A DNA stretch of 64,000 nucleotides from an uncultured Flavobacteriaceae bacterium (lineage in GTDB: Bacteria; Bacteroidota; Bacteroidia; Flavobacteriales; Flavobacteriaceae). The position numbers and the translations under genes were made by a program. The notes under the pieces were generated by a model. The model worked only from the letters and a program-made list of their open reading frames with translations. It did not search any database and was not told where the DNA came from. Positions within the stretch are counted from its first letter, which is position 1, and each line of letters begins with the position of its first letter. The stretch spans positions 1 through 64,000 of the forward strand of contig CAJIZF010000006.1 of the NCBI GenBank assembly GCA_905181835.1, given 5' to 3'. This document shows positions 1 to 64,000 of the stretch, piece after piece.

Positions 1-750
1 ACAAATTAACAGTCCTAAAGTAAGCATAACAAAACGTCCGTTAATTCCTGCGGTCCAATTAATTCCAGCGGCATCTGATGCAATAATAGTACTAAAAGGA
101 TTTACAGTGGATGCCATGGTGCCCATAGCAGAACCAACATAGATAGATGCAAGTGGTACAATAGCGTCGTATTTAGCTGCTAAAAATACGGGAATCAATA
201 TGGGATAAAATGCAATAGTTTCTTCAGCTAATCCAAAGGTAGTTCCACCAATAGCTATTAAGGTAGTAACTAAAATGATTAATACATATTCTTTTCCTTT
301 CAGAACAGCGGATAGCCACGAAATACCGGCTTCAAAAGCTCCTGTAGCATTAACTATACCAATTAAGCCACCAATAATAAGAATTAATAAAACAATATCG
401 GAAACTCCCATAATTCCTTTGAGGGGAGATTTTATAAAAGCTATAATTCCCTGAGGACTAGAATCTAATTTGTGATAAGTTCCCGGAATACTAATTGGCT
501 TCCAGATATCACCGTTGGTAAATTTTTCTATCGGTATTTCAATGTTTAATGAATCTAAAGTATTTTGATTTGCCACTACTATTTTATCGTTACCTAAGTG
601 ATTACAATGAAAAGAATTGGTTTCTTTATTGTAAGATAATCGATCGTATTGACCCGCAGGTACCAACCAGGTAAGAATTGCCACCAGACCGGCAATAATT
701 AATAATATACTGTGAGCAGTGGGAAACGATATTTTTTTATTAAATGACAC
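1..750 (-). CDS. YfcC-family membrane carrier, 5' part (cut by window edge)
   Basis: Reading the reverse strand from a GTG at 750 gives 250 uninterrupted codons that run off the window, so the C-terminal part is missing. The protein begins with a short cytoplasmic stretch and a membrane segment ending LVPAGQYDR, a soluble loop of about 75 residues, then glycine-rich membrane segments (IGGLIGIVNATGAFEAG; GGTTFGLAEETIAFYPI). This architecture matches the YfcC/C4-dicarboxylate-anaerobic-carrier-like family, often annotated as basic amino acid antiporters. The substrate cannot be told from sequence. No in-frame ATG occurs before the mature domain, so GTG is the best start. It is divergent from ung. 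Confidence 0.8.
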   Translation of the reverse strand, partial: MSFNKKISFPTAHSILLIIAGLVAILTWLVPAGQYDRLSYNKETNSFHCNHLGNDKIVVANQNTLDSLNIEIPIEKFTNGDIWKPISIPGTYHKLDSSPQGIIAFIKSPLKGIMGVSDIVLLILIIGGLIGIVNATGAFEAGISWLSAVLKGKEYVLIILVTTLIAIGGTTFGLAEETIAFYPILIPVFLAAKYDAIVPLASIYVGSAMGTMASTVNPFSTIIASDAAGINWTAGINGRFVMLTLGLLIC

Positions 751-804
751 TCTTTTTTTTATTTTTTTTTAAAATATTATGAATTTTTATCTTTTTCTTA
801 TTAG

Positions 805-812
805 TAATTTTG
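805..812 (+). promoter_or_regulatory. Bacteroidota -7 element upstream of ung
   Basis: TAATTTTG matches the TAnnTTTG consensus of the primary sigma factor of Bacteroidota. It ends 16 bases before the ung ATG. No convincing -33 TTG is present. Confidence 0.55.
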
Positions 813-828
813 TTCAAAAGTAATAATA

Positions 829-1497
829 ATGAATGTAAATATTGAAACAAGTTGGAACGAAGAATTAAAAGAAGAGTTTTCAAAAATTTATTTTCAAAAT
901 TTAATTCAATTTGTAAAGGATGAATATAAATCTTACAGGTGTTTTCCGCCAGGAAAATTAATATTTTCAGCGTTTAATCATACTCCCTTTTGTGATGTCA
1001 AAGTGGTGATTATAGGACAAGACCCTTATCATGGTGCAAATCAAGCTAATGGACTTTGTTTTTCTGTTAATGAAGACGTATCACATCCTCCATCATTAAA
1101 AAATATATTTAAAGAAATTGAATCTGACTTGTTAATCCCATATCCTAAAAATGGAAACTTGGAGAGATGGGCAAATCAAGGAATTTTATTGCTCAATGCT
1201 ACATTGACAGTAAAATCAAACGAAGCCGGCAGTCATCAAAATAAGGGTTGGGAAAAATTTACAGATACTGTTATTTCTATTTTATCAGAAAAAAAAGAAA
1301 ATTTAGTTTTTTTGTTGTGGGGTGGTTATGCTAAGAAAAAAGGTAAAAAAATTGATTCAAAAAAACATTTAATTTTGACTAGTGGACATCCATCACCTTT
1401 GAGTGCGAATAGGGGATACTGGTTTGGAAATAAACACTTTAGTGCAACTAATTTTTATCTTTCGAAATTAGGAAAGTCACAAATTAATTGGATTTAA
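829..1497 (+). CDS. ung: Uracil-DNA glycosylase (family 1)
   Basis: This enzyme excises uracil from DNA to start base-excision repair in the cytoplasm. The 222-residue length is typical of family 1. The water-activating loop GQDPYHG lies at residues 63-69 (catalytic Asp65), the uracil-binding LLLNATLTV segment is present mid-protein, and the catalytic His187 lies in HPSPLS (187-192). The ATG follows a -7 element at a short distance. The gene is monocistronic, with a tiny convergent ORF directly after it. Confidence 0.97.
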   Translation: MNVNIETSWNEELKEEFSKIYFQNLIQFVKDEYKSYRCFPPGKLIFSAFNHTPFCDVKVVIIGQDPYHGANQANGLCFSVNEDVSHPPSLKNIFKEIESDLLIPYPKNGNLERWANQGILLLNATLTVKSNEAGSHQNKGWEKFTDTVISILSEKKENLVFLLWGGYAKKKGKKIDSKKHLILTSGHPSPLSANRGYWFGNKHFSATNFYLSKLGKSQINWI

Positions 1498-1502
1498 ATA
1501 TT

Positions 1503-1607
1503 CTATTCGTCTTCTGGCATGTGAGACTCAGGATCGTTACAGCTAAAATGTAATAATAAATAATTTGCTACTAATAATGTCCCAATAATGATTAATGTTA
1601 TTTTCAT
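1503..1607 (-). CDS. 34-residue membrane or lipoprotein-like micro-ORF
   Basis: An ATG at 1607 opens a 34-residue ORF. It has one hydrophobic segment (ITLIIIGTLLVANYLLL), then a cysteine in FSCNDPE, then an acidic tail ending MPEDE. The Cys could be a lipidation site or the segment a simple membrane anchor. The hydrophobic-then-acidic design and clean start and stop argue for a real small protein. It lies in the 239-bp interval between ung and the nucleoside phosphorylase gene, both of which it faces or follows at short range. The function is unknown. Confidence 0.5.
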   Translation of the reverse strand: MKITLIIIGTLLVANYLLLHFSCNDPESHMPEDE

Positions 1608-1736
1608 ATTCTAAATTGTTAACACTTATTAGATGTAATTTTAAAAAAATGGTTGCGTTTTTTTTATAAAAAAAAATAAGAAACTGTTTGTCAGAAACTT
1701 ACAGCCGTTTAGTCATTTATTGTTGAAGTAATTCCT

Positions 1737-2609
1737 TTATCTGACAAGTCGGTCTAATGTATATAGAATTAAACTCTCAATTGTTTTAGCGGGATTTTTA
1801 CTGAAAGTTCCATTTGCTCTATTTGCAATAATAGCATTTAAGGAGACTGCATTGTGTCCTAATAATTTTGATAAACCATATATGGTGGCTGTTTCCATTT
1901 CTAGATTAGAAATCCTCAAACCATTATACAAAAAACTGTTCATTTTATTATTTAATTCTGAATCTTGAATTGCCAAACGCAATACTCTTCCTTGAGGACC
2001 ATAAAAACCACCAGCTGTTCCTGTTATACCCTTATAAGTTTGCTTACTTTCAAAAATTCTCTCTAATTCTAGACTATTATTGATAACGATGGGTCTGGCT
2101 TTATTTGAATTCCAATGGGTATGATTCATAAAGGCATTTTCTATTTCATGATTACAAATATCTTTCAATTTGTAAAAATGTAGCATCCCATTTAAATCTA
2201 AACCGTGTGTTCCTATAAGAAAAGAATCAACAGGAATATCACTTTGCAATGAACCAGAAGTTCCAATTCTAATAATATTTAATGAATTTAGTTTCTCTTT
2301 TATGGTTCTCGTCGTAAAGTCTATATTGATTAGCGCATCCAATTCATTTAAAACGATATCAATATTGTCAGGTCCAATTCCAGTTGAAATAACAGAAATT
2401 CTTTTTCCTTTATAGGTGCCTGTTTGTGTTTTAAATTCACGTTTTTGTGTAGAAAATTCAATCGTATCAAAATGTTTAGTAATCTTTTCAACTCTGTCCT
2501 GATCACCAACAAACAATATGGTGTCTGATATATCTTCGGGCTTTAAGTTAAGGTGATATATACTGCCATCTGGGTTTAATATTAGTTCTGATTCTTTTAT
2601 TCTAATCAT
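1737..2609 (-). CDS. Nucleoside phosphorylase (PNP/UDP family)
   Basis: This is a 290-residue member of the PNP_UDP_1 superfamily, which splits nucleosides with phosphate for salvage. Visible elements are GDQDRV (35-40) at the phosphate-binding N-terminal strand, GIGP (77-80), RIGTSGS (114-120), and a nucleoside-binding NLEMETATIYGL stretch (from 235), which corresponds to the MEME-type motif of uridine phosphorylases. A uridine-like specificity is most likely but not proven. It is the last gene of a three-gene minus-strand run with SUI1 (9 bp upstream) and the oxygenase. Confidence 0.88.
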   Translation of the reverse strand: MIRIKESELILNPDGSIYHLNLKPEDISDTILFVGDQDRVEKITKHFDTIEFSTQKREFKTQTGTYKGKRISVISTGIGPDNIDIVLNELDALINIDFTTRTIKEKLNSLNIIRIGTSGSLQSDIPVDSFLIGTHGLDLNGMLHFYKLKDICNHEIENAFMNHTHWNSNKARPIVINNSLELERIFESKQTYKGITGTAGGFYGPQGRVLRLAIQDSELNNKMNSFLYNGLRISNLEMETATIYGLSKLLGHNAVSLNAIIANRANGTFSKNPAKTIESLILYTLDRLVR

Positions 2610-2618
2610 AGTTTTGCC

Positions 2619-2945
2619 TTATCCTCCAACTCTTTTTACTTTAAATCCTTTATTTTTTAAAAAGACCATGATGTTATCACGATAATCACCTTGAATTATA
2701 ATCTGATCATTTTTAAAGCTTCCACCAACACCCAATAATTTTTTAATTTCTTTAGTTAAAATTTTAAAGTCAGAGTTTGCTCCCGTATAACCTTCGATAA
2801 TAGTAATAGGCTTGCCATTGCGTTTTTCATATTTACAGATGAGCGGCTCTTTTTGTAACCAAATAGAAGGAGTTTCTTTAATTTCTTCTTCTTGAGATGG
2901 TTGATGTTCTGGGAATAAACTTTTAAGTTGATCTTTTAAATCCAT
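2619..2945 (-). CDS. SUI1/eIF1-family translation initiation factor (YciH-like)
   Basis: This 108-residue protein ends in the SUI1 fold. The positively charged core carries TGANSDFKILTKEIKKLLG, then GGSFKNDQIIIQGDYRD and a C-terminal KGFKVKRVGG. Bacterial members are thought to act at translation initiation fidelity, on the ribosome. The first 35 residues are a low-complexity, charged extension. Its ATG overlaps the stop of the upstream oxygenase gene as TAATG, which implies translational coupling. Confidence 0.9.
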   Translation of the reverse strand: MDLKDQLKSLFPEHQPSQEEEIKETPSIWLQKEPLICKYEKRNGKPITIIEGYTGANSDFKILTKEIKKLLGVGGSFKNDQIIIQGDYRDNIMVFLKNKGFKVKRVGG

Positions 2946-3889
2946 TACGTCAAACCAATTTCTTTTAGACGTTGATTTAAAAAATCACCGGCAGTGATGT
3001 CATCAAAACCTTTAGGGTGGCTTTTATCAACACATTCCTCAAGACAATTTAGACTCATATCACTTCTTGGATGTAAGAAAAAAGGAATCGAATACCTTGG
3101 TTTTCCCCATTCCTCTTTGGGAGGATTAACAACTCTGTGAATGGTAGATCTTAATTTATTATTGGTATGTCTCTCGAGCATATCGCCAACATTGATTACT
3201 AAATTTCCCTCTTCTGGTTTAGCCTCTATCCATTGACCATCTTTTCGAAGCACTTGCAAACCTCCAGCAGAGGCACCCATAAGTAAAGTAATTAAATTGA
3301 TATCTCCGTGAGCTCCCGCTCTTACAGCTCCTTTAGGTTCAGTTTGGATCGGTGGGTAGTGTATAGGACGTAAAATACTATTTCCATTAGCAACCCATTT
3401 ATCATAATAAAATTCATCCATTCCAATATAAAGCGATAAAGCCCTTAATACGTATATCCCAGTTTTTTCAAGTAGTTGATAAGCTTCCAATCCAACTTTA
3501 TTAAAAGAGGGGAGCTCATTTACTAAAACATTATCTGGATACTCTTCGTCAAGGTTTGCATTCTCTGAGACTTCTTGGCCAAAATGCCAAAATTCTTTTA
3601 GGTCTCCTTCTTTTTTTCCTTTAGCATGTTCTTTACCAAAAGAGATATACCCACGCTGGCCGCCTAATCCTGAAATCTCGTATTTTTCTTTAGTTGCTAT
3701 TGGTAATGCAAAAAACTTTTTAACTTGATCGTACAGTTGTGCCATTAATTCGTCACTTAAAAAATGATTTTTAACAGAAGCAAAACCTATTTCAGAATAC
3801 GCTGTACCAACTTCATGCACAAACTTTTGTTTTCTTAATGGATCCTCCGATAAAAAATCAGCAAGGTCCACGCTTGGTATATTTGTCAT
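2945..3889 (-). CDS. Isopenicillin N synthase-like 2-oxoglutarate/Fe(II) oxygenase
   Basis: A 314-residue member of the 2OG-Fe(II)/IPNS-like oxygenase family. The N-terminal DIOX_N-like part begins IPSVDLADF. The iron ligands are His194 and Asp196 (HGD) and His251 (STIHRV), and the co-substrate-binding RxS is at 265-267 (RYS). These residues are all present, so the enzyme should be active. The substrate is unknown, and an antibiotic function should not be assumed. It leads the operon with SUI1 and the nucleoside phosphorylase, and is divergent from the E1 dehydrogenase. Confidence 0.88.
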   Translation of the reverse strand: MTNIPSVDLADFLSEDPLRKQKFVHEVGTAYSEIGFASVKNHFLSDELMAQLYDQVKKFFALPIATKEKYEISGLGGQRGYISFGKEHAKGKKEGDLKEFWHFGQEVSENANLDEEYPDNVLVNELPSFNKVGLEAYQLLEKTGIYVLRALSLYIGMDEFYYDKWVANGNSILRPIHYPPIQTEPKGAVRAGAHGDINLITLLMGASAGGLQVLRKDGQWIEAKPEEGNLVINVGDMLERHTNNKLRSTIHRVVNPPKEEWGKPRYSIPFFLHPRSDMSLNCLEECVDKSHPKGFDDITAGDFLNQRLKEIGLT

Positions 3890-3907
3890 TTGTAAAAATT
3901 TGAATTA

Positions 3908-3915
3908 CAAATATA
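3908..3915 (-). promoter_or_regulatory. -7 element for the oxygenase operon
   Basis: On the minus strand the sequence reads TATATTTG, a full TAnnTTTG match, 18 bases before the oxygenase ATG at 3889. Confidence 0.55.
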
Positions 3916-3962
3916 CCAATTTAGCTTTAAAATGTAATTGATAAAAAATGAAAAGAAATAGC

Positions 3963-3991
3963 TTGTTACGTTGGGTTTTTTTCTACTTTTG
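3963..3991 (+). promoter_or_regulatory. Promoter of the fused E1 dehydrogenase gene
   Basis: TTG at 3963-3965, an 18-base spacer and TACTTTTG at 3984-3991 form a -33/-7 pair. Transcription would begin near 3998. This rules out the upstream in-frame TTG at 3971 as start and favours the ATG at 4010. Confidence 0.6.
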
Positions 3992-4009
3992 ATTTGTAAA
4001 TACAAAAAA

Positions 4010-6016
4010 ATGAATTCTGAAAAAGCAGCAAATATTCACTTTGATTACGATCGTAGTAATTTGGATGATGGTACCTTATTGCGCCTTTACAAGATGATGT
4101 TAAAACCTCGATTAATTGAGGAAAAAATGTTGATTTTACTCCGTCAAGGTAAAATTTCTAAATGGTTTAGTGGTATAGGTCAAGAAGCAATATCTGTTGG
4201 TATAGCAGCTGTTTTAGACAAAGATGAATACATTATGCCAATGCATAGAAATTTAGGTGTTTTTACAGGTAGGAATATTCCTTTGGAGCGTCTTTTTTCG
4301 CAATGGCAGGGTAAAGCTAATGGTTTTACAAAAGGGAGAGATCGAAGTTTTCATTTTGGTACACAAGAATACCATATAGTAGGAATGATATCCCATTTAG
4401 GACCACAATTTGGCGTTGCAGATGGAATAGCACTAGCGAACAAACTTAAAAATAATAATAAGGTTTGTGCAGTTTTTACAGGTGACGGAGGAACTAGTGA
4501 AGGTGATATACATGAAGCTCTTAATGTAGCGTCTGTTTGGCAATTACCGGTTCTTTTTTGTATTGAAAATAATGGTTATGGTTTATCTACTCCAACATCA
4601 CAACAATTTAATTGTGAAAATTTGTCTGATCGTGCTCATGGATACGGTATGGAATCTCATATTATTGACGGAAATAATATTTTAGAAGTTTATATAAAAT
4701 TAAATAAATTGGTTGCAGATGTTCGTGAAAATCCTCGACCCGTACTGCTAGAATTTAAAACTTTCAGAGTGCGTGGTCACGAAGAAGCTAGTGGGACTAA
4801 GTATGTGCCAAATGAATTGTTACAATCTTGGGACTTAAAGGATCCCTTATTAAATTATGTAGCTTATCTTAAAACTCAAGGTATTTTAACAGAAGAAATT
4901 GAGGTAGCTAGTAAAGCTTCTATTGTGAAAGAAATTCAAGACGGATTGGATATTGCTTTTGCTGAGCCTACCATAGAGTCGACTACAACAAATGAGTTAA
5001 ATGATGTGTTCCATCAATTTGAATATAAAGAGATTAAGGAAAATACCGAATTTAATAACTTACGTTTAGTAGATGCGATTTCTGAGAGCTTAAGGCAATC
5101 AATGCAGCGACATGACAACTTAGTTTTAATGGGGCAGGATATCGCTGACTATGGAGGCGTATTTAAGATAACAGATGGATTTTTAGAGGAATTTGGTAAG
5201 GATAGAGTAAGAAACACTCCCATTTGTGAATCTGCTATTGTTTCCGCAGCTATGGGATTATCTATTAATGGTTACAAAGCAATGATGGAAATGCAATTTT
5301 CTGATTTTGTTACCTCAGGATTTAATCCAATAGTTAATTTGCTGGCTAAATCAAATTATAGATGGAATCAAAAAGCGGATGTGGTCATCCGTATGCCATG
5401 TGGTGCAGGAGTGGGAGCGGGGCCTTTTCACAGTCAAACCAATGAAGCATGGTTTACACATACACCCGGACTAAAAGTAGTATATCCTGCTTTTCCGTAT
5501 GATGCAAAAGGACTCTTAGCTACTTGTATTGAGGACCCAAATCCTGTCTTATTTTTTGAGCATAAAGCGCTATATCGTAGTATTCGACAAGATGTTCCAA
5601 CTAACTATTATACGCTTCCTTTAGGGAAGGCTTCCTTAATCAATGAGGGGAATGATGTTTCAGTTATCACTTATGGTGCGGGAGTCCATTGGGCCTTAGA
5701 TTCCCTCAAAGATTTAAAACATATATCGGTTGATTTAATAGATTTAAGATCCCTAGCACCTTTAGACACTGAGGCTATTTATAATTCTGTAAATAAAACA
5801 GGGAAAGTTATGATTCTTCAAGAAGACTCTATGTTTGGAGGCATTGCCTCAGATATAGCCGCTATGATTATGGAAAATTGTTTTGAAAAATTGGATGCTC
5901 CAGTTAAGCGACTTGCAAGTTTAGATACCCCCATTCCATTTGCCGCAAATTTAGAAGCTGATTATTTGCCAAAAAGTAAATTTAAAAACGATTTGTTAGA
6001 ATTATTAGCTTATTAA
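4010..6016 (+). CDS. Fused alpha/beta E1 component of a 2-oxoacid dehydrogenase
   Basis: A 668-residue fusion of E1 alpha and beta, as found in Bacteroidota, catalysing thiamine-diphosphate-dependent oxidative decarboxylation. The substrate is probably branched-chain 2-oxoacids, less likely pyruvate. The alpha half has the TPP motif GDG (158-160) followed by NN (187-188). The beta half starts near residue 350 ([13 protein letters not shown]) and carries [11 protein letters not shown] and [13 protein letters not shown]. The ATG at 4010 is chosen over the in-frame TTG at 3971 because the promoter lies between them. The stop codon is immediately followed by the rlmI reading frame, so the two are probably co-transcribed. 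Confidence 0.93.
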
Positions 6017-6017
6017 T

Positions 6018-7235
6018 ATTTTACCTTCTATAAAAATAAAACCAAATCGGCTAGCTGTTAAACTTACAGCTGTTGGTGAACGAAACGTAAAAAACGGGCA
6101 TCCCTGGATTTTCACGAATAGTATCCAAAAAATTAATAAAGAATGCTCCTCAGGAGATATCGCAATCATATTTGGTCGCGATAAAAATAATGTTATTGGT
6201 GTTGGACTGTATGATTCTATGTCCCCAATTTGTATTAAAATGTTACATCACGGTGGGGGAGTACTACTTGACTCTAATTTTTTTTTAAATAAAGTAAACG
6301 AAGCTTATAAATTACGTATCCCTTTATTAAAAACAAATACAAATAGTTATCGTTTTTTATTTGGAGAAAATGATGGCTTTCCAGGTTTAATAGCTGATGT
6401 TTATCACAAAGTGATAGTGGTTAAATTATATTCAAGTATTTGGTTTCCGTATTTAAAAATAATAACGGAGCATTTACTAACTGTAAGTGATACAAAGACT
6501 GCTGTATTGCGTTTAAGTCGCTCACTTCAGCAATTAAAAGATCGTTACAATACCGAGGATGGACAGGTTATTTACGGAACATTAACTGATGCTACTATTC
6601 CTTTTATTGAACATGGTATCCACTTTTCAGCAAATGTAATTAAAGGTCATAAAACTGGATATTTTTTAGATCATCGAGAAAACCGGAAACAGGTTGGCCT
6701 ATTATCTAAAAATAAGACGGTGTTAGATGTTTTTTCGTATGCTGGTGGATTTTCGGTCCATGCCTTAGCTAATCAAGCAAAAGAAGTAACTAGTATTGAC
6801 ATTAGTAAACAAGCGTTAACATTGGCGGTTCAAAATGGAAAGCTGAATGATTTTACAGGAAATCATACAACTTTAGCTGGTGATGCTTTTAAAATTTTAC
6901 AAAATTTCATTTCAAAAAAAAGAACCTTTGATGTTGTAATTATTGATCCTCCATCTTTTGCAAAAAATAAAAATGAAATCGAAATTGCTAAAAAAAAATA
7001 TAAAGAATTAGCATTATTAGGAGCTAGCTTAATATCAAAAAATGGATTGTTGGTCTTGGCATCTTGTTCTTCCAGAGTTTTAGCAAGTGAATTTTTAGCC
7101 ATCAACAAAGAAGCTCTAGACACAGTTCCTCGTAATTATGTTTTAGTAAAAACCACTCAGCATGACATAGATCATCCAATTAATTTTAAGGAAGGAGCCT
7201 ACTTAAAGACTGGATATTACCGTTTTTTAGACTAG
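6018..7235 (+). CDS. rlmI: 23S rRNA m5C1962 methyltransferase, RlmI family, with non-canonical start
   Basis: RlmI methylates C1962 of 23S rRNA using SAM. The frame is open from 6009, just before the end of the E1 gene. The first 67 codons before the first ATG (6219) encode a PUA domain with RLAVKLTAVGERN and NGHPWIFTNSI, which is standard for this family. None of those codons is ATG, GTG or TTG. The ATT at 6018, one base after the upstream TAA, gives a protein of 405 residues, close to family length. Catalytic domain: DHRENR (218-223), SAM motif DVFSYAGGFS (237-246), and IIDPPSF. The 3' end overlaps the convergent MFS gene by 4 bp. The ATT start is inferred. Confidence 0.85.
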   Translation: MLPSIKIKPNRLAVKLTAVGERNVKNGHPWIFTNSIQKINKECSSGDIAIIFGRDKNNVIGVGLYDSMSPICIKMLHHGGGVLLDSNFFLNKVNEAYKLRIPLLKTNTNSYRFLFGENDGFPGLIADVYHKVIVVKLYSSIWFPYLKIITEHLLTVSDTKTAVLRLSRSLQQLKDRYNTEDGQVIYGTLTDATIPFIEHGIHFSANVIKGHKTGYFLDHRENRKQVGLLSKNKTVLDVFSYAGGFSVHALANQAKEVTSIDISKQALTLAVQNGKLNDFTGNHTTLAGDAFKILQNFISKKRTFDVVIIDPPSFAKNKNEIEIAKKKYKELALLGASLISKNGLLVLASCSSRVLASEFLAINKEALDTVPRNYVLVKTTQHDIDHPINFKEGAYLKTGYYRFLD

Positions 7236-8434
7236 TTTTTTTGAGATACCTTTATTGTTAGCATCGATACAATAAGTATAGATAGAAAAGAACAAATTGA
7301 AAATCCAATAAATATAGGAAGTACGGTAATCGTAACAAATTTTCCAATAAAAACACTTATTGGAACTGCCATTAGCGTTGAAATAAAGCCAGTAATAGCC
7401 GCTCCAATTCCTGCGATATGACCAACAGGCTCCATTGCAATAGCTCGTAAATTACCAAACAGAAACCCTAAACAGAAAAATTGAAGTGAAAAAAATAATA
7501 GAATAACTTTAATTGGTGGATTCACTGAATTAAAAAATAAAACAGTGTAGCAGATAGATATGATAAAAAAACCAATAAGGGAAACATGGATCATTTTTTT
7601 CATACCATATTTTACTACAAAAATACCATTTAATAAAATCGCGCCTCCTGAAGCAGTTGCAAGCCCAGCAAATATATATGGAAAGGCTTCTTTTAAACCA
7701 TATTGTTCTTGAAATATTTGTTGAGAAGTACTCAAATAAACCATAAACGACCCCGTAATAAAACCCGAAATTAATGTGTAAGCAATAGTTGTTTTGTAGC
7801 GTATTAATTCTAAAAATCCTTGAGAAAATAAGTTAATTTTAAAAGCAATACGATTTTTGTGAATTAAAGTCTCTTCTTGACGTTTCCAAAACCAAAAAGC
7901 AATAAGTAGACAAAATATGATCTGAAAAATAAAAATAGCTTCCCAATTAAAATAATTTAATATAAACTTACCTATTGCTGGTGCAATGATTGGAACTAAT
8001 AAAAAAATAACTATTACGAAGGACATTATTTTTGCCATATAATCACCTGAATATAAATCTCTAATAATAGCTACACTGATAGTACGAGGAGCAGAGAGAC
8101 CAAAACCTTGTAGAATTCGACCTAAGACCATTATTTCTAATGAATTGGAATAAACACATATAAAACTGGCTAAAATAAAGATACCAAAGCCCACAAAAAC
8201 CATTGGCTTTCGACCTAAGCTATCCGACAAAGGACCAAAAATCAGAGGACCAACACCCAAGCCAATGAAAATCATTGTTATGAGTAATTGATGATCAGAG
8301 TTTTCTTGTGTATTCAAAGAGTTGCCAATAATATCAAGAGCCGGTAATAATGCGTCAATAGCAAGAGCTACCACAGACATTAAAAAAGCCATTAAGGCTA
8401 TAAATTCAAATTTGGTAACTTTTGATGTTTTCAT
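7232..8434 (-). CDS. MFS multidrug efflux transporter (Bcr/CflA type)
   Basis: A 400-residue, twelve-helix major facilitator of the inner membrane, in the drug:H+ antiporter DHA1/Bcr-CflA group. The signature between helices 2 and 3 reads GPLIFGPLSDSLGRKPMV, and helix 4-5 has RILQGFGLSAPRTISVAIIRD, both typical of Bcr/CflA. The substrates cannot be predicted. Its 3' end overlaps that of rlmI. A -7 element lies only 5 bases before the ATG, suggesting a near-leaderless transcript. Confidence 0.88.
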   Translation of the reverse strand: MKTSKVTKFEFIALMAFLMSVVALAIDALLPALDIIGNSLNTQENSDHQLLITMIFIGLGVGPLIFGPLSDSLGRKPMVFVGFGIFILASFICVYSNSLEIMVLGRILQGFGLSAPRTISVAIIRDLYSGDYMAKIMSFVIVIFLLVPIIAPAIGKFILNYFNWEAIFIFQIIFCLLIAFWFWKRQEETLIHKNRIAFKINLFSQGFLELIRYKTTIAYTLISGFITGSFMVYLSTSQQIFQEQYGLKEAFPYIFAGLATASGGAILLNGIFVVKYGMKKMIHVSLIGFFIISICYTVLFFNSVNPPIKVILLFFSLQFFCLGFLFGNLRAIAMEPVGHIAGIGAAITGFISTLMAVPISVFIGKFVTITVLPIFIGFSICSFLSILIVSMLTIKVSQKN

Positions 8435-8439
8435 GAGAA

Positions 8440-8447
8440 CAAAAATA
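8440..8447 (-). promoter_or_regulatory. -7 element of the MFS gene
   Basis: The minus strand reads TATTTTTG (TAnnTTTG), 5 bases before the ATG at 8434. Confidence 0.5.
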
Positions 8448-8530
8448 ATCTAATTATTAAAAGAGGAAAGGATATATCAAAAAAACTATTTGACATAATA
8501 TTAATTATAGTACATTTATAGCAAATGGTG

Positions 8531-8586
8531 AATAGCTGTGCTATTTGATATAATATCATATATAACTTCGTTTAAGCGAATTATAT
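8531..8586. repeat. Two small inverted repeats between the T9SS and MFS genes
   Basis: A perfect hairpin AATAGC-TGT-GCTATT lies at 8531-8545. A second imperfect one at 8560-8586 pairs ATATAACTTCG with CGAATTATAT around TTTAAG, with one bulged C. They lie 3' of the T9SS gene on its strand and may end its transcript, but neither has a T tract. The rest of this 164-bp interval shows only the MFS -7 element. Confidence 0.35.
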
Positions 8587-8598
8587 CGATAGATATTA

Positions 8599-9492
8599 CT
8601 ACTCAATTAAGATTTTAATTGTCTTCTTATTCAATCGATTAGTGTAAACAGTAATAAAATAGATTCCAGCTTTATAAACTGATGTATCGAATATAAGTTC
8701 TTTATTTCCATAATTACGATAACTATTTACTCGTCTTCCATTTATATCGTAAAGATCAATTAATTTTATATTTTCTAGATTAATTAAATGACAGTTATTT
8801 AACATGTTATTGTTACTGACTATTATGTTAGAAAGAGTATAGTTATTTTCATTTATATTTAAAATAATATTAGGCTCACAGGAATCTATAGAATCCAGGT
8901 TAGAATAAAAATAATCTCCATTTTTATAAAAACAGCTTAAATGTCCTACTTCATTTATATCTGGATCACCACTTGGTGCAGTAATTAGAGATAATGATCC
9001 AGCACCTTCAATCCAAATTGCATTTGTTGTACTAACAATGTTAGATTCTGATGGAGAAAAATAAAAGTGACGATAATCATTGCCATTAACTAAAGGTCTA
9101 GAAATAATCGAATCTAAATTATAATAACCTGCATCTAAAATAAAGGGAGAAATTGGGTTTTTCATGTCAATAGAATCATTAATATTTAAAGAAAAGTCAT
9201 ATAATAAATATTCAGTATTTCCAGTTTCTTGTATAAAATTTAGAAACACTTTTTTTTCTAAAATATCTTCTCTTAACAAAATGCTTCTTGAAATAAAATG
9301 ATAGCCATCTAATATTTTATAATTATGACCATCAGTAATAGTATCACCATCGGTATAATAAAAATCGGTTAAACATCCAAAATAACAATGTGTGACTTGC
9401 CATTCATTATAATCATCCAGCAAGGGCACATAATCCTGGCTAAATAGTAAGGAACTAAAAAAATAAAACAAAAAATTTAAACGTTTTTTCAT
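8599..9492 (-). CDS. Secreted protein with type IX sorting domain
   Basis: A 297-residue protein with a Sec signal peptide (MKKRLNFLFYFFSSLLFSQ) and a C-terminal T9SS type A sorting domain of about 75 residues: LIDLYDINGRRVNSY, FDTSVYKAGIYFITVYT, KKTIKILIE. Such proteins cross the outer membrane by the type IX system and are cell-surface attached or released. The middle region has no catalytic motif I recognise. It contains several aromatic and Asp-rich strands and a few cysteines. It stands alone between an oxidoreductase and the MFS gene. Confidence 0.85.
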   Translation of the reverse strand: MKKRLNFLFYFFSSLLFSQDYVPLLDDYNEWQVTHCYFGCLTDFYYTDGDTITDGHNYKILDGYHFISRSILLREDILEKKVFLNFIQETGNTEYLLYDFSLNINDSIDMKNPISPFILDAGYYNLDSIISRPLVNGNDYRHFYFSPSESNIVSTTNAIWIEGAGSLSLITAPSGDPDINEVGHLSCFYKNGDYFYSNLDSIDSCEPNIILNINENNYTLSNIIVSNNNMLNNCHLINLENIKLIDLYDINGRRVNSYRNYGNKELIFDTSVYKAGIYFITVYTNRLNKKTIKILIE

Positions 9493-9541
9493 ATTATATT
9501 AATTACTTAAATATAATCTATATTTTCATCTCTTTGAACGA

Positions 9542-10786
9542 TTATTGTTTAAAATTAGTAATAGATTCTATAATAGCTAAGGCTGCTTTTTCACCAGAAA
9601 TCATTGCAGCGTTTAATGAGCCATTAAGTTGCTCATCACCTGCTAAGAATATTCCTGGTAGTATTTGCGTCTCTGATGGCTGCATTTCATACTGAAGCTT
9701 ATTTAAATCTGGTAGCGCTTTTTTAATATTGTAAAGTTTTAAAAATTCAGTTTTATGAATTCCAAAAATTTCAATGAGTTCTTTTTTAACCGCTTCAATA
9801 AGAACTGAATCACTAAGTTGATGTTTTTTAATTATTGTAACTGAAAGTAAATAATTTTCAGTGTGGTCTATTTTTTTTGAATAATAAATATTATTAATCA
9901 ATGATTTTGAAATTGATGATAAACCAATTAAGTTTTTTGTTATAACTCGTTCAGATGTTAAAAAATATAAAGTTTGACAAGATTTCCATTTAATTGAATT
10001 ACTCGATAAATTAGAAATCAGCGAGTTAGCTCCAGATGTAATTATTGTAAAATCACTTTTAATAGTTTCGGAATTTTGGAGTTTAATTTCATTCGTTTTT
10101 ACTGACTCCACTAATGTATTAAAATTAAATTGGGTGTTTTTTAATTTACTTTTTAATTGATTAGGAATTGCGACAATACCGTTCTTTGGAATGGTTGCTT
10201 TACCTTCTCCAAACATTTTATAAACAAATTCAAACATTCTACTCGAGGTACTTAATTCATCCTCGAGATAGATACCTCCAAAAAATGGTTTAAAAAAATC
10301 ATCAATTATTTGATCAGAAAAACCAATTTTTTTTAAATATTCTAAGGTTGTGAATTCAGGTTCTTCGAAAATTTCAGAAATCTTTTTTCTTTTTAATCGA
10401 TTTGTTAATTTTAAAATTTTAAATTTATCAGATAGCGTACCTGTTGGTGCCAAAAGTGTTGGAAATAATAATGATAAATCTCTTAAAGGATCCCCTATGG
10501 TAATTTTTTTCTTATTTTTAAATAGCATTGCTCCTGGCAAAAACTCTTGTAATTCTAATAATTTGTAATCTAGATATTTTTGAGCAAATGGATAAGCTGT
10601 TAAAAGTACCTGAAAACCATGATCCAAATTTATATTTGAGATACAATCTGTATTTACCCTTCCTCCTATTCGATCAGTAGATTCGAGTATAATTGGATGA
10701 TATCCATTATTTTCTAGTACAGTAGCAGCAATAAGACCACTTACGCCAGCGCCGATAATATGAATTTTTTGTGTTTTATGCTTCAC
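9542..10786 (-). CDS. FAD-dependent amine oxidase/phytoene desaturase-like oxidoreductase
   Basis: A 414-residue flavoprotein. The Rossmann motif GAGVSG is at 12-17, Glu35 binds the ribose, and RIGGR at 39-43 is the signature of the amine-oxidase/protoporphyrinogen-oxidase superfamily. The C-terminal FAD contact GIFLAGDEQLNGSLNAAMISG is present. The substrate is unknown; plant-type relatives act on carotenoids or porphyrins, so a desaturase or isomerase role is possible. It lies 14 bp after the lipobox methyltransferase and is probably co-transcribed with it. Confidence 0.85.
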   Translation of the reverse strand: MKHKTQKIHIIGAGVSGLIAATVLENNGYHPIILESTDRIGGRVNTDCISNINLDHGFQVLLTAYPFAQKYLDYKLLELQEFLPGAMLFKNKKKITIGDPLRDLSLLFPTLLAPTGTLSDKFKILKLTNRLKRKKISEIFEEPEFTTLEYLKKIGFSDQIIDDFFKPFFGGIYLEDELSTSSRMFEFVYKMFGEGKATIPKNGIVAIPNQLKSKLKNTQFNFNTLVESVKTNEIKLQNSETIKSDFTIITSGANSLISNLSSNSIKWKSCQTLYFLTSERVITKNLIGLSSISKSLINNIYYSKKIDHTENYLLSVTIIKKHQLSDSVLIEAVKKELIEIFGIHKTEFLKLYNIKKALPDLNKLQYEMQPSETQILPGIFLAGDEQLNGSLNAAMISGEKAALAIIESITNFKQ

Positions 10787-10800
10787 TTTTATTATACTTT

Positions 10801-11541
10801 TTATTTAAATTTTTTATCAATTTCAAAAATTAAACAGTGTTGCCAAGGTAAGTTATCCATATTAACTTCTAATTTCAAACCAATTGCTTTCATTTCTTTT
10901 ACGACTTGTTTTTCGGTCATTTTGTGAATTTTTTTGATTGGAACTTTAGGATCTTCACCGCGATACTCTATTATAAAAATTTTCCCGTTGGAGCGAAGTG
11001 CTTTTTTTATAGATTTCATCATTTCAAAAGGGTACTTAAACTCATGGTAAACGTCAACTAATAAAATTTTATCGACAGAATTTTCGGTTAAATTGATATT
11101 GGTTTCAGTTCCGAGAATTGGTGTTATATTTTTTAAATAGCCATTGTTTATTCTCGAGCTGATTTCTGATAACATTTCTTCTTGAATGTCGACAGCATAA
11201 ATAAATCCTTTTGGAGCTTTTAAAGCCATACGAAACGTATGATAGCCTGATCCAGCACCAATATCAGCGATAGTATCTTCAAAATTAATACTCATGTTTT
11301 TGATTAAATTACTCACGTTTTCCTCAGTTTCCCGTTCTGGACGTTCTAGCCATTCCATACCTTCAAACCCCATCACAGAGGCAATTTCACGCCCCATATA
11401 CCATTTCCCGATACCATTATAATCTTCAATTTGGTAGGTGTAAATACCTGAAGTTTCGCTAATCTGACTTCCACAGGAATTAAACAGGATTACGATACAA
11501 ATTAGAATTATAAATTTGATTGTTTTTAAATAGTATTTCAT
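10801..11541 (-). CDS. SAM-dependent methyltransferase with lipoprotein-like N-terminus
   Basis: A 246-residue protein. Residues 93-101 read DIGAGSGYH, the SAM-binding motif I of class I methyltransferases, followed by an acidic residue (VDIQEE) at motif II and a DVYHEF stretch. The first 22 residues form a hydrophobic signal ending FNSC at Cys23, followed by GSQ, as in Bacteroidota lipoproteins. A lipid-anchored exported methyltransferase would be odd because SAM is cytoplasmic, so the segment may instead be an inner-membrane anchor. It precedes the FAD oxidoreductase by 14 bp. Confidence 0.8.
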   Translation of the reverse strand: MKYYLKTIKFIILICIVILFNSCGSQISETSGIYTYQIEDYNGIGKWYMGREIASVMGFEGMEWLERPERETEENVSNLIKNMSINFEDTIADIGAGSGYHTFRMALKAPKGFIYAVDIQEEMLSEISSRINNGYLKNITPILGTETNINLTENSVDKILLVDVYHEFKYPFEMMKSIKKALRSNGKIFIIEYRGEDPKVPIKKIHKMTEKQVVKEMKAIGLKLEVNMDNLPWQHCLIFEIDKKFK

Positions 11542-11614
11542 TTTTTAATAGTAATTATTTACTCAAAAATAGATATATATGTTTAATAAATGATGTTATT
11601 TGTTAAACATTTAT

Positions 11615-11622
11615 TATTTTTG
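11615..11622 (+). promoter_or_regulatory. -7 element of the DUF2452/DUF2805 pair
   Basis: TATTTTTG (TAnnTTTG) ends 8 bases before the ATG at 11631. The upstream 60 bases hold overlapping TGTTTAA/TTAAACA and AATAAATG/CATTTATT inverted repeats (about 11580-11615) that could be operator half-sites. Confidence 0.5.
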
Positions 11623-11630
11623 TTGTGTAT

Positions 11631-12044
11631 ATGAAAAATAAAATTCCCGATAATGTAGTCTACAATGAAGACATACAAAAGTATGATTCATCCATAAAGC
11701 CCTACCCTACTGATTTGTCCGCCCCAGTAATTACAATGAACGACACCGTGGCATGGAAAAATCGTAGTATACATAAAGTAAATCAAAAGCTTAAAGCAAC
11801 CTATTTAGAACTCAAAAATCAATACGATACTATGGTTCAAGAATATGAAGAAAACAAGCTTCTATTCAATGCGAAATTTAATTTTGAGCCTGTTGTTGGC
11901 GAAGTTTATCATTTATATAAAAGAGCAAATAATGATTATTTTCTCTCTATTATTGCCCCTAATCAATGTAGGTTTAATTGGCAGGGAAGTTATTATTTAA
12001 ATGCGGAGCAAATATGGTCTAAAGTATCTAATAATAATGGTTGA
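11631..12044 (+). CDS. DUF2452-family protein
   Basis: A 137-residue protein matching my recollection of DUF2452: PDNVVYNEDIQKYDSS at the N-terminus, a central charged helix (residues about 45-85), and a C-terminal part with VGEVYHLYKRANNDYFLSII and FNWQGSYYLNAEQIW. The function is unknown. It has no signal peptide and is soluble. The ATG at 11631 is preferred over a GTG two codons earlier because of the adjacent -7 element. It overlaps the DUF2805 gene by 8 bases. Confidence 0.75.
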   Translation: MKNKIPDNVVYNEDIQKYDSSIKPYPTDLSAPVITMNDTVAWKNRSIHKVNQKLKATYLELKNQYDTMVQEYEENKLLFNAKFNFEPVVGEVYHLYKRANNDYFLSIIAPNQCRFNWQGSYYLNAEQIWSKVSNNNG

Positions 12045-12324
12045 AAAAAAGGCGTTAAATGAAAGGGAGTTGGACCGTGTTATTGAAATGGCTTGGGAAG
12101 ATCGCACCCCTTTTGAAGCTATTTTTTATCAATTTAACCTAACAGAAAAAGAGGTAATTATTACTATGCGTACTAACTTGAAAACTTCAAGTTTTAAACG
12201 TTGGCGTAAAAGAGTAAATAGTGGCGTTAGCAAGAAACATCTAAAAAAGCGTAATCCCGAAATTAACCGATTTAAATGCTCTCGACAAAAGGCTATATCC
12301 GGAAATAAAATTAGTAAACGCTAA
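12037..12324 (+). CDS. TIGR03643/DUF2805-family protein
   Basis: A 95-residue, strongly basic protein: LDRVIEMAWEDRTPFEAIF, then QFNLTEKEVIITMRTNL and FKRWRKRVNSGVSKKHLKKR. This pattern is diagnostic of the TIGR03643/DUF2805 family. The fold looks like a helix-turn-helix with a basic tail, so nucleic-acid binding is plausible but unproven. The ATG at 12037 is inside the last codons of the DUF2452 gene, so the pair is translationally linked; the earlier ATG at 12001 gives a non-family N-terminus. Confidence 0.85.
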   Translation: MVEKKALNERELDRVIEMAWEDRTPFEAIFYQFNLTEKEVIITMRTNLKTSSFKRWRKRVNSGVSKKHLKKRNPEINRFKCSRQKAISGNKISKR

Positions 12325-12341
12325 CCATTACTTACTGGAAT

Positions 12342-12962
12342 TCACAATACGTTGAAGATTACTACTGCGTACAAATAAAATCTTACAAAACGTAGTAGAC
12401 CGAATAATAGAAAATTTCTAAATTTATATTGAATCAAGCCAGCTGTGATGCTCGTAATTGAGAATGGTATGGGTAACAGTGCTCCTACTACTATTAAGAA
12501 CCCCCCCCATTTTCTAATCATTTTTAAATATTTTTTCATTTTTGATTCTACATAACTTAACACACTTGGTAGTTTAGAAATTGTTTTTCCCAATATAAAA
12601 GAAATAATACCTCCCAAATACGATAAAATTGCAAGTACGGATACATAAAAAATAGGAGAATCAGTCTGATCTGCCCAGGCTATAAATATTTCTGGCGGAA
12701 TTAAACCTAAGAAAGACTCTGAGGTGAAAAAAACGGCAAGTACCGATAAAGGATTAAAAGTGGTGGTTATATGAGTAAAGAGTACATTGAAGTTAATCAC
12801 AAAATTATGAATAATCCATAATAAGAAAATAAAAATTAATGTAGGAGGAATTGCTTTTTTTAGGCTTGTTCTTACAAAAGTATAAAATCCTGTATAGGAA
12901 TAATACTGATGTAACAATTGGATTTTGGATTTTTTTATATTTTGTTTGGGACTTGAACTCAT
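12342..12962 (-). CDS. DedA-like VTT-domain membrane protein
   Basis: A 206-residue inner-membrane protein of the SNARE-associated/VTT (DedA-like) superfamily. It has an N-terminal helix, a re-entrant segment with SESFLGLIPPEIFIAW, GGIISFILGKTIS, and a C-terminal GGFLIVVGALLPIPFSITSITAG. Family members are linked to lipid scrambling and membrane homeostasis; the role here is inferred only from the family. It is convergent with the DUF2805 gene, 17 bp apart. Confidence 0.8.
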   Translation of the reverse strand: MSSSPKQNIKKSKIQLLHQYYSYTGFYTFVRTSLKKAIPPTLIFIFLLWIIHNFVINFNVLFTHITTTFNPLSVLAVFFTSESFLGLIPPEIFIAWADQTDSPIFYVSVLAILSYLGGIISFILGKTISKLPSVLSYVESKMKKYLKMIRKWGGFLIVVGALLPIPFSITSITAGLIQYKFRNFLLFGLLRFVRFYLYAVVIFNVL

Positions 12963-13097
12963 AACTTTAGGTTCTTTTAAAACCTATACGAAGATAACTA
13001 CGAAATAAAATATTTATTCCTTAAATACCGGACATTAACAGTAAATTATGATACTATTAAGAAACTATTAAAACTAACTATTAATTACTACTAAATT

Positions 13098-14648
13098 TTA
13101 ATCTTCTTCCTTTGGCGGAAATCCATTAATTTCTTCGAAGATGCGGTCAAAATTTTCTCTCAAATAATTACGGAGCTTTAGCTTGTAGTCATCCTTGAGC
13201 CAAGAAACAAAATTATGAGTGCTTTTGCTTATACATTTTGCATAACGTTCAATTCGATTGTCAATATCATCTTTTAGTTTTTTAGCAAGACTAAGTGCAT
13301 CATATACATCTTCACTATTTTCAATACAAATAAAAGCATGTTGCGCTATGGATTTTTCGAGTATTACTTTTGAAGATTCTCCATTAGCGGTAGCTTCTGT
13401 ATATGTAGCTTTTACATCAAAATAAACATCTTCAGATTTTTCAAATAAGGTCCTAATTTCAGTATCCATTTCAAACCTAAAGTTATTTTCAATTTCGTCA
13501 TCATCTAAAATTCTATCAACAAAATAGTCTGGTGACCTAAAAATCGTTTGCCAGTCTAAATCTGCTCCCCAAGGGCCAAAACGGTAACAATTATTACCAA
13601 GATCTATTACTTTAAAGGATGATTTATTGTTTAATATCCTAGAACCCCTTCCAATCATTTGATAATAAAGTGTCAATGATTTTGTGGCTCTATTTAAAAT
13701 AATTGTATCGATGGTGGGTTCGTCAAATCCAGTAGTTAATATACTAACCGACGTTAATATTGCATCGGGAGTTTCTCTAAACCATTGAATAATTTCTGCC
13801 CGTTGTTTTTTAGTAGCATTGTTATCTAAATGCTTTACAGGTAAACCTGCGGCTCTTAAAGTATAATATACCTGAATCGAAGTATTGATACCATTATTAA
13901 AAATTAGTGTTTTTTTACCTTTTGAATGACTTAAATACGCTTGCAGTAAGTGATCCATCATTGCATTACTCGTGTACAAGTCTTCTGAAGATTTTACAGT
14001 GTAATCTCCATTTGACCCCACTTCAAGCGAGGTTAAACCCATATTATATTGAATTATTTCAGCTTTAGCCAAAAATTCATTTTCAATTAAATTAGCAATA
14101 CTTTCACCCGTAATTAGTTCATTATAGTTATCCTTCATAGGAAGATTCTTGTTGGAACTAAGTGGTGTAGCGGTTACTCCTAAAACGAAAGAGTTATCAA
14201 AAAATTTAAATAATTTTATAAATGAATTATAATGAGCTTCATCAATGATGACCAATCCTATATTTGAAATATCTAATTTATCTTCATTGAGACGGTTGTT
14301 TAAGGTTTCAACCATGGCCACAAAACAGCTGTAGGATTTTTGATTATCAAGATTTGCTGTACTATTGATTACTTTGTTTGTTACTCCAAAGTTAGTAAGC
14401 ATTTCTGAAGTTTGTCTACATAATTCTAGACGATGCGTCATAATCAAGACCTTTTTGTCATGATTTTTTAAATACTGCCTAACAAATTCAGAGAAAATAA
14501 CAGTTTTACCACCTCCAGTGGGTAATTGATACAATAAATGATAATCGTCTGACGCCGTCTCAAATTTTTTAAATATTTTACTGATGGCACCCTTTTGGTA
14601 ATTATATAATTCTTTGTCAGTTTTTTTGTCTAGAATAGCTGCTTCCAA
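13098..14648 (-). CDS. Superfamily 2 DEAH helicase (Type III res/helicase C)
   Basis: A 516-residue ATP-dependent SF2 helicase. Walker A PTGGGKT is at 43-49, DEAH at 136-139, TAT at 159-161, and motif VI QMIGRGSR at 330-337. The N-terminal YQKGAI is the Q-like entry motif. The family is related to the RAD25/UvrB-like and restriction-type helicases, but no nuclease or methylase domain is attached, and there is no R-M partner nearby. A 130-residue C-terminal domain follows the helicase core. It lies 20 bp behind the DEAD-box gene, probably in one operon. Confidence 0.88.
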   Translation of the reverse strand: MEAAILDKKTDKELYNYQKGAISKIFKKFETASDDYHLLYQLPTGGGKTVIFSEFVRQYLKNHDKKVLIMTHRLELCRQTSEMLTNFGVTNKVINSTANLDNQKSYSCFVAMVETLNNRLNEDKLDISNIGLVIIDEAHYNSFIKLFKFFDNSFVLGVTATPLSSNKNLPMKDNYNELITGESIANLIENEFLAKAEIIQYNMGLTSLEVGSNGDYTVKSSEDLYTSNAMMDHLLQAYLSHSKGKKTLIFNNGINTSIQVYYTLRAAGLPVKHLDNNATKKQRAEIIQWFRETPDAILTSVSILTTGFDEPTIDTIILNRATKSLTLYYQMIGRGSRILNNKSSFKVIDLGNNCYRFGPWGADLDWQTIFRSPDYFVDRILDDDEIENNFRFEMDTEIRTLFEKSEDVYFDVKATYTEATANGESSKVILEKSIAQHAFICIENSEDVYDALSLAKKLKDDIDNRIERYAKCISKSTHNFVSWLKDDYKLKLRNYLRENFDRIFEEINGFPPKEED

Positions 14649-14668
14649 TGGTTAATTATGTTAAGTTA

Positions 14669-16012
14669 TTATTTTTTGTTTCGCTTGTTGAAGTTTTTAT
14701 CACCTTTGGTTTTTGGTTTTTTGTATTTCTTCTTCACGGTTCTTTTGTAGGAGCCTCCAAGATTTTCTTTTTTATTTTTATCTTTTTTTTCATGAAAACC
14801 TTTTCCTGTTCCTACCTCTTTCAGGGGGTTATAATGCTCTTTATGCTTCGGTTGCTCGTCGTAAGTTAGTTGTTTCGATATTTCAATATCTGAAGGTAAT
14901 TCAGTTTGAGGAATTTGAATTCCCATTAGTTTTTCTATCGCTTCTTTTGAAGATCTTTCCTTATCGGTATAAAATAATAAAGACCTACCTGTTTGCTCTG
15001 CCCTACCTGTTCTTCCAATACGATGCATATAATTTTCTGGAAATGAAGGTGTATCAAAATTAATCACATGACTTATTAAATCTAGGTCTAAACCGCGAGC
15101 CATAATATCGGTAGTGATTAAAATTCTTGTTAATCTTTCATTAAAATTTTCAATGGATCGTATTCGGTAATTTTGAGTTTTATTAGAATGTATGACGGCA
15201 AGATCTGATACAAAGATATCTTCCAAATAATTAAATAATAGATCTGCACTTTTTTTATTGGAAACAAAAACTAATACTTTACAATAAACTTCTTCATTTA
15301 TTAATAAATGTTTTAAGAGGTTTGCCTTTGTGTAAAAATTAGGAACCGCATAACTAACTTGGCTAATATTATCTAAAGGTGTACCACTTACAGCAACAGA
15401 AATAGATGTTGGATTATTAAAAAAATCATTGATTAAAAGTTCTACTTCATCGGTCATTGTTGCAGAAAACATCACGTTTTGCCTTTTATCTGGTAATAAC
15501 TCAAAAATATTTATTAATTGAAACCTAAATCCTAAATCTAGCATTACATCTACCTCATCTATCACCAATTTTTTAATAGACTTTAGTTGTAGGGTTCTGC
15601 TCAATACTAAATCATAAAGTCTTCCGGGTGTAGCTACCACAATATCTGCTCCCTGCATTACCAATTCTTTATGCCTGTTAATATTAACTCCTCCATAAAC
15701 TCCAACAGTTCGAACAGTTATGTAGTTAGTAAACGTTTTAATTTGATCTACAACTTGAATTACTAATTCCCTAGTAGGTACTACAATTAATACTCTTGGC
15801 TGCACTTGTTTTGAAAATGACAAACCCTGTAAAATAGGTAGCATGTATGCAAATGTCTTTCCCGTACCAGTTTGAGCAATTCCAACCATATCTTTGCCTG
15901 ATTGAATTAGAGAAAAGGATTGTGATTGGATGGGTGTTGGTTTTATAAAACCTAAATCGTCAATCGCAAAACGTAGCTGCTTCGATATTTTAAAATTTGC
16001 AAAGGATTCCAC
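14669..16012 (-). CDS. DEAD-box RNA helicase (motif II DEVD)
   Basis: A 447-residue RNA helicase with the Q motif FIKPTPIQ (22-29), AQTGTGKT (46-53), PTREL, TPGR, SAT (183-185), ARGLDLD and HRIGRTGR (330-337). Motif II reads DEVD (152-155) instead of DEAD, a variant I associate with a Bacteroidota subgroup; the metal-binding Asp and catalytic Glu are kept. The C-terminal 40 residues are a Lys-rich RNA-binding tail. The start is GTG at 16012, 17 bases after a -7 element. It probably serves ribosome assembly or RNA decay. Confidence 0.9.
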   Translation of the reverse strand: MESFANFKISKQLRFAIDDLGFIKPTPIQSQSFSLIQSGKDMVGIAQTGTGKTFAYMLPILQGLSFSKQVQPRVLIVVPTRELVIQVVDQIKTFTNYITVRTVGVYGGVNINRHKELVMQGADIVVATPGRLYDLVLSRTLQLKSIKKLVIDEVDVMLDLGFRFQLINIFELLPDKRQNVMFSATMTDEVELLINDFFNNPTSISVAVSGTPLDNISQVSYAVPNFYTKANLLKHLLINEEVYCKVLVFVSNKKSADLLFNYLEDIFVSDLAVIHSNKTQNYRIRSIENFNERLTRILITTDIMARGLDLDLISHVINFDTPSFPENYMHRIGRTGRAEQTGRSLLFYTDKERSSKEAIEKLMGIQIPQTELPSDIEISKQLTYDEQPKHKEHYNPLKEVGTGKGFHEKKDKNKKENLGGSYKRTVKKKYKKPKTKGDKNFNKRNKK

Positions 16013-16029
16013 GGAAAAAAATATTTTTG

Positions 16030-16037
16030 CAAAAGTA
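16030..16037 (-). promoter_or_regulatory. -7 element of the helicase operon
   Basis: The minus strand reads TACTTTTG, a TAnnTTTG match, 17 bases before the GTG start at 16012. Confidence 0.55.
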
Positions 16038-16087
16038 CCAATTTATTAAGCATTCTCTGCAATATCTTTTTTAGAAGTTAAATATTG

Positions 16088-16095
16088 TAATTTTG
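16088..16095 (+). promoter_or_regulatory. -7 element of rlmF
   Basis: TAATTTTG (TAnnTTTG) ends 19 bases before the rlmF ATG. Confidence 0.55.
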
Positions 16096-16114
16096 GTTTC
16101 AAATTAAAATCCTT

Positions 16115-16990
16115 ATGCACCCAAGAAATCTTCATCATAATTCTTATGATTTTAAAGAATTAATTAAAAGTTATCCTCAGCTCAACAACTTTGTTATACA
16201 AAATAAATACAATTTAGAAACTATTGATTTTTCATCGTATGAATCTATTCTAGCCTTAAATAAAGCTTTATTATTACATTATTATAAAGTAGCTAATTGG
16301 AATATTCCGGCTAATTACCTGTGTCCTCCAATTCCCGGTAGAGCAGACTACATTCACTATATTGCTGACTTGATCAATTATGAAAAATCAGAAAAGCAAA
16401 TTAAGGGTCTAGATATTGGTGTAGGGGCAAATTGTATATACCCCATATTAGGCACTCAAATTTACAATTGGCAAATGGTCGGAGCTGATATTAACGAGAA
16501 TGCTGTTTTATCTGCTACTAATAATATTAAAACTAATGAAAAGTTAAGGAGTCATATTACGATTCGGCATCAGAAAAATCACGCGAATATATTTGAAGGA
16601 ATAATTGATAAAAATGAATATTATGATTTTACCATGTGCAACCCTCCTTTTCACTCTTCAAAAGAAGCAGCTAGTAAGGGCACGCTTAGAAAATTAATAA
16701 ATTTGCATAATTCAGATAAACCCAGGCCAACCAAAAAAGAGATTGTTTTAAATTTTGGTGGTCAGGCCAATGAACTTTGGTGTAACGGAGGCGAAGCTTT
16801 ATTTATAAAACGAATGATTAAACAAAGTAGTTCTTTTAAAAATCAAGTTGGTTGGTTTACTTCATTGGTTTCAAAAAAAGAAAATCTTCCAAAAATATAT
16901 AAACAATTAGATAAATTAAATACGACTCGCCAAACATTTTTGATGGAACAGGGAAGTAAAAAAAGTAGATTAGTCGCTTGGAAATTTTAA
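16115..16990 (+). CDS. rlmF: 23S rRNA m6A1618 methyltransferase RlmF
   Basis: RlmF methylates A1618 of 23S rRNA at N6. The 291-residue protein starts with the family signature MHPRNLHHNSYDF. It has WNIPANYLCPPIPGRADYIH (62-81), SAM motif I DIGVGANCIYP (100-110), and the amino-methylase motif NPPF (176-179) followed by HSSKEAA. The C-terminal KSRLVAWKF closes the family pattern. It is followed by a second methyltransferase gene with its own -7 element. Confidence 0.95.
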   Translation: MHPRNLHHNSYDFKELIKSYPQLNNFVIQNKYNLETIDFSSYESILALNKALLLHYYKVANWNIPANYLCPPIPGRADYIHYIADLINYEKSEKQIKGLDIGVGANCIYPILGTQIYNWQMVGADINENAVLSATNNIKTNEKLRSHITIRHQKNHANIFEGIIDKNEYYDFTMCNPPFHSSKEAASKGTLRKLINLHNSDKPRPTKKEIVLNFGGQANELWCNGGEALFIKRMIKQSSSFKNQVGWFTSLVSKKENLPKIYKQLDKLNTTRQTFLMEQGSKKSRLVAWKF

Positions 16991-16995
16991 ATCAC

Positions 16996-17003
16996 TAATT
17001 TTG
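16996..17003 (+). promoter_or_regulatory. -7 element of the methyltransferase/ArsC run
   Basis: TAATTTTG (TAnnTTTG) lies 42 bases before the ATG at 17046. Confidence 0.45.
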
Positions 17004-17045
17004 TATTCTATTTATTATAATTAAACCCGAAGACGCTTTTTATTA

Positions 17046-17909
17046 ATGAAACATATTTGCAGTAATCACTGGCCAGATTATGAATTAATCGATGCTGGAA
17101 ACAATAAAAAATTAGAGCGTTGGGGAACAATCATCACCATCCGTCCTGACCGTAACGCTTATTTTAAACCCGTAATGCATTACCAAAATTGGATAAAAAA
17201 GGCACATTATGAATTTGTGGAGTTTACTCATAATTCTGGAGAATGGAATTCCTTAAAAAATAATTTTCCGGTTTATAAAAATCATCAAATGGCCAGTTGG
17301 AAAATTTCTTATAAAAATTGTACTTTTAATTTAAAACTTACTAAGTTCAAACATATCGGTTTATTCCCTGAACAACAAAACAATTGGGATTTTATCGCAC
17401 AGAATGTGAAAAAAAACGCTAAGATTTTAAACTTATTTGCCTACACTGGTGCTGCTTCACTGATAGCCAACGAAAAAGGTGCTAATGTTTATCATTGTGA
17501 TTCAATTAAACAAGTTTTAAGTTGGGCTAAAAATAATATGGAAAGCTCTAAGCAAGATAATATTCATTGGGTTTTAGATGATGCTTTAAAGTTTGCTATG
17601 AAAGAAGCTAAAAGAGGAAAGTTATATGATGGAATTATAATGGATCCTCCTACTTTTGGTTTTGGTACCAACAAAGAGCGATGGAAAATAGAACTTAAAT
17701 TTCCTGAATTGGTAAAGGTAGCCAGTGAAATTTTAAACAAAAATAGTTTTTTAATTATTAACACCTATTCACCAAAGCTTAAAGAAGAATTAATTAAAAG
17801 AGTTATTACCGACCATTTTCCATTAAAAAAAATTGAAATAAATAAATTAGCTATCAAATCTACCACTGGAAAATTATTAGAATATGGTGAGTTGACCAGA
17901 GTTTATTAA
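17046..17909 (+). CDS. Class I SAM methyltransferase (RlmI/RlmK-type catalytic domain)
   Basis: A 287-residue methyltransferase without a PUA domain. Motif I is LNLFAYTGAAS (128-138), and DPPTFGFG (200-207) replaces the DPPxF of rRNA m5C/m2G enzymes. This matches the Methyltrans_SAM (PF10672) group, so an RNA substrate is likely. The N-terminus (NHWPDYELIDAGNNKKLERWG) is characteristic of a Bacteroidota/proteobacterial subgroup with no assigned target that I know. It is followed after 9 bp by a hypothetical gene. Confidence 0.85.
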   Translation: MKHICSNHWPDYELIDAGNNKKLERWGTIITIRPDRNAYFKPVMHYQNWIKKAHYEFVEFTHNSGEWNSLKNNFPVYKNHQMASWKISYKNCTFNLKLTKFKHIGLFPEQQNNWDFIAQNVKKNAKILNLFAYTGAASLIANEKGANVYHCDSIKQVLSWAKNNMESSKQDNIHWVLDDALKFAMKEAKRGKLYDGIIMDPPTFGFGTNKERWKIELKFPELVKVASEILNKNSFLIINTYSPKLKEELIKRVITDHFPLKKIEINKLAIKSTTGKLLEYGELTRVY

Positions 17910-17918
17910 TTTAGTGCT

Positions 17919-18398
17919 ATGAAGACTGCATCTTTAAAACAAGTAAAAGAAGAATTATCCTTTAAATCTGATTTAGAATTAGTAGAGTTATGTTTGCGGT
18001 TAATTCGATTTAAAAAAGACAATAAAGAATTACTATCCTATTTGTTGTTTGAAATGGATGATGAAGACACTTATGTAAAGGGGATTCAAATCAAAATGGA
18101 TATTGAATTTGAAGCCATTAATACGGATAGTTATTTTTATATGCGAAAAAGTATTCGAAAAATATTACGCCAGGTAAAAAAATACATTCGTTATTCTCAA
18201 AAAAAGGAGACCGAAGTTGAACTTTTAATATATTTTTTAGAAAAATTATTTAATTTAAAACCTTCCATTTTTAAAAGTAAAACATTAACAAATCTGTACC
18301 ATAGAAATATAATTTTTATAGAAAAAAAAATCATATCATTACACGAAGATTTACAATACGATTATCAATTGGAACTAGAAAAATTTAATCTAAAATAA
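17919..18398 (+). CDS. Conserved-looking helical protein of unknown function
   Basis: I do not recognise the family. The 159-residue product is nearly all amphipathic helix, rich in Lys, Glu and Leu, with a KSDLELVELCLRLIRFKKDNKELLSY core (residues about 16-41) and a basic middle (RKSIRKILRQVKKYIRY). There is no signal peptide or membrane segment. It is packed 9 bp after the methyltransferase and 1 bp before the ArsC-like gene, so it is co-transcribed and possibly RNA- or partner-binding. That role is inference. Confidence 0.65.
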   Translation: MKTASLKQVKEELSFKSDLELVELCLRLIRFKKDNKELLSYLLFEMDDEDTYVKGIQIKMDIEFEAINTDSYFYMRKSIRKILRQVKKYIRYSQKKETEVELLIYFLEKLFNLKPSIFKSKTLTNLYHRNIIFIEKKIISLHEDLQYDYQLELEKFNLK

Positions 18399-18399
18399 C

Positions 18400-18741
18400 A
18401 TGATAACTATCTATCACAATCCCAGATGTAGCAAATCAAGAAACTGTAATTTAATGTTAGAAAAATTAAATGAAAAAGTACAAGTTATTAACTATATGAC
18501 AACTCCTTTTAATTATAAAACTTTATCTGATTTGATACAATTATTAAATATTGAACCCATAGGTTTAGTTAGAAAAAACGAACTTGTTTGGAAAGAAAAA
18601 TTTAAAGGAAAAAAATTATCAGATACTGAAATTATAGCAGCTATGGTTGCTCATCCAAAGTTAATTGAACGGCCTATTGTGGTAAAAAATGATAAAGCAG
18701 CAATTGGAAGGCCTATTGAAAACGTTTTGAAAATACTTTAA
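18400..18741 (+). CDS. ArsC/Spx-family thioredoxin-fold reductase
   Basis: A 113-residue ArsC-like protein. It has Cys10 in YHNPRCSKSRN, which is the glutaredoxin-dependent arsenate reductase active site, and conserved arginines at 58 (VRKNE), 91 (ERPIVV) and 104 (GRPIENVL) corresponding to oxyanion ligands. The single CSKS active site fits a glutaredoxin-coupled reductase. No ars operon surrounds it, so a general YfgD/ArsC-like role is as likely as arsenate detoxification. A strong terminator follows. Confidence 0.9.
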   Translation: MITIYHNPRCSKSRNCNLMLEKLNEKVQVINYMTTPFNYKTLSDLIQLLNIEPIGLVRKNELVWKEKFKGKKLSDTEIIAAMVAHPKLIERPIVVKNDKAAIGRPIENVLKIL

Positions 18742-18755
18742 AACAATTTGATAAT

Positions 18756-18793
18756 AAAAAGAGGCTGTATATAGATTTATACAGCCTCTTTTT
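18756..18793. terminator. Strong bidirectional terminator
   Basis: A perfect 16-bp stem (left arm 18756-18771, right arm 18778-18793) with loop TAGATT. The core is GAGGCTGTATA, with A and T tracts on both sides. It separates the ArsC-like gene from the convergent 54-residue ORF and can stop both strands. Confidence 0.93.
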
Positions 18794-18813
18794 ATTAGAG
18801 TAAACTTATCTTA

Positions 18814-18978
18814 CTATTTGCTTTTTTTCTTAGCTTCACGTTTCATTTTTAATTTTTCTAAAAATGCACCACCTATCCAATAAGGTATGATAGAGACTAA
18901 AAAAATCATTAACCAAAAACCGATGGTAACAACGGTTAAGAATGCTAAGAAACCTAGATATTGATCAAACTGAAACAT
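18814..18978 (-). CDS. 54-residue single-pass membrane protein
   Basis: ATG at 18978 gives MFQFDQYLGFLAFL, then a long hydrophobic stretch (TVVTIGFWLMIFLVSIIPYW) and a strongly basic tail (KLKMKREAKKKSK). It is a likely inner-membrane protein with a cytoplasmic basic end. The bidirectional terminator 20 bp after its stop supports its being a transcribed gene. The function is unknown. The 154 bp between its start and fumC hold nothing else that I can name. Confidence 0.65.
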   Translation of the reverse strand: MFQFDQYLGFLAFLTVVTIGFWLMIFLVSIIPYWIGGAFLEKLKMKREAKKKSK

Positions 18979-19132
18979 ATTGAAATTATAATAAATTTGT
19001 TGAAAAGCAAAGATACTATGCTTTTCTCAATATTTATAATAAATATTTTATTTTGTTAACAGGAAATAAACATTAAAATTTGAGTAAAATTAGCCATTTA
19101 CGTAACTTAGCATTCTTTAAATAAATTAAATT

Positions 19133-20524
19133 ATGGACTACAGAATTGAAAAAGACACGCTAGGTGAAGTTAAAGTTCCTGCTGACAAACTGTGGGGTGC
19201 GCAAACAGAACGTTCTCGAAATAATTTTAAAATTGGTGCTCCAGCCTCAATGCCACTAGAAATAGTTTATGGTTTTGCTTATTTAAAAAAATCTGCTGCC
19301 TATAGCAATTGTGAATTGGGCGTTCTTAGTTCAGAAAAAAGAGACCTTATAGCTGCTGTTTGTGACGAAATACTTTCTGGGAATCATGATGATCAATTTC
19401 CCCTAGTGATTTGGCAAACTGGTAGTGGTACACAAAGCAATATGAACTTAAATGAGGTTATAGCTAACCGAGCGCATCAACTTGCTGGAAAAGTTATTGG
19501 TGATGGAGATAAAACATTACTTCCTAATGATGATGTAAATAAATCTCAATCTTCTAACGATACATTTCCAACGGGAATGCATATTGCTGCCTATAAAAAA
19601 ATAACTGAGGTTACGATTCCAGGAGTCAAAAAATTACATTCGACTTTAGTTCAGAAATCAAATGATTTTAATTCCGTAGTTAAAATTGGTCGAACTCACT
19701 TAATGGATGCCACTCCCCTTACACTGGGACAAGAATTTAGTGGTTATGCCTCACAGCTAGCACACGGACTAAAAGCATTGGAGAACACCCTTGCACATTT
19801 ATCAGAATTAGCCCTTGGTGGTACTGCTGTCGGTACTGGTATTAACACTCCAAAAGGGTATGCAGAGAACGTTGCTTCGTATATTTCAAAATTCACCAAT
19901 TTACCTTTTGTTAGTGCAGAAAATAAGTTTGAGGCTTTAGCCGCTCATGATGCCATTGTTGAAACTCATGGAGCGCTAAAACAATTGGCTATTTCAATAA
20001 ATAAAATTGCAAATGACATTCGATTGTTAGCTAGTGGCCCAAGGTCTGGTATAGGAGAAATTACGATACCCGCAAACGAACCAGGATCCTCTATTATGCC
20101 CGGAAAAGTAAACCCTACGCAAGCGGAAGCATTGACTATGGTTTGTGCTCAAATAATTGGAAATGATATGGCTATTTCCGTTGGAGGAATGCAAGGACAT
20201 TTTGAATTGAATGTATTTAAACCTTTGATGGCTGCTAATTTTTTATCTTCAGCTCAGTTACTGGGTGATGGGTGTATATCGTTTGAAAAACATTGTGCTG
20301 CAGGAATTGAACCAAATTATAAAATGATTGAAAAGCAATTGAATAATTCATTAATGTTGGTCACTTCACTTAATACCAAAATAGGATATTATAAGGCAGC
20401 AGAAATAGCTAATACAGCTCATAAAAATGGAACTACTCTCAAAGAAGCGGCTCTTAGCTTGGGGTATGTAACCGAAGCGGAATTTGATTTATGGGTACGA
20501 CCAGAAGATATGATCGGAAATTAA
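19133..20524 (+). CDS. fumC: Class II fumarate hydratase
   Basis: Fumarase C interconverts fumarate and malate in the TCA cycle without an Fe-S cluster. The 463-residue protein is full length. [10 protein letters not shown] is at 96-105, GRTHLMD at 186-192 (active-site His189), and the signature [11 protein letters not shown] at 318-328 contains the catalytic Ser319 or 320 region. It stands alone, convergent with ccsBA with a one-base gap. Confidence 0.97.
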
Positions 20525-20525
20525 C

Positions 20526-23500
20526 TTAGTTACTTAATTTTCTGTTTCTCCAATAAGCTAACATACTCAACAAGAATACAAATGCAGTAAAGTACCAAAC
20601 AAAACTTGGAGTAACTGGTACATCTCCACTTGCATATGAATGCAAACCTGTTAAATAAAAATTAACACCAAAATAGGTCATCATAATAGAAGCATAAGCT
20701 ACAACGGCTGCAAAATTAAAAGTCCATTTACCTCTTAAACCAGGAATGAGTCGCATGTGAAGCACAAAAGCATAGATCATTATACTAATCAATGCCCAAG
20801 TTTCTTTTGGATCCCAACCCCAATAACGCCCCCAACTTTCGTTAGCCCATTGACCGCCTAAAAAATTCCCAATAGTTAAAAGAATTAGACCAACCGTTAT
20901 AGCCATTTCATTAATAATAGTTATCTCTTTAATGTTCAATTGCATTTTTTTTAGGTTTTTCTTTGTACTTAAAACCATCAATAAGAGTGAGGTAAGTCCT
21001 AATATCATTCCTAATGTTAAAGGGCCATAGCTTGCCACTATTACGGCAACATGGATCATTAACCAGTAACTGTCAAGAACAGGTTGTAGATTAGAAATGG
21101 AAGGATCTATCCAATTTTCATGTGCTACCCATAAAATAATAGCTGCAACGAAAGCCGTAGACGCAATTGTTAAATAACTTTTTTTACCCAATGCTAAACC
21201 AAAAAACACAGTTGCCCATGCTACATAAATAATGGATTCGTAGGCGTCACTCCAAGGGGCATGGCCACTTATATACCAACGAGCAACTAGCCCTAATGTT
21301 AGTAGAACGAATAATATCCAAATTATATATTTAAATAATTTAACTGTAGAATCAATAATTTTGTTTTCTCTAAATATTTGAACAATGATAAAAACAAACA
21401 TTAAAATTCCAAATACAGCAAAATATTTATATAATTTGTTAAATATATCAATTTTATTATACCATATCTCTGCGGTAATTTTGTTTTGGGATGGCATTAC
21501 TTTATTTCCATATTGATTTTGAAATTTCAAAAGTCCTGATAAAATTACGTCAGCATTTGTGTAATCTCCTGTTTTTCTTGACTCTCTTAAGGTTTCAAAA
21601 TAATAAGGTAGGATAGTTCTAACTACAATTGAATCTTGTTTGTTATAATTTACATTATCAAGTTCTGGATAGGATACCCATCTATTATTTTCATCCTCGG
21701 GTATTGGAAATATTTTTAGGATACTGCCTCCTAATGCTTCATTCAATAAATAAAAGTTTTCATAAGCCTTCATGAAATCCTTTTGAAACTGATTTTTATT
21801 GATGGTTTTTGAGGCTTCTTCTATATAGGGTCCTAGTTTGTTGTTTCCATTATTATCAATGAGATCCATAAGTGAAAAATGTTTTGCATCTTTTACTTCG
21901 AGTATTTCTCTAATGCTATCATTTTGCCATTTTAAGGACATTATGGGTGCTTCAAGCCATAGGCTAGGAAATTCGGTCATCGATAAAAATACTTGATTGG
22001 CGTCGAGCCCAGCATAGCTATTCTTTCTACTTATTTTTCTTAATAATTCACTAGCGAACGTATTGATGGGTTTCATACGACCGTTGTCTTGGACAACCAA
22101 TGTTGCAAAATTTGCTGCGTGTTCCTTAGAAACAGAATTAGCAACTATAATGGAGTCGATTTTTTCTTTTGAAATTTTTATTTTGTGATTAGTAGTATTT
22201 TGAGAAAAACTTGAAAAAGAAATAAATAAAATTAGAGTTGTTATAATAACACCTTTCTTTTTCTTTACTTTTTGAAGCATCTTTCTTAAGTTAGCAAATC
22301 GAGTGTGTTTATCAAATAAAATAGCTAGCATCGCTAAGTATAGGAGTGTATATCCAATATAGGTAATCCATGTACCCCAAAAATCGTGATTCACTGATAA
22401 AATGGTTCCTTTTTCGTCTCCGTCAAAGGAGGATTGAAAAAAACGATACCCCTGTTCATCTAAAATGTGATTCATAAATATTTCATAATCGTAAAAGTCG
22501 GAATCACTTTTGTTGACGGTAACTTTACTTTTAAATGCGGAATAATTTTTTTCTGTTCCTGGGTATTTGTCTGCTATAAAATCGTTTAAAGTTATGCTAA
22601 ATGGCAACTGGTATTCCTTAGAACCGTAGGTGATAAAAACTTTTAAGCCAGCTAATTCAACAGAAATTGGACTCTTTGTGTTTCCTATTCCTCCAAGTAT
22701 GTCTATAGTTTTAGTCTCCTGGTTAGAGCTAACCTCAAGTATTACAGCATTCATATTGGTAGGTTCTTCTTTTGGAGCCTTTACAACACCATATTCTCCA
22801 GACATTACCATTTCTGGTATCACAAAAGCCATATTTGCGACTTGGTACAGTGACCTGAGATTTAAAGATTGAATGGAGTCTAGGATCAATTTACCTTGCT
22901 CTCTATCTGCCATTCGCATCCACTGACCTTCAAATGGTGAAGAAATTGAATAATCTCCATCGTCATGAAATAAATTAATTGCGCCTTCTGTAGGGTTATT
23001 AAATGCTATTAAAACGTTATGCATGTTTAACACTTCACCATCTCCAATCCAATGATCGTGGCGTTCTCCCCCACTTGCTTCAACAATTTTTAAAAAATCT
23101 TTTCCGTTTTCAGAAGGGATCACTCCCTCTTTAGCATTACTGATAAATTGTTTAAGTTTAATTTTTACTGATTGACCATTGTAATCCGTATTTAATTCAA
23201 AATCATTATCTAGTTTTTCAGAGAATCTCACCTTTTTTGGTGAAATAGTTCGTCGTTGTGGAACACCACCAATTTCATAGTTGCCATCTATAAAAGTTGT
23301 GATATAGGCTTCAGACGATAAAATCGTATTTTCTGTCTCCCCCTCACGAATGTGAATCACTCCTTCAAAACTCACATATCTAGTAATAAAGGCACCAAAG
23401 ATTATTAATATAAAGGCCAGATGAAAAGTCAGCGTTGCCCACTTTTCTTTTCTAAAAAGACGGTACTTATTTATATTTCCAATAAAGTTTATCATTAACA

Positions 23501-23678
23501 AGCCCATAATGGCTTCAAACCACCAAGCATTGTAAATTAATTCTCTAGTGTAAGGTGTTGGAGATGTTTCAGCTGAAGCATCCATAAAGGTTCCCGCAGC
23601 CATTGCAGCAGCAAATGCAATAAACAAAACAGCGGTTAAACGTGTTGAAAAAAGAATCGAAGATATTTTCTTAATCAT
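20526..23678 (-). CDS. ccsBA: Fused cytochrome c maturation protein CcsBA (ResB-ResC)
   Basis: A 1050-residue System II cytochrome c synthase that exports haem and attaches it to apocytochromes. The N-terminal ResB part has four membrane helices, the first two within residues 1-80, and a large periplasmic domain. A periplasmic linker follows a signal-like helix near 480. The C-terminal CcsA part has several helices with the haem-handling WWD motif WGRYWGWDPKETW (about 949-961). The ATG at 23678 is preferred to an upstream TTG at 23696, because that TTG overlaps the -7 element. Fusion is common in Bacteroidota. Confidence 0.93.
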   Translation of the reverse strand: MIKKISSILFSTRLTAVLFIAFAAAMAAGTFMDASAETSPTPYTRELIYNAWWFEAIMGLLMINFIGNINKYRLFRKEKWATLTFHLAFILIIFGAFITRYVSFEGVIHIREGETENTILSSEAYITTFIDGNYEIGGVPQRRTISPKKVRFSEKLDNDFELNTDYNGQSVKIKLKQFISNAKEGVIPSENGKDFLKIVEASGGERHDHWIGDGEVLNMHNVLIAFNNPTEGAINLFHDDGDYSISSPFEGQWMRMADREQGKLILDSIQSLNLRSLYQVANMAFVIPEMVMSGEYGVVKAPKEEPTNMNAVILEVSSNQETKTIDILGGIGNTKSPISVELAGLKVFITYGSKEYQLPFSITLNDFIADKYPGTEKNYSAFKSKVTVNKSDSDFYDYEIFMNHILDEQGYRFFQSSFDGDEKGTILSVNHDFWGTWITYIGYTLLYLAMLAILFDKHTRFANLRKMLQKVKKKKGVIITTLILFISFSSFSQNTTNHKIKISKEKIDSIIVANSVSKEHAANFATLVVQDNGRMKPINTFASELLRKISRKNSYAGLDANQVFLSMTEFPSLWLEAPIMSLKWQNDSIREILEVKDAKHFSLMDLIDNNGNNKLGPYIEEASKTINKNQFQKDFMKAYENFYLLNEALGGSILKIFPIPEDENNRWVSYPELDNVNYNKQDSIVVRTILPYYFETLRESRKTGDYTNADVILSGLLKFQNQYGNKVMPSQNKITAEIWYNKIDIFNKLYKYFAVFGILMFVFIIVQIFRENKIIDSTVKLFKYIIWILFVLLTLGLVARWYISGHAPWSDAYESIIYVAWATVFFGLALGKKSYLTIASTAFVAAIILWVAHENWIDPSISNLQPVLDSYWLMIHVAVIVASYGPLTLGMILGLTSLLLMVLSTKKNLKKMQLNIKEITIINEMAITVGLILLTIGNFLGGQWANESWGRYWGWDPKETWALISIMIYAFVLHMRLIPGLRGKWTFNFAAVVAYASIMMTYFGVNFYLTGLHSYASGDVPVTPSFVWYFTAFVFLLSMLAYWRNRKLSN

Positions 23679-23693
23679 GAAAACTATTTTTTG

Positions 23694-23701
23694 CAAATTT
23701 A
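23694..23701 (-). promoter_or_regulatory. -7 element of ccsBA
   Basis: The minus strand reads TAAATTTG (TAnnTTTG), 15 bases before the ATG at 23678. This places the mRNA start after the TTG that could otherwise be taken as start. Confidence 0.55.
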
Positions 23702-23844
23702 ATAAATTACAATCAGTATTATCTTCATAAAATGTTAATCATTATACTTATTTAGTAGGTTTTATTGTTAATAAAAAAAGGTTGAACGTTTTAATCATTG
23801 ATACATAAAAAATATTAAAATTTTAAAAGTACTATATTCGTAAA

Positions 23845-24603
23845 ATGAAATCTGTTGTCTTATTTGGTGCTGGAAATGTAGCTACACATTTGTGTAAAGC
23901 TATTCACGATTCGAATAGTTTTGAAGTTATTCAAGTTTATAGTAAAACCAAACAAACACTTGATAATTTTAGTTTTAATATCGACAAAACCAACGATTTA
24001 AATACTATAAAAAAAGCGTCAATTTATATTATTGCTATACCTGATGATGCTATCATGGATTTTTCCAAAAAAATACCCTTTAAAAATAGACTTGTTGTTC
24101 ATACTTCAGGATCTGTTCGAATGGAAAAACTTTCGGAAAACAATCGAAAAGGAGTATTTTATCCATTGCAAACATTTACTTCAAATGCGAAGGTTAATTT
24201 TTCAGAAATACCTATTTGTATCGAAACTTTTCATCAAGAAGATTTAATATTATTACAAGAACTAGGAAATTCAATATCAAACAATGTGCAAATAGTAACT
24301 TCAACTCAAAGAGAACATATCCACTTGAGCGCAGTTATCGTTAACAATTTTGTAAATCATTTATATCTAATTGGTCAAGATTTATTAGTGAATCAATCTT
24401 TAACTTTTGATATTTTAAAACCTTTAATTTTTGAAACTGCTACTAAAATAAAGAATATAAGTCCTCATAAGACTCAAACAGGACCAGCTAAAAGGAATGA
24501 CTTAAAAACAATAGAAAAACAATTACATTTGTTGAAAGATAGTCCTTACCAAGAACTATATAAAAATATTACAAATTCAATTTTAGAAAAATACAAACAT
24601 TAA
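23845..24603 (+). CDS. Rossmann-like DUF2520 protein
   Basis: A 252-residue protein with an N-terminal NAD(P)-binding motif, FGAGNVATHL (7-16), typical of the 6-phosphogluconate dehydrogenase-like superfamily. The C-terminal half is the helical DUF2520 domain (REHIHLSAVIVNNFVNHLY and GPAKRNDLKTIEKQL). The substrate is unknown. It is the first gene of a tight run with the KdsC-like phosphatase, UbiA-like protein and Maf. A possible promoter element TATATTCG lies 4 bases before the ATG. Confidence 0.88.
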   Translation: MKSVVLFGAGNVATHLCKAIHDSNSFEVIQVYSKTKQTLDNFSFNIDKTNDLNTIKKASIYIIAIPDDAIMDFSKKIPFKNRLVVHTSGSVRMEKLSENNRKGVFYPLQTFTSNAKVNFSEIPICIETFHQEDLILLQELGNSISNNVQIVTSTQREHIHLSAVIVNNFVNHLYLIGQDLLVNQSLTFDILKPLIFETATKIKNISPHKTQTGPAKRNDLKTIEKQLHLLKDSPYQELYKNITNSILEKYKH

Positions 24604-24604
24604 T

Positions 24605-25132
24605 ATGAGCTATAAAGAATACTTGAACAACATTACAACTCTGATTTTTGACGTGGATGGTGTTTTGACTGACGGAACCATTTTAGTTGCAACCAATGGG
24701 GATATGTTTAGAAAGATGCACACAAAAGATGGCTATGTGCTCAAACATGCAGTAGATTGTGGTTACCATATCTGTATTATATCTGGTGGAAATAATGAGG
24801 GAGTCCGCAAGCGATTAAATGGTTTAGGTATTGAAGATGTTTATTTAGGAGTTCATCATAAAATAAAAACTTTGGAAACATATTTACAAAAAAAAGGTTT
24901 AAAAATGAAAGAGGTTATGTACATGGGGGACGATATTCCAGACTTAGAGATTATGCAAAAAGTAGGGCTGGCCTGTTGCCCTCAGGACGCTGTCCAAGAA
25001 ATAAAAAAAACTTCTCATTATGTTTCCCATAAAAAAGGAGGTAAAGGTTGTGTTCGAGATGTTGTTGAACAAATATTAAAAGTTCAAAACAATTGGTTAA
25101 ACAAAGACAAAATAAGTGCTCAATACGATTAA
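24605..25132 (+). CDS. KdsC-like HAD phosphatase (Kdo-8-phosphate phosphatase family)
   Basis: A 175-residue C0-type HAD hydrolase. Motif I DVDGVLTDG is at 16-24 (nucleophile Asp16), motif II SGG at 60-62, and motif IV GDDIPD at 108-113. These match KdsC/YrbI, which releases phosphate from Kdo-8-P for LPS synthesis. Other Kdo genes are absent here, so the exact substrate is not certain. It starts 1 bp after the previous stop and its end overlaps the next ORF by 17 bp. Confidence 0.9.
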   Translation: MSYKEYLNNITTLIFDVDGVLTDGTILVATNGDMFRKMHTKDGYVLKHAVDCGYHICIISGGNNEGVRKRLNGLGIEDVYLGVHHKIKTLETYLQKKGLKMKEVMYMGDDIPDLEIMQKVGLACCPQDAVQEIKKTSHYVSHKKGGKGCVRDVVEQILKVQNNWLNKDKISAQYD

Positions 25133-26042
25133 TTTTTTTTCCTTGAGTTATATAAATTCAATTCATTACAAAAAGTTAATATTTATAGTTTTTATTCAAT
25201 ATCTTTTGCGTTTTGCACTCTGTATTCCTTTGGGGGCAAATTTAATGCTAAATAATTTTTATTTTAATATTTTGGTAATTGCAACTACTTGTATAGCTGC
25301 AGGCGGATTGATAATTAATCAATCTTATACTGTTTCAACAATTAGAAATCAACTTGAAAACCAAGTTGTTGATAAAAGAATTACTAAGAAAAACGCTTAT
25401 TGTTTATTTGTTATTTTAAACGTATTGGGAGTTGGTATTGGATTTATCATCACCAATCACGTCGAGCAACCTGACCTTTTTGGTTTTTTTATAGTTTTTT
25501 CTGCGCTGTTTTATCTTTATGCTTCGTTCATAAGTAACATTCCGATATTTAATAATATTTTAATTTCAATACTAGCAATTTTTCCATTATTAATTGTTGG
25601 AATAATTGACTTACTTCCTGCTATTACATCCATCAATCAATCGCTCCAAACTTTTGTGTTTAGCATAATTTTAAATTATTCTTTTTTTCTATTTTTTGTT
25701 TGTTTAATTCGGGCGTTGGTTCATGACATTGTTTTTATTGATGAAAACAAAAAAGGAAACAGAAACACCCTATCGATATGGATAGGAATAAAAAGAACTT
25801 CATATATTATTTTTTTTTTAGTGATGGTGTTTTTATTTGCAATCATTTATTACAACTATACAGTTTTGTATAAAAATACTGTCGCAGTTATCTATTCCTT
25901 ATTTTTTGTTTTGGCCCCTCTTCTTCTTTTATCTGTGAAAGTTTGGGAATCTTCAAATAAAATTGATTTTAAATTTCCTCTAAAATTACTGGATTTTGTT
26001 CTTTTTTTTAGTGTTTGTTCTTTATTTTTATTTCTACTTTAA
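25116..26042 (+). CDS. UbiA-superfamily prenyltransferase-like protein lacking the first Asp motif
   Basis: A 308-residue, about eight-helix membrane protein that aligns by eye with the flavobacterial UbiA family often annotated as geranylgeranylglycerol-phosphate geranylgeranyltransferase. In that family the first metal-diphosphate motif reads NDxxDxxxD. Here residues 68-76 read NQSYTVSTI, with all the acidic residues gone. Only Asp204 (LVHDI) recalls the second motif. It is probably a degenerate or repurposed member. The start is GTG 25116 or TTG 25143. It lies between KdsC-like and Maf genes, as usual for the family. Confidence 0.75.
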   Translation: MLNTINFFSLSYINSIHYKKLIFIVFIQYLLRFALCIPLGANLMLNNFYFNILVIATTCIAAGGLIINQSYTVSTIRNQLENQVVDKRITKKNAYCLFVILNVLGVGIGFIITNHVEQPDLFGFFIVFSALFYLYASFISNIPIFNNILISILAIFPLLIVGIIDLLPAITSINQSLQTFVFSIILNYSFFLFFVCLIRALVHDIVFIDENKKGNRNTLSIWIGIKRTSYIIFFLVMVFLFAIIYYNYTVLYKNTVAVIYSLFFVLAPLLLLSVKVWESSNKIDFKFPLKLLDFVLFFSVCSLFLFLL

Positions 26043-26061
26043 TCCATTTAATTTAATTCTC

Positions 26062-26640
26062 ATGCTCTCAAATAAACTTTCTAATTATCAAATTATTTTA
26101 GCTTCGGGCTCTCCAAGAAGACAACGCTTTTTTAAAGAATTAGATATCGATTTTGTAATTAAAGTAAAATCAATAAATGAGGTCTATCCCTCTAATTTAA
26201 AAAAATCAGAAATTACTGATTACTTATCGAAGTTGAAGGCGTCCGCATTTAAAAATATTTCCGAAAATGAAATTGTAATTACTAGTGATACTATTGTTTG
26301 GTTTGATGGAAAGGCGATTGAAAAACCAAGAAATAAAAAAGAGGCATTTAAAATGATTCGTTCCTTTAGCAATGGGATGCACACAGTTTTCACTTCGGTA
26401 ACTTTTACAGGAAAAAATTTCCAAAAAACTATAAATGATTCAACTAAAGTATGGTTCAATAAACTAACTGATGAAGAAATTAATTATTATATAGATACAT
26501 ATCAACCGTTTGATAAAGCTGGCGCTTACGGGATTCAAGAATGGCTTGGTTATATAGGGATTAATAAAATTGAAGGATCATTTTTTAATGTTATGGGCTT
26601 GCCAACTCATAAAGTTTATCAAACCCTACTAACTATTTAA
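26062..26640 (+). CDS. maf: Maf-family nucleoside triphosphate pyrophosphatase
   Basis: A 192-residue Maf protein, which hydrolyses non-canonical or pyrimidine NTPs to NMPs. The motif ASGSPRRQRF is at 14-23, TSDTIV and EKPRNKKEAF are further along, and FDKAGAYGIQE is the family's C-terminal signature. The ATG at 26062 is chosen because the earlier in-frame start at 25996 would add a hydrophobic, non-family N-terminus inside the UbiA-like gene. The start codon lies 20 bases after the upstream stop. Confidence 0.93.
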   Translation: MLSNKLSNYQIILASGSPRRQRFFKELDIDFVIKVKSINEVYPSNLKKSEITDYLSKLKASAFKNISENEIVITSDTIVWFDGKAIEKPRNKKEAFKMIRSFSNGMHTVFTSVTFTGKNFQKTINDSTKVWFNKLTDEEINYYIDTYQPFDKAGAYGIQEWLGYIGINKIEGSFFNVMGLPTHKVYQTLLTI

Positions 26641-26690
26641 AATTAACTGATAAAACCTTATTGATTGTTAAAATACTTTAAAAGATTTTT

Positions 26691-26718
26691 TTGCCCATTT
26701 GTCTTTTAGCTATATTTG
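26691..26718 (+). promoter_or_regulatory. Promoter of the PIG-L gene
   Basis: TTG at 26691-26693, 17 bases, then TATATTTG at 26711-26718 (TAnnTTTG). It ends 20 bases before the ATG at 26739. Confidence 0.6.
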
Positions 26719-26738
26719 ATAATTACCAAATAACCGTT

Positions 26739-29237
26739 ATGAAATTAACTACTTTTATTTTTTCTGTATTTTTATTTACAATGAGTATAGTAATTGCTCA
26801 ACAACCTGAAAAACCAACATCTTCTCAATTATATCATCAACTTCAAAATTTAAATTTTCTGGGATCTGTTATGTACATAGCTGCGCATCCAGATGATGAA
26901 AATACTCGTTTAATTTCTTATTTATCTAATGATATTCACGCTAGAACTGCTTATTTATCGCTGACAAGAGGCGATGGTGGACAAAATTTAGTAGGTTCAG
27001 AGATCAGAGAATTATTAGGAGTTGTTAGAACTCAAGAATTAATTGCAGCCAGAAAAAAAGATGGTGGAGAGCAGTTTTTTACAAGAGCTAACGATTTTGG
27101 CTACTCTAAACATCCTGACGAAACTCTTGAAATTTGGAATAAAAGTGAAATTTTGAGTGATGTTGTTCTAAATATTAGACGTTTTAAACCCGATCTTATC
27201 ATCAACCGATTCAATCATAGAAATCCTGGCAGTACTCATGGTCACCATACATCGTCAGCCATGCTGAGTTTTGAAGCTTTTGATTTGGTCGGAAAGGCTA
27301 ATGAATATCCAAATTCAGCCAAACAATATGGAGTTTGGCTACCAAAAAGATTATTATTTAATACTTCCTGGTGGTTTTATGGATCTAAAGAGAATTTTGA
27401 AAAAGCAAATAAGAAAAATCTGTTAACTGTAGAGACCGGTAATTATTATACAGCATTAGGTTTGTCTAATGGTGAAATTGCTGCCTCAAGTCGAAGCATG
27501 CACAAATCTCAGGGATTTGGTAATACAGGAGTTCGAGGTAAGCAAACTGAATATTTAGAATTTTTAAAGGGCGATTTTCCACAAAACAAGTTGAATTTGT
27601 TTGATGGTATCAATACAACTTGGTCGAGAATTGAGGGTGGTAATAAAATTGGTGATATTCTTTACTCTATGGAGGATAATTTTAATTTCACAAACCCTTC
27701 TACGATGATTCCTAAATTATTAAACGCTTACGAGCTACTTTTAAAATTACCTGAAAGCCATTGGAAGGTTGTTAAATTAAAAGAATTGAAAGCATTAATT
27801 GCAAATTGCGCTGGGCTTTATTTAGAGGTAGTTTCAAATCAACAAAATATTGTTCCCAATGGTGATGTTACGTTCACAGTTGAAGCCATAAACAGATCGA
27901 ACACTCCAATAACTATTAAACGTATTTCATCGCCTCTAGTTATTTTTCCAGCTTCACTTAAAGAATATACTTTAGAAATGAATGAAAAGTATAATTTGGA
28001 AAGTACCTTAGGCACTTTTTCAGGTAAAGATTATAGTAGTCCTTATTGGTTAAACGAAAATGGTACCATGGGAATGTATCATGTTAATGATAAAAGTATT
28101 TTAGGATATCCTGAAAAATCAATGAAATTTCCTGTTAAATTTCATTTATCAATTAACGATGTTGATATAAATTTTGAGAGAAATATTGTATATAAATTTA
28201 ATGATCCTGTAGATGGAGAAGTTTATCAACCTTTTACTATATTACCTGAAGCTACTTGCAGTATTAAAGAAAAAGTAATCATTTTTTCTGATCAAAAAAG
28301 TAAAATAGTCCCTGTACACATTCTAGCTGGTAAAGATAATATTGAAGGGTTTATTACCTTAAACTCACCAGAAGGTTGGGTTATAAAACCTCAAAGCCAT
28401 CCATTTTCAGTTGAAAAAAAAGGAGATCAATCAATCGTATATTTTGAAGTTTCGCCTCCAAAAAAAATAAGTGAAGGTCAACTTAATCCAATTATTCAAA
28501 TTGGAGAAAAAACCTACGATAAAGAATTACACATCTTGGATTATAAATACATTCCTCTCCAACAAGTATTGATGAAATCTGAATCAAAAGTTGTCCATTT
28601 GATTCTACAAAAAAAAGGTGAAAACATTGGTTATATTGAAGGTGCAGGTGATTCAGTTCCAGAAAGTTTAGAGCAAATTGGATACCAAGTTACTCGTATC
28701 AAGCCTGCAGAAATAACTTACGATAAACTAGTTAAATTTGACGCTATTGTCATGGGAATTAGAGCCTATAATACGGTTCCAGAATTAGAATTTAAACAAG
28801 TTGAATTAAATCGATATATTGAAAATGGTGGGAACTTAATACTTCAATACAACACAAGCCATCGTTTGATTACAAAAGATATTGCTCCATTTCAAATCGA
28901 ATTGTCCAGAGATCGGGTGACAGATGAGTTTTCTGAGGTATCGTTTTTAGCTCCACAACATCCCATATTAAATTATCCAAATAAAATTAGTGTGAATGAT
29001 TTTGAGAATTGGGTGCAAGAACGTGGTCTTTATTTTCCGAATAAATGGGCTAAAGAATTTACCCCACTTTTGGGAATGAACGACAAAAATAATAAACTTA
29101 CGAAAGGTGCTTTGTTAGTTGCACCATACGGCAAAGGATATTACATTTATACAGGAATTAGTTTCTTTAGAGAATTACCTGCAGGAGTTCCTGGAGCATA
29201 CCGTTTATTTGCCAATATGTTATCAATTGGAAAATAA
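26739..29237 (+). CDS. Secreted PIG-L-family deacetylase
   Basis: An 832-residue exported protein. The signal peptide ends about residue 20 (IVIAQQ). The PIG-L/LmbE zinc hydrolase domain follows with AAHPDDE (48-54) and the metal-binding THGHH (166-170). The middle has two beta-sandwich-like regions, and the C-terminal 170 residues resemble a GATase1-like/ThuA-type domain (VMGIRAYNTVPELEF). Its target is likely an N-acetylated glycan or sugar; this is inferred. It precedes a micro-ORF and a sodium/solute symporter, a grouping common in flavobacteria. Confidence 0.88.
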   Translation: MKLTTFIFSVFLFTMSIVIAQQPEKPTSSQLYHQLQNLNFLGSVMYIAAHPDDENTRLISYLSNDIHARTAYLSLTRGDGGQNLVGSEIRELLGVVRTQELIAARKKDGGEQFFTRANDFGYSKHPDETLEIWNKSEILSDVVLNIRRFKPDLIINRFNHRNPGSTHGHHTSSAMLSFEAFDLVGKANEYPNSAKQYGVWLPKRLLFNTSWWFYGSKENFEKANKKNLLTVETGNYYTALGLSNGEIAASSRSMHKSQGFGNTGVRGKQTEYLEFLKGDFPQNKLNLFDGINTTWSRIEGGNKIGDILYSMEDNFNFTNPSTMIPKLLNAYELLLKLPESHWKVVKLKELKALIANCAGLYLEVVSNQQNIVPNGDVTFTVEAINRSNTPITIKRISSPLVIFPASLKEYTLEMNEKYNLESTLGTFSGKDYSSPYWLNENGTMGMYHVNDKSILGYPEKSMKFPVKFHLSINDVDINFERNIVYKFNDPVDGEVYQPFTILPEATCSIKEKVIIFSDQKSKIVPVHILAGKDNIEGFITLNSPEGWVIKPQSHPFSVEKKGDQSIVYFEVSPPKKISEGQLNPIIQIGEKTYDKELHILDYKYIPLQQVLMKSESKVVHLILQKKGENIGYIEGAGDSVPESLEQIGYQVTRIKPAEITYDKLVKFDAIVMGIRAYNTVPELEFKQVELNRYIENGGNLILQYNTSHRLITKDIAPFQIELSRDRVTDEFSEVSFLAPQHPILNYPNKISVNDFENWVQERGLYFPNKWAKEFTPLLGMNDKNNKLTKGALLVAPYGKGYYIYTGISFFRELPAGVPGAYRLFANMLSIGK

Positions 29238-29255
29238 ATTTTATAAATTAACTCA

Positions 29256-29363
29256 ATGATGGAGGAAAAAAATAAATTTAGTTGGAAAAAAAGCTATACA
29301 TGGGTGATTGTTTTAAATACACTTTACATTGTACTTTTTTACCTATTAATGATTAGCTTTTAA
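29256..29363 (+). CDS. 35-residue membrane peptide ahead of the symporter
   Basis: ATG at 29256 (or 29259) gives a charged N-terminus (MMEEKNKFSWKKSYTWV) and one hydrophobic helix (VIVLNTLYIVLFYLLMISF). It ends 4 bp before the symporter start. Its size, topology and tight coupling suggest a small accessory subunit of the symporter. The function is inferred from position only. Confidence 0.6.
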   Translation: MMEEKNKFSWKKSYTWVIVLNTLYIVLFYLLMISF

Positions 29364-29367
29364 CCGT

Positions 29368-31059
29368 ATGCAATTAATTGATTGGATAGTACTTGGAGGA
29401 ACCTTAGCTTTTATTGTATTGTATGGTACCTACAAAACACGACATAATAAAAATGTAACAGATTATCTAAAGGGTGGCAATTCATCTAACTGGTGGACTA
29501 TTGGACTTAGTGTCATGGCTACTCAAGCGAGTGCCATAACATTTCTCTCAACTCCAGGACAGGCTTTTCATGACGGAATGGGTTTTGTTCAATTTTACTT
29601 TGGGCTTCCAATAGCAATGATCATCATAAGTATGGTATTTATTCCGTTATATCATAAACTAAAAGTATTTACAGCATATGAGTTTTTAGAAACCAGATTT
29701 GATTTAAAAACCAGAACACTGACTGCTGTATTGTTTTTAATTCAAAGAGGTTTAGCAGCTGGGATTACTATTTTTGCCCCCGCTATTATTTTATCTGCTG
29801 TTTTAGGTTGGGATTTAGTTACCTTAAATATTATCATTGGTTTATTAGTTATCATTTATACTGTTAGTGGTGGCACAAAAGCTGTTAGCATAACTCAAAA
29901 GCAACAAATGGGTGTTATTTTTGCTGGAATGTTCTTAACTTTTTTAATTATTTTAAATTATTTACCTCTTGATATTTCATTTGCTAATGCTATTGAACTT
30001 GCAGGAGCTAATGGTAAATTAGATATTTTAGACTTTTCTTTTGACTTTGATAATCGATATACTTTTTGGAGTGGTATAATTGGTGGTACTTTTTTAGCAC
30101 TCTCCTACTTTGGAACTGATCAAAGTCAGGTTCAACGTTACTTAAGCGGTAAATCGGTGCGCCAAAGTCAAATGGGTTTAATAATGAATGGATTGCTAAA
30201 AGTTCCGATGCAATTTTTCATATTATTGGTTGGAGTTATGGTATTTGTTTTTTACCAGTTTAATGAATCTCCCTTAAACTTTAATCCCTCTGCAATTGAA
30301 AATGTAAGAAATTCTGAATTTTCATCTTCATTAATTGATTTAGAAAATGAAAAAAAAGAGTTAGATCTTGTTATTAGAGATCAACAAATTCTCTATGTGA
30401 ACACTCAAAATAATAATGAGCGAAAAGCTATATCAGAAAATATTCTCCATTTAAATTCTATAAAACAAGATTTAAGAGATCAAACTAAAAAATTGATTAC
30501 AAAAGCGAATCCAGAGGCAGAAACAAATGATAAAGACTATGTTTTTATATATTTTATTTTAAATAATTTGCCTCGAGGTTTAATAGGTTTGTTATTGGCA
30601 GTAATCTTGAGTGCAGCGATGTCTAGTACAGCCTCCGAATTAAATGCATTAGCCTCTACTACCGCTATCGATTTGTATAAGAGGAATATTAGTGATAAAA
30701 GTGACAAACACTATGTAAAAGCATCCAAATGGTTTACTTTACTTTGGGGAGTTATAGCAATATCGATAGCCTGCGTAGCAAATCTTTTTGATAATTTAAT
30801 TCAATTAGTAAACATTATTGGATCTATTTTTTATGGCAACGTCTTGGGAATATTTTTATTAGCATTTTTTATTAAATATGTACAAAGCACCTCGGTATTT
30901 ATAGCTGCCTTAATAACACAATTTTTTATTATTTACTTTTGGTATATCGATTTAATGCCTTATTTATGGTTAAATTTGGTAGGATGTTCCTTAGTGATGT
31001 TTATTGCTATTCTTATACAATTTAGTGTCAAAAACAAGACCAATCAACCTAGCTCATAG
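29368..31059 (+). CDS. Sodium:solute symporter family (SSS) transporter
   Basis: A 563-residue SSS-family carrier of the inner membrane using Na+ to drive uptake. The N-terminus has a helix then GGNSSNWWTIGLSVMATQASAITFLSTPG, the family's Na+-site region. GTFLALSYFGTDQSQVQRYLSG is the SSS signature in the middle. An unusual hydrophilic, coiled-coil-like insert occupies residues about 310-385. The substrate is unknown; the PIG-L neighbour suggests sugars. Its last 68 bp, including the stop codon, are repeated 335 bp downstream. Confidence 0.9.
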   Translation: MQLIDWIVLGGTLAFIVLYGTYKTRHNKNVTDYLKGGNSSNWWTIGLSVMATQASAITFLSTPGQAFHDGMGFVQFYFGLPIAMIIISMVFIPLYHKLKVFTAYEFLETRFDLKTRTLTAVLFLIQRGLAAGITIFAPAIILSAVLGWDLVTLNIIIGLLVIIYTVSGGTKAVSITQKQQMGVIFAGMFLTFLIILNYLPLDISFANAIELAGANGKLDILDFSFDFDNRYTFWSGIIGGTFLALSYFGTDQSQVQRYLSGKSVRQSQMGLIMNGLLKVPMQFFILLVGVMVFVFYQFNESPLNFNPSAIENVRNSEFSSSLIDLENEKKELDLVIRDQQILYVNTQNNNERKAISENILHLNSIKQDLRDQTKKLITKANPEAETNDKDYVFIYFILNNLPRGLIGLLLAVILSAAMSSTASELNALASTTAIDLYKRNISDKSDKHYVKASKWFTLLWGVIAISIACVANLFDNLIQLVNIIGSIFYGNVLGIFLLAFFIKYVQSTSVFIAALITQFFIIYFWYIDLMPYLWLNLVGCSLVMFIAILIQFSVKNKTNQPSS

Positions 31060-31064
31060 TCTAT
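30997..31064 (+). repeat. 68-bp direct repeat, donor copy at symporter 3' end
   Basis: Identical over 68 bases to 31332-31399. It covers the last codons, the stop codon and five more bases of the symporter gene, so this copy is the original. Confidence 0.95.
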
Positions 31065-31113
31065 GCTTATTTTATTATAAAATTATCACACTTTTTTGTG
31101 GATATTAATTTAT

Positions 31114-31121
31114 TATCTTTG
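31114..31121 (+). promoter_or_regulatory. -7 element of the K+ channel gene
   Basis: TATCTTTG matches TAnnTTTG and ends 18 bases before the ATG at 31140. A TTG lies 15 bases upstream. Confidence 0.5.
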
Positions 31122-31139
31122 ATATGTAATTTTTAAAAT

Positions 31140-31566
31140 ATGTTGGTAAATATAATTATTGGTGTTTTAGTAATTGGACTAACGATCCTTATCCACGGTT
31201 ATGGTACCATTTATTGGATAAAATTAATCAGAAAAAAATATAAGAAAAAAACGACAAAGTCTTTATCTAAAAAAATTGTTTGGATTCTTATTTACTCAGC
31301 GATCATTTTTACTTTCATTAAATTTTGTAGAATGTTTATTGCTATTCTTATACAATTTAGTGTCAAAAACAAGACCAATCAACCTAGCTCATAGTCTATT
31401 TACCACCTTAGGTTATGGGGATATTACTATAAATTCTGCAAACCGAATGTTGGCAGGTTTTGAAGCAATGAATGGAGTCCTTCTTCTTGGTTGGACAACC
31501 GCAATGATGTTTTCATTACTACAATTAACAGTAAAAGATTTATTGAAAAAAGTAAGCAACGAATGA
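31140..31566 (+). pseudogene. Two-helix potassium channel, disrupted by frameshift and a copied 68-bp segment
   Basis: The first part (from ATG 31140) encodes transmembrane helix 1 and a basic loop (LIRKKYKKKTTKS). The C-terminal part, in the next frame, has the K+ selectivity filter TTLGYGD and helix 2 (GFEAMNGVLLLGWTTAMMFSLL). The frame change is explained by one extra T in the T5 run at 31306-31310; removing it gives SAIILLSLNFVE, the family pattern. Bases 31332-31399 then copy the symporter's 3' end in place of the pore-helix region. So the channel is not functional as sequenced. Confidence 0.85.
31332..31399 (+). repeat. 68-bp direct repeat, inserted copy inside the channel gene
   Basis: Identical to 30997-31064 at an offset of 335 bases. 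It carries the symporter C-terminal coding sequence and stop codon into a place where the pore helix of the channel should be. Confidence 0.95.
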
Positions 31567-31608
31567 AACAAATAATTTTCTAAAATAGAAATCAATTCCT
31601 AGGATGTG

Positions 31609-32745
31609 CTAGTAATATTTTGTTTTTGCTAAAGATTTTTTATAGATCTCCTCATAAAGTGGTACTATTAATTTTGTTTCAAATCGTTGCGCATTCTCTT
31701 TAGCTTTTCTTTTAAACAGTTGGTGAGTACCATTGTTTTCAAGAATTTTAAGGGCGTTTTCAGCCATTTCATCAACGTTTCCTACATCACTTAAATAGCC
31801 ACTCTCACCATGTATATTAACTTCTGGTAAACCACCTGCATTACTTGATATGACAGGAACCCCACAGACCATTGCTTCCAAGGCTACTAAACCAAAACTT
31901 TCATGTTCTGACGGAAGTATAAATAAGTCACTAAAACATAAAATTTTATCAACTTCGTGGCTATTTCCAACAAACAAAACTTTTTCGTCGATTCCCTTTT
32001 TTTTACATAAATTTTCTAAGGATTCTTTTTCAGGCCCATCACCTACTATAACTAGTTTTGCTGGTAATTTTTTTTGAATTCGATCAAATATTTCTATAAC
32101 ATCGTCTACCCGCTTAACTTTTCTAATATTACTTATGTGAGTAATTATTTTCTCATTTTTGGAAGCAATTAATTCTCTTTCACAATCTGAATAAAGATTT
32201 TCATATTTTTTTGTATCGATAAAATTAGGAACCACCTCTATTTCTTTTTTGATATTAAAAAGTCTTAACGTATCGTCTTTTAGACTTTGCGATACGGATG
32301 TAACGGCATCACTATTATTAATACTGAACGTAACAGCTGGTTTATAGAAGGGATGGCTCCCTACTAACGTTATATCAGTTCCATGAAGTGTTGTCACCAT
32401 TGGTATAAAGATACCTTCTTGCGCTAACATTTGTTTAGCCATATAACCAGCATATGCGTGCGGAATGGCATAGTGAACATGAACTATTTCTATTTCATGC
32501 AATTTTGCCATATTTACTAACTTACTAGACAAAGCTAATTCGTAGGGCTGGTAATGAAATAAAGGGTAGTTAGGGACACTTACCTCGTGATAATGAACAT
32601 TATTATGTAAAAGTTGCAATCGAACAGGTTGCTTGTAGGTTATAAAATGAATCTCGTGACCATGTTCTGCCAAAGCAATACCTAATTCAGTTGCTACTAC
32701 TCCACTTCCACCAAAGGTTGGATAACAAACTATTGCAATTTTCAT
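31609..32745 (-). CDS. bshA: N-acetyl-alpha-D-glucosaminyl L-malate synthase BshA
   Basis: BshA is the first enzyme of bacillithiol synthesis, joining UDP-GlcNAc and L-malate. The 378-residue GT4 glycosyltransferase begins with the diagnostic MKIAIVCYPTFGGSGVVATE. It has LHGTDITLVG and the C-terminal nucleotide-sugar site PSEHESFGLVALEAMVCGVPVI, with the catalytic E-x7-E. The ATG has a -7 element 18 bases upstream. No bshB or bshC is within the window. Confidence 0.95.
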   Translation of the reverse strand: MKIAIVCYPTFGGSGVVATELGIALAEHGHEIHFITYKQPVRLQLLHNNVHYHEVSVPNYPLFHYQPYELALSSKLVNMAKLHEIEIVHVHYAIPHAYAGYMAKQMLAQEGIFIPMVTTLHGTDITLVGSHPFYKPAVTFSINNSDAVTSVSQSLKDDTLRLFNIKKEIEVVPNFIDTKKYENLYSDCERELIASKNEKIITHISNIRKVKRVDDVIEIFDRIQKKLPAKLVIVGDGPEKESLENLCKKKGIDEKVLFVGNSHEVDKILCFSDLFILPSEHESFGLVALEAMVCGVPVISSNAGGLPEVNIHGESGYLSDVGNVDEMAENALKILENNGTHQLFKRKAKENAQRFETKLIVPLYEEIYKKSLAKTKYY

Positions 32746-32763
32746 AAGGTTATTTTAGTTAAA

Positions 32764-32771
32764 CAAAATTA
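32764..32771 (-). promoter_or_regulatory. -7 element of bshA
   Basis: The minus strand reads TAATTTTG (TAnnTTTG), 18 bases before the ATG at 32745. It lies just downstream of the GH3 gene's stop region on the same strand. Confidence 0.5.
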
Positions 32772-32779
32772 ATAAAATT

Positions 32780-35695
32780 TTAATCTTCAATTGATTCATA
32801 AATTAGGCCTTGAATATCACTTCGTAAATTATTTTCAATGATACTTTTATTATCTGCAGATGGGTAAGTTCGATTTGATAAGAAAACATAAATAATTTCT
32901 TCATCTGGATCTGCCCAGGTAAAAGTACCTGTAAATCCGCTATGACCAAAACTATTCATGGAAATACAACCACAAGTTGGTCCAATATCATCTAGTTGGG
33001 GTTTGTCAAAACCTACTCCCCGTCTTACATCAGCGTCACAAAAATTACAGGAGTTAAATAGATCTATAGTTTCTGATTTTATGTATTGATCGTTTCCATA
33101 GCTACCATTCCACAAATACATCTGCATGATTTTTGCGATATCATTAGCATTACTAAACAATCCAGCATGACCACTAACGCCTCCTAAAAGTGCAGCACCT
33201 TGGTCATGAACAAAGCCATGAATTTTCTGCATTCTAAAATATTGATCAATTTCTGTTGGAGGTATCATGTCTAAAGTAAACTTCTCTAATGGTAAAAAAG
33301 TGGTACGATTCGCTCCTATTAGTTGATATAACTCATTCTGAACTAAATCTTTGAATTGTTTATTATGGTGACGTTCTAAAAATTCTTTAAGAATATAAAA
33401 AGGTAAATCACTATACTTATACCTTAACCTATTATATAACTCACTTTCCTTGATCTTCAGGTATATCGAATCTTTCATATCATTTCTCACATATAGGTCA
33501 TTAGCTACCTGAATTTCAAAATCATTAGATTTACTTTTTGAGTAATATTTTTTATCTGGTAAATTTAAAGAATCTAAAGTTTCGAGGTAAAAAGGGATCC
33601 ATGATTTAATCCTTGCATAATGCGATAGCATTTCTTTGACAGTAATATTTTCTTTGTTAGTTGCAAAATATTCTGGAAGTAATTCTGAAATTTTAGTATC
33701 TAAGCTTATTGTACTATCATCAACTAATTTCATTACCATTGGCAAGGTTGCTAAAATTTTTGTTAACGATGCTAGATCATAAATATCATTCTCAGAAACT
33801 TTATTTATTTTTTCTTGAGTATGATACCCAAAAGCTTTATTGTAAATGATTTTTCCTTTTCGGGCAACTAGAACTTGTGCGCCTGGCATCATATTCTCTT
33901 TTATTCCATAATTTACTAATGAATCAATTTTTTTCAATTTGGTTGAATTAACTCCAACACTCTCCGGAGTTCCATATTGTAGTCGTTTTTGTAAACGTGT
34001 AAAGTTTGTGGTATTTACTGGAAATTGATTTCCGATTGAAACTGGTAAAGAACCTTTGGCAGTAATAGAACCAAAAATTAATTGTGCAGATAATTCTTGC
34101 GATATTTTGCTATTTTGATACGACAATAAAATACCGTTAATATTAGAAAATGATTGTATATCATTTATTGCGTAAGGTCTTGTAAAAACATCTAAAATGA
34201 CTTTATTAGTCCTTGATATTTCGTAAAGTTTAGTCAGTTCATGATCACTAAATTTATATTCTTTCCATGGGTTGGCATTTGATTTATGAAAACCTATAAT
34301 CGTAAGTTCGTATTCTTTTAGTTTTTCTTTATATTCAGTAATTGAATTAGCTTTAATCCAATCTACTTGGGCATATTTATTTAATTGGTTAAAGAAATAG
34401 GTTCCAGTATCATCTCCCATGTGTACATAAGCAATCTTTGTTTTTTCTATTTTTTTGATTGGTATGATAAGGCGATCATTTTTAAGAACAGTTAGTGCAT
34501 TTTCTATAGCTTTTTCGTAGAGCATATCATCATACGGAGTATTTAAATCTGATAGTAAAGAATTTAACTCGATAGGTTGATAATTATTTAAGCCTACTTT
34601 ATATTTGGCGAATAATATTTTTTTTACTGATCTCGATAATCTTTCTTCTGATATTTTACCCTTCCTAAAGGCTTCAACAATAAGTTGATGCGCTTTGGGA
34701 ATACTTTCTGATATTAACAACACATCATTTCCTGCTAAAAATGCTGCTAAATCTATCTCACCTGGTTTTTTAAAATTTGATGCTCCTTTCATATTTAGAG
34801 CATCTGTAAAAATTAAACCTTGGAAATTTAAATCATTCTGTAACAAATCGGTAACTATTGCTTTAGAAATTGAAGACGGAAATTTTTTTCTTTTTTCTAA
34901 TGCTGGAACATTTAAATGTGCTACCATTACGCTCGATAACCCCTCTTGAAATAAACGCTTATAGGGATGCAATTCAATACTATCCAATCTTTTTTTTGTA
35001 AACGATATCGTAGGTAATATTTTATGTGAATCTAAATCAGTATCACCATGACCGGGAAAATGTTTAGCATTTGCTAATATTCCAGTACTTTGCATACCTC
35101 GCATATATGCTAAAGCTTTATTCGTAACATTATCTCGATCTTCACCAAAAGAGCGATTACCGATGATAGGATTGTCAGGATTGGTATTAATATCAACTAC
35201 AGGAGAAAAATTAATATGCATGCCCATTCGCTTTACATGTGCTCCAATTTGCTTACCAATATCATAAACAATTTCATTATCAGCGATAGCACCTAATGTC
35301 ATATTCCAAGGATAGGCATAAGTAGAATCCAAACGCATTGCTAAACCCCATTCTGCATCCATTGCCATTAATAAAGGAGTTTTTGAAATTTTTTGATATT
35401 GATTACTCAATTTGGCTTGACGAACAGGACCACCCTTAGAAAAAATAATACCACCTATATAGTAATCTTTGATTAGTGAATTTATAAGGTCAGTTTTATC
35501 CTTTGAATCTTTTGAAAAAACATCTACCATAAAAAGTTGCCCAACTTTTTCTTGAATTGACATTGAGTTGTATATACTATCTACCCATTTCTTTTGATTT
35601 GTTTGGTCTTTTTCTGATAGCAAAGGATAAAACTCCTGTGCTGATAAGAAACTGAAAAAAAATAGAATTAAAGTAGTGATGAAAAGTTTTTTCAT
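32780..35695 (-). CDS. Glycoside hydrolase family 3 fused to a serine hydrolase (beta-lactamase fold)
   Basis: A 971-residue exported fusion. After a signal peptide (ending SFLSAQ) the GH3 domain holds KHFPGHGDT (211-219), with the His as general acid and the Asp298 in FTDALNMKGAS as nucleophile, as in NagZ-type N-acetylglucosaminidases. A GH3 C domain follows. The C-terminal 370 residues are a class C beta-lactamase/penicillin-binding fold with SLTK (643-646), YSD (761-763) and HSG (919-921). The likely role is turnover of peptidoglycan or its fragments in the periplasm; this combination of domains is known in Bacteroidota. Confidence 0.92.
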   Translation of the reverse strand: MKKLFITTLILFFFSFLSAQEFYPLLSEKDQTNQKKWVDSIYNSMSIQEKVGQLFMVDVFSKDSKDKTDLINSLIKDYYIGGIIFSKGGPVRQAKLSNQYQKISKTPLLMAMDAEWGLAMRLDSTYAYPWNMTLGAIADNEIVYDIGKQIGAHVKRMGMHINFSPVVDINTNPDNPIIGNRSFGEDRDNVTNKALAYMRGMQSTGILANAKHFPGHGDTDLDSHKILPTISFTKKRLDSIELHPYKRLFQEGLSSVMVAHLNVPALEKRKKFPSSISKAIVTDLLQNDLNFQGLIFTDALNMKGASNFKKPGEIDLAAFLAGNDVLLISESIPKAHQLIVEAFRKGKISEERLSRSVKKILFAKYKVGLNNYQPIELNSLLSDLNTPYDDMLYEKAIENALTVLKNDRLIIPIKKIEKTKIAYVHMGDDTGTYFFNQLNKYAQVDWIKANSITEYKEKLKEYELTIIGFHKSNANPWKEYKFSDHELTKLYEISRTNKVILDVFTRPYAINDIQSFSNINGILLSYQNSKISQELSAQLIFGSITAKGSLPVSIGNQFPVNTTNFTRLQKRLQYGTPESVGVNSTKLKKIDSLVNYGIKENMMPGAQVLVARKGKIIYNKAFGYHTQEKINKVSENDIYDLASLTKILATLPMVMKLVDDSTISLDTKISELLPEYFATNKENITVKEMLSHYARIKSWIPFYLETLDSLNLPDKKYYSKSKSNDFEIQVANDLYVRNDMKDSIYLKIKESELYNRLRYKYSDLPFYILKEFLERHHNKQFKDLVQNELYQLIGANRTTFLPLEKFTLDMIPPTEIDQYFRMQKIHGFVHDQGAALLGGVSGHAGLFSNANDIAKIMQMYLWNGSYGNDQYIKSETIDLFNSCNFCDADVRRGVGFDKPQLDDIGPTCGCISMNSFGHSGFTGTFTWADPDEEIIYVFLSNRTYPSADNKSIIENNLRSDIQGLIYESIED

Positions 35696-35717
35696 AGGTA
35701 AATGAAGTCAACAAAAA

Positions 35718-36203
35718 TTATGCTAAAAATCTTGCATGCCAACTATCTTTTGCCGGCACTTCCCAATTTTCAAGGTAGTCTACCTTGGTGTTTACTAAAT
35801 TATTAAAAACAATTGTATTTTTAGAAATTGACTTTGCTTTGGCCATTTTTTTAAAATCAATTAATGATTTATGGGCTATAAATTCTCCATTGTAGTAGGT
35901 AACATTCATTTTGTCCAGAAGATCTATCTCTAAATCATTTTCTATAGTTTGAATAAAATTAACAGAGGCATCAATACTGCAACCAGATGCTGATGCGTTT
36001 TCTTGATTTAATCCAAAAACAATGAAACGATTGTATTTAATTTCAAAACCAGCCTCCAGATCTTTCCCATGAGCAGTCCAGGTTTTTAAAAATGTTAAAA
36101 TTTTTGGTTCTAGTAATAGTATTTCACTATCACTGAGTTTTCTATTTGATTGGTAAATCCATATTCGTGAATTTTCCGGAAGTTCGTCAAAGTTGATCAC
36201 CAT
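35718..36203 (-). CDS. Conserved Bacteroidota protein of unknown function
   Basis: A 161-residue protein with SRIWIYQSNRKLSDSE, FLKTWTAHGKDLEAGFEI and SGCSIDASVNFIQ. Close relatives are often labelled 'ABC transporter ATPase', but no Walker A, Walker B or signature motif is present, so I reject that name. The conserved Trp, Cys and His residues could form a small binding site. The start overlaps the stop of the CCG Fe-S protein by one base, which links it to electron-transfer genes. Confidence 0.8.
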   Translation of the reverse strand: MVINFDELPENSRIWIYQSNRKLSDSEILLLEPKILTFLKTWTAHGKDLEAGFEIKYNRFIVFGLNQENASASGCSIDASVNFIQTIENDLEIDLLDKMNVTYYNGEFIAHKSLIDFKKMAKAKSISKNTIVFNNLVNTKVDYLENWEVPAKDSWHARFLA

Positions 36204-36997
36204 TATGTTATATCTTCAGCATTAACAATCATTTCAGCAATATCCAAAACCTGTACTTCAGCCTCTTTCTCCTTTGACTTAACTCCATCGGTTACCATTG
36301 TATTACAAAATGGGCAACCAGTTGCAATTATAGAGGGTTTTATTTCTAAAGCCTCTTCTGTTCTTTCTACATAAATTTCCTTTGTTCCTGCTTCTGCATC
36401 TTTAAACATTTGAGCTCCTCCAGCTCCACAACACAATCCATTAGATTTACATCTCCGCATTTCTATAAGTTCAACTTCTAATTTCTTAAGTAAATCTCGA
36501 GGTGCTTCGTATTCATTGTTAGCTCTTCCCAAATAACAGGGATCATGAAAAGTTATTCTTTTCCCTTTAAATTTGCCACCTTCAACTTTTAATCTTCCTT
36601 CATTTAATAAATCTTTTAAAAATTGAGTGTGATGCATTACATGATAATGACCTCCTAAATTTGGGTATTCGTTTTTTAAAGTATTAAAACAATGTGGACA
36701 TGTCGTGACAATTTTTTTAATTTTGTATTCATCCAATGTTTGAATATTAGCCATCGCCTGCATCTGAAAAAGAAATTCATTACCAGCCCTTTTTGCAGGA
36801 TCACCGGTACAACTTTCTTCTGTTCCTAAAACTGCAAAGTCGATACCACAGTTATTTAATATTTTCACAAAAGCTTTGGTGATTTTTTTTGCTCTATCAT
36901 CAAAACTTCCGGCACATCCTACCCAAAATAAAACTTCAGGACTTTTACCCTGAGCAAGATATTCTGCCATTGTAGGTACTATTAATGCTTCACTCAT
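36203..36997 (-). CDS. CCG-domain (Fe-S)-binding protein
   Basis: A 264-residue protein with two cysteine-rich CCG domains of the heterodisulfide-reductase/LutA/GlpC type. The first has VGCAGSFDDR, ESCTGDPA and TTCPHC; the second has HDPCYLG, GLCCGAGGAQM and TGCPFCN. These bind a non-cubane [4Fe-4S] cluster and pass electrons from or to a membrane partner. The membrane dicluster protein 480 bp upstream is its probable partner, separated by a HAD gene. Confidence 0.9.
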   Translation of the reverse strand: MSEALIVPTMAEYLAQGKSPEVLFWVGCAGSFDDRAKKITKAFVKILNNCGIDFAVLGTEESCTGDPAKRAGNEFLFQMQAMANIQTLDEYKIKKIVTTCPHCFNTLKNEYPNLGGHYHVMHHTQFLKDLLNEGRLKVEGGKFKGKRITFHDPCYLGRANNEYEAPRDLLKKLEVELIEMRRCKSNGLCCGAGGAQMFKDAEAGTKEIYVERTEEALEIKPSIIATGCPFCNTMVTDGVKSKEKEAEVQVLDIAEMIVNAEDIT

Positions 36998-37041
36998 GTT
37001 AGCTATTTTTATATATAATTTAAAGTTTTTTAAACTTTATT

Positions 37042-37476
37042 TTAATCATCAAACACTTGAATTGTAACTTCTTTATCAATCAAATCAGTAAATTTACCGT
37101 TGTATCGTGTTGCCTTTACAAGGTGGTTATCTACCCAATGATAATTTCCACCTCTGGGTTTTCCCATTAATAAAGAGTGGTAATTAAAACCATGTTTTTT
37201 TAACCATATTTCTGTATTTCCTCTATGTTCTTCAGTTCGTGATGTGAAAAAACATATAATATGTCCTTCATCATACCATTTATTAAGAGTTCGTAAAGCA
37301 TCTGGATAAACATTTGCTGTTAGCATACGTTCTGGTTCCTCATTAGGTATATCATCACAAACAGTACCGTCAATATCTATTAAGTAATTTTTAATACCAT
37401 TGGGTAAAACAGGACTTACAGATTCTCCTGATTCTGTTTTATTATTTAATAATTTATCTATTTCATTTCTGTTCAT
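37042..37476 (-). CDS. HAD-superfamily phosphatase-like protein
   Basis: A 144-residue protein with HAD motif I IDIDGTVCDD (about 33-42), motif II-like FFTSRTEEHRGN, and a lysine-containing MGKPRGGNYHWVDN. It is short and has no cap domain, as in capsule-type or NIF-like HAD phosphatases. Related genes are sometimes named phosphoheptose isomerase; there is no SIS domain to support that. It sits between the two Fe-S genes with a 1-bp gap upstream, so its job may be tied to them. The substrate is unknown. Confidence 0.75.
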   Translation of the reverse strand: MNRNEIDKLLNNKTESGESVSPVLPNGIKNYLIDIDGTVCDDIPNEEPERMLTANVYPDALRTLNKWYDEGHIICFFTSRTEEHRGNTEIWLKKHGFNYHSLLMGKPRGGNYHWVDNHLVKATRYNGKFTDLIDKEVTIQVFDD

Positions 37477-37477
37477 A

Positions 37478-38797
37478 TTAATTTTTTTTCCAGTTTAATC
37501 GATCCATTTGATTATATGGCCAGGGAGCCCCATTATTTTCAATATTTGTCATAGAAATATTTAGTTCATTTGGTGCTGCTGATTGTTCCATTACTAAATA
37601 TTGACGCATATCCATGATGATAGATAATGGGTCTATACTAACCGGACATGATTCTACGCAGGCGTTACAAGTAGTACAAGCCCACAATTCCTCCCTTGTA
37701 ATATAATTATCTAATAATTGTTTGTTATCGTCTTTAAAGTGACCATTTCTATCTATATTTTTTCCTATTTCTTCCAAACGGTCACGAGTATCCATCATAA
37801 TTTTTCTTGGAGACAACTTTTTACCTGTTTGATTAGCAGGACAATTACTTGTACAACGTCCACACTCAGTACAAGTATATGCATTTAATAATTGTGTTCT
37901 ATTCAAATCTAATACGTCACTTGCACCAAACTTTGCTGGAACATCCGATTCTGTAGTAGGTGTTGCAAACGGATCTTGATTTGGATCCATCATTAATTTA
38001 ACTTCAGTTGTAACAGATTCTAAATTTTTAAATTTCCCTTTGGGTTCGACACTGCCATGATATACATTTGGAAATGCTAATAGGATGTGCAAGTGCTTAG
38101 AGTAGTATAAGTAATTTAAAAACACAAAAATTCCAATGATGTGAAGCCACCATGCGGTTCGTTCAAAGATAATTAAGCTCGTCTCTGAAAGATTTTCAAA
38201 TAGCGGTAAGAGATAGCTACTAACTGGGAAACTACCTGCAGTGTTGTAATGATCAGCTCCTAATATTTGGAGTTGTAGGTCAGAGACATTCATTAATAAA
38301 AATAACGACATCAATACCATCTCAAAATATAAAATAATATTTGCATCATTTTTTGGCCAACCTTTCATTTCTGGAGACCAAAACCGCTTAATTTTTTTAA
38401 AATTTCTTCGAATCCAAAATATGACCACACTAACTAAAACTAAAAGTGCTAAAATCTCGAAGGATGCAATTAAAATATTATAAAAAATTCCGAGACCAGA
38501 GAATATACGATGGGTACCAAATAATCCATCAATAATGATTTCTAATACTTCAATATTAATAACGACAAATCCAATATAAACGATAATGTGAAGAAGACCT
38601 GACAAAGGACGAGCCACCATTTTTGATTGACCAAGTGCTATTCTGAAAACATTATTCCAACGTGTTTTTTTATGATCTGAAATATCTACTTTTTGACCTA
38701 GTTTTATATTACGAATTATTTTTTTACAATTTTTGATAAAAAACCCTATCCCAAGAAATAAAACGATTAAAAACAGAATATTTGGAATATATTGCAT
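37478..38797 (-). CDS. Membrane dicluster ferredoxin (Fe-S) protein
   Basis: A 439-residue integral membrane electron-transfer protein. The N-terminal half has about five to six helices. It is followed by two [4Fe-4S] motifs, CTECGRCTSNCPANQTG and CTTCNACVESCPVSIDP (around residues 310-400). The design resembles the N-terminal half of FadF-type acyl-CoA/quinone electron carriers, whose CCG half here is encoded by a separate gene. It starts 2 bp after the MlaD gene's end. Confidence 0.9.
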   Translation of the reverse strand: MQYIPNILFLIVLFLGIGFFIKNCKKIIRNIKLGQKVDISDHKKTRWNNVFRIALGQSKMVARPLSGLLHIIVYIGFVVINIEVLEIIIDGLFGTHRIFSGLGIFYNILIASFEILALLVLVSVVIFWIRRNFKKIKRFWSPEMKGWPKNDANIILYFEMVLMSLFLLMNVSDLQLQILGADHYNTAGSFPVSSYLLPLFENLSETSLIIFERTAWWLHIIGIFVFLNYLYYSKHLHILLAFPNVYHGSVEPKGKFKNLESVTTEVKLMMDPNQDPFATPTTESDVPAKFGASDVLDLNRTQLLNAYTCTECGRCTSNCPANQTGKKLSPRKIMMDTRDRLEEIGKNIDRNGHFKDDNKQLLDNYITREELWACTTCNACVESCPVSIDPLSIIMDMRQYLVMEQSAAPNELNISMTNIENNGAPWPYNQMDRLNWKKN

Positions 38798-38799
38798 AG

Positions 38800-39750
38800 C
38801 TACTTATTATTTGAATCATTAGGTTCGTATTCTTTTGCTTTTTTTCCAAAAACGGAGATATGAACATATCGCTTAGGATTTTCTTTTAAATCTCTTAATA
38901 ATTCCTCTAGTTCTTTTGAGGCAGCTTCAAGATTTCCATAAAGATTTTCATCGTTAATCAATTTACCGATGCTTCCCTCTCCATTATTAAACTTATTCAT
39001 TATTGAATTAAAACTCTCCAGAGTAGTCTCTAAATTAGTAGCAATGGTATTTATATCTATTTGTGTTAGAGAATCTGAAAAGACTGCTAAATTTCCGCTA
39101 GTAGTCTCTAGATAAGAAAAGGTACTGTCTAATTTTGGTTTGTTTTCTTTTAACAAAGAATTTAAATCTGAAGCAGTGTCTTCAAATGAGTACATTGTTT
39201 TTGTTAAACTATTAATGGCAGTTTTTAAATTATTTTTTGTGTCTTTATTTAAAACCGAATTAAAACTACTCAGCAGTGAGTCTAATCCTGAGAGCGTTGT
39301 ATACATCCGATTTTCTAAAGGTTTTAGTCCAGATGTAAGTGATTCAAGCATACCTTTTTCAATCTCACCGTTTAGGATATCACCATCAAGTGCGATACTA
39401 TCTTTATCTATTTCTGGTATAATTGCTAAAGCATTACCGCCAATAACACTGGTACTATATATTCTTACGATACTATTTTTTGAAAAATTAAAATCCTTAT
39501 TGATGGAAAAAGTAACTAATAATCCTCCTAAATCATTTTCAAATTCTATTTTATTGACATGACCAACAACATAACCATTAATGGTAACAGGTGCAGAAAC
39601 TGTTAAACCAGCAACATTGTCATAGGATACATAGAATGTTCTTTCATTTGAAAATAGATCAGAGCCTTTCAAAAAACTATAGCCGTAGATTAATAATAAA
39701 ATGGCAAATAATGCCAACATTCCAGTCTTTATTTCTTTAGTGATTTTCAA
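38800..39750 (-). CDS. MlaD/MCE-family lipid-transport protein
   Basis: A 316-residue protein with one N-terminal membrane anchor (MLALFAILLLIYGYSFLKG) and a single MCE domain from residue 35 (FYVSYDNVAGLTVSAPVTINGYVVGHVNKIEF). A long coiled-coil C-terminus follows. MCE proteins carry phospholipids between inner and outer membranes as part of ABC systems. No ATPase or permease is adjacent. It belongs to the minus-strand run with the amidase upstream and the Fe-S genes downstream. Confidence 0.92.
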   Translation of the reverse strand: MKITKEIKTGMLALFAILLLIYGYSFLKGSDLFSNERTFYVSYDNVAGLTVSAPVTINGYVVGHVNKIEFENDLGGLLVTFSINKDFNFSKNSIVRIYSTSVIGGNALAIIPEIDKDSIALDGDILNGEIEKGMLESLTSGLKPLENRMYTTLSGLDSLLSSFNSVLNKDTKNNLKTAINSLTKTMYSFEDTASDLNSLLKENKPKLDSTFSYLETTSGNLAVFSDSLTQIDINTIATNLETTLESFNSIMNKFNNGEGSIGKLINDENLYGNLEAASKELEELLRDLKENPKRYVHISVFGKKAKEYEPNDSNNK

Positions 39751-39803
39751 TGAATAATGTATTTAGATTTAAACAAATTTATAAATAAAATGGTGAAATA
39801 AGT

Positions 39804-40931
39804 TTATTTGTTTGTAGAATTTAAAACATCTGATAATTTTAACTTTATTCCATCTTTAAAGGCAACAATATAGGAGGTTTTATATCCTTTTTCTATTGCA
39901 TTTATTTTTAATGATCTAATTTTGTTATAGTCAGAAGTAGAACCATAATAGTATTTAAATAAACTTTCTTCTTTTTTTCTTTGAACATTATTAAGTCCAT
40001 TAAAGTTGTAAGGTTTAAGTTCTAATTTTTTACTAGAAGCAGCAATTTGTATTCTAAATTCAATTCCTTCATAATTATTTTCCGACTGATTGTTGTTTTG
40101 AAAGTTGTTTTTTTCTATTTGATTCGCAGCGTCTAGAATTGTTTCGTTTGATAGGGATAGGCTTTTCTTGTAGGTGATGATTCCTTTTGCAATTTCGTTT
40201 GCAATCTCATTTTGACCCCTAGTTGAATTTAAATAAGCACCTTCTTGTTTATTTGTTAAAAATCCGGTTTCAATTAAAATACTTGGCATATAACTTTTGT
40301 AGAGAACCATAAACCCTGCTTGTTTTACACTTCGGTCTTTCCTATTTAAATTTTTGGAAAAATTATTCTGAATTAGTGATGCTAGTAGGATACTTTGGTC
40401 TAAATACTCTTCCTGCATTAAAGTCATTCCAATCAAAGATTCAGGTGAGTTTGGATCAAATCCTTCATAATTTTCTTCATAATCGTCCTCTAAAAAAATA
40501 ACTTCATTTTCTCTTTTAGCCACCTCGAAATTGGCTTGAGACCTGTGCAAACCCAAAACAAAAGTTCCTGCACCAAAAGCATTATTAGTAAAAGCATCAC
40601 AATGCACGGAGACAAATAAATCTGCATCCGCTCTGTTTGCTACTGGAGCTCTTTCGTGTAATTTTACAAATACATCAGTTTTTCGAGTGTAAATAACTTT
40701 AAAATTTGGCTGTTTCTCTAGTATCTTACCTACTTTTAAAACAATTTTTAAAACGATATCTTTTTCTCTATAACCATTGCCTAGATTACCAGGGTCATGT
40801 CCTCCGTGACCAGCATCCAAGACTATAATGAAAGGTTTATCGGGGTTTTTATAATTTTTGTTACTAGAATTCGAGTTCGTCACAAAAACTAAAAAGACAA
40901 TAAAAAAAATATAATTAAAATTAATAACCAT
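39804..40931 (-). CDS. N-acetylmuramoyl-L-alanine amidase (Amidase_3) with C-terminal SPOR-like region
   Basis: A 375-residue exported Zn-amidase cleaving peptidoglycan stem peptides. The signal is MVINFNYIFFIVFLVFVTNSNS. The catalytic core has VLDAGHGGHDPG (zinc His), the RKTDVFVKLHERAPVANRADADLFVSVHCDAF block and ILIETGFLTNKQE. The C-terminal 100 residues (IEFRIQIAASSKK...) look like a SPOR-type peptidoglycan-binding domain. It is divergent from LptD and upstream of MlaD. Confidence 0.92.
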   Translation of the reverse strand: MVINFNYIFFIVFLVFVTNSNSSNKNYKNPDKPFIIVLDAGHGGHDPGNLGNGYREKDIVLKIVLKVGKILEKQPNFKVIYTRKTDVFVKLHERAPVANRADADLFVSVHCDAFTNNAFGAGTFVLGLHRSQANFEVAKRENEVIFLEDDYEENYEGFDPNSPESLIGMTLMQEEYLDQSILLASLIQNNFSKNLNRKDRSVKQAGFMVLYKSYMPSILIETGFLTNKQEGAYLNSTRGQNEIANEIAKGIITYKKSLSLSNETILDAANQIEKNNFQNNNQSENNYEGIEFRIQIAASSKKLELKPYNFNGLNNVQRKKEESLFKYYYGSTSDYNKIRSLKINAIEKGYKTSYIVAFKDGIKLKLSDVLNSTNK

Positions 40932-41013
40932 TTAACGCGTTTTAAACTTTAGGTTTCTTTGTATTGGTATTGTAAAAAAATACTTTAAAAAAAAATCACT
41001 TAAAAAATATGCT

Positions 41014-41021
41014 TATTTTTG
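41014..41021 (+). promoter_or_regulatory. -7 element upstream of lptD
   Basis: TATTTTTG (TAnnTTTG). It overlaps the first in-frame TTG at 41019, so that TTG is unlikely to be the start codon if this element is used. Confidence 0.45.
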
Positions 41022-41090
41022 AAAATTGTATCTCTTATTAATTTATTTACAATCATTAAGCCAAAATTACAAAAAAAAGGTATCGTAGCA

Positions 41091-43781
41091 TTGCAAACTT
41101 TTAGGCATTTTACAGTGGCAACTTTGTTGCTTGTTTTGTTTTGCAATAGTTATGTGCATTCGCAGGAACTACCCGTAAATAATGAAACTATAATTCCTCT
41201 AAAAAAAGGTAATGACTCTATTTCTTTAAAAAACCTTTCCATAAAAAAAGAATTGAAAATAGTAGAACTTGATACTGTAAAAGTAGACACTATCAAAACT
41301 AAAGACGAATTATTAACTGGAATCATTGATTATTATGGAGATGATTACGTTTATTTAGATAAGAAAGAAAATAAGGTTTTTATGTATAATAATGCCTACA
41401 TTACTTATGAAGATATGCGCATTGAGTCTGGGTATATCATTTTAGATTACACCAAAAATGAAATCTATGCAAGAGGAATTGACAGTGCAGGTGTTTATTC
41501 TCAAACACCCATATTCACTCAAACAAATAATAAAGTGATTCCTGATTCTATTCGATTTAATATGGATACAAAAAAGGCATTAATTTATAATTCAAGATCT
41601 GGTCAAGACGAAATTAATTATAAAGCGGAAGTTGCAAAAAAAGTAAATGACTCTGTTTATTTTTTACAAAATATAACATTTACCACAGCAAAAGATATCG
41701 ATAATCCCGAATATTACTTTTACACACGAAAAGCAAAAGTTGTTCCAAATAAAAAAATTGTAACTGGTTTTACTAATATGTATATCGCAGATGTGCCCCT
41801 ACCCTTGGGTTTACCTTTTGCTTTTTTTCCACTAACTAAAGATAGAACTTCTGGATTTATAATACCTAGTTTTGGAGATAATAGAAATCGAGGTTTTTTT
41901 CTTCAAAATGGAGGATATTATTTTGCATTAAGTGATTATGTAGATTTAACAGTACTTGGTGATTATTACACCAATGGTAGTTATGCATTACGTGGAGAAT
42001 CTTCTTACGCTATGCGTTACAAATTTAAGGGAAATGTCAGTTTTCGTTACGAAAAGTTAATCAATGGAGATCGAGGTTTTGATGATTTTAGTGAAAGTGC
42101 AATCTACAACTTTCGATGGAGCCATAATCAAGATGCTAAATCGAATCCTAGTTCTCGCTTTTCAGCGTCAGTTAACCTAGGTAGTAGCCAATATTTCAAT
42201 CAGTCAATCAATCAAACCAATAATGCTAGTTCACTTGTTAATACTTTGAGCTCTTCAATATCGTATTCAAAAACATTTGAGACAGTTCCACAAATAAATT
42301 TTTCTGTAGCAGGCACACATTCACAAAATACAAACACTGAGGAGATAAATATGTCCCTACCAAATTTTAATGCTAGTGTTGCTAGAATATTTCCATTTGA
42401 ACCAAAAATAGGTGCTAAAAAAGGAATTATTGAAAATATAAATTTACAGTACAATTTAACTGCTGAAAATAGAATTAAAACAACGGATTCAGAATTTTTT
42501 ACATCTGAAATGTTTGATGGAGCCAAATTAGGTGCAAGACACACAATTCCCATCAGCACTAATTTTAAAGTACTTAAATATTTAAGTTCATCTTTGAGTA
42601 CTACTTATCAAGAAACTTGGGTTTTTGATACTGTTAAAAAGGATTACGACCCATCGATAAATAACGGCGAAGGTGGTGTTGTTAAGGACACCATAAGTGG
42701 CTTTGATAGTTATAGAACTTATAATTTTTCTGCAAATTTAGGAACAACAATGTATGGTATGTTCAATTTCGGAAAAGGTAAAAAAATTGAGGCTGTAAGA
42801 CATGTTATTAGACCTTCAGTGAGTTATAATATCAATCCATCCTACGAACATTTTTATGATTCTTATCAAGATCCAAATGCAATTGATGAAAATATTGAAT
42901 ATTCAAGATTTGAACAATCTCTGTACGGGGCTCCCTCTAAAGTAAGATCCAGTAATGTTGGAATTTCTGTAAGCAATACAATTGAGGCCAAGGTTAGAGA
43001 CAATGACACTACAGCTATTAAACCAAAAAAAATAGTGCTTTTAAATAATTTAAATTTCAACACCGCCTATAATGTTTTAGGAGATTCTTTGAATTGGAAT
43101 CCCATACGTTTTTCTGGGAGTGTTCCTATTGTAAAAAAATTAGATTTTAATTTTAACGGAACTCTAGATCCCTATGCCTTAGATAATAATAATGTAAGAA
43201 TCGACAAGTTTAATATCAACAATGGAGGAAGTCTTTTTAGGCTTACTAATGGAAATATAAGTGTAAACTATAGTTTTTCTAGCTCAGATTTTAAAGCAAA
43301 AGAGAAAGATGATTTTGAAACTGAAACTTTTAAAAATGGTGGTAGGCCTGACGATTTATTTGGTAATTCCACTCCGATAAATGATCGTAGTAAGTTTGAT
43401 GTAGATTCTGAATCTTCCGGTTCTGATTACAATTGGTATAATTTTTCAATTCCCTGGGATTTAAGACTTGCTTACACGATGACTTACCAAAATACTGCTA
43501 GACAAAATAAAATTACCTCTCAGTCTATAATGATTAGTTCTAATATCGAGTTTTCACCCAAATGGAAAGTAGGTTTTTCCTCCGGTTATGACTTCAAAAA
43601 TAATGGAATTACATTAACACAATTTAGATTTCAAAGAGATTTAGAGAGTTGGAGGTTAAGTTTTAATTGGACTCCTATCGGGAGTATAAATACTTCTTGG
43701 TATATGTTTATTGGAATTAAATCTTCACTATTAAGTGATATTAAATATGAAAAACGAAGAGAACCAGACAAACGATTATAA
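41091..43781 (+). CDS. lptD: LPS-assembly outer membrane protein LptD
   Basis: A protein of about 896 residues that inserts LPS into the outer membrane. The N-terminal OstA-like periplasmic jellyroll (YGDDYVYLDKKENKVFMYNNAY) is followed by a large beta-barrel with the conserved VPLPLGLPFAFFPLTKDRTSGFIIP stretch. There is no in-frame ATG at the start. TTG at 41091 gives a clean signal peptide (QTFRHFTVATLLLVLFCNS) and follows the -7 element, whereas TTG at 41019 lies in it. An earlier start cannot be ruled out. It is followed by RidA after 14 bp. Confidence 0.92.
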   Translation: MQTFRHFTVATLLLVLFCNSYVHSQELPVNNETIIPLKKGNDSISLKNLSIKKELKIVELDTVKVDTIKTKDELLTGIIDYYGDDYVYLDKKENKVFMYNNAYITYEDMRIESGYIILDYTKNEIYARGIDSAGVYSQTPIFTQTNNKVIPDSIRFNMDTKKALIYNSRSGQDEINYKAEVAKKVNDSVYFLQNITFTTAKDIDNPEYYFYTRKAKVVPNKKIVTGFTNMYIADVPLPLGLPFAFFPLTKDRTSGFIIPSFGDNRNRGFFLQNGGYYFALSDYVDLTVLGDYYTNGSYALRGESSYAMRYKFKGNVSFRYEKLINGDRGFDDFSESAIYNFRWSHNQDAKSNPSSRFSASVNLGSSQYFNQSINQTNNASSLVNTLSSSISYSKTFETVPQINFSVAGTHSQNTNTEEINMSLPNFNASVARIFPFEPKIGAKKGIIENINLQYNLTAENRIKTTDSEFFTSEMFDGAKLGARHTIPISTNFKVLKYLSSSLSTTYQETWVFDTVKKDYDPSINNGEGGVVKDTISGFDSYRTYNFSANLGTTMYGMFNFGKGKKIEAVRHVIRPSVSYNINPSYEHFYDSYQDPNAIDENIEYSRFEQSLYGAPSKVRSSNVGISVSNTIEAKVRDNDTTAIKPKKIVLLNNLNFNTAYNVLGDSLNWNPIRFSGSVPIVKKLDFNFNGTLDPYALDNNNVRIDKFNINNGGSLFRLTNGNISVNYSFSSSDFKAKEKDDFETETFKNGGRPDDLFGNSTPINDRSKFDVDSESSGSDYNWYNFSIPWDLRLAYTMTYQNTARQNKITSQSIMISSNIEFSPKWKVGFSSGYDFKNNGITLTQFRFQRDLESWRLSFNWTPIGSINTSWYMFIGIKSSLLSDIKYEKRREPDKRL

Positions 43782-43795
43782 TTAGACTAATATCA

Positions 43796-44176
43796 ATGAA
43801 AAAAATAATACACACAAAAAATGCTCCTTCAGCTATAGGCCCCTACAATCAAGCGGTTTTAAATAATAACATCTTATACACCTCAGGGCAAATCGCAATT
43901 GATCCTAAAAATGGTACTTTAAAGACAAGCGATATAAGAGAGGAAACTAAGCAGGTCATGGAAAACCTAAAAGCCGTTCTAAATGAAGTTGGTATGGATT
44001 TTTCAAATGTTATAAAAGTCACTATTTTTATTAGTGATATGAACAATTATTCTAAGATAAATGAAATTTATGCATCCTACTTTGATGAAAAAAGTGCTCC
44101 TGCAAGGGAAACTGTTGAAGTTTCAAGATTACCAAAATCAGTTCATATAGAAATATCAATGATCGCTTCACTTTAG
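43796..44176 (+). CDS. ridA: RidA-family enamine/imine deaminase
   Basis: A 126-residue RidA/YjgF protein that hydrolyses reactive 2-aminoacrylate-type enamines. SAIGPYNQAVLNNNILYTSGQIAIDP is near the N-terminus, and SAPARETVEVSRLPK carries the family's substrate-binding Arg. Length and motifs are complete. It is linked to lptD by a 14-bp gap and is convergent with tamB. Confidence 0.95.
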   Translation: MKKIIHTKNAPSAIGPYNQAVLNNNILYTSGQIAIDPKNGTLKTSDIREETKQVMENLKAVLNEVGMDFSNVIKVTIFISDMNNYSKINEIYASYFDEKSAPARETVEVSRLPKSVHIEISMIASL

Positions 44177-44204
44177 TTATTTACTGAATTGGATTTAAAA
44201 TACG

Positions 44205-47200
44205 CTATTTGTTATCCATGGGTACTATATTCTCCTCTGGAATTAAGTCTACTTCTAGTCCAAAAAGCTTCTCCATTAAATTTTTAATAGTGTCAAAATC
44301 TACTTGATAAGACACCCCTGCACCTTGTTCAAAAGTTTGGTCTTCTCCAATAAATTGTAACTCAGCTTGTCGATTAAAAAAATTAATTCGTAAACTTCCA
44401 TCTTCATTTACTAACCATTGTACGTCAACATCACCAGCCACACGCGACTCATTAATTTTTCCAACAGGGATTCCAACTTTTCCGTTGACCACTATACGCT
44501 CGCTAATTTGAGATGAAAATTGAACTCCAAACTCATCTTGAGTCTCAATTTCTTTGGTATCAATACCCATATCATAATAAGGGGCAATATTAATAACAGC
44601 ATCGTCGTCTGTTAATATTTGTGCTAATATTGCATTAACACCATCTGTTACCGTACCAGATATTGCACTCTGTCCTGCAGTTTCACTAATAAATGAACCC
44701 GTAGTCAATAAAAACAATGCTTGTTTTTCTCTTTCTTCTTGTGTTTGTAACTTGTATTCTAACTCACTTCTAACAGTTGAGCTTACCTCTGGAAAATCAA
44801 TATCAAATAGCAATTCTGGTTGTGAGATTTTATCTGTTAAATCTATATAAACGTCCACAGGTATTTTTCTATTAATAGTAGGATCATCTAACAATGCAGA
44901 AGGATTTGCCTTACTTTTGTATATGGCTTTGAGATTTAAATCTGCATTACTTGCTAAACCGTTCCAAGTAATAGTTCCACCTTTTTCAACTTCAATTTCT
45001 TTACGTATAATTTTACCATATCTAAAATCATAAATTCCTTTATATACAATAAAATCGCCCCACATATTAAATTTACCAAGGGTATTAATTTCGATGAGTA
45101 ATGTTCCAGCTCCTCTACCTCGTAAGGCAGATTTCGTTTCTTGATCGATTACTATTTCTATTTCAGCATTTTTATTTATATCTAAATCAAAGTTTAAGGT
45201 TAATCCTTTTAAATCGTCTGTAATGATTGTCTCTCCTCGAAGTTTTGCATCTTTTTCTTTTGGTGAAAGAAATTTTATAAATGAGTTATCTCCAATAGAC
45301 TCGGTATCACTCAACGGAATTTTAAATTCAGTATTTTCTTCAGTGGTTGCTGCAACATCTATAACTAATTCATTTATAGGGCCGTAAATATGGGTGTTAC
45401 CACTAATGAACGCTGTACCGTAGTACAATTGATTTTCGTCTTTTTGAGTATCTAAAGCAAGTAAATTATTAGAATCGACAGTTAAATCTAATTTCCAATT
45501 TCTAAAATTAGTGTGTGTAGCAAGTCCTGAAAGTGTTCCATTGGTGAGATACTTAGAATCAGTCATTGTAGTGTTTACTATTTCTAGTTTTTCTCTTGTA
45601 ACTAGTAAGTCGGTGTCAGGGTCTAGGGAATAATCAATATTTAAATAGGGAACATTTAAACCACCATCAAGTATCTTAAAATCTCCAAAAACATTAGGTG
45701 AATTTAACTCACCGGATACTTTACCATTGCCAGATAAAAAGCCTCTTATATCACTGATTACAGTTCCGCCAAAAGGACTTATTGTAGTTAAATTAAACTT
45801 ATTTAATGCTACATCTAAGTCTATTTTTGCCTTATCACTAGAAGCATCTATGTATCCTGTAGAGTTAATAGATTTAATATTATTATTGGTTAAGGTGGTA
45901 ATTAAATCGTAACGAGTTAATTCATTATTTCCTTTAATATCAATAACCATATTACCTAGAAGTGTTTTGTTAAAGTCTATAGCGTCTATTGTAATATTAG
46001 AACTCGGATAATAAAGACCTTTTCTTTGTAATATATTTAGGTTACCGTTCACTATTCCTTTTAGATTTAAATTATCAACTTTAGGCACTAATTTTCCGAG
46101 ATCTACACTATTAAAACTAACTTTCAAGTTCTTATAAGTGCTATCATTAGTTGATCCAGCAAATCTTATAAATTCGCTGTTATTATTTAGAATTATAGAA
46201 TCAAACTTTATATTATTTAAATCTTTATCAAAAATAATTTTATTGTTTTTATCATTTTTCTCATTTAAAAACCAAGTATTTCCATTGTAATTTACAGTTG
46301 ATTTTTTAACTCCAACAACAGAATTGTTTTCTTTATCAATCGTGTGGTATAAAGACAACTTATATTGATCTTTGTTTTTTCCTCCCTTAAAATTGGAATT
46401 TACATAAAGAGTGTCATTTATAGTTTTATTAATGAAATTAAAATCTTTTATGTTGTAAAAACCATTATCAATTGTATCGATAGCGATATAAGTATTATAG
46501 AGTGGATTGTGATTGTTAACGTTAAATTTAACATTGCCCAAATAGTTTTTAAAAAGTATAATTTCTGGTGAATCAAAATCAAATTTTAATTTGGAATCAT
46601 TTGAGAAAACGGTCCCTTTAATTCGTGTATTTTCACCGAATTGAAGATCAGGAATAAATATTTCAATAAGTTTATTGTAAATTTCAAAATCAAAATCTAA
46701 AAATTGATTTTTAGAAATTTTTAAAGGTTTAAAATTGGTATAAACACTACCTATACCATTAATAAATAGTGAAGGAATTTCTTCGATTAAAAATTCACCA
46801 ACTATGGATCCCGTAATAATATCAGGGGAGTTTATTTTAATTATTCGTTTTAAATCTTCTCGATAGGATGTGATTTTAAAATCATTAAAATAAAAGTTGT
46901 CAATTTCATTTTGATAGAATGTTTCTTTAAATGAGATGGCCCCAAATAAAGTATTTAAATCATTTCCAATCATCTCCATATCAACTTTTCCGGCAAAAAT
47001 GGATATACTATCTCTTTTTACAATATTTAATTGTTTTAATTCAGCAAATTCGATCTTTGCATTAAAATCAAACCTATTTAATTCTTCTGAAATATCAACC
47101 AACCCTTTAAACTCTAAGTTTAAATTAGGATCATCGATTACTAGCAAACCATCAAACAGGGGGTTTTTAAAATTTCCTGAAAGTGTTATGTTTTGATAGT

Positions 47201-48578
47201 TATAATTTTCAAAAATAAAAGAGTTAATTACCCCGCTAACTTTAGCATCTAGCGATTTCTTTGAAAAACCAATACCTTCAACTTCAAGAGTGGCGGTTAT
47301 GGTCCCTAATCGTTCTGATTTGGCTAATCCTCCTAAATTAAAATCATTAAAATTGATTTCTCCAATATAGGATGCATTTTCAGTATTGTTTAAATTATTT
47401 ATATTAATTTTTGTTTGAGCTGTACCTAGAGAACTGACTAAATTACTGGAGGAAGTTAAAGTGGACTGCGAAATGGTTGTGCTACCGACAAATTTTATAT
47501 TGCCCAGATAATCTATTTCTTTTGGCAAAGCCCTTCCTAAAATAGTAGGCATAAAACGTGAAAGAGATTTATAATCCGCACTAATTGAATGATTGGTTGC
47601 ATAAATAACGAAATCATTATTTTGTTTAAATAAATTTTTAAAATTATAATTTCCTCTAATTTTAATTTTGTTACAATCAATTAATCCATTTGAAAATTCA
47701 AAATCATTTAAGGTTCCATGAACGTCTCCATTTAAAGTGATCATTTGATTTTTACCAAATTCGTTAAAAAAAGTATTTAAATCGTTCGTGTTTATTTTGG
47801 TTTCAGTGAATTTAAAATCAAGGTTTGCCTTGTTCAAAAAATCAGAAATTTCACCTTTTTTATAATTAAATAAAAAGTCACCTTTCAACAAAGACTCTTT
47901 GGTTTCTAATTTGAGTGAATTAAGCTTTATTGAATTTGGACTGTAGGAAAAATCACTTTTTAAACTTTTAATTTCAAATCCTCTTTTTGCTAAGAGTGAA
48001 AGTTTTGTAATGGTTATATTTACTGCAGGACCTTTGATACTTAAATCATCTGTTTTGATAACTATTTTTGATAAATTAAAAATTTCTGAAGTATCTAAAT
48101 TTTCATTAATAATTTTAACCTTACCATTATTTAAATTTACGGCTCTGGCATTTAATTGAAACACATTTTCTTTTTTTGAAGTTTTAGAAACAAACTTATT
48201 TGCAAAAACTGAAACATTATCGTCTTGCTCACCTTCATAAGTTTTTAGGAAAAATTTAGGATCCTCTAATTTTATTGTGCCAAAATCTAAATTTCCCTGC
48301 ACCAGATTATTAATACTTAAAATGTTGGTTACTAGCCTTTTTGAATAAATTAGCGTGTCTTGATAATGATCTTTTATATAAATATCTCTAACATCAAGTT
48401 CTCCTTTCCAGTTTAGCCCCAAACGGTTGATATGAATACCTGCATCAAACTTTTCATTAATTATATTCGTCAACTTATTTGCTAGATAAGTTTGTACAAC
48501 CGAAGAGGAAAAAAAAATAATGATCAGGGCTGATAAAAGTAAAATTATCGCTAAAAGTCTTTTTATTATTTTTTTCAG
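44205..48578 (-). CDS. tamB: TamB-like translocation and assembly module protein (DUF490)
   Basis: A 1457-residue periplasmic protein, anchored in the inner membrane, that helps outer-membrane protein or lipid transport. The C-terminal DUF490 region has VYKGIYDFRYGKIIRKEIEV, then LELEYKL-type strands and a terminal SRVAGDVDVQWL. The first TTG (48473) would lack the membrane anchor. Upstream, in frame, codons encode KKIIKRLLAIILLLSALIII, exactly the expected anchor, but no ATG, GTG or TTG occurs as far as the stop at 48630-48632. CTG at 48578 is my preferred start. It is convergent with ridA and divergent from tsaD. Confidence 0.88.
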   Translation of the reverse strand: MKKIIKRLLAIILLLSALIIIFFSSSVVQTYLANKLTNIINEKFDAGIHINRLGLNWKGELDVRDIYIKDHYQDTLIYSKRLVTNILSINNLVQGNLDFGTIKLEDPKFFLKTYEGEQDDNVSVFANKFVSKTSKKENVFQLNARAVNLNNGKVKIINENLDTSEIFNLSKIVIKTDDLSIKGPAVNITITKLSLLAKRGFEIKSLKSDFSYSPNSIKLNSLKLETKESLLKGDFLFNYKKGEISDFLNKANLDFKFTETKINTNDLNTFFNEFGKNQMITLNGDVHGTLNDFEFSNGLIDCNKIKIRGNYNFKNLFKQNNDFVIYATNHSISADYKSLSRFMPTILGRALPKEIDYLGNIKFVGSTTISQSTLTSSSNLVSSLGTAQTKININNLNNTENASYIGEINFNDFNLGGLAKSERLGTITATLEVEGIGFSKKSLDAKVSGVINSFIFENYNYQNITLSGNFKNPLFDGLLVIDDPNLNLEFKGLVDISEELNRFDFNAKIEFAELKQLNIVKRDSISIFAGKVDMEMIGNDLNTLFGAISFKETFYQNEIDNFYFNDFKITSYREDLKRIIKINSPDIITGSIVGEFLIEEIPSLFINGIGSVYTNFKPLKISKNQFLDFDFEIYNKLIEIFIPDLQFGENTRIKGTVFSNDSKLKFDFDSPEIILFKNYLGNVKFNVNNHNPLYNTYIAIDTIDNGFYNIKDFNFINKTINDTLYVNSNFKGGKNKDQYKLSLYHTIDKENNSVVGVKKSTVNYNGNTWFLNEKNDKNNKIIFDKDLNNIKFDSIILNNNSEFIRFAGSTNDSTYKNLKVSFNSVDLGKLVPKVDNLNLKGIVNGNLNILQRKGLYYPSSNITIDAIDFNKTLLGNMVIDIKGNNELTRYDLITTLTNNNIKSINSTGYIDASSDKAKIDLDVALNKFNLTTISPFGGTVISDIRGFLSGNGKVSGELNSPNVFGDFKILDGGLNVPYLNIDYSLDPDTDLLVTREKLEIVNTTMTDSKYLTNGTLSGLATHTNFRNWKLDLTVDSNNLLALDTQKDENQLYYGTAFISGNTHIYGPINELVIDVAATTEENTEFKIPLSDTESIGDNSFIKFLSPKEKDAKLRGETIITDDLKGLTLNFDLDINKNAEIEIVIDQETKSALRGRGAGTLLIEINTLGKFNMWGDFIVYKGIYDFRYGKIIRKEIEVEKGGTITWNGLASNADLNLKAIYKSKANPSALLDDPTINRKIPVDVYIDLTDKISQPELLFDIDFPEVSSTVRSELEYKLQTQEEREKQALFLLTTGSFISETAGQSAISGTVTDGVNAILAQILTDDDAVINIAPYYDMGIDTKEIETQDEFGVQFSSQISERIVVNGKVGIPVGKINESRVAGDVDVQWLVNEDGSLRINFFNRQAELQFIGEDQTFEQGAGVSYQVDFDTIKNLMEKLFGLEVDLIPEENIVPMDNK

Positions 48579-48635
48579 TTTTTTGATACGCCTTAATGTT
48601 TTATTTTTACAAACAATAAATATGCCTTTTTAAAA

Positions 48636-49658
48636 TTGACACCAATACACACATATATTTTAGGTATCGAATCTTCTTGTGATGATACTGCTGCAGCTGT
48701 AATTAAAAATGGCAGTATATTATCGAATGTTGTCGCTACACAAAGTATTCATAAAGAATACGGGGGTGTTGTTCCTGAACTTGCTTCAAGAGCACATCAA
48801 CAAAATATCGTACCTGTTGTTCAACTTGCCTTACAAAAAGCAAATATCGACAAAAAACAATTAAATGCCATAGCCTTTACTAGAGGACCTGGATTAATGG
48901 GTTCATTGCTCGTTGGAACTTCTTTTGCTAAATCATTAGCAATGGGTTTAGAGGTGCCACTTATCGAGGTAAATCATATGCAAGCTCATATTTTAGCACA
49001 TTTTATAAAAACTGATGAACAATCGATTCCTACCTTTCCCTTTTTAGCAATGACTATTAGTGGTGGACATACACAAATTGTAAAAGTGACCGATTATTTT
49101 CAGATGGAAGTAATTGGGCAAACTTTAGATGATGCTGTCGGAGAAGCTTTTGATAAAAGTGCAAAACTTCTAGGCCTACCCTATCCAGGAGGTCCTTTAA
49201 TCGACCAATATGCTAGTTTGGGAAATCCTAAAGCTTTTCTTTTTCCAAAACCCAAAGTTGGACCATTAGATTTTAGTTTTAGTGGTTTAAAAACTGCTGT
49301 TTTATATTTTATAGAAAAAAATTCAAAAGACAATCCTGAATTTATAAAAGAAAATCTAAACGATATTTGTGCTAGCTTACAATTTACCATTGTCGATTAC
49401 TTAATGGATAAAGTTAAAAATGCTGTAAAGCAAACAAAAATAAAAACAGTTGCAATTGGTGGCGGAGTCTCTGCAAATTCTGGAATACGTAAAGCACTCC
49501 AGGAAACTGAAAGTAATCTGGGATGGAAAGTACATATTCCAAAATTTGAATATTGTACGGACAATGCTGCTATGATTGCTATTGTCGGTGAGTTAAAATA
49601 TCAACAAAAACTATTTACTAGCAATGCTGTTGTTGCTAAAGCTAGAATGAAATATTAA
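48636..49658 (+). CDS. tsaD: tRNA N6-threonylcarbamoyladenosine transferase TsaD
   Basis: TsaD attaches threonylcarbamoyl to A37 of ANN-decoding tRNAs. The 340-residue protein has ILGIESSCDDT (8-18), the metal ligands His114 and His118 in NHMQAHILAH, SGGHTQIV, and DAVGEAFDKSAKLLGLPYPGG. The start is TTG at 48636, six bases from the opposite reading frame of tamB. An essential gene in most bacteria. Followed by rsmE after 4 bp. Confidence 0.96.
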   Translation: MTPIHTYILGIESSCDDTAAAVIKNGSILSNVVATQSIHKEYGGVVPELASRAHQQNIVPVVQLALQKANIDKKQLNAIAFTRGPGLMGSLLVGTSFAKSLAMGLEVPLIEVNHMQAHILAHFIKTDEQSIPTFPFLAMTISGGHTQIVKVTDYFQMEVIGQTLDDAVGEAFDKSAKLLGLPYPGGPLIDQYASLGNPKAFLFPKPKVGPLDFSFSGLKTAVLYFIEKNSKDNPEFIKENLNDICASLQFTIVDYLMDKVKNAVKQTKIKTVAIGGGVSANSGIRKALQETESNLGWKVHIPKFEYCTDNAAMIAIVGELKYQQKLFTSNAVVAKARMKY

Positions 49659-49662
49659 ACAA

Positions 49663-50373
49663 ATGCAACTGTTTTACAATGCTTCTATAGATACCAACAC
49701 AAAAGAGTTTACTTTTGATAAAAGTGAAAGTAAGCATATTATAAAAGTTTTAAGAAAATCAGAAGGTGATCAATTATCGATTACTAACGGGAAAGGTGAT
49801 TTTTTCGATATAATTATTTTAACAGCAAATCCAAAAAAATGTATTGGCAAAGTAATTAATATAAAATCTGTAAATCAATTACCTTACAACTTACATTTAG
49901 CGGTTGCTCCAACAAAACTAAATGATCGCTATGAGTGGTTTTTAGAGAAGGCTACAGAAATTGGAATTACAGAAATTACACCTATTATATGTGATCATAG
50001 TGAACGAAAGATCATAAATTTAGACCGTTTTGAAAAAAAAATACAAAGCGCTATGAAGCAATCGTTGAAGTCGTACTTGCCTAAATTAAATAAGGCCACA
50101 ACATTCAAAAATTTCTTGATATTACAAGAAAATAATACTCAACAGAAACTTATTGCACATTGTGAAGAAACTAGTAAAAAAACTCTTAAAAGCGTTTTGA
50201 AAAAAAGAGGAGATACTACCATACTTATTGGACCGGAAGGTGATTTTTCTAGCGATGAAATCAATAAATCGCTTCGCATTGGTTTTACTCCTATATCATT
50301 AGGTAATAGTAGACTTCGAACCGAAACCGCAGCGGTAGTTGCCTGCCACAGTGTTGCTTTTATAAATGAATGA
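49663..50373 (+). CDS. rsmE: 16S rRNA m3U1498 methyltransferase RsmE
   Basis: RsmE methylates U1498 of 16S rRNA. The 236-residue SPOUT protein has an N-terminal PUA-like domain (FTFDKSESKHIIKVLRKSEGD), KLNDRYEWFLEKATEIGI, and the knot motifs LIGPEGDFSSDEI and SLGNSRLRTETAAV. All conserved elements are present. It follows tsaD with a 4-bp gap and precedes a promoter and palindrome. Confidence 0.95.
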   Translation: MQLFYNASIDTNTKEFTFDKSESKHIIKVLRKSEGDQLSITNGKGDFFDIIILTANPKKCIGKVINIKSVNQLPYNLHLAVAPTKLNDRYEWFLEKATEIGITEITPIICDHSERKIINLDRFEKKIQSAMKQSLKSYLPKLNKATTFKNFLILQENNTQQKLIAHCEETSKKTLKSVLKKRGDTTILIGPEGDFSSDEINKSLRIGFTPISLGNSRLRTETAAVVACHSVAFINE

Positions 50374-50399
50374 TTTTTTGTCCAATTTAATATAATTGA

Positions 50400-50415
50400 A
50401 ACTTCTATAGAAGTT
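50400..50415. promoter_or_regulatory. Perfect 16-bp palindrome, candidate operator
   Basis: AACTTCTATAGAAGTT is a perfect dyad with no loop, one base upstream of the -7 element of the DUF4159 gene. This is where a dimeric regulator could block the promoter. There is no T tract, so it is not a terminator. Confidence 0.5.
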
Positions 50416-50416
50416 G

Positions 50417-50424
50417 TATTTTTG
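50417..50424 (+). promoter_or_regulatory. -7 element of the DUF4159 gene
   Basis: TATTTTTG (TAnnTTTG) ends 5 bases before the ATG at 50430, so the mRNA would be almost leaderless. Confidence 0.5.
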
Positions 50425-50429
50425 AAACT

Positions 50430-51074
50430 ATGCATTACAAAACCATATTTATTTTAACGTTTTTTATAAGCACCCAGTTATTCTCACAGGATATTGCTGT
50501 AATTCAGTATAACGGCGGTGGGGACTGGTATGCTAATCCAACAGCATTGCCTAACTTAATCAAATTTTGCAATGATAATATTAACACTACTATCAATAAA
50601 AAACCAAAAGTAGTAAGTCCTAGCAGTGTCAATTTATTTGATTACCCTTTTGTACATATGACTGGACACGGCAATGTATATTTTACCGATGACGATGCTA
50701 AAAATTTAAGAGACTATTTACTTAGTGGAGGGTTTTTACATATCGATGATAATTATGGGATGGATGAGTATCTAAGGAAAGAGCTCATAAAAGTATTTCC
50801 TGATAAAAAATTAGAAGAAATTTCTAAAAACCATCCGCTATTTAATAAACCTTTTCCTTTCCCAAGTGGGCTCCCAAAAATTCATGAACATAATAGAAAC
50901 AGGCCTCAAGCTTTTGCAATTTATGTTGAAGAAAGAATTGTTTTACTTTATACTTACGAAAGTGATTTAGGAGATGGTTGGGAAAACTCAGAAATTCATA
51001 ATGACCCACAAGAAATTCGGCTTAAAGCTTTACGAATGGGAGCTAATATTATCAACTATGCATTTTTGAATTGA
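50430..51074 (+). CDS. Exported DUF4159 protein
   Basis: A 214-residue protein with a signal peptide (MHYKTIFILTFFISTQLFSQ) and a DUF4159 domain: IAVIQYNGGGDWYANPTALPN, FVHMTGHGNVYFTDDDAKNLRDYLLSGGFLHIDDNYG, HPLFN and LYTYESDLGDGWEN. The fold is glutamine-amidotransferase-like; the enzymatic activity is unknown. In other bacteria DUF4159 often occurs near MoxR/BatA-type genes, which are absent here. The stop codon shares one base with the next start (TGATG). Confidence 0.88.
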   Translation: MHYKTIFILTFFISTQLFSQDIAVIQYNGGGDWYANPTALPNLIKFCNDNINTTINKKPKVVSPSSVNLFDYPFVHMTGHGNVYFTDDDAKNLRDYLLSGGFLHIDDNYGMDEYLRKELIKVFPDKKLEEISKNHPLFNKPFPFPSGLPKIHEHNRNRPQAFAIYVEERIVLLYTYESDLGDGWENSEIHNDPQEIRLKALRMGANIINYAFLN

Positions 51075-51592
51075 TGAATAAGCAATTATCGCATATGGAA
51101 TCTAATCAAGCACAAAAAAAATTTCCATTGGCTCTAGTTGCAGATGGCCTGCAGAGTCCTGCTAATGTAGGTTCTTTGTTTAGAGTTTGTGAAGCTTTTG
51201 GAATTGAAAAAATTTATTTCTGTAATTCACGCATAAATTTTGATTCACCCCGATTAAAAAAAACAGCTAGGAATACTCAAGATAATGTGCCATTTTCGAT
51301 AGAAGCGAATACCTTAGATAAAGTAAAAGAACTAAAAAAAAAGGGTTATACGATTGTTTCATTAGAAATTACAAATTCAAGCCAATCGATCGAGTTACTC
51401 GAAACGATAGCACCCTACAAAATAGCTTTAATCGTGGGAAATGAACAAGAGGGCATATCGGAGGATGTATTAAAATTTAGTGATATTTGCACACACATTC
51501 AAATGTTCGGAATTAATAGTAGTATGAATGTAGTACAAGCATCCTCCAATGCTAACACGATTATTAATAAATTTTATACTTCCAAAAAATGA
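51074..51592 (+). CDS. TrmH/SpoU-family RNA 2'-O-methyltransferase
   Basis: A 172-residue SPOUT enzyme. It has LVADGLQSPANVGSLFRVCEAFG (about 20-42), and the knot motifs ALIVGNEQEGISEDVL and MNVVQASSNANTII. It methylates ribose 2'-OH in tRNA or rRNA; the target is not determined by sequence. ATG 51074 overlaps the upstream stop (TGATG). The stop overlaps the AI-2E gene's ATG by four bases. Confidence 0.92.
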   Translation: MNKQLSHMESNQAQKKFPLALVADGLQSPANVGSLFRVCEAFGIEKIYFCNSRINFDSPRLKKTARNTQDNVPFSIEANTLDKVKELKKKGYTIVSLEITNSSQSIELLETIAPYKIALIVGNEQEGISEDVLKFSDICTHIQMFGINSSMNVVQASSNANTIINKFYTSKK

Positions 51593-52677
51593 CATCAAAA
51601 GATATTACCAAAGGAATTTTAAGAGCAATCGCATACACGTTAGGAGTTTCATTATTACTATTGTTTATATTCAAAATCCAAGCTATTATATTTTATATCA
51701 TTATAGCTGCTGTAATTTCGCTAATTGGGTTGCCAATCGTTACTTTTTTGAAAAATAAGTTTAAATTTAATAATACGATTGCTGTAGTTGTAACTATGAT
51801 CTTTATAATGGGCCTTCTTACGAGTATCGTAGGCTTGTTTATTCCATTGGTAATGGAACAAGGTCATAATCTTTCTTTACTGAATATAAAAGAATTACAA
51901 AGTAGTATGGAGAGTTTAAACCAGAAAATTATTAGTTATTTATCAAATAAGGATATTGATTTCGGGCAATCATTAACAAAAAACAGTATTTTTTCAAAAA
52001 TTGACTATACCATAATTCCCAATTTTTTAAATTCTGTTTTAAGTGGTTTTGGAAGTTTTAGTATCGCTCTTTTCTCTATTATTTTTATATCATTTTTCTT
52101 GTTAAAAGATAGTCAATTATTGCAGCATGGAGTTTTAACATTTGTAACAGACCGAAATGTTGAGGGGACAAAACGATCAATGAACAAAATTAAAGATCTT
52201 TTATCAAGATATTTTGTTGGACTCATTTTACAGATTACAATTCTTTTTATTATTTACACCATTGTCTTACTTATTTTTGGAGTGCATAACCCTATTGTGA
52301 TTGCATTTTTATGTGCATTGTTAAACTTAATTCCCTACGTAGGCCCAATAATTAGCGCTTTTTTAATGACTTTTCTTACGATGACTAGTTTTATTGGAAG
52401 CGACTTTCAATCGGTGATCTTGCCAAAAACAATATATGTTTTGATTGGGTTTACGATTGGTCAACTTGTCGATAATTTTTTCAGTCAGCCTTTTATATTT
52501 TCAAAAAGTGTTAAATCGCATCCACTCGAAATTTTTCTTGTCATTATGATCGCAGGAGTTCTCTTAGGTATTATTGGTTTAATTGTAGCAATCCCTGTTT
52601 ATACCGTTATAAAAGTTATTTTAAAGGAGTTTTTATCCGATAATCAAATTGTACAAAAATTAACTAAAGGCATATAG
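51589..52677 (+). CDS. AI-2E family transporter (TqsA/PerM-like)
   Basis: A 362-residue protein of the AI-2E transporter superfamily with about eight helices. It has the typical long hydrophilic region after helix 3 (residues about 90-140), FISFFLLKDS, ALLNLIPYVGPIIS and LEIFLVIMIAGVLLGIIGLIVAIPVYTVIK. Members export small molecules or act as Na+/H+ antiporters; the AI-2 link is doubtful for most. It overlaps the TrmH gene by 4 bp. Confidence 0.9.
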   Translation: MTSKDITKGILRAIAYTLGVSLLLLFIFKIQAIIFYIIIAAVISLIGLPIVTFLKNKFKFNNTIAVVVTMIFIMGLLTSIVGLFIPLVMEQGHNLSLLNIKELQSSMESLNQKIISYLSNKDIDFGQSLTKNSIFSKIDYTIIPNFLNSVLSGFGSFSIALFSIIFISFFLLKDSQLLQHGVLTFVTDRNVEGTKRSMNKIKDLLSRYFVGLILQITILFIIYTIVLLIFGVHNPIVIAFLCALLNLIPYVGPIISAFLMTFLTMTSFIGSDFQSVILPKTIYVLIGFTIGQLVDNFFSQPFIFSKSVKSHPLEIFLVIMIAGVLLGIIGLIVAIPVYTVIKVILKEFLSDNQIVQKLTKGI

Positions 52678-52684
52678 TATTTGT

Positions 52685-53852
52685 ATCAATAAAAACATAT
52701 TATCTCCAAAAATTCAGGAATTTATAATTACTAATAGTAAAAGTATTTCAGCGCTTGCTTTTTTCCGGAAGTCCATTTCCTAGCGTAAAAATTAAAGATC
52801 TTATACAACAAATTGAAAGTAGGGATAAAGCAGCACATAAATTACCCACTTGGTTTCTAAATGATGCCATTTATTATCCGCCAAAACTAAATTTAGAACA
52901 GACTTCCTCAGAAATTACTGCAAAATATAAGTCAACTCTTGTAAAAGGAAGCGTTATGGCTGATATAACTGGTGGGTTTGGAGTCGATAGCTTTTATTTT
53001 TCAAGACATTTTACTACTGTTATTCATTACGAAAAGGATGAGTGTTTATCGGCCATTGCCATGCATAATTTTAAACAACTAAAAAAAACAAATATTACAT
53101 GTGTTGCTAAGAATGGTTTAAACGAAATAGCCAAACATTCGTATGATTTGATTTATATTGACCCTTCTCGTCGTCATGTAGATAAGGGAAAAGTTTTTCG
53201 TTTGATTGATTGTGAGCCCAATATTCCTAAAGAAATCAATCAACTCTTTGCGAGTACAGAACGTCTTCTAATAAAAACCTCTCCAATGTTGGATATTACT
53301 CAAGGAATTAAAGAGCTTAAAATGGTATCACAAATTCATGTTGTAGCGGTTAATAATGAGGTAAAAGAGCTGTTATGGTTACTTCAAAAGGATAACAACG
53401 AAGCCATAGAAATTAAAACAATTAATATTGATAAGCAGGAATCTCAAAAGTTTAATTATCGGTTAAAAGATAGTTGTACACCTAAATTTTCATTGCCAGA
53501 AAAATATTTATATGTACCCAATGCTGCCATTATGAAAAGTGGTGCATTTAATTTAGTATCAGAACGTTATTCGATCAATAAATTACATCAAAACAGTCAC
53601 TTATATACTTCTACTAATTTGAAAGAGTTTCCAGGAAGACGTTTTTTAATTAAACGTGTTTACAACTTCAATAAAAAGGAATTAAAAGAGTTAAAAACCA
53701 TAAAAAAAGCCAATATAAGTACTCGAAATTTTCCAGAAAGTGTAGCCAACCTTAGAAAAAAATTAAAAATTACCGATGGCGGAGATTGTTATCTGTTTTT
53801 CACGACGGATTTAAACAATAATAAAATTGTTATCGACAGTACAAAAGCTTGA
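52685..53852 (+). CDS. Class I SAM methyltransferase, THUMP-like domain, with frameshift near the 5' end
   Basis: From TTG 52755 the ORF encodes 365 residues: KLPTWFLNDAIYYPPKLNLEQTSS, SAM motif ADITGGFGVDSFYFS, IYIDPSRRH, and a C-terminal THUMP-like part. The family N-terminus is missing from that ORF but is found just upstream in another frame: codons 52685-52758 read INKNILSPKIQEFIITNSKS and continue to SISALAF. The join needs one fewer T in the T6 run at 52759-52764, giving ALAFSGSPF. The upstream part begins with ATC, where ATG is expected. This looks like a one-base insertion. Function: probably RNA methylation. Confidence 0.8.
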
Positions 53853-53895
53853 AAACAAACTTCCTACAAAATTTAAAAAAAAAGCACCCTTTTTG

Positions 53896-53927
53896 TTTGC
53901 GTTATTACAAATGTTAAAGTAGATTTG
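53896..53927 (+). promoter_or_regulatory. Promoter of the tRNA-Ser/tRNA-Pro unit
   Basis: TTTG at 53896-53899, a 20-base spacer and TAGATTTG at 53920-53927 form a near-ideal Bacteroidota promoter. The tRNA-Ser gene begins 36 bases downstream. Confidence 0.75.
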
Positions 53928-53962
53928 CATCCGCAATTTAAGGTGTTTATTCACTAAAAATT

Positions 53963-54049
53963 GGAGAGGTGCCAGAGTGGTCGATCGGGGCTCCCTGCTA
54001 AGGAGTTGTACTCTAACGGGTACCGGGGGTTCGAATCCCTTCCTCTCCG
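53963..54049 (+). tRNA. tRNA-Ser (anticodon GCT)
   Basis: An 87-base class II tRNA with a long variable arm. Acceptor GGAGAGG (53963-53969) pairs with CCTCTCC (54042-54048). The anticodon loop CTGCTAA gives GCT, reading AGC/AGU serine codons. T arm GGGGGTTCGAATCCCTT. The discriminator is G and CCA is not encoded. Confidence 0.95.
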
Positions 54050-54086
54050 CATCAAAAAATAGAATTAAATTTCTAGATAACCTATT

Positions 54087-54161
54087 CGGGGTGTAGCGTA
54101 GCCCGGTTATCGCGCCACGTTTGGGACGTGGAGGCCGCAGGTTCGAATCCTGCCACCCCGA
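54087..54161 (+). tRNA. tRNA-Pro (anticodon TGG)
   Basis: CGGGGTG at 54087-54093 pairs with CACCCCG at 54154-54160. The anticodon loop TTTGGGA gives TGG, reading proline. T arm GCAGGTTCGAATCCTGC. CCA follows the discriminator at 54162-54164, either encoded or by chance before the terminator. Confidence 0.95.
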
Positions 54162-54163
54162 CC

Positions 54164-54193
54164 AAAAAGCCTAATTGTATAATTAGGCTTTTT
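54164..54193 (+). terminator. Terminator after the tRNA pair
   Basis: AAAAAGCCTAATT and its complement AATTAGGCTTTTT around the loop GTAT form a 13-bp stem followed by T. It starts at the 3' end of the tRNA-Pro gene. Confidence 0.92.
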
Positions 54194-54285
54194 TTATTTT
54201 GAAGTTGAGTTTTAATAATCCTGTAATTTTTTTTTAATTTTTATTAATTAATTATTAATTTAGATTGCATCATAAATTTTTACTA

Positions 54286-55179
54286 ATGAAACAACTTTGG
54301 AATTGGACTTTAATATTATTTATTTTTTTAAATTTTAATGACTTCATCCACGCTCAAGAAAATACTCCTAAAAAAGACTTAGACACCCTAACAAATACCG
54401 ATACTCAAGATAAACACTCCTTACTAAAAGATCGTTTAAGTGTACAAGTTGGTTTATATAGTTCTAATAAAGGAATTAAAGTTTTAGTGAATGGTTCCTC
54501 TGAGAATGAAATTATTAACTTTAGCGAAAAGGCTAATTTTAACGAAAATGAATTGACACTTTTTTTAAATATCAATTGGAGATTTTCTCGAAAGTGGTCT
54601 TTAAGTGCTGACTATTTTGCTGTTGGAAACGGTATTAAAAGGACTATTGACGATCAAATTGAATGGAACGATCAACTATACAATGGCGGTGCTGGACTCG
54701 AACTAGGATTAGATTTAACAATGTTTCGCCTTTTGTTTGGAAGAATAATTTCAAAGGGGCAAAAGCACGAATTAGGTATGGGCCTTGGCGCACATGTTTT
54801 AGATGTAAAAACCTATATTGAAGGGTATGCGGAATTAAACAATAATGATACAGGAGAAAATGCCACTACTGAATTTAAACGAAACTCGGTGAGTGTAGTT
54901 GCTCCTCTACCCAACATAGGTGCTTGGTATTTTTATGCACCACATCCCAAATGGATACTTAAAACAAGAGTTGATTGGTTTGCCTTAACCATTGGCGAAT
55001 ATTCTGGCGGTTTATGGGGTTTAGGAGCTGGTTTAAATTACCAGTTTCATAAAAACATAGGAGTAGCAATTAACTATCGTTATTTTGACTTTACTGCAAC
55101 AATTGATAAGTCCAATTGGGATGGTAAATTTAGTCTGATATTTCAAGGTCCTCTGCTTAGTATTAACGTAAATATTTAA
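54286..55179 (+). CDS. Outer-membrane beta-barrel-like exported protein
   Basis: A 297-residue protein with a signal peptide (MKQLWNWTLILFIFLNFNDFIHAQ). Then alternating aromatic-polar strands run to the end: SLSADYFAVGNGIKRT, GLELGLDLTMFRLLFGRII, KHELGMGLGAHVLDVK, and GLWGLGAGLNYQFHKNIGVAINYRYFDF. The strand pattern resembles a small porin-like or OmpW-like barrel. No specific family is recognised. ATG 54286 is chosen over an upstream TTG at 54265, which lacks a signal-like N-region. Confidence 0.75.
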   Translation: MKQLWNWTLILFIFLNFNDFIHAQENTPKKDLDTLTNTDTQDKHSLLKDRLSVQVGLYSSNKGIKVLVNGSSENEIINFSEKANFNENELTLFLNINWRFSRKWSLSADYFAVGNGIKRTIDDQIEWNDQLYNGGAGLELGLDLTMFRLLFGRIISKGQKHELGMGLGAHVLDVKTYIEGYAELNNNDTGENATTEFKRNSVSVVAPLPNIGAWYFYAPHPKWILKTRVDWFALTIGEYSGGLWGLGAGLNYQFHKNIGVAINYRYFDFTATIDKSNWDGKFSLIFQGPLLSINVNI

Positions 55180-55211
55180 TTTAAAAAACAATCCTTTTTT
55201 AATATAATTTG

Positions 55212-55219
55212 TATATTCG
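55212..55219 (+). promoter_or_regulatory. Possible -7 element of tRNA-Arg
   Basis: TATATTCG, a variant of TAnnTTTG, ends 34 bases before the tRNA-Arg gene, the same spacing as for the tRNA-Ser promoter. Confidence 0.4.
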
Positions 55220-55253
55220 CAGCCGCAAAAGAAACCATTTTGTAAACTAAAAT

Positions 55254-55327
55254 GGGCTCGTAGCTCAGCTGGATAGAGCACCTCCCTTCTAAGGAGGCGG
55301 TCATAGGTTCGAATCCTATCGGGCTCA
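55254..55327 (+). tRNA. tRNA-Arg (anticodon TCT)
   Basis: GGGCTCG (55254-55260) pairs with CGGGCTC (55320-55326), with two G-T pairs. The anticodon loop CTTCTAA gives TCT, reading AGA arginine. T arm ATAGGTTCGAATCCTAT. CCA is not encoded. The antisense strand gives a well-known spurious ORF. Confidence 0.95.
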
Positions 55328-55331
55328 CATC

Positions 55332-55360
55332 AACCCTTCGTATCGCTACGAGGGGTTTTT
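55332..55360 (+). terminator. Terminator after tRNA-Arg
   Basis: AACCCTTCGTA pairs with TACGAGGGGTT around the loop TCGC, with one G-T pair, then TTTT. It lies 4 bases beyond the tRNA. Confidence 0.88.
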
Positions 55361-55528
55361 GCTTATTAGCCCCTACTCCTATTGGGTTCGTTACAAGCAG
55401 AACTCTTTTGGGATTTGTTAAAATCAAATGTAAATATATGTGTGAAATATTTTTAATCATTTCAACGACTACAAAGTACTTTTTAACAACAGTAAAACGT
55501 CATACAGCTACATTTAATCGTTTTTTTC

Positions 55529-55559
55529 TTGTTTTATTAAATAAACTTATATACTTTTG
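55529..55559 (+). promoter_or_regulatory. Promoter of the micro-ORF cluster
   Basis: TTG at 55529-55531, a 20-base spacer and TACTTTTG at 55552-55559 fit the -33/-7 consensus. It lies 33 bases before the first ATG (55593). The preceding 170 bases after the tRNA-Arg terminator hold no gene that I can support. Confidence 0.6.
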
Positions 55560-55592
55560 TCCCGTAACAAATAATACTATATTAAAATAATA

Positions 55593-55697
55593 ATGAAAAA
55601 TCTACTTTATTTAATTTTAAGTGTACCAAAACTAGTAAGAGCTTTTTTCTTATATCACTTAAAGCTAAATAACTCTAATGGTATAGAATTAAATTAA
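55593..55697 (+). CDS. 34-residue ORF, islet micro-protein 1
   Basis: ATG at 55593 gives a 34-residue peptide with an amphipathic or hydrophobic start (MKNLLYLILSVPKLVRAFF) and a polar C-terminus. It ends 4 bp before the next ATG. No family is recognised. The promoter in front and tight spacing to two more ORFs support expression. Confidence 0.5.
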   Translation: MKNLLYLILSVPKLVRAFFLYHLKLNNSNGIELN

Positions 55698-55701
55698 ATT
55701 A

Positions 55702-55848
55702 ATGAAAATTTATAAACTAACGCATCCAATAGTGATTGACAGGCTTTACAAAGAGGGTAAACTTTCCCTAAATGAAGCTGGTCAATTAATTGATAACTGG
55801 TTAAAATCAACAAAAGAAGAAAAAGAACCTTTATTGAATATCAATTAA
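55702..55848 (+). CDS. 48-residue ORF, islet micro-protein 2
   Basis: The 48-residue soluble peptide reads MKIYKLTHPIVIDRLYKEG, then KLSLNEAGQLIDNWLKSTKE and a short acidic end. It looks like two helices, with a leucine/isoleucine pattern. It lies between two other small ORFs with gaps of 4 and 16 bp. The function is unknown; a small regulator or antitoxin-like role is possible, but nothing in the sequence shows it. Confidence 0.55.
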   Translation: MKIYKLTHPIVIDRLYKEGKLSLNEAGQLIDNWLKSTKEEKEPLLNIN

Positions 55849-55864
55849 AAGCTAAAAAAAAGAA

Positions 55865-56185
55865 ATGAAAAGATCAGCAATCGAGTTTAACAAATTGATG
55901 TCTCAAAATGAAATCATAGCTTCAGTACGACAATTTATGGATGAAGATGAAAGATTAAAGGAACGAAAGGATTGGAGTAATTTGAAACTATTCAACCATT
56001 TAAACGATTCTATTGTCATTTATAAAAAATTAAAAAAAGAATTAGGCGATTTGGATAAAACTAGCAATGAGCTTACTAATTTAACAAGAGAAAAACAAGT
56101 GATTGAATGTGACTATTACATTGCTTTATGCGAAGAAGAATTGCAAGATTTCATGAATAAAACAAAAACTTTAAAAATGTGTTAA
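55865..56185 (+). CDS. 106-residue helical ORF, islet protein 3
   Basis: A highly charged, coiled-coil-like protein. KRSAIEFNKLMSQNEIIASV is followed by a long helix (DEDERLKERKDWSNLKLFNHL), then a second helix rich in Lys and Glu, with cysteines near the end (VIECDYYIALCEEEL). No signal peptide or domain is recognised. It ends the three-ORF run and is followed by a weak terminator. Confidence 0.55.
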   Translation: MKRSAIEFNKLMSQNEIIASVRQFMDEDERLKERKDWSNLKLFNHLNDSIVIYKKLKKELGDLDKTSNELTNLTREKQVIECDYYIALCEEELQDFMNKTKTLKMC

Positions 56186-56215
56186 TATTATAATTGTTTG
56201 TTTTGAAAGTTGAAA

Positions 56216-56245
56216 AGCATCCTCATTTTTGGGTGTTTTTTTTTT
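56216..56245 (+). terminator. Weak terminator after the micro-ORF cluster
   Basis: AGCATCC pairs with GGGTGTT (two G-T pairs) around TCATTTTT, and nine or more T follow. The stem is short, so confidence is modest. Confidence 0.5.
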
Positions 56246-56343
56246 AATAAATAAAACTGATTGAACACTGTTATAAAACCGTTAATACTTTTTTATTTAA
56301 TTATAATAATTTTAAATTTGCGTTTAATTTTTTTTTAAAAAAT

Positions 56344-56916
56344 ATGCAAAAAATAATTGTTAAATTAATCATAATAACCTTTCTTGGTTGTAGTGCTGAT
56401 ACTGAAAATCCAAATAATTCTCAATTTTGCTCTGATGAATCTAAAGTATATTTAGACGATAATGGTATAACCATAAAAGCGTGTGATGATGCTAGTATCG
56501 GCGAAACGGGAACTATTGATGGTGTTATATATACGATAGTAGATGAACTAACATTGAGAAGTATGGTAGATTCCGATTTAGATGTTACCAAAGTGGTAAC
56601 CTCCCGTATTACGAATATGCGAAGCATGTTTAAACTCGTGCCAAACTTCAATCAAAATATTAACTCTTGGGATGTAAGTAGTGTAACTGATATGGAAGCT
56701 GCGTTCAAAAACACTACAAACTTTAATCAACCCATCGATACCTGGGATGTTAGTAATGTAACTTCAATGAAAAGAATGTTTATGGCTGCGGAAGCCATAA
56801 ATCAGGATCTAAGCTCCTGGGATGTCTCTAATATTGAAAATTGTTTGAATTTTTATGAAAATGCTACGCAATGGGTATTACCAAAACCCAATTTAGATCC
56901 AAGTTGTCTAGAGTAA
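56344..56916 (+). CDS. BspA-like (DUF285) lipoprotein with three repeats
   Basis: A 190-residue lipoprotein. The signal ends at FLGC (Cys16), a Bacteroidota-type lipobox. After about 70 residues come three 25-residue DUF285/BspA leucine-rich-type repeats (residues 90-114, 115-139, 140-164), each with the pattern MxxxF...NFNQxIxxWDVSxV. A C-terminal cysteine lies in DPSCLE. Such proteins are surface-exposed and bind proteins or glycans. The repeat array is short compared with most relatives. It lies in the accessory islet behind tRNA-Arg. Confidence 0.85.
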   Translation: MQKIIVKLIIITFLGCSADTENPNNSQFCSDESKVYLDDNGITIKACDDASIGETGTIDGVIYTIVDELTLRSMVDSDLDVTKVVTSRITNMRSMFKLVPNFNQNINSWDVSSVTDMEAAFKNTTNFNQPIDTWDVSNVTSMKRMFMAAEAINQDLSSWDVSNIENCLNFYENATQWVLPKPNLDPSCLE

Positions 56917-56982
56917 AAATTCAAAAAAATATTATTTTTAAAATAAATAATTGCATTATATTTAACTTTTAAAAAAAAAATT

Positions 56983-57063
56983 ATGGGCGTTGGAGGATTA
57001 TTGATATGGACTGTAGGTTTTATCCTGATTATGGTGATTGCAATTGTCGTAAAAGAACATTAA
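56983..57063 (+). CDS. 26-residue membrane micro-ORF
   Basis: ATG at 56983 gives MGVGGLLIWTVGFILIMV, a single hydrophobic helix, ending KEH. It may be a tiny membrane peptide or a chance ORF. The 263 bases after it, up to 57326, hold no other element that I recognise. Confidence 0.35.
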   Translation: MGVGGLLIWTVGFILIMVIAIVVKEH

Positions 57064-57326
57064 AATCACATATTAACAAGTTTATTATCAATAAATTATA
57101 ATTTAATTATAGTAATAACCTTTAGCTTCAATTAATTCTTTTATTAATAAAAATAAATAGTAAAATCCTTCCCCAATCGTATTTCTACTAAAATTGTAGT
57201 CTTCAAACTAATTGAAAGCTCTTTAAAAGATACTTATTTTACATTATAAACCTCTCCCAAAAATTTAGCAATTAAATAAAATATTTTTAAATTTTAAAAA
57301 TAAACAACATTTAAAAACCATTAATA

Positions 57327-57575
57327 ATGAAAAAAAATATTGAAAAAGAAAAATTGACAAGTATCTTGTCTGATGATAAAGTATTTAGAAAAGTTATTAT
57401 TGAACAAAATAATATTATTGTTGAGTTACTCACTCAAATCGCTATGTCCCAACGAAATTCACTAGCAGACGGCTTTGTGGTTAGTATGAAAAGTAAATAT
57501 TTAAAAACGATGGAAACATTAGCAAATGAAGCAATTGAAGAAAAAACATTTCTAGTATTGCTTTTGGAGGAATAG
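57327..57575 (+). CDS. 82-residue helical protein of unknown function
   Basis: An acidic-basic helical protein: KEKLTSILSDDKVFRKVIIEQNN, then IIVELLTQIAMSQRNSLADGF and a C-terminal LANEAIEEKTFLVLLLEE. There is no signal or membrane segment. No family is recognised. It is the last ORF of the islet, convergent with the pterin dehydratase. Confidence 0.5.
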   Translation: MKKNIEKEKLTSILSDDKVFRKVIIEQNNIIVELLTQIAMSQRNSLADGFVVSMKSKYLKTMETLANEAIEEKTFLVLLLEE

Positions 57576-57596
57576 ATTTAAAAACTATTTATCTTG

Positions 57597-57621
57597 GCTG
57601 TTTGTTGGGAAAACAAATAGC
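57597..57621. terminator. Hairpin between convergent genes
   Basis: GCTGTTTGTT and AACAAATAGC pair over 10 positions (one G-T) around GGGAA. It lies between the 82-residue ORF and the pterin dehydratase. There is no long T tract on either strand, so termination is plausible but not certain. Confidence 0.45.
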
Positions 57622-57631
57622 AAAATTTAAT

Positions 57632-57880
57632 TCAGAAATTTTTATCGGTCACTCCACCTGCATCATGCGTAGTAAGACTAATATTTAAAACATTATAAAC
57701 ATTAGACCAATTGGGATGATGGTTTATTTTTTCTGCCATTAACGCTATTTGTTTCATCACAAAAAAAGTATCTTTGAAATCGTTGAATTTGTAACTAGTC
57801 TGAATTACTTTATTTTGGTAGGTCCAATTAGGGATCTTTTTAATTTTTTTAGATATTTCAATTTCTGTTAGTTTTTTCAA
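57632..57880 (-). CDS. 4a-hydroxytetrahydrobiopterin dehydratase (PCD/DCoH)
   Basis: PCD recycles 4a-hydroxytetrahydropterin after aromatic amino acid hydroxylation. The 82-residue protein starts LKKLTEIEI as in relatives and carries the diagnostic KINHHPNWSNVYNVLNISLTTHDAGG. TTG 57880 is preferred to ATG 57910, because the -7 element (57899-57906) lies between and overlaps the ATG codons. The C-terminus stops at VTDKNF, about 8-10 residues earlier than usual. Removing one C shortly before the stop would extend the frame, so a one-base insertion is possible. Confidence 0.85.
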   Translation of the reverse strand: MKKLTEIEISKKIKKIPNWTYQNKVIQTSYKFNDFKDTFFVMKQIALMAEKINHHPNWSNVYNVLNISLTTHDAGGVTDKNF

Positions 57881-57898
57881 AATAGATAAATTTTTATA

Positions 57899-57906
57899 CA
57901 AATATA
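57899..57906 (-). promoter_or_regulatory. -7 element of the pterin dehydratase gene
   Basis: The minus strand reads TATATTTG (TAnnTTTG), 18 bases before the TTG at 57880 and just after the ATG at 57910. Confidence 0.5.
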
Positions 57907-57925
57907 ACATTATAACTCTTCCACT

Positions 57926-58714
57926 ATGAAAAACTATATTTTTGCGCTTTTTTTTATTTTATTTACCTACAATCTTCAATCTCAAGTTCTTATTGCATTG
58001 CTACTAGGCGATAAACTAAATAGTGGAAAGATTGAATTTGGATTGGATGGTGGTTTAAATTATTCATCTATTTCGAGTTTAGAAACCGATAATTTTAAAA
58101 GTGATTTTAATTTAGGTTTCTATTTTGATATCAAATTAAAAGACCATTGGTATTTTAATACTGGAGTGCTAGTGAAATCATCCCTTGGTGTGGATCAATT
58201 AACCACTGCAGATGTAGCGCAGTTAGGGGCAGATTTTTCTTATTTGGTGGATGCTGACAACGGTGATTTTACTCAAAAAATTAGTTATTTTTTGGTTCCA
58301 ACTTTAGCAAAATATCGTTTTGAAAATCAGTTTTATGTTGAAGGAGGGCCTCAATTTGGGGTCATGTATAATGCATTTATCGAATACAATTATGATATTG
58401 ATGGAAATTCAGCACGAATTAGAGAGGACAACAAAGATTTTTTAAATCGTATGGAAGTCGGAGCAGTAGCTGGTATGGGTTATCGATTATTAAAAGGTCT
58501 AGGATGGACTATTGGGCTAAGATATCATTATGGGTTTACCAATGTTTACAAAAATAATTCCAGTGCTAAAAACAGTTCGTTATTCTTAAAAGTCAATATT
58601 CCTATTGGAGTTTCAGAAGACAAAAAAGCTGCAATTGATACGATCAAAGATGCTAACAGGGAAGAGAAAATGGAAAAGAAAGAAGCGCGTAAGTCAAAAA
58701 AAAATACTCATTAA
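57926..58714 (+). CDS. Outer-membrane beta-barrel protein (porin-family-like)
   Basis: A 262-residue exported protein. The signal peptide is MKNYIFALFFILFTYNLQSQ. The body has barrel strands such as KIEFGLDGGLNYSSIS, FNLGFYFDIKLKDHWYFNTGVL, FYVEGGPQFGVMYNAF and GWTIGLRYHYGFTNVY, as in the PorT/OmpA-like barrel families. A highly charged C-terminal tail of about 35 residues (KKEARKSKKNTH) follows. It is divergent from PCD with only 16 bp between the longest ORF ends. The function is unknown. Confidence 0.8.
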   Translation: MKNYIFALFFILFTYNLQSQVLIALLLGDKLNSGKIEFGLDGGLNYSSISSLETDNFKSDFNLGFYFDIKLKDHWYFNTGVLVKSSLGVDQLTTADVAQLGADFSYLVDADNGDFTQKISYFLVPTLAKYRFENQFYVEGGPQFGVMYNAFIEYNYDIDGNSARIREDNKDFLNRMEVGAVAGMGYRLLKGLGWTIGLRYHYGFTNVYKNNSSAKNSSLFLKVNIPIGVSEDKKAAIDTIKDANREEKMEKKEARKSKKNTH

Positions 58715-58790
58715 ATCACAATCTACAATAAAAAGCTACTTCTAATAAATTGATTTTTATGTAACTTTTTATTGTTTTTATACTCAATTA

Positions 58791-59901
58791 TTGAATCTAA
58801 AATGTAGCATATTTATTTTTCTAATTCCAGTATTTATATTTTCTCAAGAGAAATTAATACTCGAGGATAGTATACCCAATAATTCTAAATTTATAGAAGA
58901 TTATTCAAATCAATTAAATATCAAATTTGATGTGACTAACGACAGAGTTAGTTATTTTATTCCTTTCGAAACAAGTCAGGCTGAAATTAGATCTAACTTA
59001 AATATTAGTTATGGTTTGGTATTTAGTTATAAATTTCTTTCGGTAAGATTAGGAATGAGACCAAAATTATCAGAAAATGAACTTAAAAACAAAGGGGAAA
59101 CAGATCGTTTTAGACTTCGTGTTAAGTTTTTATTTGATAATTGGACGCATCGTTTGGAATATAATTATACCCGTGGATTTTATATTGAAAACACAAGTGA
59201 ATTTGAAAATGATATAAAAAATTCAAATTTTAAAGTTCAATTTCCTTATTTAAGAACTAATATCCTCTCTGGTTCCAGCAACTACAAATTCAATGGAAAC
59301 TATTCTATGAAAGCTTTAGAATCGAATACAGAAATCCAATTAAAAAGTACAGCTAGAGCTGGTTTTAATTATGCATTATTACTTTGTAAATGGAACGGAT
59401 AGAATAAAATTAGAAAATCAAGAACTACTTCAAAGAACTTCCTACAACGATTTTTCGGGGTTTAGTCCTGTTTTTTACATAGGATACCACTATACATTCG
59501 TTTTTCACAATTATTGGTATTTAAATGTATATCTAGATCCAGGTATGGGTATCGATTTCTATCAAAACAAATTTTACAATCAGGGAGAAAACAACGATAA
59601 CCTAAATACAAATGTTTTTTTTCAAGTTAAATCTGGCTTTTCTGCAGGTTATAACGGACGTAAAATTTATTTTGGTGGAACTTTTAAATACAATTATAAT
59701 TCTGACAAAGTAGAAAATAATACCTTGGGATTACAACCTATAAAAAATAGTTTTCATTTATTTTTTGGCTATCGATTTAAAGCGCCTAAACAAGTAACTA
59801 AGCCTATTGAATATATTGAAAAAAAAGTGCCAGTATTAAAACAAAACTCTATTTCTGTTTTTGTAAACTTTTTCAAGTCATATAATTTTTCTCCCTATTG
59901 A
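58791..59901 (+). pseudogene. DUF4421-family outer-membrane protein, frameshifted
   Basis: Two overlapping ORFs together make one DUF4421 protein. The first (TTG 58791, to 59402) gives a signal peptide and strands up to STARAGFNYALLLCKWNG, then stops. The second (from about 59371) continues in the next frame as YYFVNGTDRIKLENQELLQ to the final barrel strands FHLFFGYRFK. Deleting one T near 59380 (GCATTATTAC) would give ALYFVNGTD. So either the gene is broken or the sequence has a one-base insertion here. Overlaps the convergent HD gene by 7 bp. Confidence 0.85.
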
Positions 59902-61931
59902 GGGTATTCTACTCTTAGATGGTACATATTATTAAGTTTCTTTTTTAAAACTTTTTTAATTTTTTGAATTTCTTTTAGCGTGATATTGGCATTTAAAAAC
60001 TGGCCTTGATTTAACTGATTGTCAATAATATTTTCTACAAAAGAATCTAATTTAGACGATGTAGGTTCTTTCAAACTTTTACTAGCAGCTTCAACACTAT
60101 CTGCCATCATTAATATAGCTGTTTCTCTTGAAAAAGGAGTTGGACCTGGATATGAAAAATCTGCCTTATTAACCTCTCCTATTTTCTCTGACTCTTTATT
60201 ATAAAAATAATATACTAAGCTTGTTCCATGATGTGTTCTAATAAAATCAATAATTCTATCGGGTATGTTATTTTTTTTAGCAATTTCAATACCATTAATT
60301 ACATGATCAATAATAATTTCTGCACTTTCCTTGGGGTCCAAATCATCATGTGAGTTAACTGAAGAAATTTGATTTTCAGTAAAGTAAGTAGGTTGCACCA
60401 TTTTACCAATATCATGATATAGTGCTCCTACTCGAGTTAACATAGCGTTAGCACCAATTTCATTGGCTGCCGCTTCAGCTAAATTAGCAACATTTAGTGA
60501 ATGATGAAACGTTCCTGGTGCTTTATTAGAGAGTTCTTTTAGTAATTTTGAGTTAGTATCACTTAATTCTAGTAAAGAAACGTCGGATACCAAACCAAAC
60601 ATCTTCTCATAGATATATATTAAAGGGAAAGAAAATAAGGTTAATAGTCCACAGAGAATAAAATACATGAAATAATCCCATTGGATCAATTCTACATTTC
60701 CTTCTTGAATGATAAAAAAGGCAAAGTAACCAAGTATATATACAAAGGTTATCTGAGCTACCGATATAAATAAGTTTGCTCTCTTGTATAATTCGGATAC
60801 TGTCAAAATAGTAACCATTCCTGCTATTGTTTGTAAAAATAAAAACTCAAAACTACTAGGAACAGTAAATCCAAGTAATAAAATAGTGAGTACGTGTACA
60901 AACAAACCCAATCTTGCATCAAAAAAAGCTTTAAGAATCAAGGGTAAAATACATAAAGGAGTTATGTAAACTAATTTCGCATCGTATTTAACTACCAAGG
61001 AAGTAACGAATATCATTAAAACAACGTTAAATAAAATGAATGTCATTTTATTATTGTCCTTAAAAATTTCTTTTCTGTAGTTTTTCATAAATAAAAATAA
61101 CATCAAGAAAACAAGTGAAATTAACAGCGAATATCCTAATAACAACCAATTATAATTAGATTTACTCCATACTTGTGATTGAAAAACTGCTTTGTAAGAA
61201 TTTAATATTTGAAATTTATTTCCTTCAACAACCTCTCCTTTTGCTATAATCCTACTTCCTTTATCTATTACCCCCCGGTTTGGATTAATTTTTTCTATTC
61301 TCGATAAAATGATAGATTCTGTTAATTTACTATCTAAATTCACATTAGAAATTACGGCGTTTAATAGTAGCTCTTGCAAAAAAGGAGATGGCTTTTCATT
61401 AAATCCATCAATCATTGTGCTAATTATATTATTTAAATCCCCAAAATAAATTAATTGATGGTATCCTATTTCCTGTAGTTCGTTTCCCTTTTTTAAATAA
61501 ATTATTTTTTCTGCAGGGAAAGAATATTTTTCGTTTGTTATTCCGTAAGTATACAATTCATCAATAATTGAAGTGCCTATAAAAGTATTATTGGTGTTTA
61601 CGGAACCAATAATTGAATCATTTTTTTTCAAATAGGATAAAAATAACGATTTAGAAGAAGCTTTTTTTGATATATCAACTTCAAAATAAGGTATGTTATC
61701 CCCAATAATCATTTTTTTCTCTTCTTCAATGGATGCATCACTTTTTTTAATAGTAAAAGAAAATGGCGCATACAGATTCTCATATTGCCAGGGTTTACCT
61801 TTCTGAAAATTATATTTGAATTGTCCTCCTTTTGGCAGTAAATACATGATTAAACCAGTCGAGAGTACAAATAATAATATCTTGTATATAAAAGATTGAT
61901 TTTTTGTAAAAGAAGTAAAATAGTTTTTCAT
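59895..61931 (-). CDS. 7TM-HD phosphohydrolase (PgpH-like)
   Basis: A 678-residue membrane protein. It has an N-terminal helix, a periplasmic 7TMR-HDED domain of about 220 residues, seven helices (about 265-450), and a cytoplasmic HD domain with FHHSLNVANLAEAA (His477 in mature numbering) and the HD pair at 506-507 (YHDIGKM). PgpH proteins hydrolyse cyclic di-AMP. ATG 61931 is preferred to an upstream TTG at 61940. No cdaA is in the window. Confidence 0.92.
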   Translation of the reverse strand: MKNYFTSFTKNQSFIYKILLFVLSTGLIMYLLPKGGQFKYNFQKGKPWQYENLYAPFSFTIKKSDASIEEEKKMIIGDNIPYFEVDISKKASSKSLFLSYLKKNDSIIGSVNTNNTFIGTSIIDELYTYGITNEKYSFPAEKIIYLKKGNELQEIGYHQLIYFGDLNNIISTMIDGFNEKPSPFLQELLLNAVISNVNLDSKLTESIILSRIEKINPNRGVIDKGSRIIAKGEVVEGNKFQILNSYKAVFQSQVWSKSNYNWLLLGYSLLISLVFLMLFLFMKNYRKEIFKDNNKMTFILFNVVLMIFVTSLVVKYDAKLVYITPLCILPLILKAFFDARLGLFVHVLTILLLGFTVPSSFEFLFLQTIAGMVTILTVSELYKRANLFISVAQITFVYILGYFAFFIIQEGNVELIQWDYFMYFILCGLLTLFSFPLIYIYEKMFGLVSDVSLLELSDTNSKLLKELSNKAPGTFHHSLNVANLAEAAANEIGANAMLTRVGALYHDIGKMVQPTYFTENQISSVNSHDDLDPKESAEIIIDHVINGIEIAKKNNIPDRIIDFIRTHHGTSLVYYFYNKESEKIGEVNKADFSYPGPTPFSRETAILMMADSVEAASKSLKEPTSSKLDSFVENIIDNQLNQGQFLNANITLKEIQKIKKVLKKKLNNMYHLRVEYPQ

Positions 61932-62021
61932 CAATATCAATTTCCTGATAGTTGGTATAAATATCGTTTGTTTATTTACAATTACATAATTATCGAGAAA
62001 GATTTTTTAATATTAAATGCT

Positions 62022-62029
62022 TAAATTTG
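62022..62029 (+). promoter_or_regulatory. -7 element of the thiolase gene
   Basis: TAAATTTG (TAnnTTTG) ends 36 bases before the ATG at 62066. Confidence 0.5.
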
Positions 62030-62065
62030 CACTCAATAAAATCAAGTCTAAAAACTCTTATTTAA

Positions 62066-63244
62066 ATGAATAAAAAAGTTGTTATAGTGAGTGCAATAAG
62101 AACTCCCATAGGAAGTTTTATGGGAAGTCTATCATCTTTATCAGCGTCTAAATTAGGCGCTATAGCCATTAAAGGCGCTATGGAAAAAATAAATTTAGAT
62201 CCATCCTTAATTGATGAAGTTTATATGGGAAATGTTGTTCAAGCTGGAGTTGGACAGGCTCCTGCAAGACAAGCTGCTATTGCTGCTGGTATTTCTGATT
62301 CAGTTCCTTGCACTACTGTAAACAAAGTTTGTGCTTCTGGAATGAAAGCTGTTATAAATGCTGCTCAAGCTATTGCATTGGGAGATGCTCAAATTGTAAT
62401 AGCCGGAGGTATGGAGAGTATGAGTAATATTCCGCACTACCTTTATTTAAGAAACGGACACAAGTTTGGATCAAAAGAAATGGATGATGGTATGCAAAAA
62501 GATGGATTGGTTGATTCTTTTGATCAAGAAGCAATGGGAGTTTTAGCAGATTTATGTGCCTCTGAATATCAAATAACACGTGAAGAACAAGACAATTTTG
62601 CTATAGAATCCTATACTAGATCACTGAAAGCCTGGAAAGAAGGAAAGTTTAGTGAAGAAGTGATCCCTGTTGAAATTCCCCAACGAAAAGGTGCACCTGT
62701 AATATTTAATGAAGATGAAGAATATAAAAATGTGCGTATGGAAAAAATTCCAAACCTACGCGCAGTCTTCACTAAAGAAGGTACTGTAACTGCAGCTAAC
62801 GCGTCTACCATTAATGATGGTGCTGGAGCTATGATTTTGATGAGTGAGGAAAAAGCCTTAGAACTAGGTTTAACACCCTTAGCAACTATAAGAAGTTATG
62901 CAGATGCAGCTCAAGATCCAAAAAGGTTTACAACTTCGCCAGCAAAAGCTTTACCCATCGCTTTAGAAAAAGCAGCTTTGAAAATTGATGACATCGATTA
63001 TTTTGAATTGAATGAAGCATTTGCTGTAGTAGGGCTTGCAAACATGAAGCTTTTGGGAGTGGACAATTCGATTGTAAATGTTAATGGCGGTGCAGTTTCC
63101 TTAGGCCACCCCTTAGGTTGTAGTGGCGTTAGAATATTAATTACTTTAATTAATGTTTTAAAACAGAATAACTCCAACCTTGGTGCAGCTGCTATTTGTA
63201 ACGGTGGTGGTGGAGCTTCAGCGATGATATTAGAAAGAAATTAA
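62066..63244 (+). CDS. Acetyl-CoA C-acyltransferase (thiolase)
   Basis: A 392-residue thiolase that cleaves 3-ketoacyl-CoA or condenses two acetyl-CoA. The active-site Cys89 is in NKVCASG, His348 in GHPLGCSG and Cys378 in AICNGGGGAS, positions almost equal to those of biosynthetic thiolases. NxxFA (NEAFAVVG) is also present. The length fits the AtoB/PhaA type better than FadA, so acetoacetyl-CoA thiolase is likely. A peptidase gene follows after 17 bp. Confidence 0.95.
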   Translation: MNKKVVIVSAIRTPIGSFMGSLSSLSASKLGAIAIKGAMEKINLDPSLIDEVYMGNVVQAGVGQAPARQAAIAAGISDSVPCTTVNKVCASGMKAVINAAQAIALGDAQIVIAGGMESMSNIPHYLYLRNGHKFGSKEMDDGMQKDGLVDSFDQEAMGVLADLCASEYQITREEQDNFAIESYTRSLKAWKEGKFSEEVIPVEIPQRKGAPVIFNEDEEYKNVRMEKIPNLRAVFTKEGTVTAANASTINDGAGAMILMSEEKALELGLTPLATIRSYADAAQDPKRFTTSPAKALPIALEKAALKIDDIDYFELNEAFAVVGLANMKLLGVDNSIVNVNGGAVSLGHPLGCSGVRILITLINVLKQNNSNLGAAAICNGGGGASAMILERN

Positions 63245-63261
63245 TTTTACACCTATAATTA

Positions 63262-64000
63262 ATGAATTACGGACTCTGTAACCTAAATATTGTTCCATTA
63301 CGAATAGAAGATTCTGATTGTAGTGAGATGGTTTCACAAGTACTCTATGGTGATTTATTTGAGGTTCTTGAGCTCTCCGAAAAGTGGTGTAAAATTCGTC
63401 TAATTGACGATCAATACGAAGGTTGGATCGACAGCAAACAATATAAAAAAATTTCACCCTCTGAATTTCAAAAATTGAGTCAAAAACCTCCAATGCTTAC
63501 GACTCATTTATTAGACGTGATAACTACAGCAAACAATACGCTTTTACCAATTAGTATTGGCAGCAACACTGCAATTTCAAAATTTTTAAATCATTCTTTT
63601 GAGGGCGCAACTACCTCAAAAAAACTGAACAAATCGAACCTTACAGAATTTGCGCAAATGTATTTAAATAGCCCCTATCTTTGGGGAGGTAAAACACCTT
63701 TTGGGATTGATTGCAGTGGTTTTACACAAATGGTTTACAAACTGTGTGGATATCAATTGCTAAGGGATGCAAGTCAGCAAGTAACTCAAGGAGAAGTTTT
63801 AAGTTTTATAGAAGAAAGTGAAGCTGGTGATTTAGCTTTTTTTGATAATGAAGAAGGAGAAATTATACATGTTGGGATTTTATTAGACCACAATCATATT
63901 ATTCACGCGCACGGTAAGGTGCGAATAGATCAATTAGATCATTCTGGAATTTTTAATATCGAAAAACAAAAACATACTCATAAACTTAGAGTCATCAAAC
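63262..64000 (+). CDS. NlpC/P60 (C40) peptidase with SH3-like domain, 3' end cut by window
   Basis: The ATG at 63262 starts a 246-codon ORF that runs off the window. Residues 1-60 form a bacterial SH3-like domain (VPLRIEDSDCSEM, LSEKWCKIRL, YEGWID). From 130 the NlpC/P60 domain has YLWGGKTPFGIDCSGF with catalytic Cys151, HVGILL with His203 and IIHAHG with His215. These D,L-endopeptidases cut peptidoglycan stem peptides. No signal peptide is visible, so it may act on muropeptides in the cytoplasm, as YkfC-like enzymes do. Confidence 0.9.
   Translation, partial: MNYGLCNLNIVPLRIEDSDCSEMVSQVLYGDLFEVLELSEKWCKIRLIDDQYEGWIDSKQYKKISPSEFQKLSQKPPMLTTHLLDVITTANNTLLPISIGSNTAISKFLNHSFEGATTSKKLNKSNLTEFAQMYLNSPYLWGGKTPFGIDCSGFTQMVYKLCGYQLLRDASQQVTQGEVLSFIEESEAGDLAFFDNEEGEIIHVGILLDHNHIIHAHGKVRIDQLDHSGIFNIEKQKHTHKLRVIK

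Follow-up and report, generated by a model that had tools for sequence, protein, structure and literature searches.

A UbiA-family gene of an uncultured Flavobacteriaceae bacterium encodes a protein whose first Asp-rich motif and a number of further active-site residues have been replaced by substitution, and its reading frame has stayed open and under purifying selection after the motif was lost; the same kind of loss is found in other lineages of the family, where it accompanies the absence of PcrB, the GGGP synthase. The reading preferred here, with a probability of roughly two in three, is that UbiA has repeatedly become a pseudoenzyme, retained for a putative role outside catalysis, which may lie in lipid binding.

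The gene lies in a stretch of 64,000 nt (the window; assembly GCA_905181835.1, contig CAJIZF010000006.1, positions 1 to 64,000 of the forward strand), where the gene order is DUF2520, KdsC-like, UbiA, Maf:

23845–24603, + strand: DUF2520 Rossmann-like gene, first in the gene row (family search)
24605–25132, + strand: KdsC-like HAD phosphatase gene, upstream of UbiA (TIGR01670, 138 bits)
25143–26042, + strand: UbiA-family gene, DGGGP-synthase-like and motif-less; 299 codons from TTG (308 from the GTG at 25116)
26062–26640, + strand: Maf-like gene (putative name), downstream of UbiA

The product of the last gene is taken by us, as by the first-pass annotation, to be Maf. The placement between KdsC-like and Maf genes that the first-pass annotation had described is thus the one seen in the window, and its claim of a UbiA-family protein with an intact ORF holds as well: the frame 25116–26042 (+), 308 codons when counted from GTG, contains no internal stop, and the protein matches PF01040 with 45 bits in a profile search, above the curated cut-off of 34.2. 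TTG at 25143 is probably the true start, judging from 28 listed rows, 25 of which have TTG (12) or ATG (13) at this site. Against NCBIfam NF009512 the protein scores 240.7 bits, under the equivalog cut-off of 278; by tree placement and the identical gene row, it is nevertheless assigned as an ortholog of the flavobacterial “geranylgeranylglycerol-phosphate geranylgeranyltransferase” (DGGGP-synthase-like), the UbiA of the window's clade being sister to the G014 and G006 orthologs with a support of 92 and 82 in two trees. Its hydropathy correlates with the canonical mean at 0.90, and an AlphaFold model, made from an input of two rows (the window protein and L074), has nine helices at a mean pLDDT of 46.9, too poor for the model to bear on the fold. 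The genome from which the window derives (G000) has four other UbiA matches, one of them below the cut-off. The DUF2520 gene at 23845–24603 is also fast-evolving, with an omega of 0.259 between G000 and its relative G018.

Three sites in the gene mark the loss of catalytic residues:

25317–25343, + strand: first Asp-rich motif, where NQSYTVSTI replaces NDIYDVEID (alignment to close relatives)
25533–25535, + strand: Ser replacing a conserved Lys (K132) that is present in 97.5% of 197 PcrB-positive rows
25722–25748, + strand: second Asp-rich motif, where HDIVFIDEN replaces KDIEDVDGD, with one of three catalytic Asp kept

That NDxxDxxxD reads NQSYTVSTI, as first annotated, is borne out by the alignment, in which the window residues stand in frame with NDIYDVEID of the relatives and one codon is missing just downstream; because of this in-frame correspondence, the motif must have been replaced by substitutions rather than by displacement or frameshift. 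An intact motif at a displaced position was looked for in the alignment and did not turn up, there being no acidic cluster in the aligned frame that takes its place. Likewise, a pair of frameshifts as the cause of the loss was rejected by in-frame codon comparison. The statement that a single Asp (204 in the numbering of the first annotation) is left of the second motif is correct for the three catalytic Asp, Asp209 being at a less conserved column. The losses go further than the first motif, which the first-pass annotation had missed: gone are R8, N11, D60, D63, D67, K132, E192, K195, D199, D203, and others. Among the 48 columns at least 90% conserved in 197 rows from PcrB-positive genomes, 28 are kept in the window protein, 27 in G018, and 29 in G016, while two PcrB-less proteins that keep the motif hold 45 (G006) and 48 (G122). 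Retention in the window protein is 3/13 for charged and 25/35 for uncharged conserved columns (Fisher p 0.0037, for a split chosen after the table had been seen). For the DGGGP synthase of Methanocaldococcus jannaschii, whose positions were matched to the flavobacterial columns by alignment, Ala at D66, D70, D180, D183, or D187 is described to lower activity strongly; in mutants of motifs 1 and 3, GGPP binding was almost normal and GGGP binding weaker (PMC9385802).

Within the genus of the window, the motif is likewise missing from G018, whose protein is 88% identical, and from G016 (62%), and it is kept in all 14 of the remaining congeners whose motif region could be read (the region is cut off in G001, and G010 has no match; both are outside this count). 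Since two relatives share the loss while the others keep the motif, neither chance nor sequencing error accounts for it. Of the refuting case that the first-pass annotation had named second, close relatives that share the loss and are active, one half applies: two relatives share the loss. It is true that the genomes of this clade are all drafts (G000 has 8 contigs and is 90.4% complete, G016 has 110 contigs and is 80% complete) and that reading frames of other G018 genes are broken, as would be expected if an assembly error, a contamination, or a frameshift mimicked a motif loss. Such an artefact is very improbable, as the reading frame and the gene row are the same in three genomes, which differ from the canonical sequence by substitutions, not shifts. 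Several genes of the G018 MAG (L107–L109, L339) are broken into shorter frames than those of the window; the MAG looks error-prone, and therefore its dN may be too high throughout.

The three genomes have a second feature in common, one the first-pass annotation had not connected with the motif loss it correctly saw: in a profile search, PcrB (PF01884) had no match in G000, G016, and G018, nor in G001, G006, and G010, and 13 of the 19 genomes of the genus had one. Four of the PcrB-positive congeners carry pcrB with a PPTase-like gene on one side and pnuC on the other (both named by sequence look). In G000 the PPTase-like gene directly adjoins pnuC, that is, the pcrB site is closed; in G018 it also abuts pnuC, though it is split into two frames. 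About 100 bases separate the two genes in G006 and G001. For G016, a matching pnuC was not found in the 80% complete genome, so that its lack of pcrB is taken from the profile search. In three other PcrB-negative genomes, G279, G344, and G122, a frame of 90–98 codons (L337, L338, L342) occupies the pcrB site between the PPTase-like gene and pnuC. For G1P dehydrogenase (PF13685), the genus of the window yielded only weak matches, which say little.

Family-wide, the presence of one gene is tied to that of the other. Of 299 Flavobacteriaceae genomes, all at least 90% complete, and with an NF009512 match at E 1e-45 or better (a cut of our choosing) counted as UbiA ortholog, 188 have both genes and 99 have neither; UbiA alone is found in 7 and PcrB alone in 5 (Fisher p 1e-63, a value inflated by kinship). 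N[D/N]xxDxxxD is kept in 187/187 readable UbiAs from PcrB-positive genomes, the 188th (G151) being cut off by a contig end; four of them (G128, G297, G154, G312) have NNxxDxxxD instead of NDxxDxxxD, and the second motif is short of one Asp in 2/185 counted. Among the seven PcrB-negative holders of UbiA, the motif is lost in five, from four lineages: G000, G166 (first motif HAIESVDID), G193 and G339, which belong to one genus, and G279, where the loss is milder (NAIYDTETD, with KDIHNINGN as second motif) and a search of the genus brought up no genomes beyond the two already known. That the loss occurs in other lineages had escaped the first-pass annotation. The other two of the seven, G006 and G122, are PcrB-negative yet keep the motif. 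The near-perfect joint presence, together with active-site decay seen only where PcrB is gone, is genetic evidence of one shared pathway. The five genomes with PcrB and without an NF009512 UbiA ortholog (G155, G184, G219, G242, G313) are 1.6–2.2 Mb in size.

On a quick tree of 72 UbiA proteins, made with the motif columns included and with G166 on a very long branch, four changes of the motif label are needed, and the starred branches force four; the window's clade is there sister to G014, which is PcrB-positive, plus G006. A single clade of all degenerate rows was rejected (AU p 0.007), and a single origin for the window's clade and g172, the genus of G193 and G339, was not (AU p 0.105). The cases of motif loss fall in four genera, two of which (g1, g74) also hold PcrB-positive congeners that keep the motif. 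Six independent PcrB contrasts are available, with motif loss in four, no difference in two, and the reverse in none; the sign test gives p 0.125, the minimum reachable with four.

Selection in the window's clade was estimated with a codon model of our own on a 17-row tree, leaving out the stem branch of the clade, for which omega was saturated (branch length at bound). Omega is 0.19 in the clade versus 0.058 in the background; fixing the clade value at 1 is rejected (2dlnL 104.9), and giving the clade the background value worsens the fit by 2dlnL 37.9. For the G000 and G018 tips, omega is 0.395, and omega = 1 is rejected there (2dlnL 9.7) as well as for the rest of the clade (104.8). Comparing dN/dS between relatives that share the loss had been proposed with the first annotation; both pairwise values are below 1, namely 0.370 for G000 and G018 (LR 10.7; top of 43 genes, median 0.080) and 0.107 for G000 and G016 (LR 105.8; third highest of 12 genes, at a saturated dS of 2.3). 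Constraint in the clade is clearly relaxed, yet not neutral. The suggestion that selection may keep the ORF for another function gains from the omega of 0.19 and the rejection of omega = 1, but it loses from the relaxation, because of which a slow decay is a live rival.

According to that alternative, UbiA is on its way to a pseudogene after the loss of pcrB, and the open frame is a leftover or is held by translational coupling to Maf. The closest pair's omega of 0.370, a value that no other of the 43 genes reaches, and that of 0.395 for the tips are what would be expected, and so is the absence of the UbiA ortholog from 99 of the 106 PcrB-negative genomes and from 10/52 genomes of g172. G006, PcrB-negative with the motif kept, has already lost R8 (a Gly at a position invariant in 197 PcrB-positive rows), and its omega against G014, 0.197, is the highest among the genes compared for that pair. 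A gene in neutral decay should, however, have acquired stops: the expectation is 6.6 stop-making substitutions for the pair of G000 and G018 and about 105 for that of G000 and G016 (the latter from a saturated dS), and none is seen; the UbiA genes of all three clade members are free of stops and frameshifts, and the omega of 0.19, instead of about 1, is also unlike that of a pseudogene. Translational coupling to Maf would prevent stops, not amino-acid changes, and omega = 1 is rejected for the tips as it is for the remainder of the clade. As the slow decay also leaves g172 unexplained, it is considered unlikely, though it is the strongest of the alternatives.

Two other parts of the window stood out in the comparison of G000 and G018. 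The adjacent SAM methyltransferase and MFS transporter genes at 6219–8434 have a dS of 1.26 and 0.85 and form a locally diverged block, which perhaps arose by allelic replacement; a 106-aa frame without Pfam match at 55865–56185 has a dS of 0.79. For the other 40 genes compared, dS is 0.04–0.35.

Genus g172 was sampled with 52 genomes, of which 0/52 had a PcrB match in the profile search. At a cut of E 1e-40, the UbiA ortholog is present in 42/52 (40/46 good ones) and missing from 10/52 (6/46 good ones), and is therefore dispensable in this genus. All 42 orthologs retain at most one of the four motif-1 residues, and all 42 are without a stop within the matched stretch. Maf directly follows UbiA in 32/32 flanked loci; KdsC was not found upstream of UbiA in these loci. 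As the one-ratio omega of 0.027 (21/32 rows) is saturated, close pairs were used: in 14 pairs, which involve 10 genomes of two clusters and are hence not independent, omega is 0.034–0.131 for UbiA versus 0.039–0.135 for Maf in the same pairs. Since it is constrained like its neighbor Maf, the g172 UbiA presumably does something.

What it does could be catalysis of a changed kind, if another metal site or a chemistry independent of the first Asp motif were used. In the first 32 rows, g172 keeps Lys132 and Arg191 (32/32 each) and K195, Asp196, and Asp203 (31/32 each), and a new DHN is conserved in its UbiA, as might be found in such an enzyme. Arg191 is, however, lost in 3 of 10 further g172 rows, the low scorers G343, G353, and G390, and the window's clade has lost R8, N11, K132, E192, K195, and D199 as well; there, G000 and G016 are 47% identical at the altered invariant positions versus 61% elsewhere, a comparison biased by the picking of columns for change. 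A changed enzyme is thus given little credence, less than a slow decay.

The preferred reading, a pseudoenzyme kept for something other than catalysis, would imply the following course of events. The ancestor would have been a DGGGP-synthase-like UbiA prenyltransferase acting downstream of PcrB/GGGP synthase. Loss of pcrB in the ancestor of the three species G000, G016, and G018 would have removed the presumed substrate of UbiA, and the orphaned protein may then have lost the residues that hold the Mg-diphosphate as well as those for the acceptor's polar head, so that prenyl diphosphates could no longer be ionised. What would have been kept is the membrane scaffold, for a catalysis-independent role, be it the binding of isoprenoids or other lipids or a membrane partnership with another protein. 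The same course may have been taken in other Flavobacteriaceae and would have become fixed in one genus. A non-catalytic role in lipid binding or as a scaffold is the simplest account that the analysis offers; lipid binding as the putative role of the window protein is a guess. Observed are the motif loss, the absence of pcrB with its site closed, the joint occurrence of the two genes, and the purifying selection that followed motif loss; the order of events, the loss of activity, and the second role with its nature are inferred. Several findings speak against this reading: the relaxed constraint in the window's clade, the motif kept by the PcrB-negative G006 and G122, the lack of UbiA in 10/52 g172 genomes and of Arg191 in three g172 rows, the AU test that leaves a single origin of the window's clade and g172 unrejected, and the sign test with its p of 0.125. 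A wider version, tentative and somewhat less probable than its opposite, is that flavobacterial UbiAs, apart from making DGGGP, have a second and older role that does not depend on catalysis (sensing of isoprenoids, or a membrane scaffold with Maf), for which alone UbiA would be kept in some of the lineages shedding the ether-lipid pathway through pcrB loss, giving rise to recurrent, selected pseudoenzymes.

Homologs of GGGPS and DGGGPS are known in Bacteroidetes, and GGGP synthases are active in vitro (PMC7852524, PMC6431249); according to the latter source, it is unclear whether the two are active in those Bacteroidetes that lack G1P dehydrogenase. The joint presence of UbiA and PcrB bears on this open role of archaeal-type lipid genes. 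In the open-licence literature searched, no report of a motif-less UbiA or of a link to PcrB loss was found. The naturally occurring motif-dead forms of this integral membrane enzyme, among them a set under strong selection in g172, provide test material for a second role of UbiA.

Among proteins of known structure, the M. jannaschii DGGGPS (6M31; E 1.8e-22 with a profile of 10 canonical rows) is the best match to the flavobacterial family, and its motif positions are the same as in canonical flavobacterial members. In contrast, the window protein is without the partners of D66 and D70, has only D180 of D180/D183/D187, and no longer carries the middle-motif Lys; moreover, the window genome has no GGGP synthase match. 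To the NF009512 proteins the window UbiA is, by sequence and gene neighborhood, orthologous, and it departs from them in that all 187 readable PcrB-positive members carry the first motif, whereas the window's clade and g172 do not. These proteins presumably correspond to the flavobacterial group G3, a group named by clustering (PMC9235831), the two being equated by name, not by sequence. Ubi-297, of group G2 and the ebo cluster, represents another flavobacterial UbiA branch, active on quinolines; it is placed in another group than G3 by the same source. UBIAD1 of animals, likened here by description and not by sequence, is an active prenyltransferase, unlike what is proposed for the window protein; because this UbiA protein in addition binds HMG-CoA reductase and controls it (PMC4374513), it sets a precedent for a non-catalytic role.
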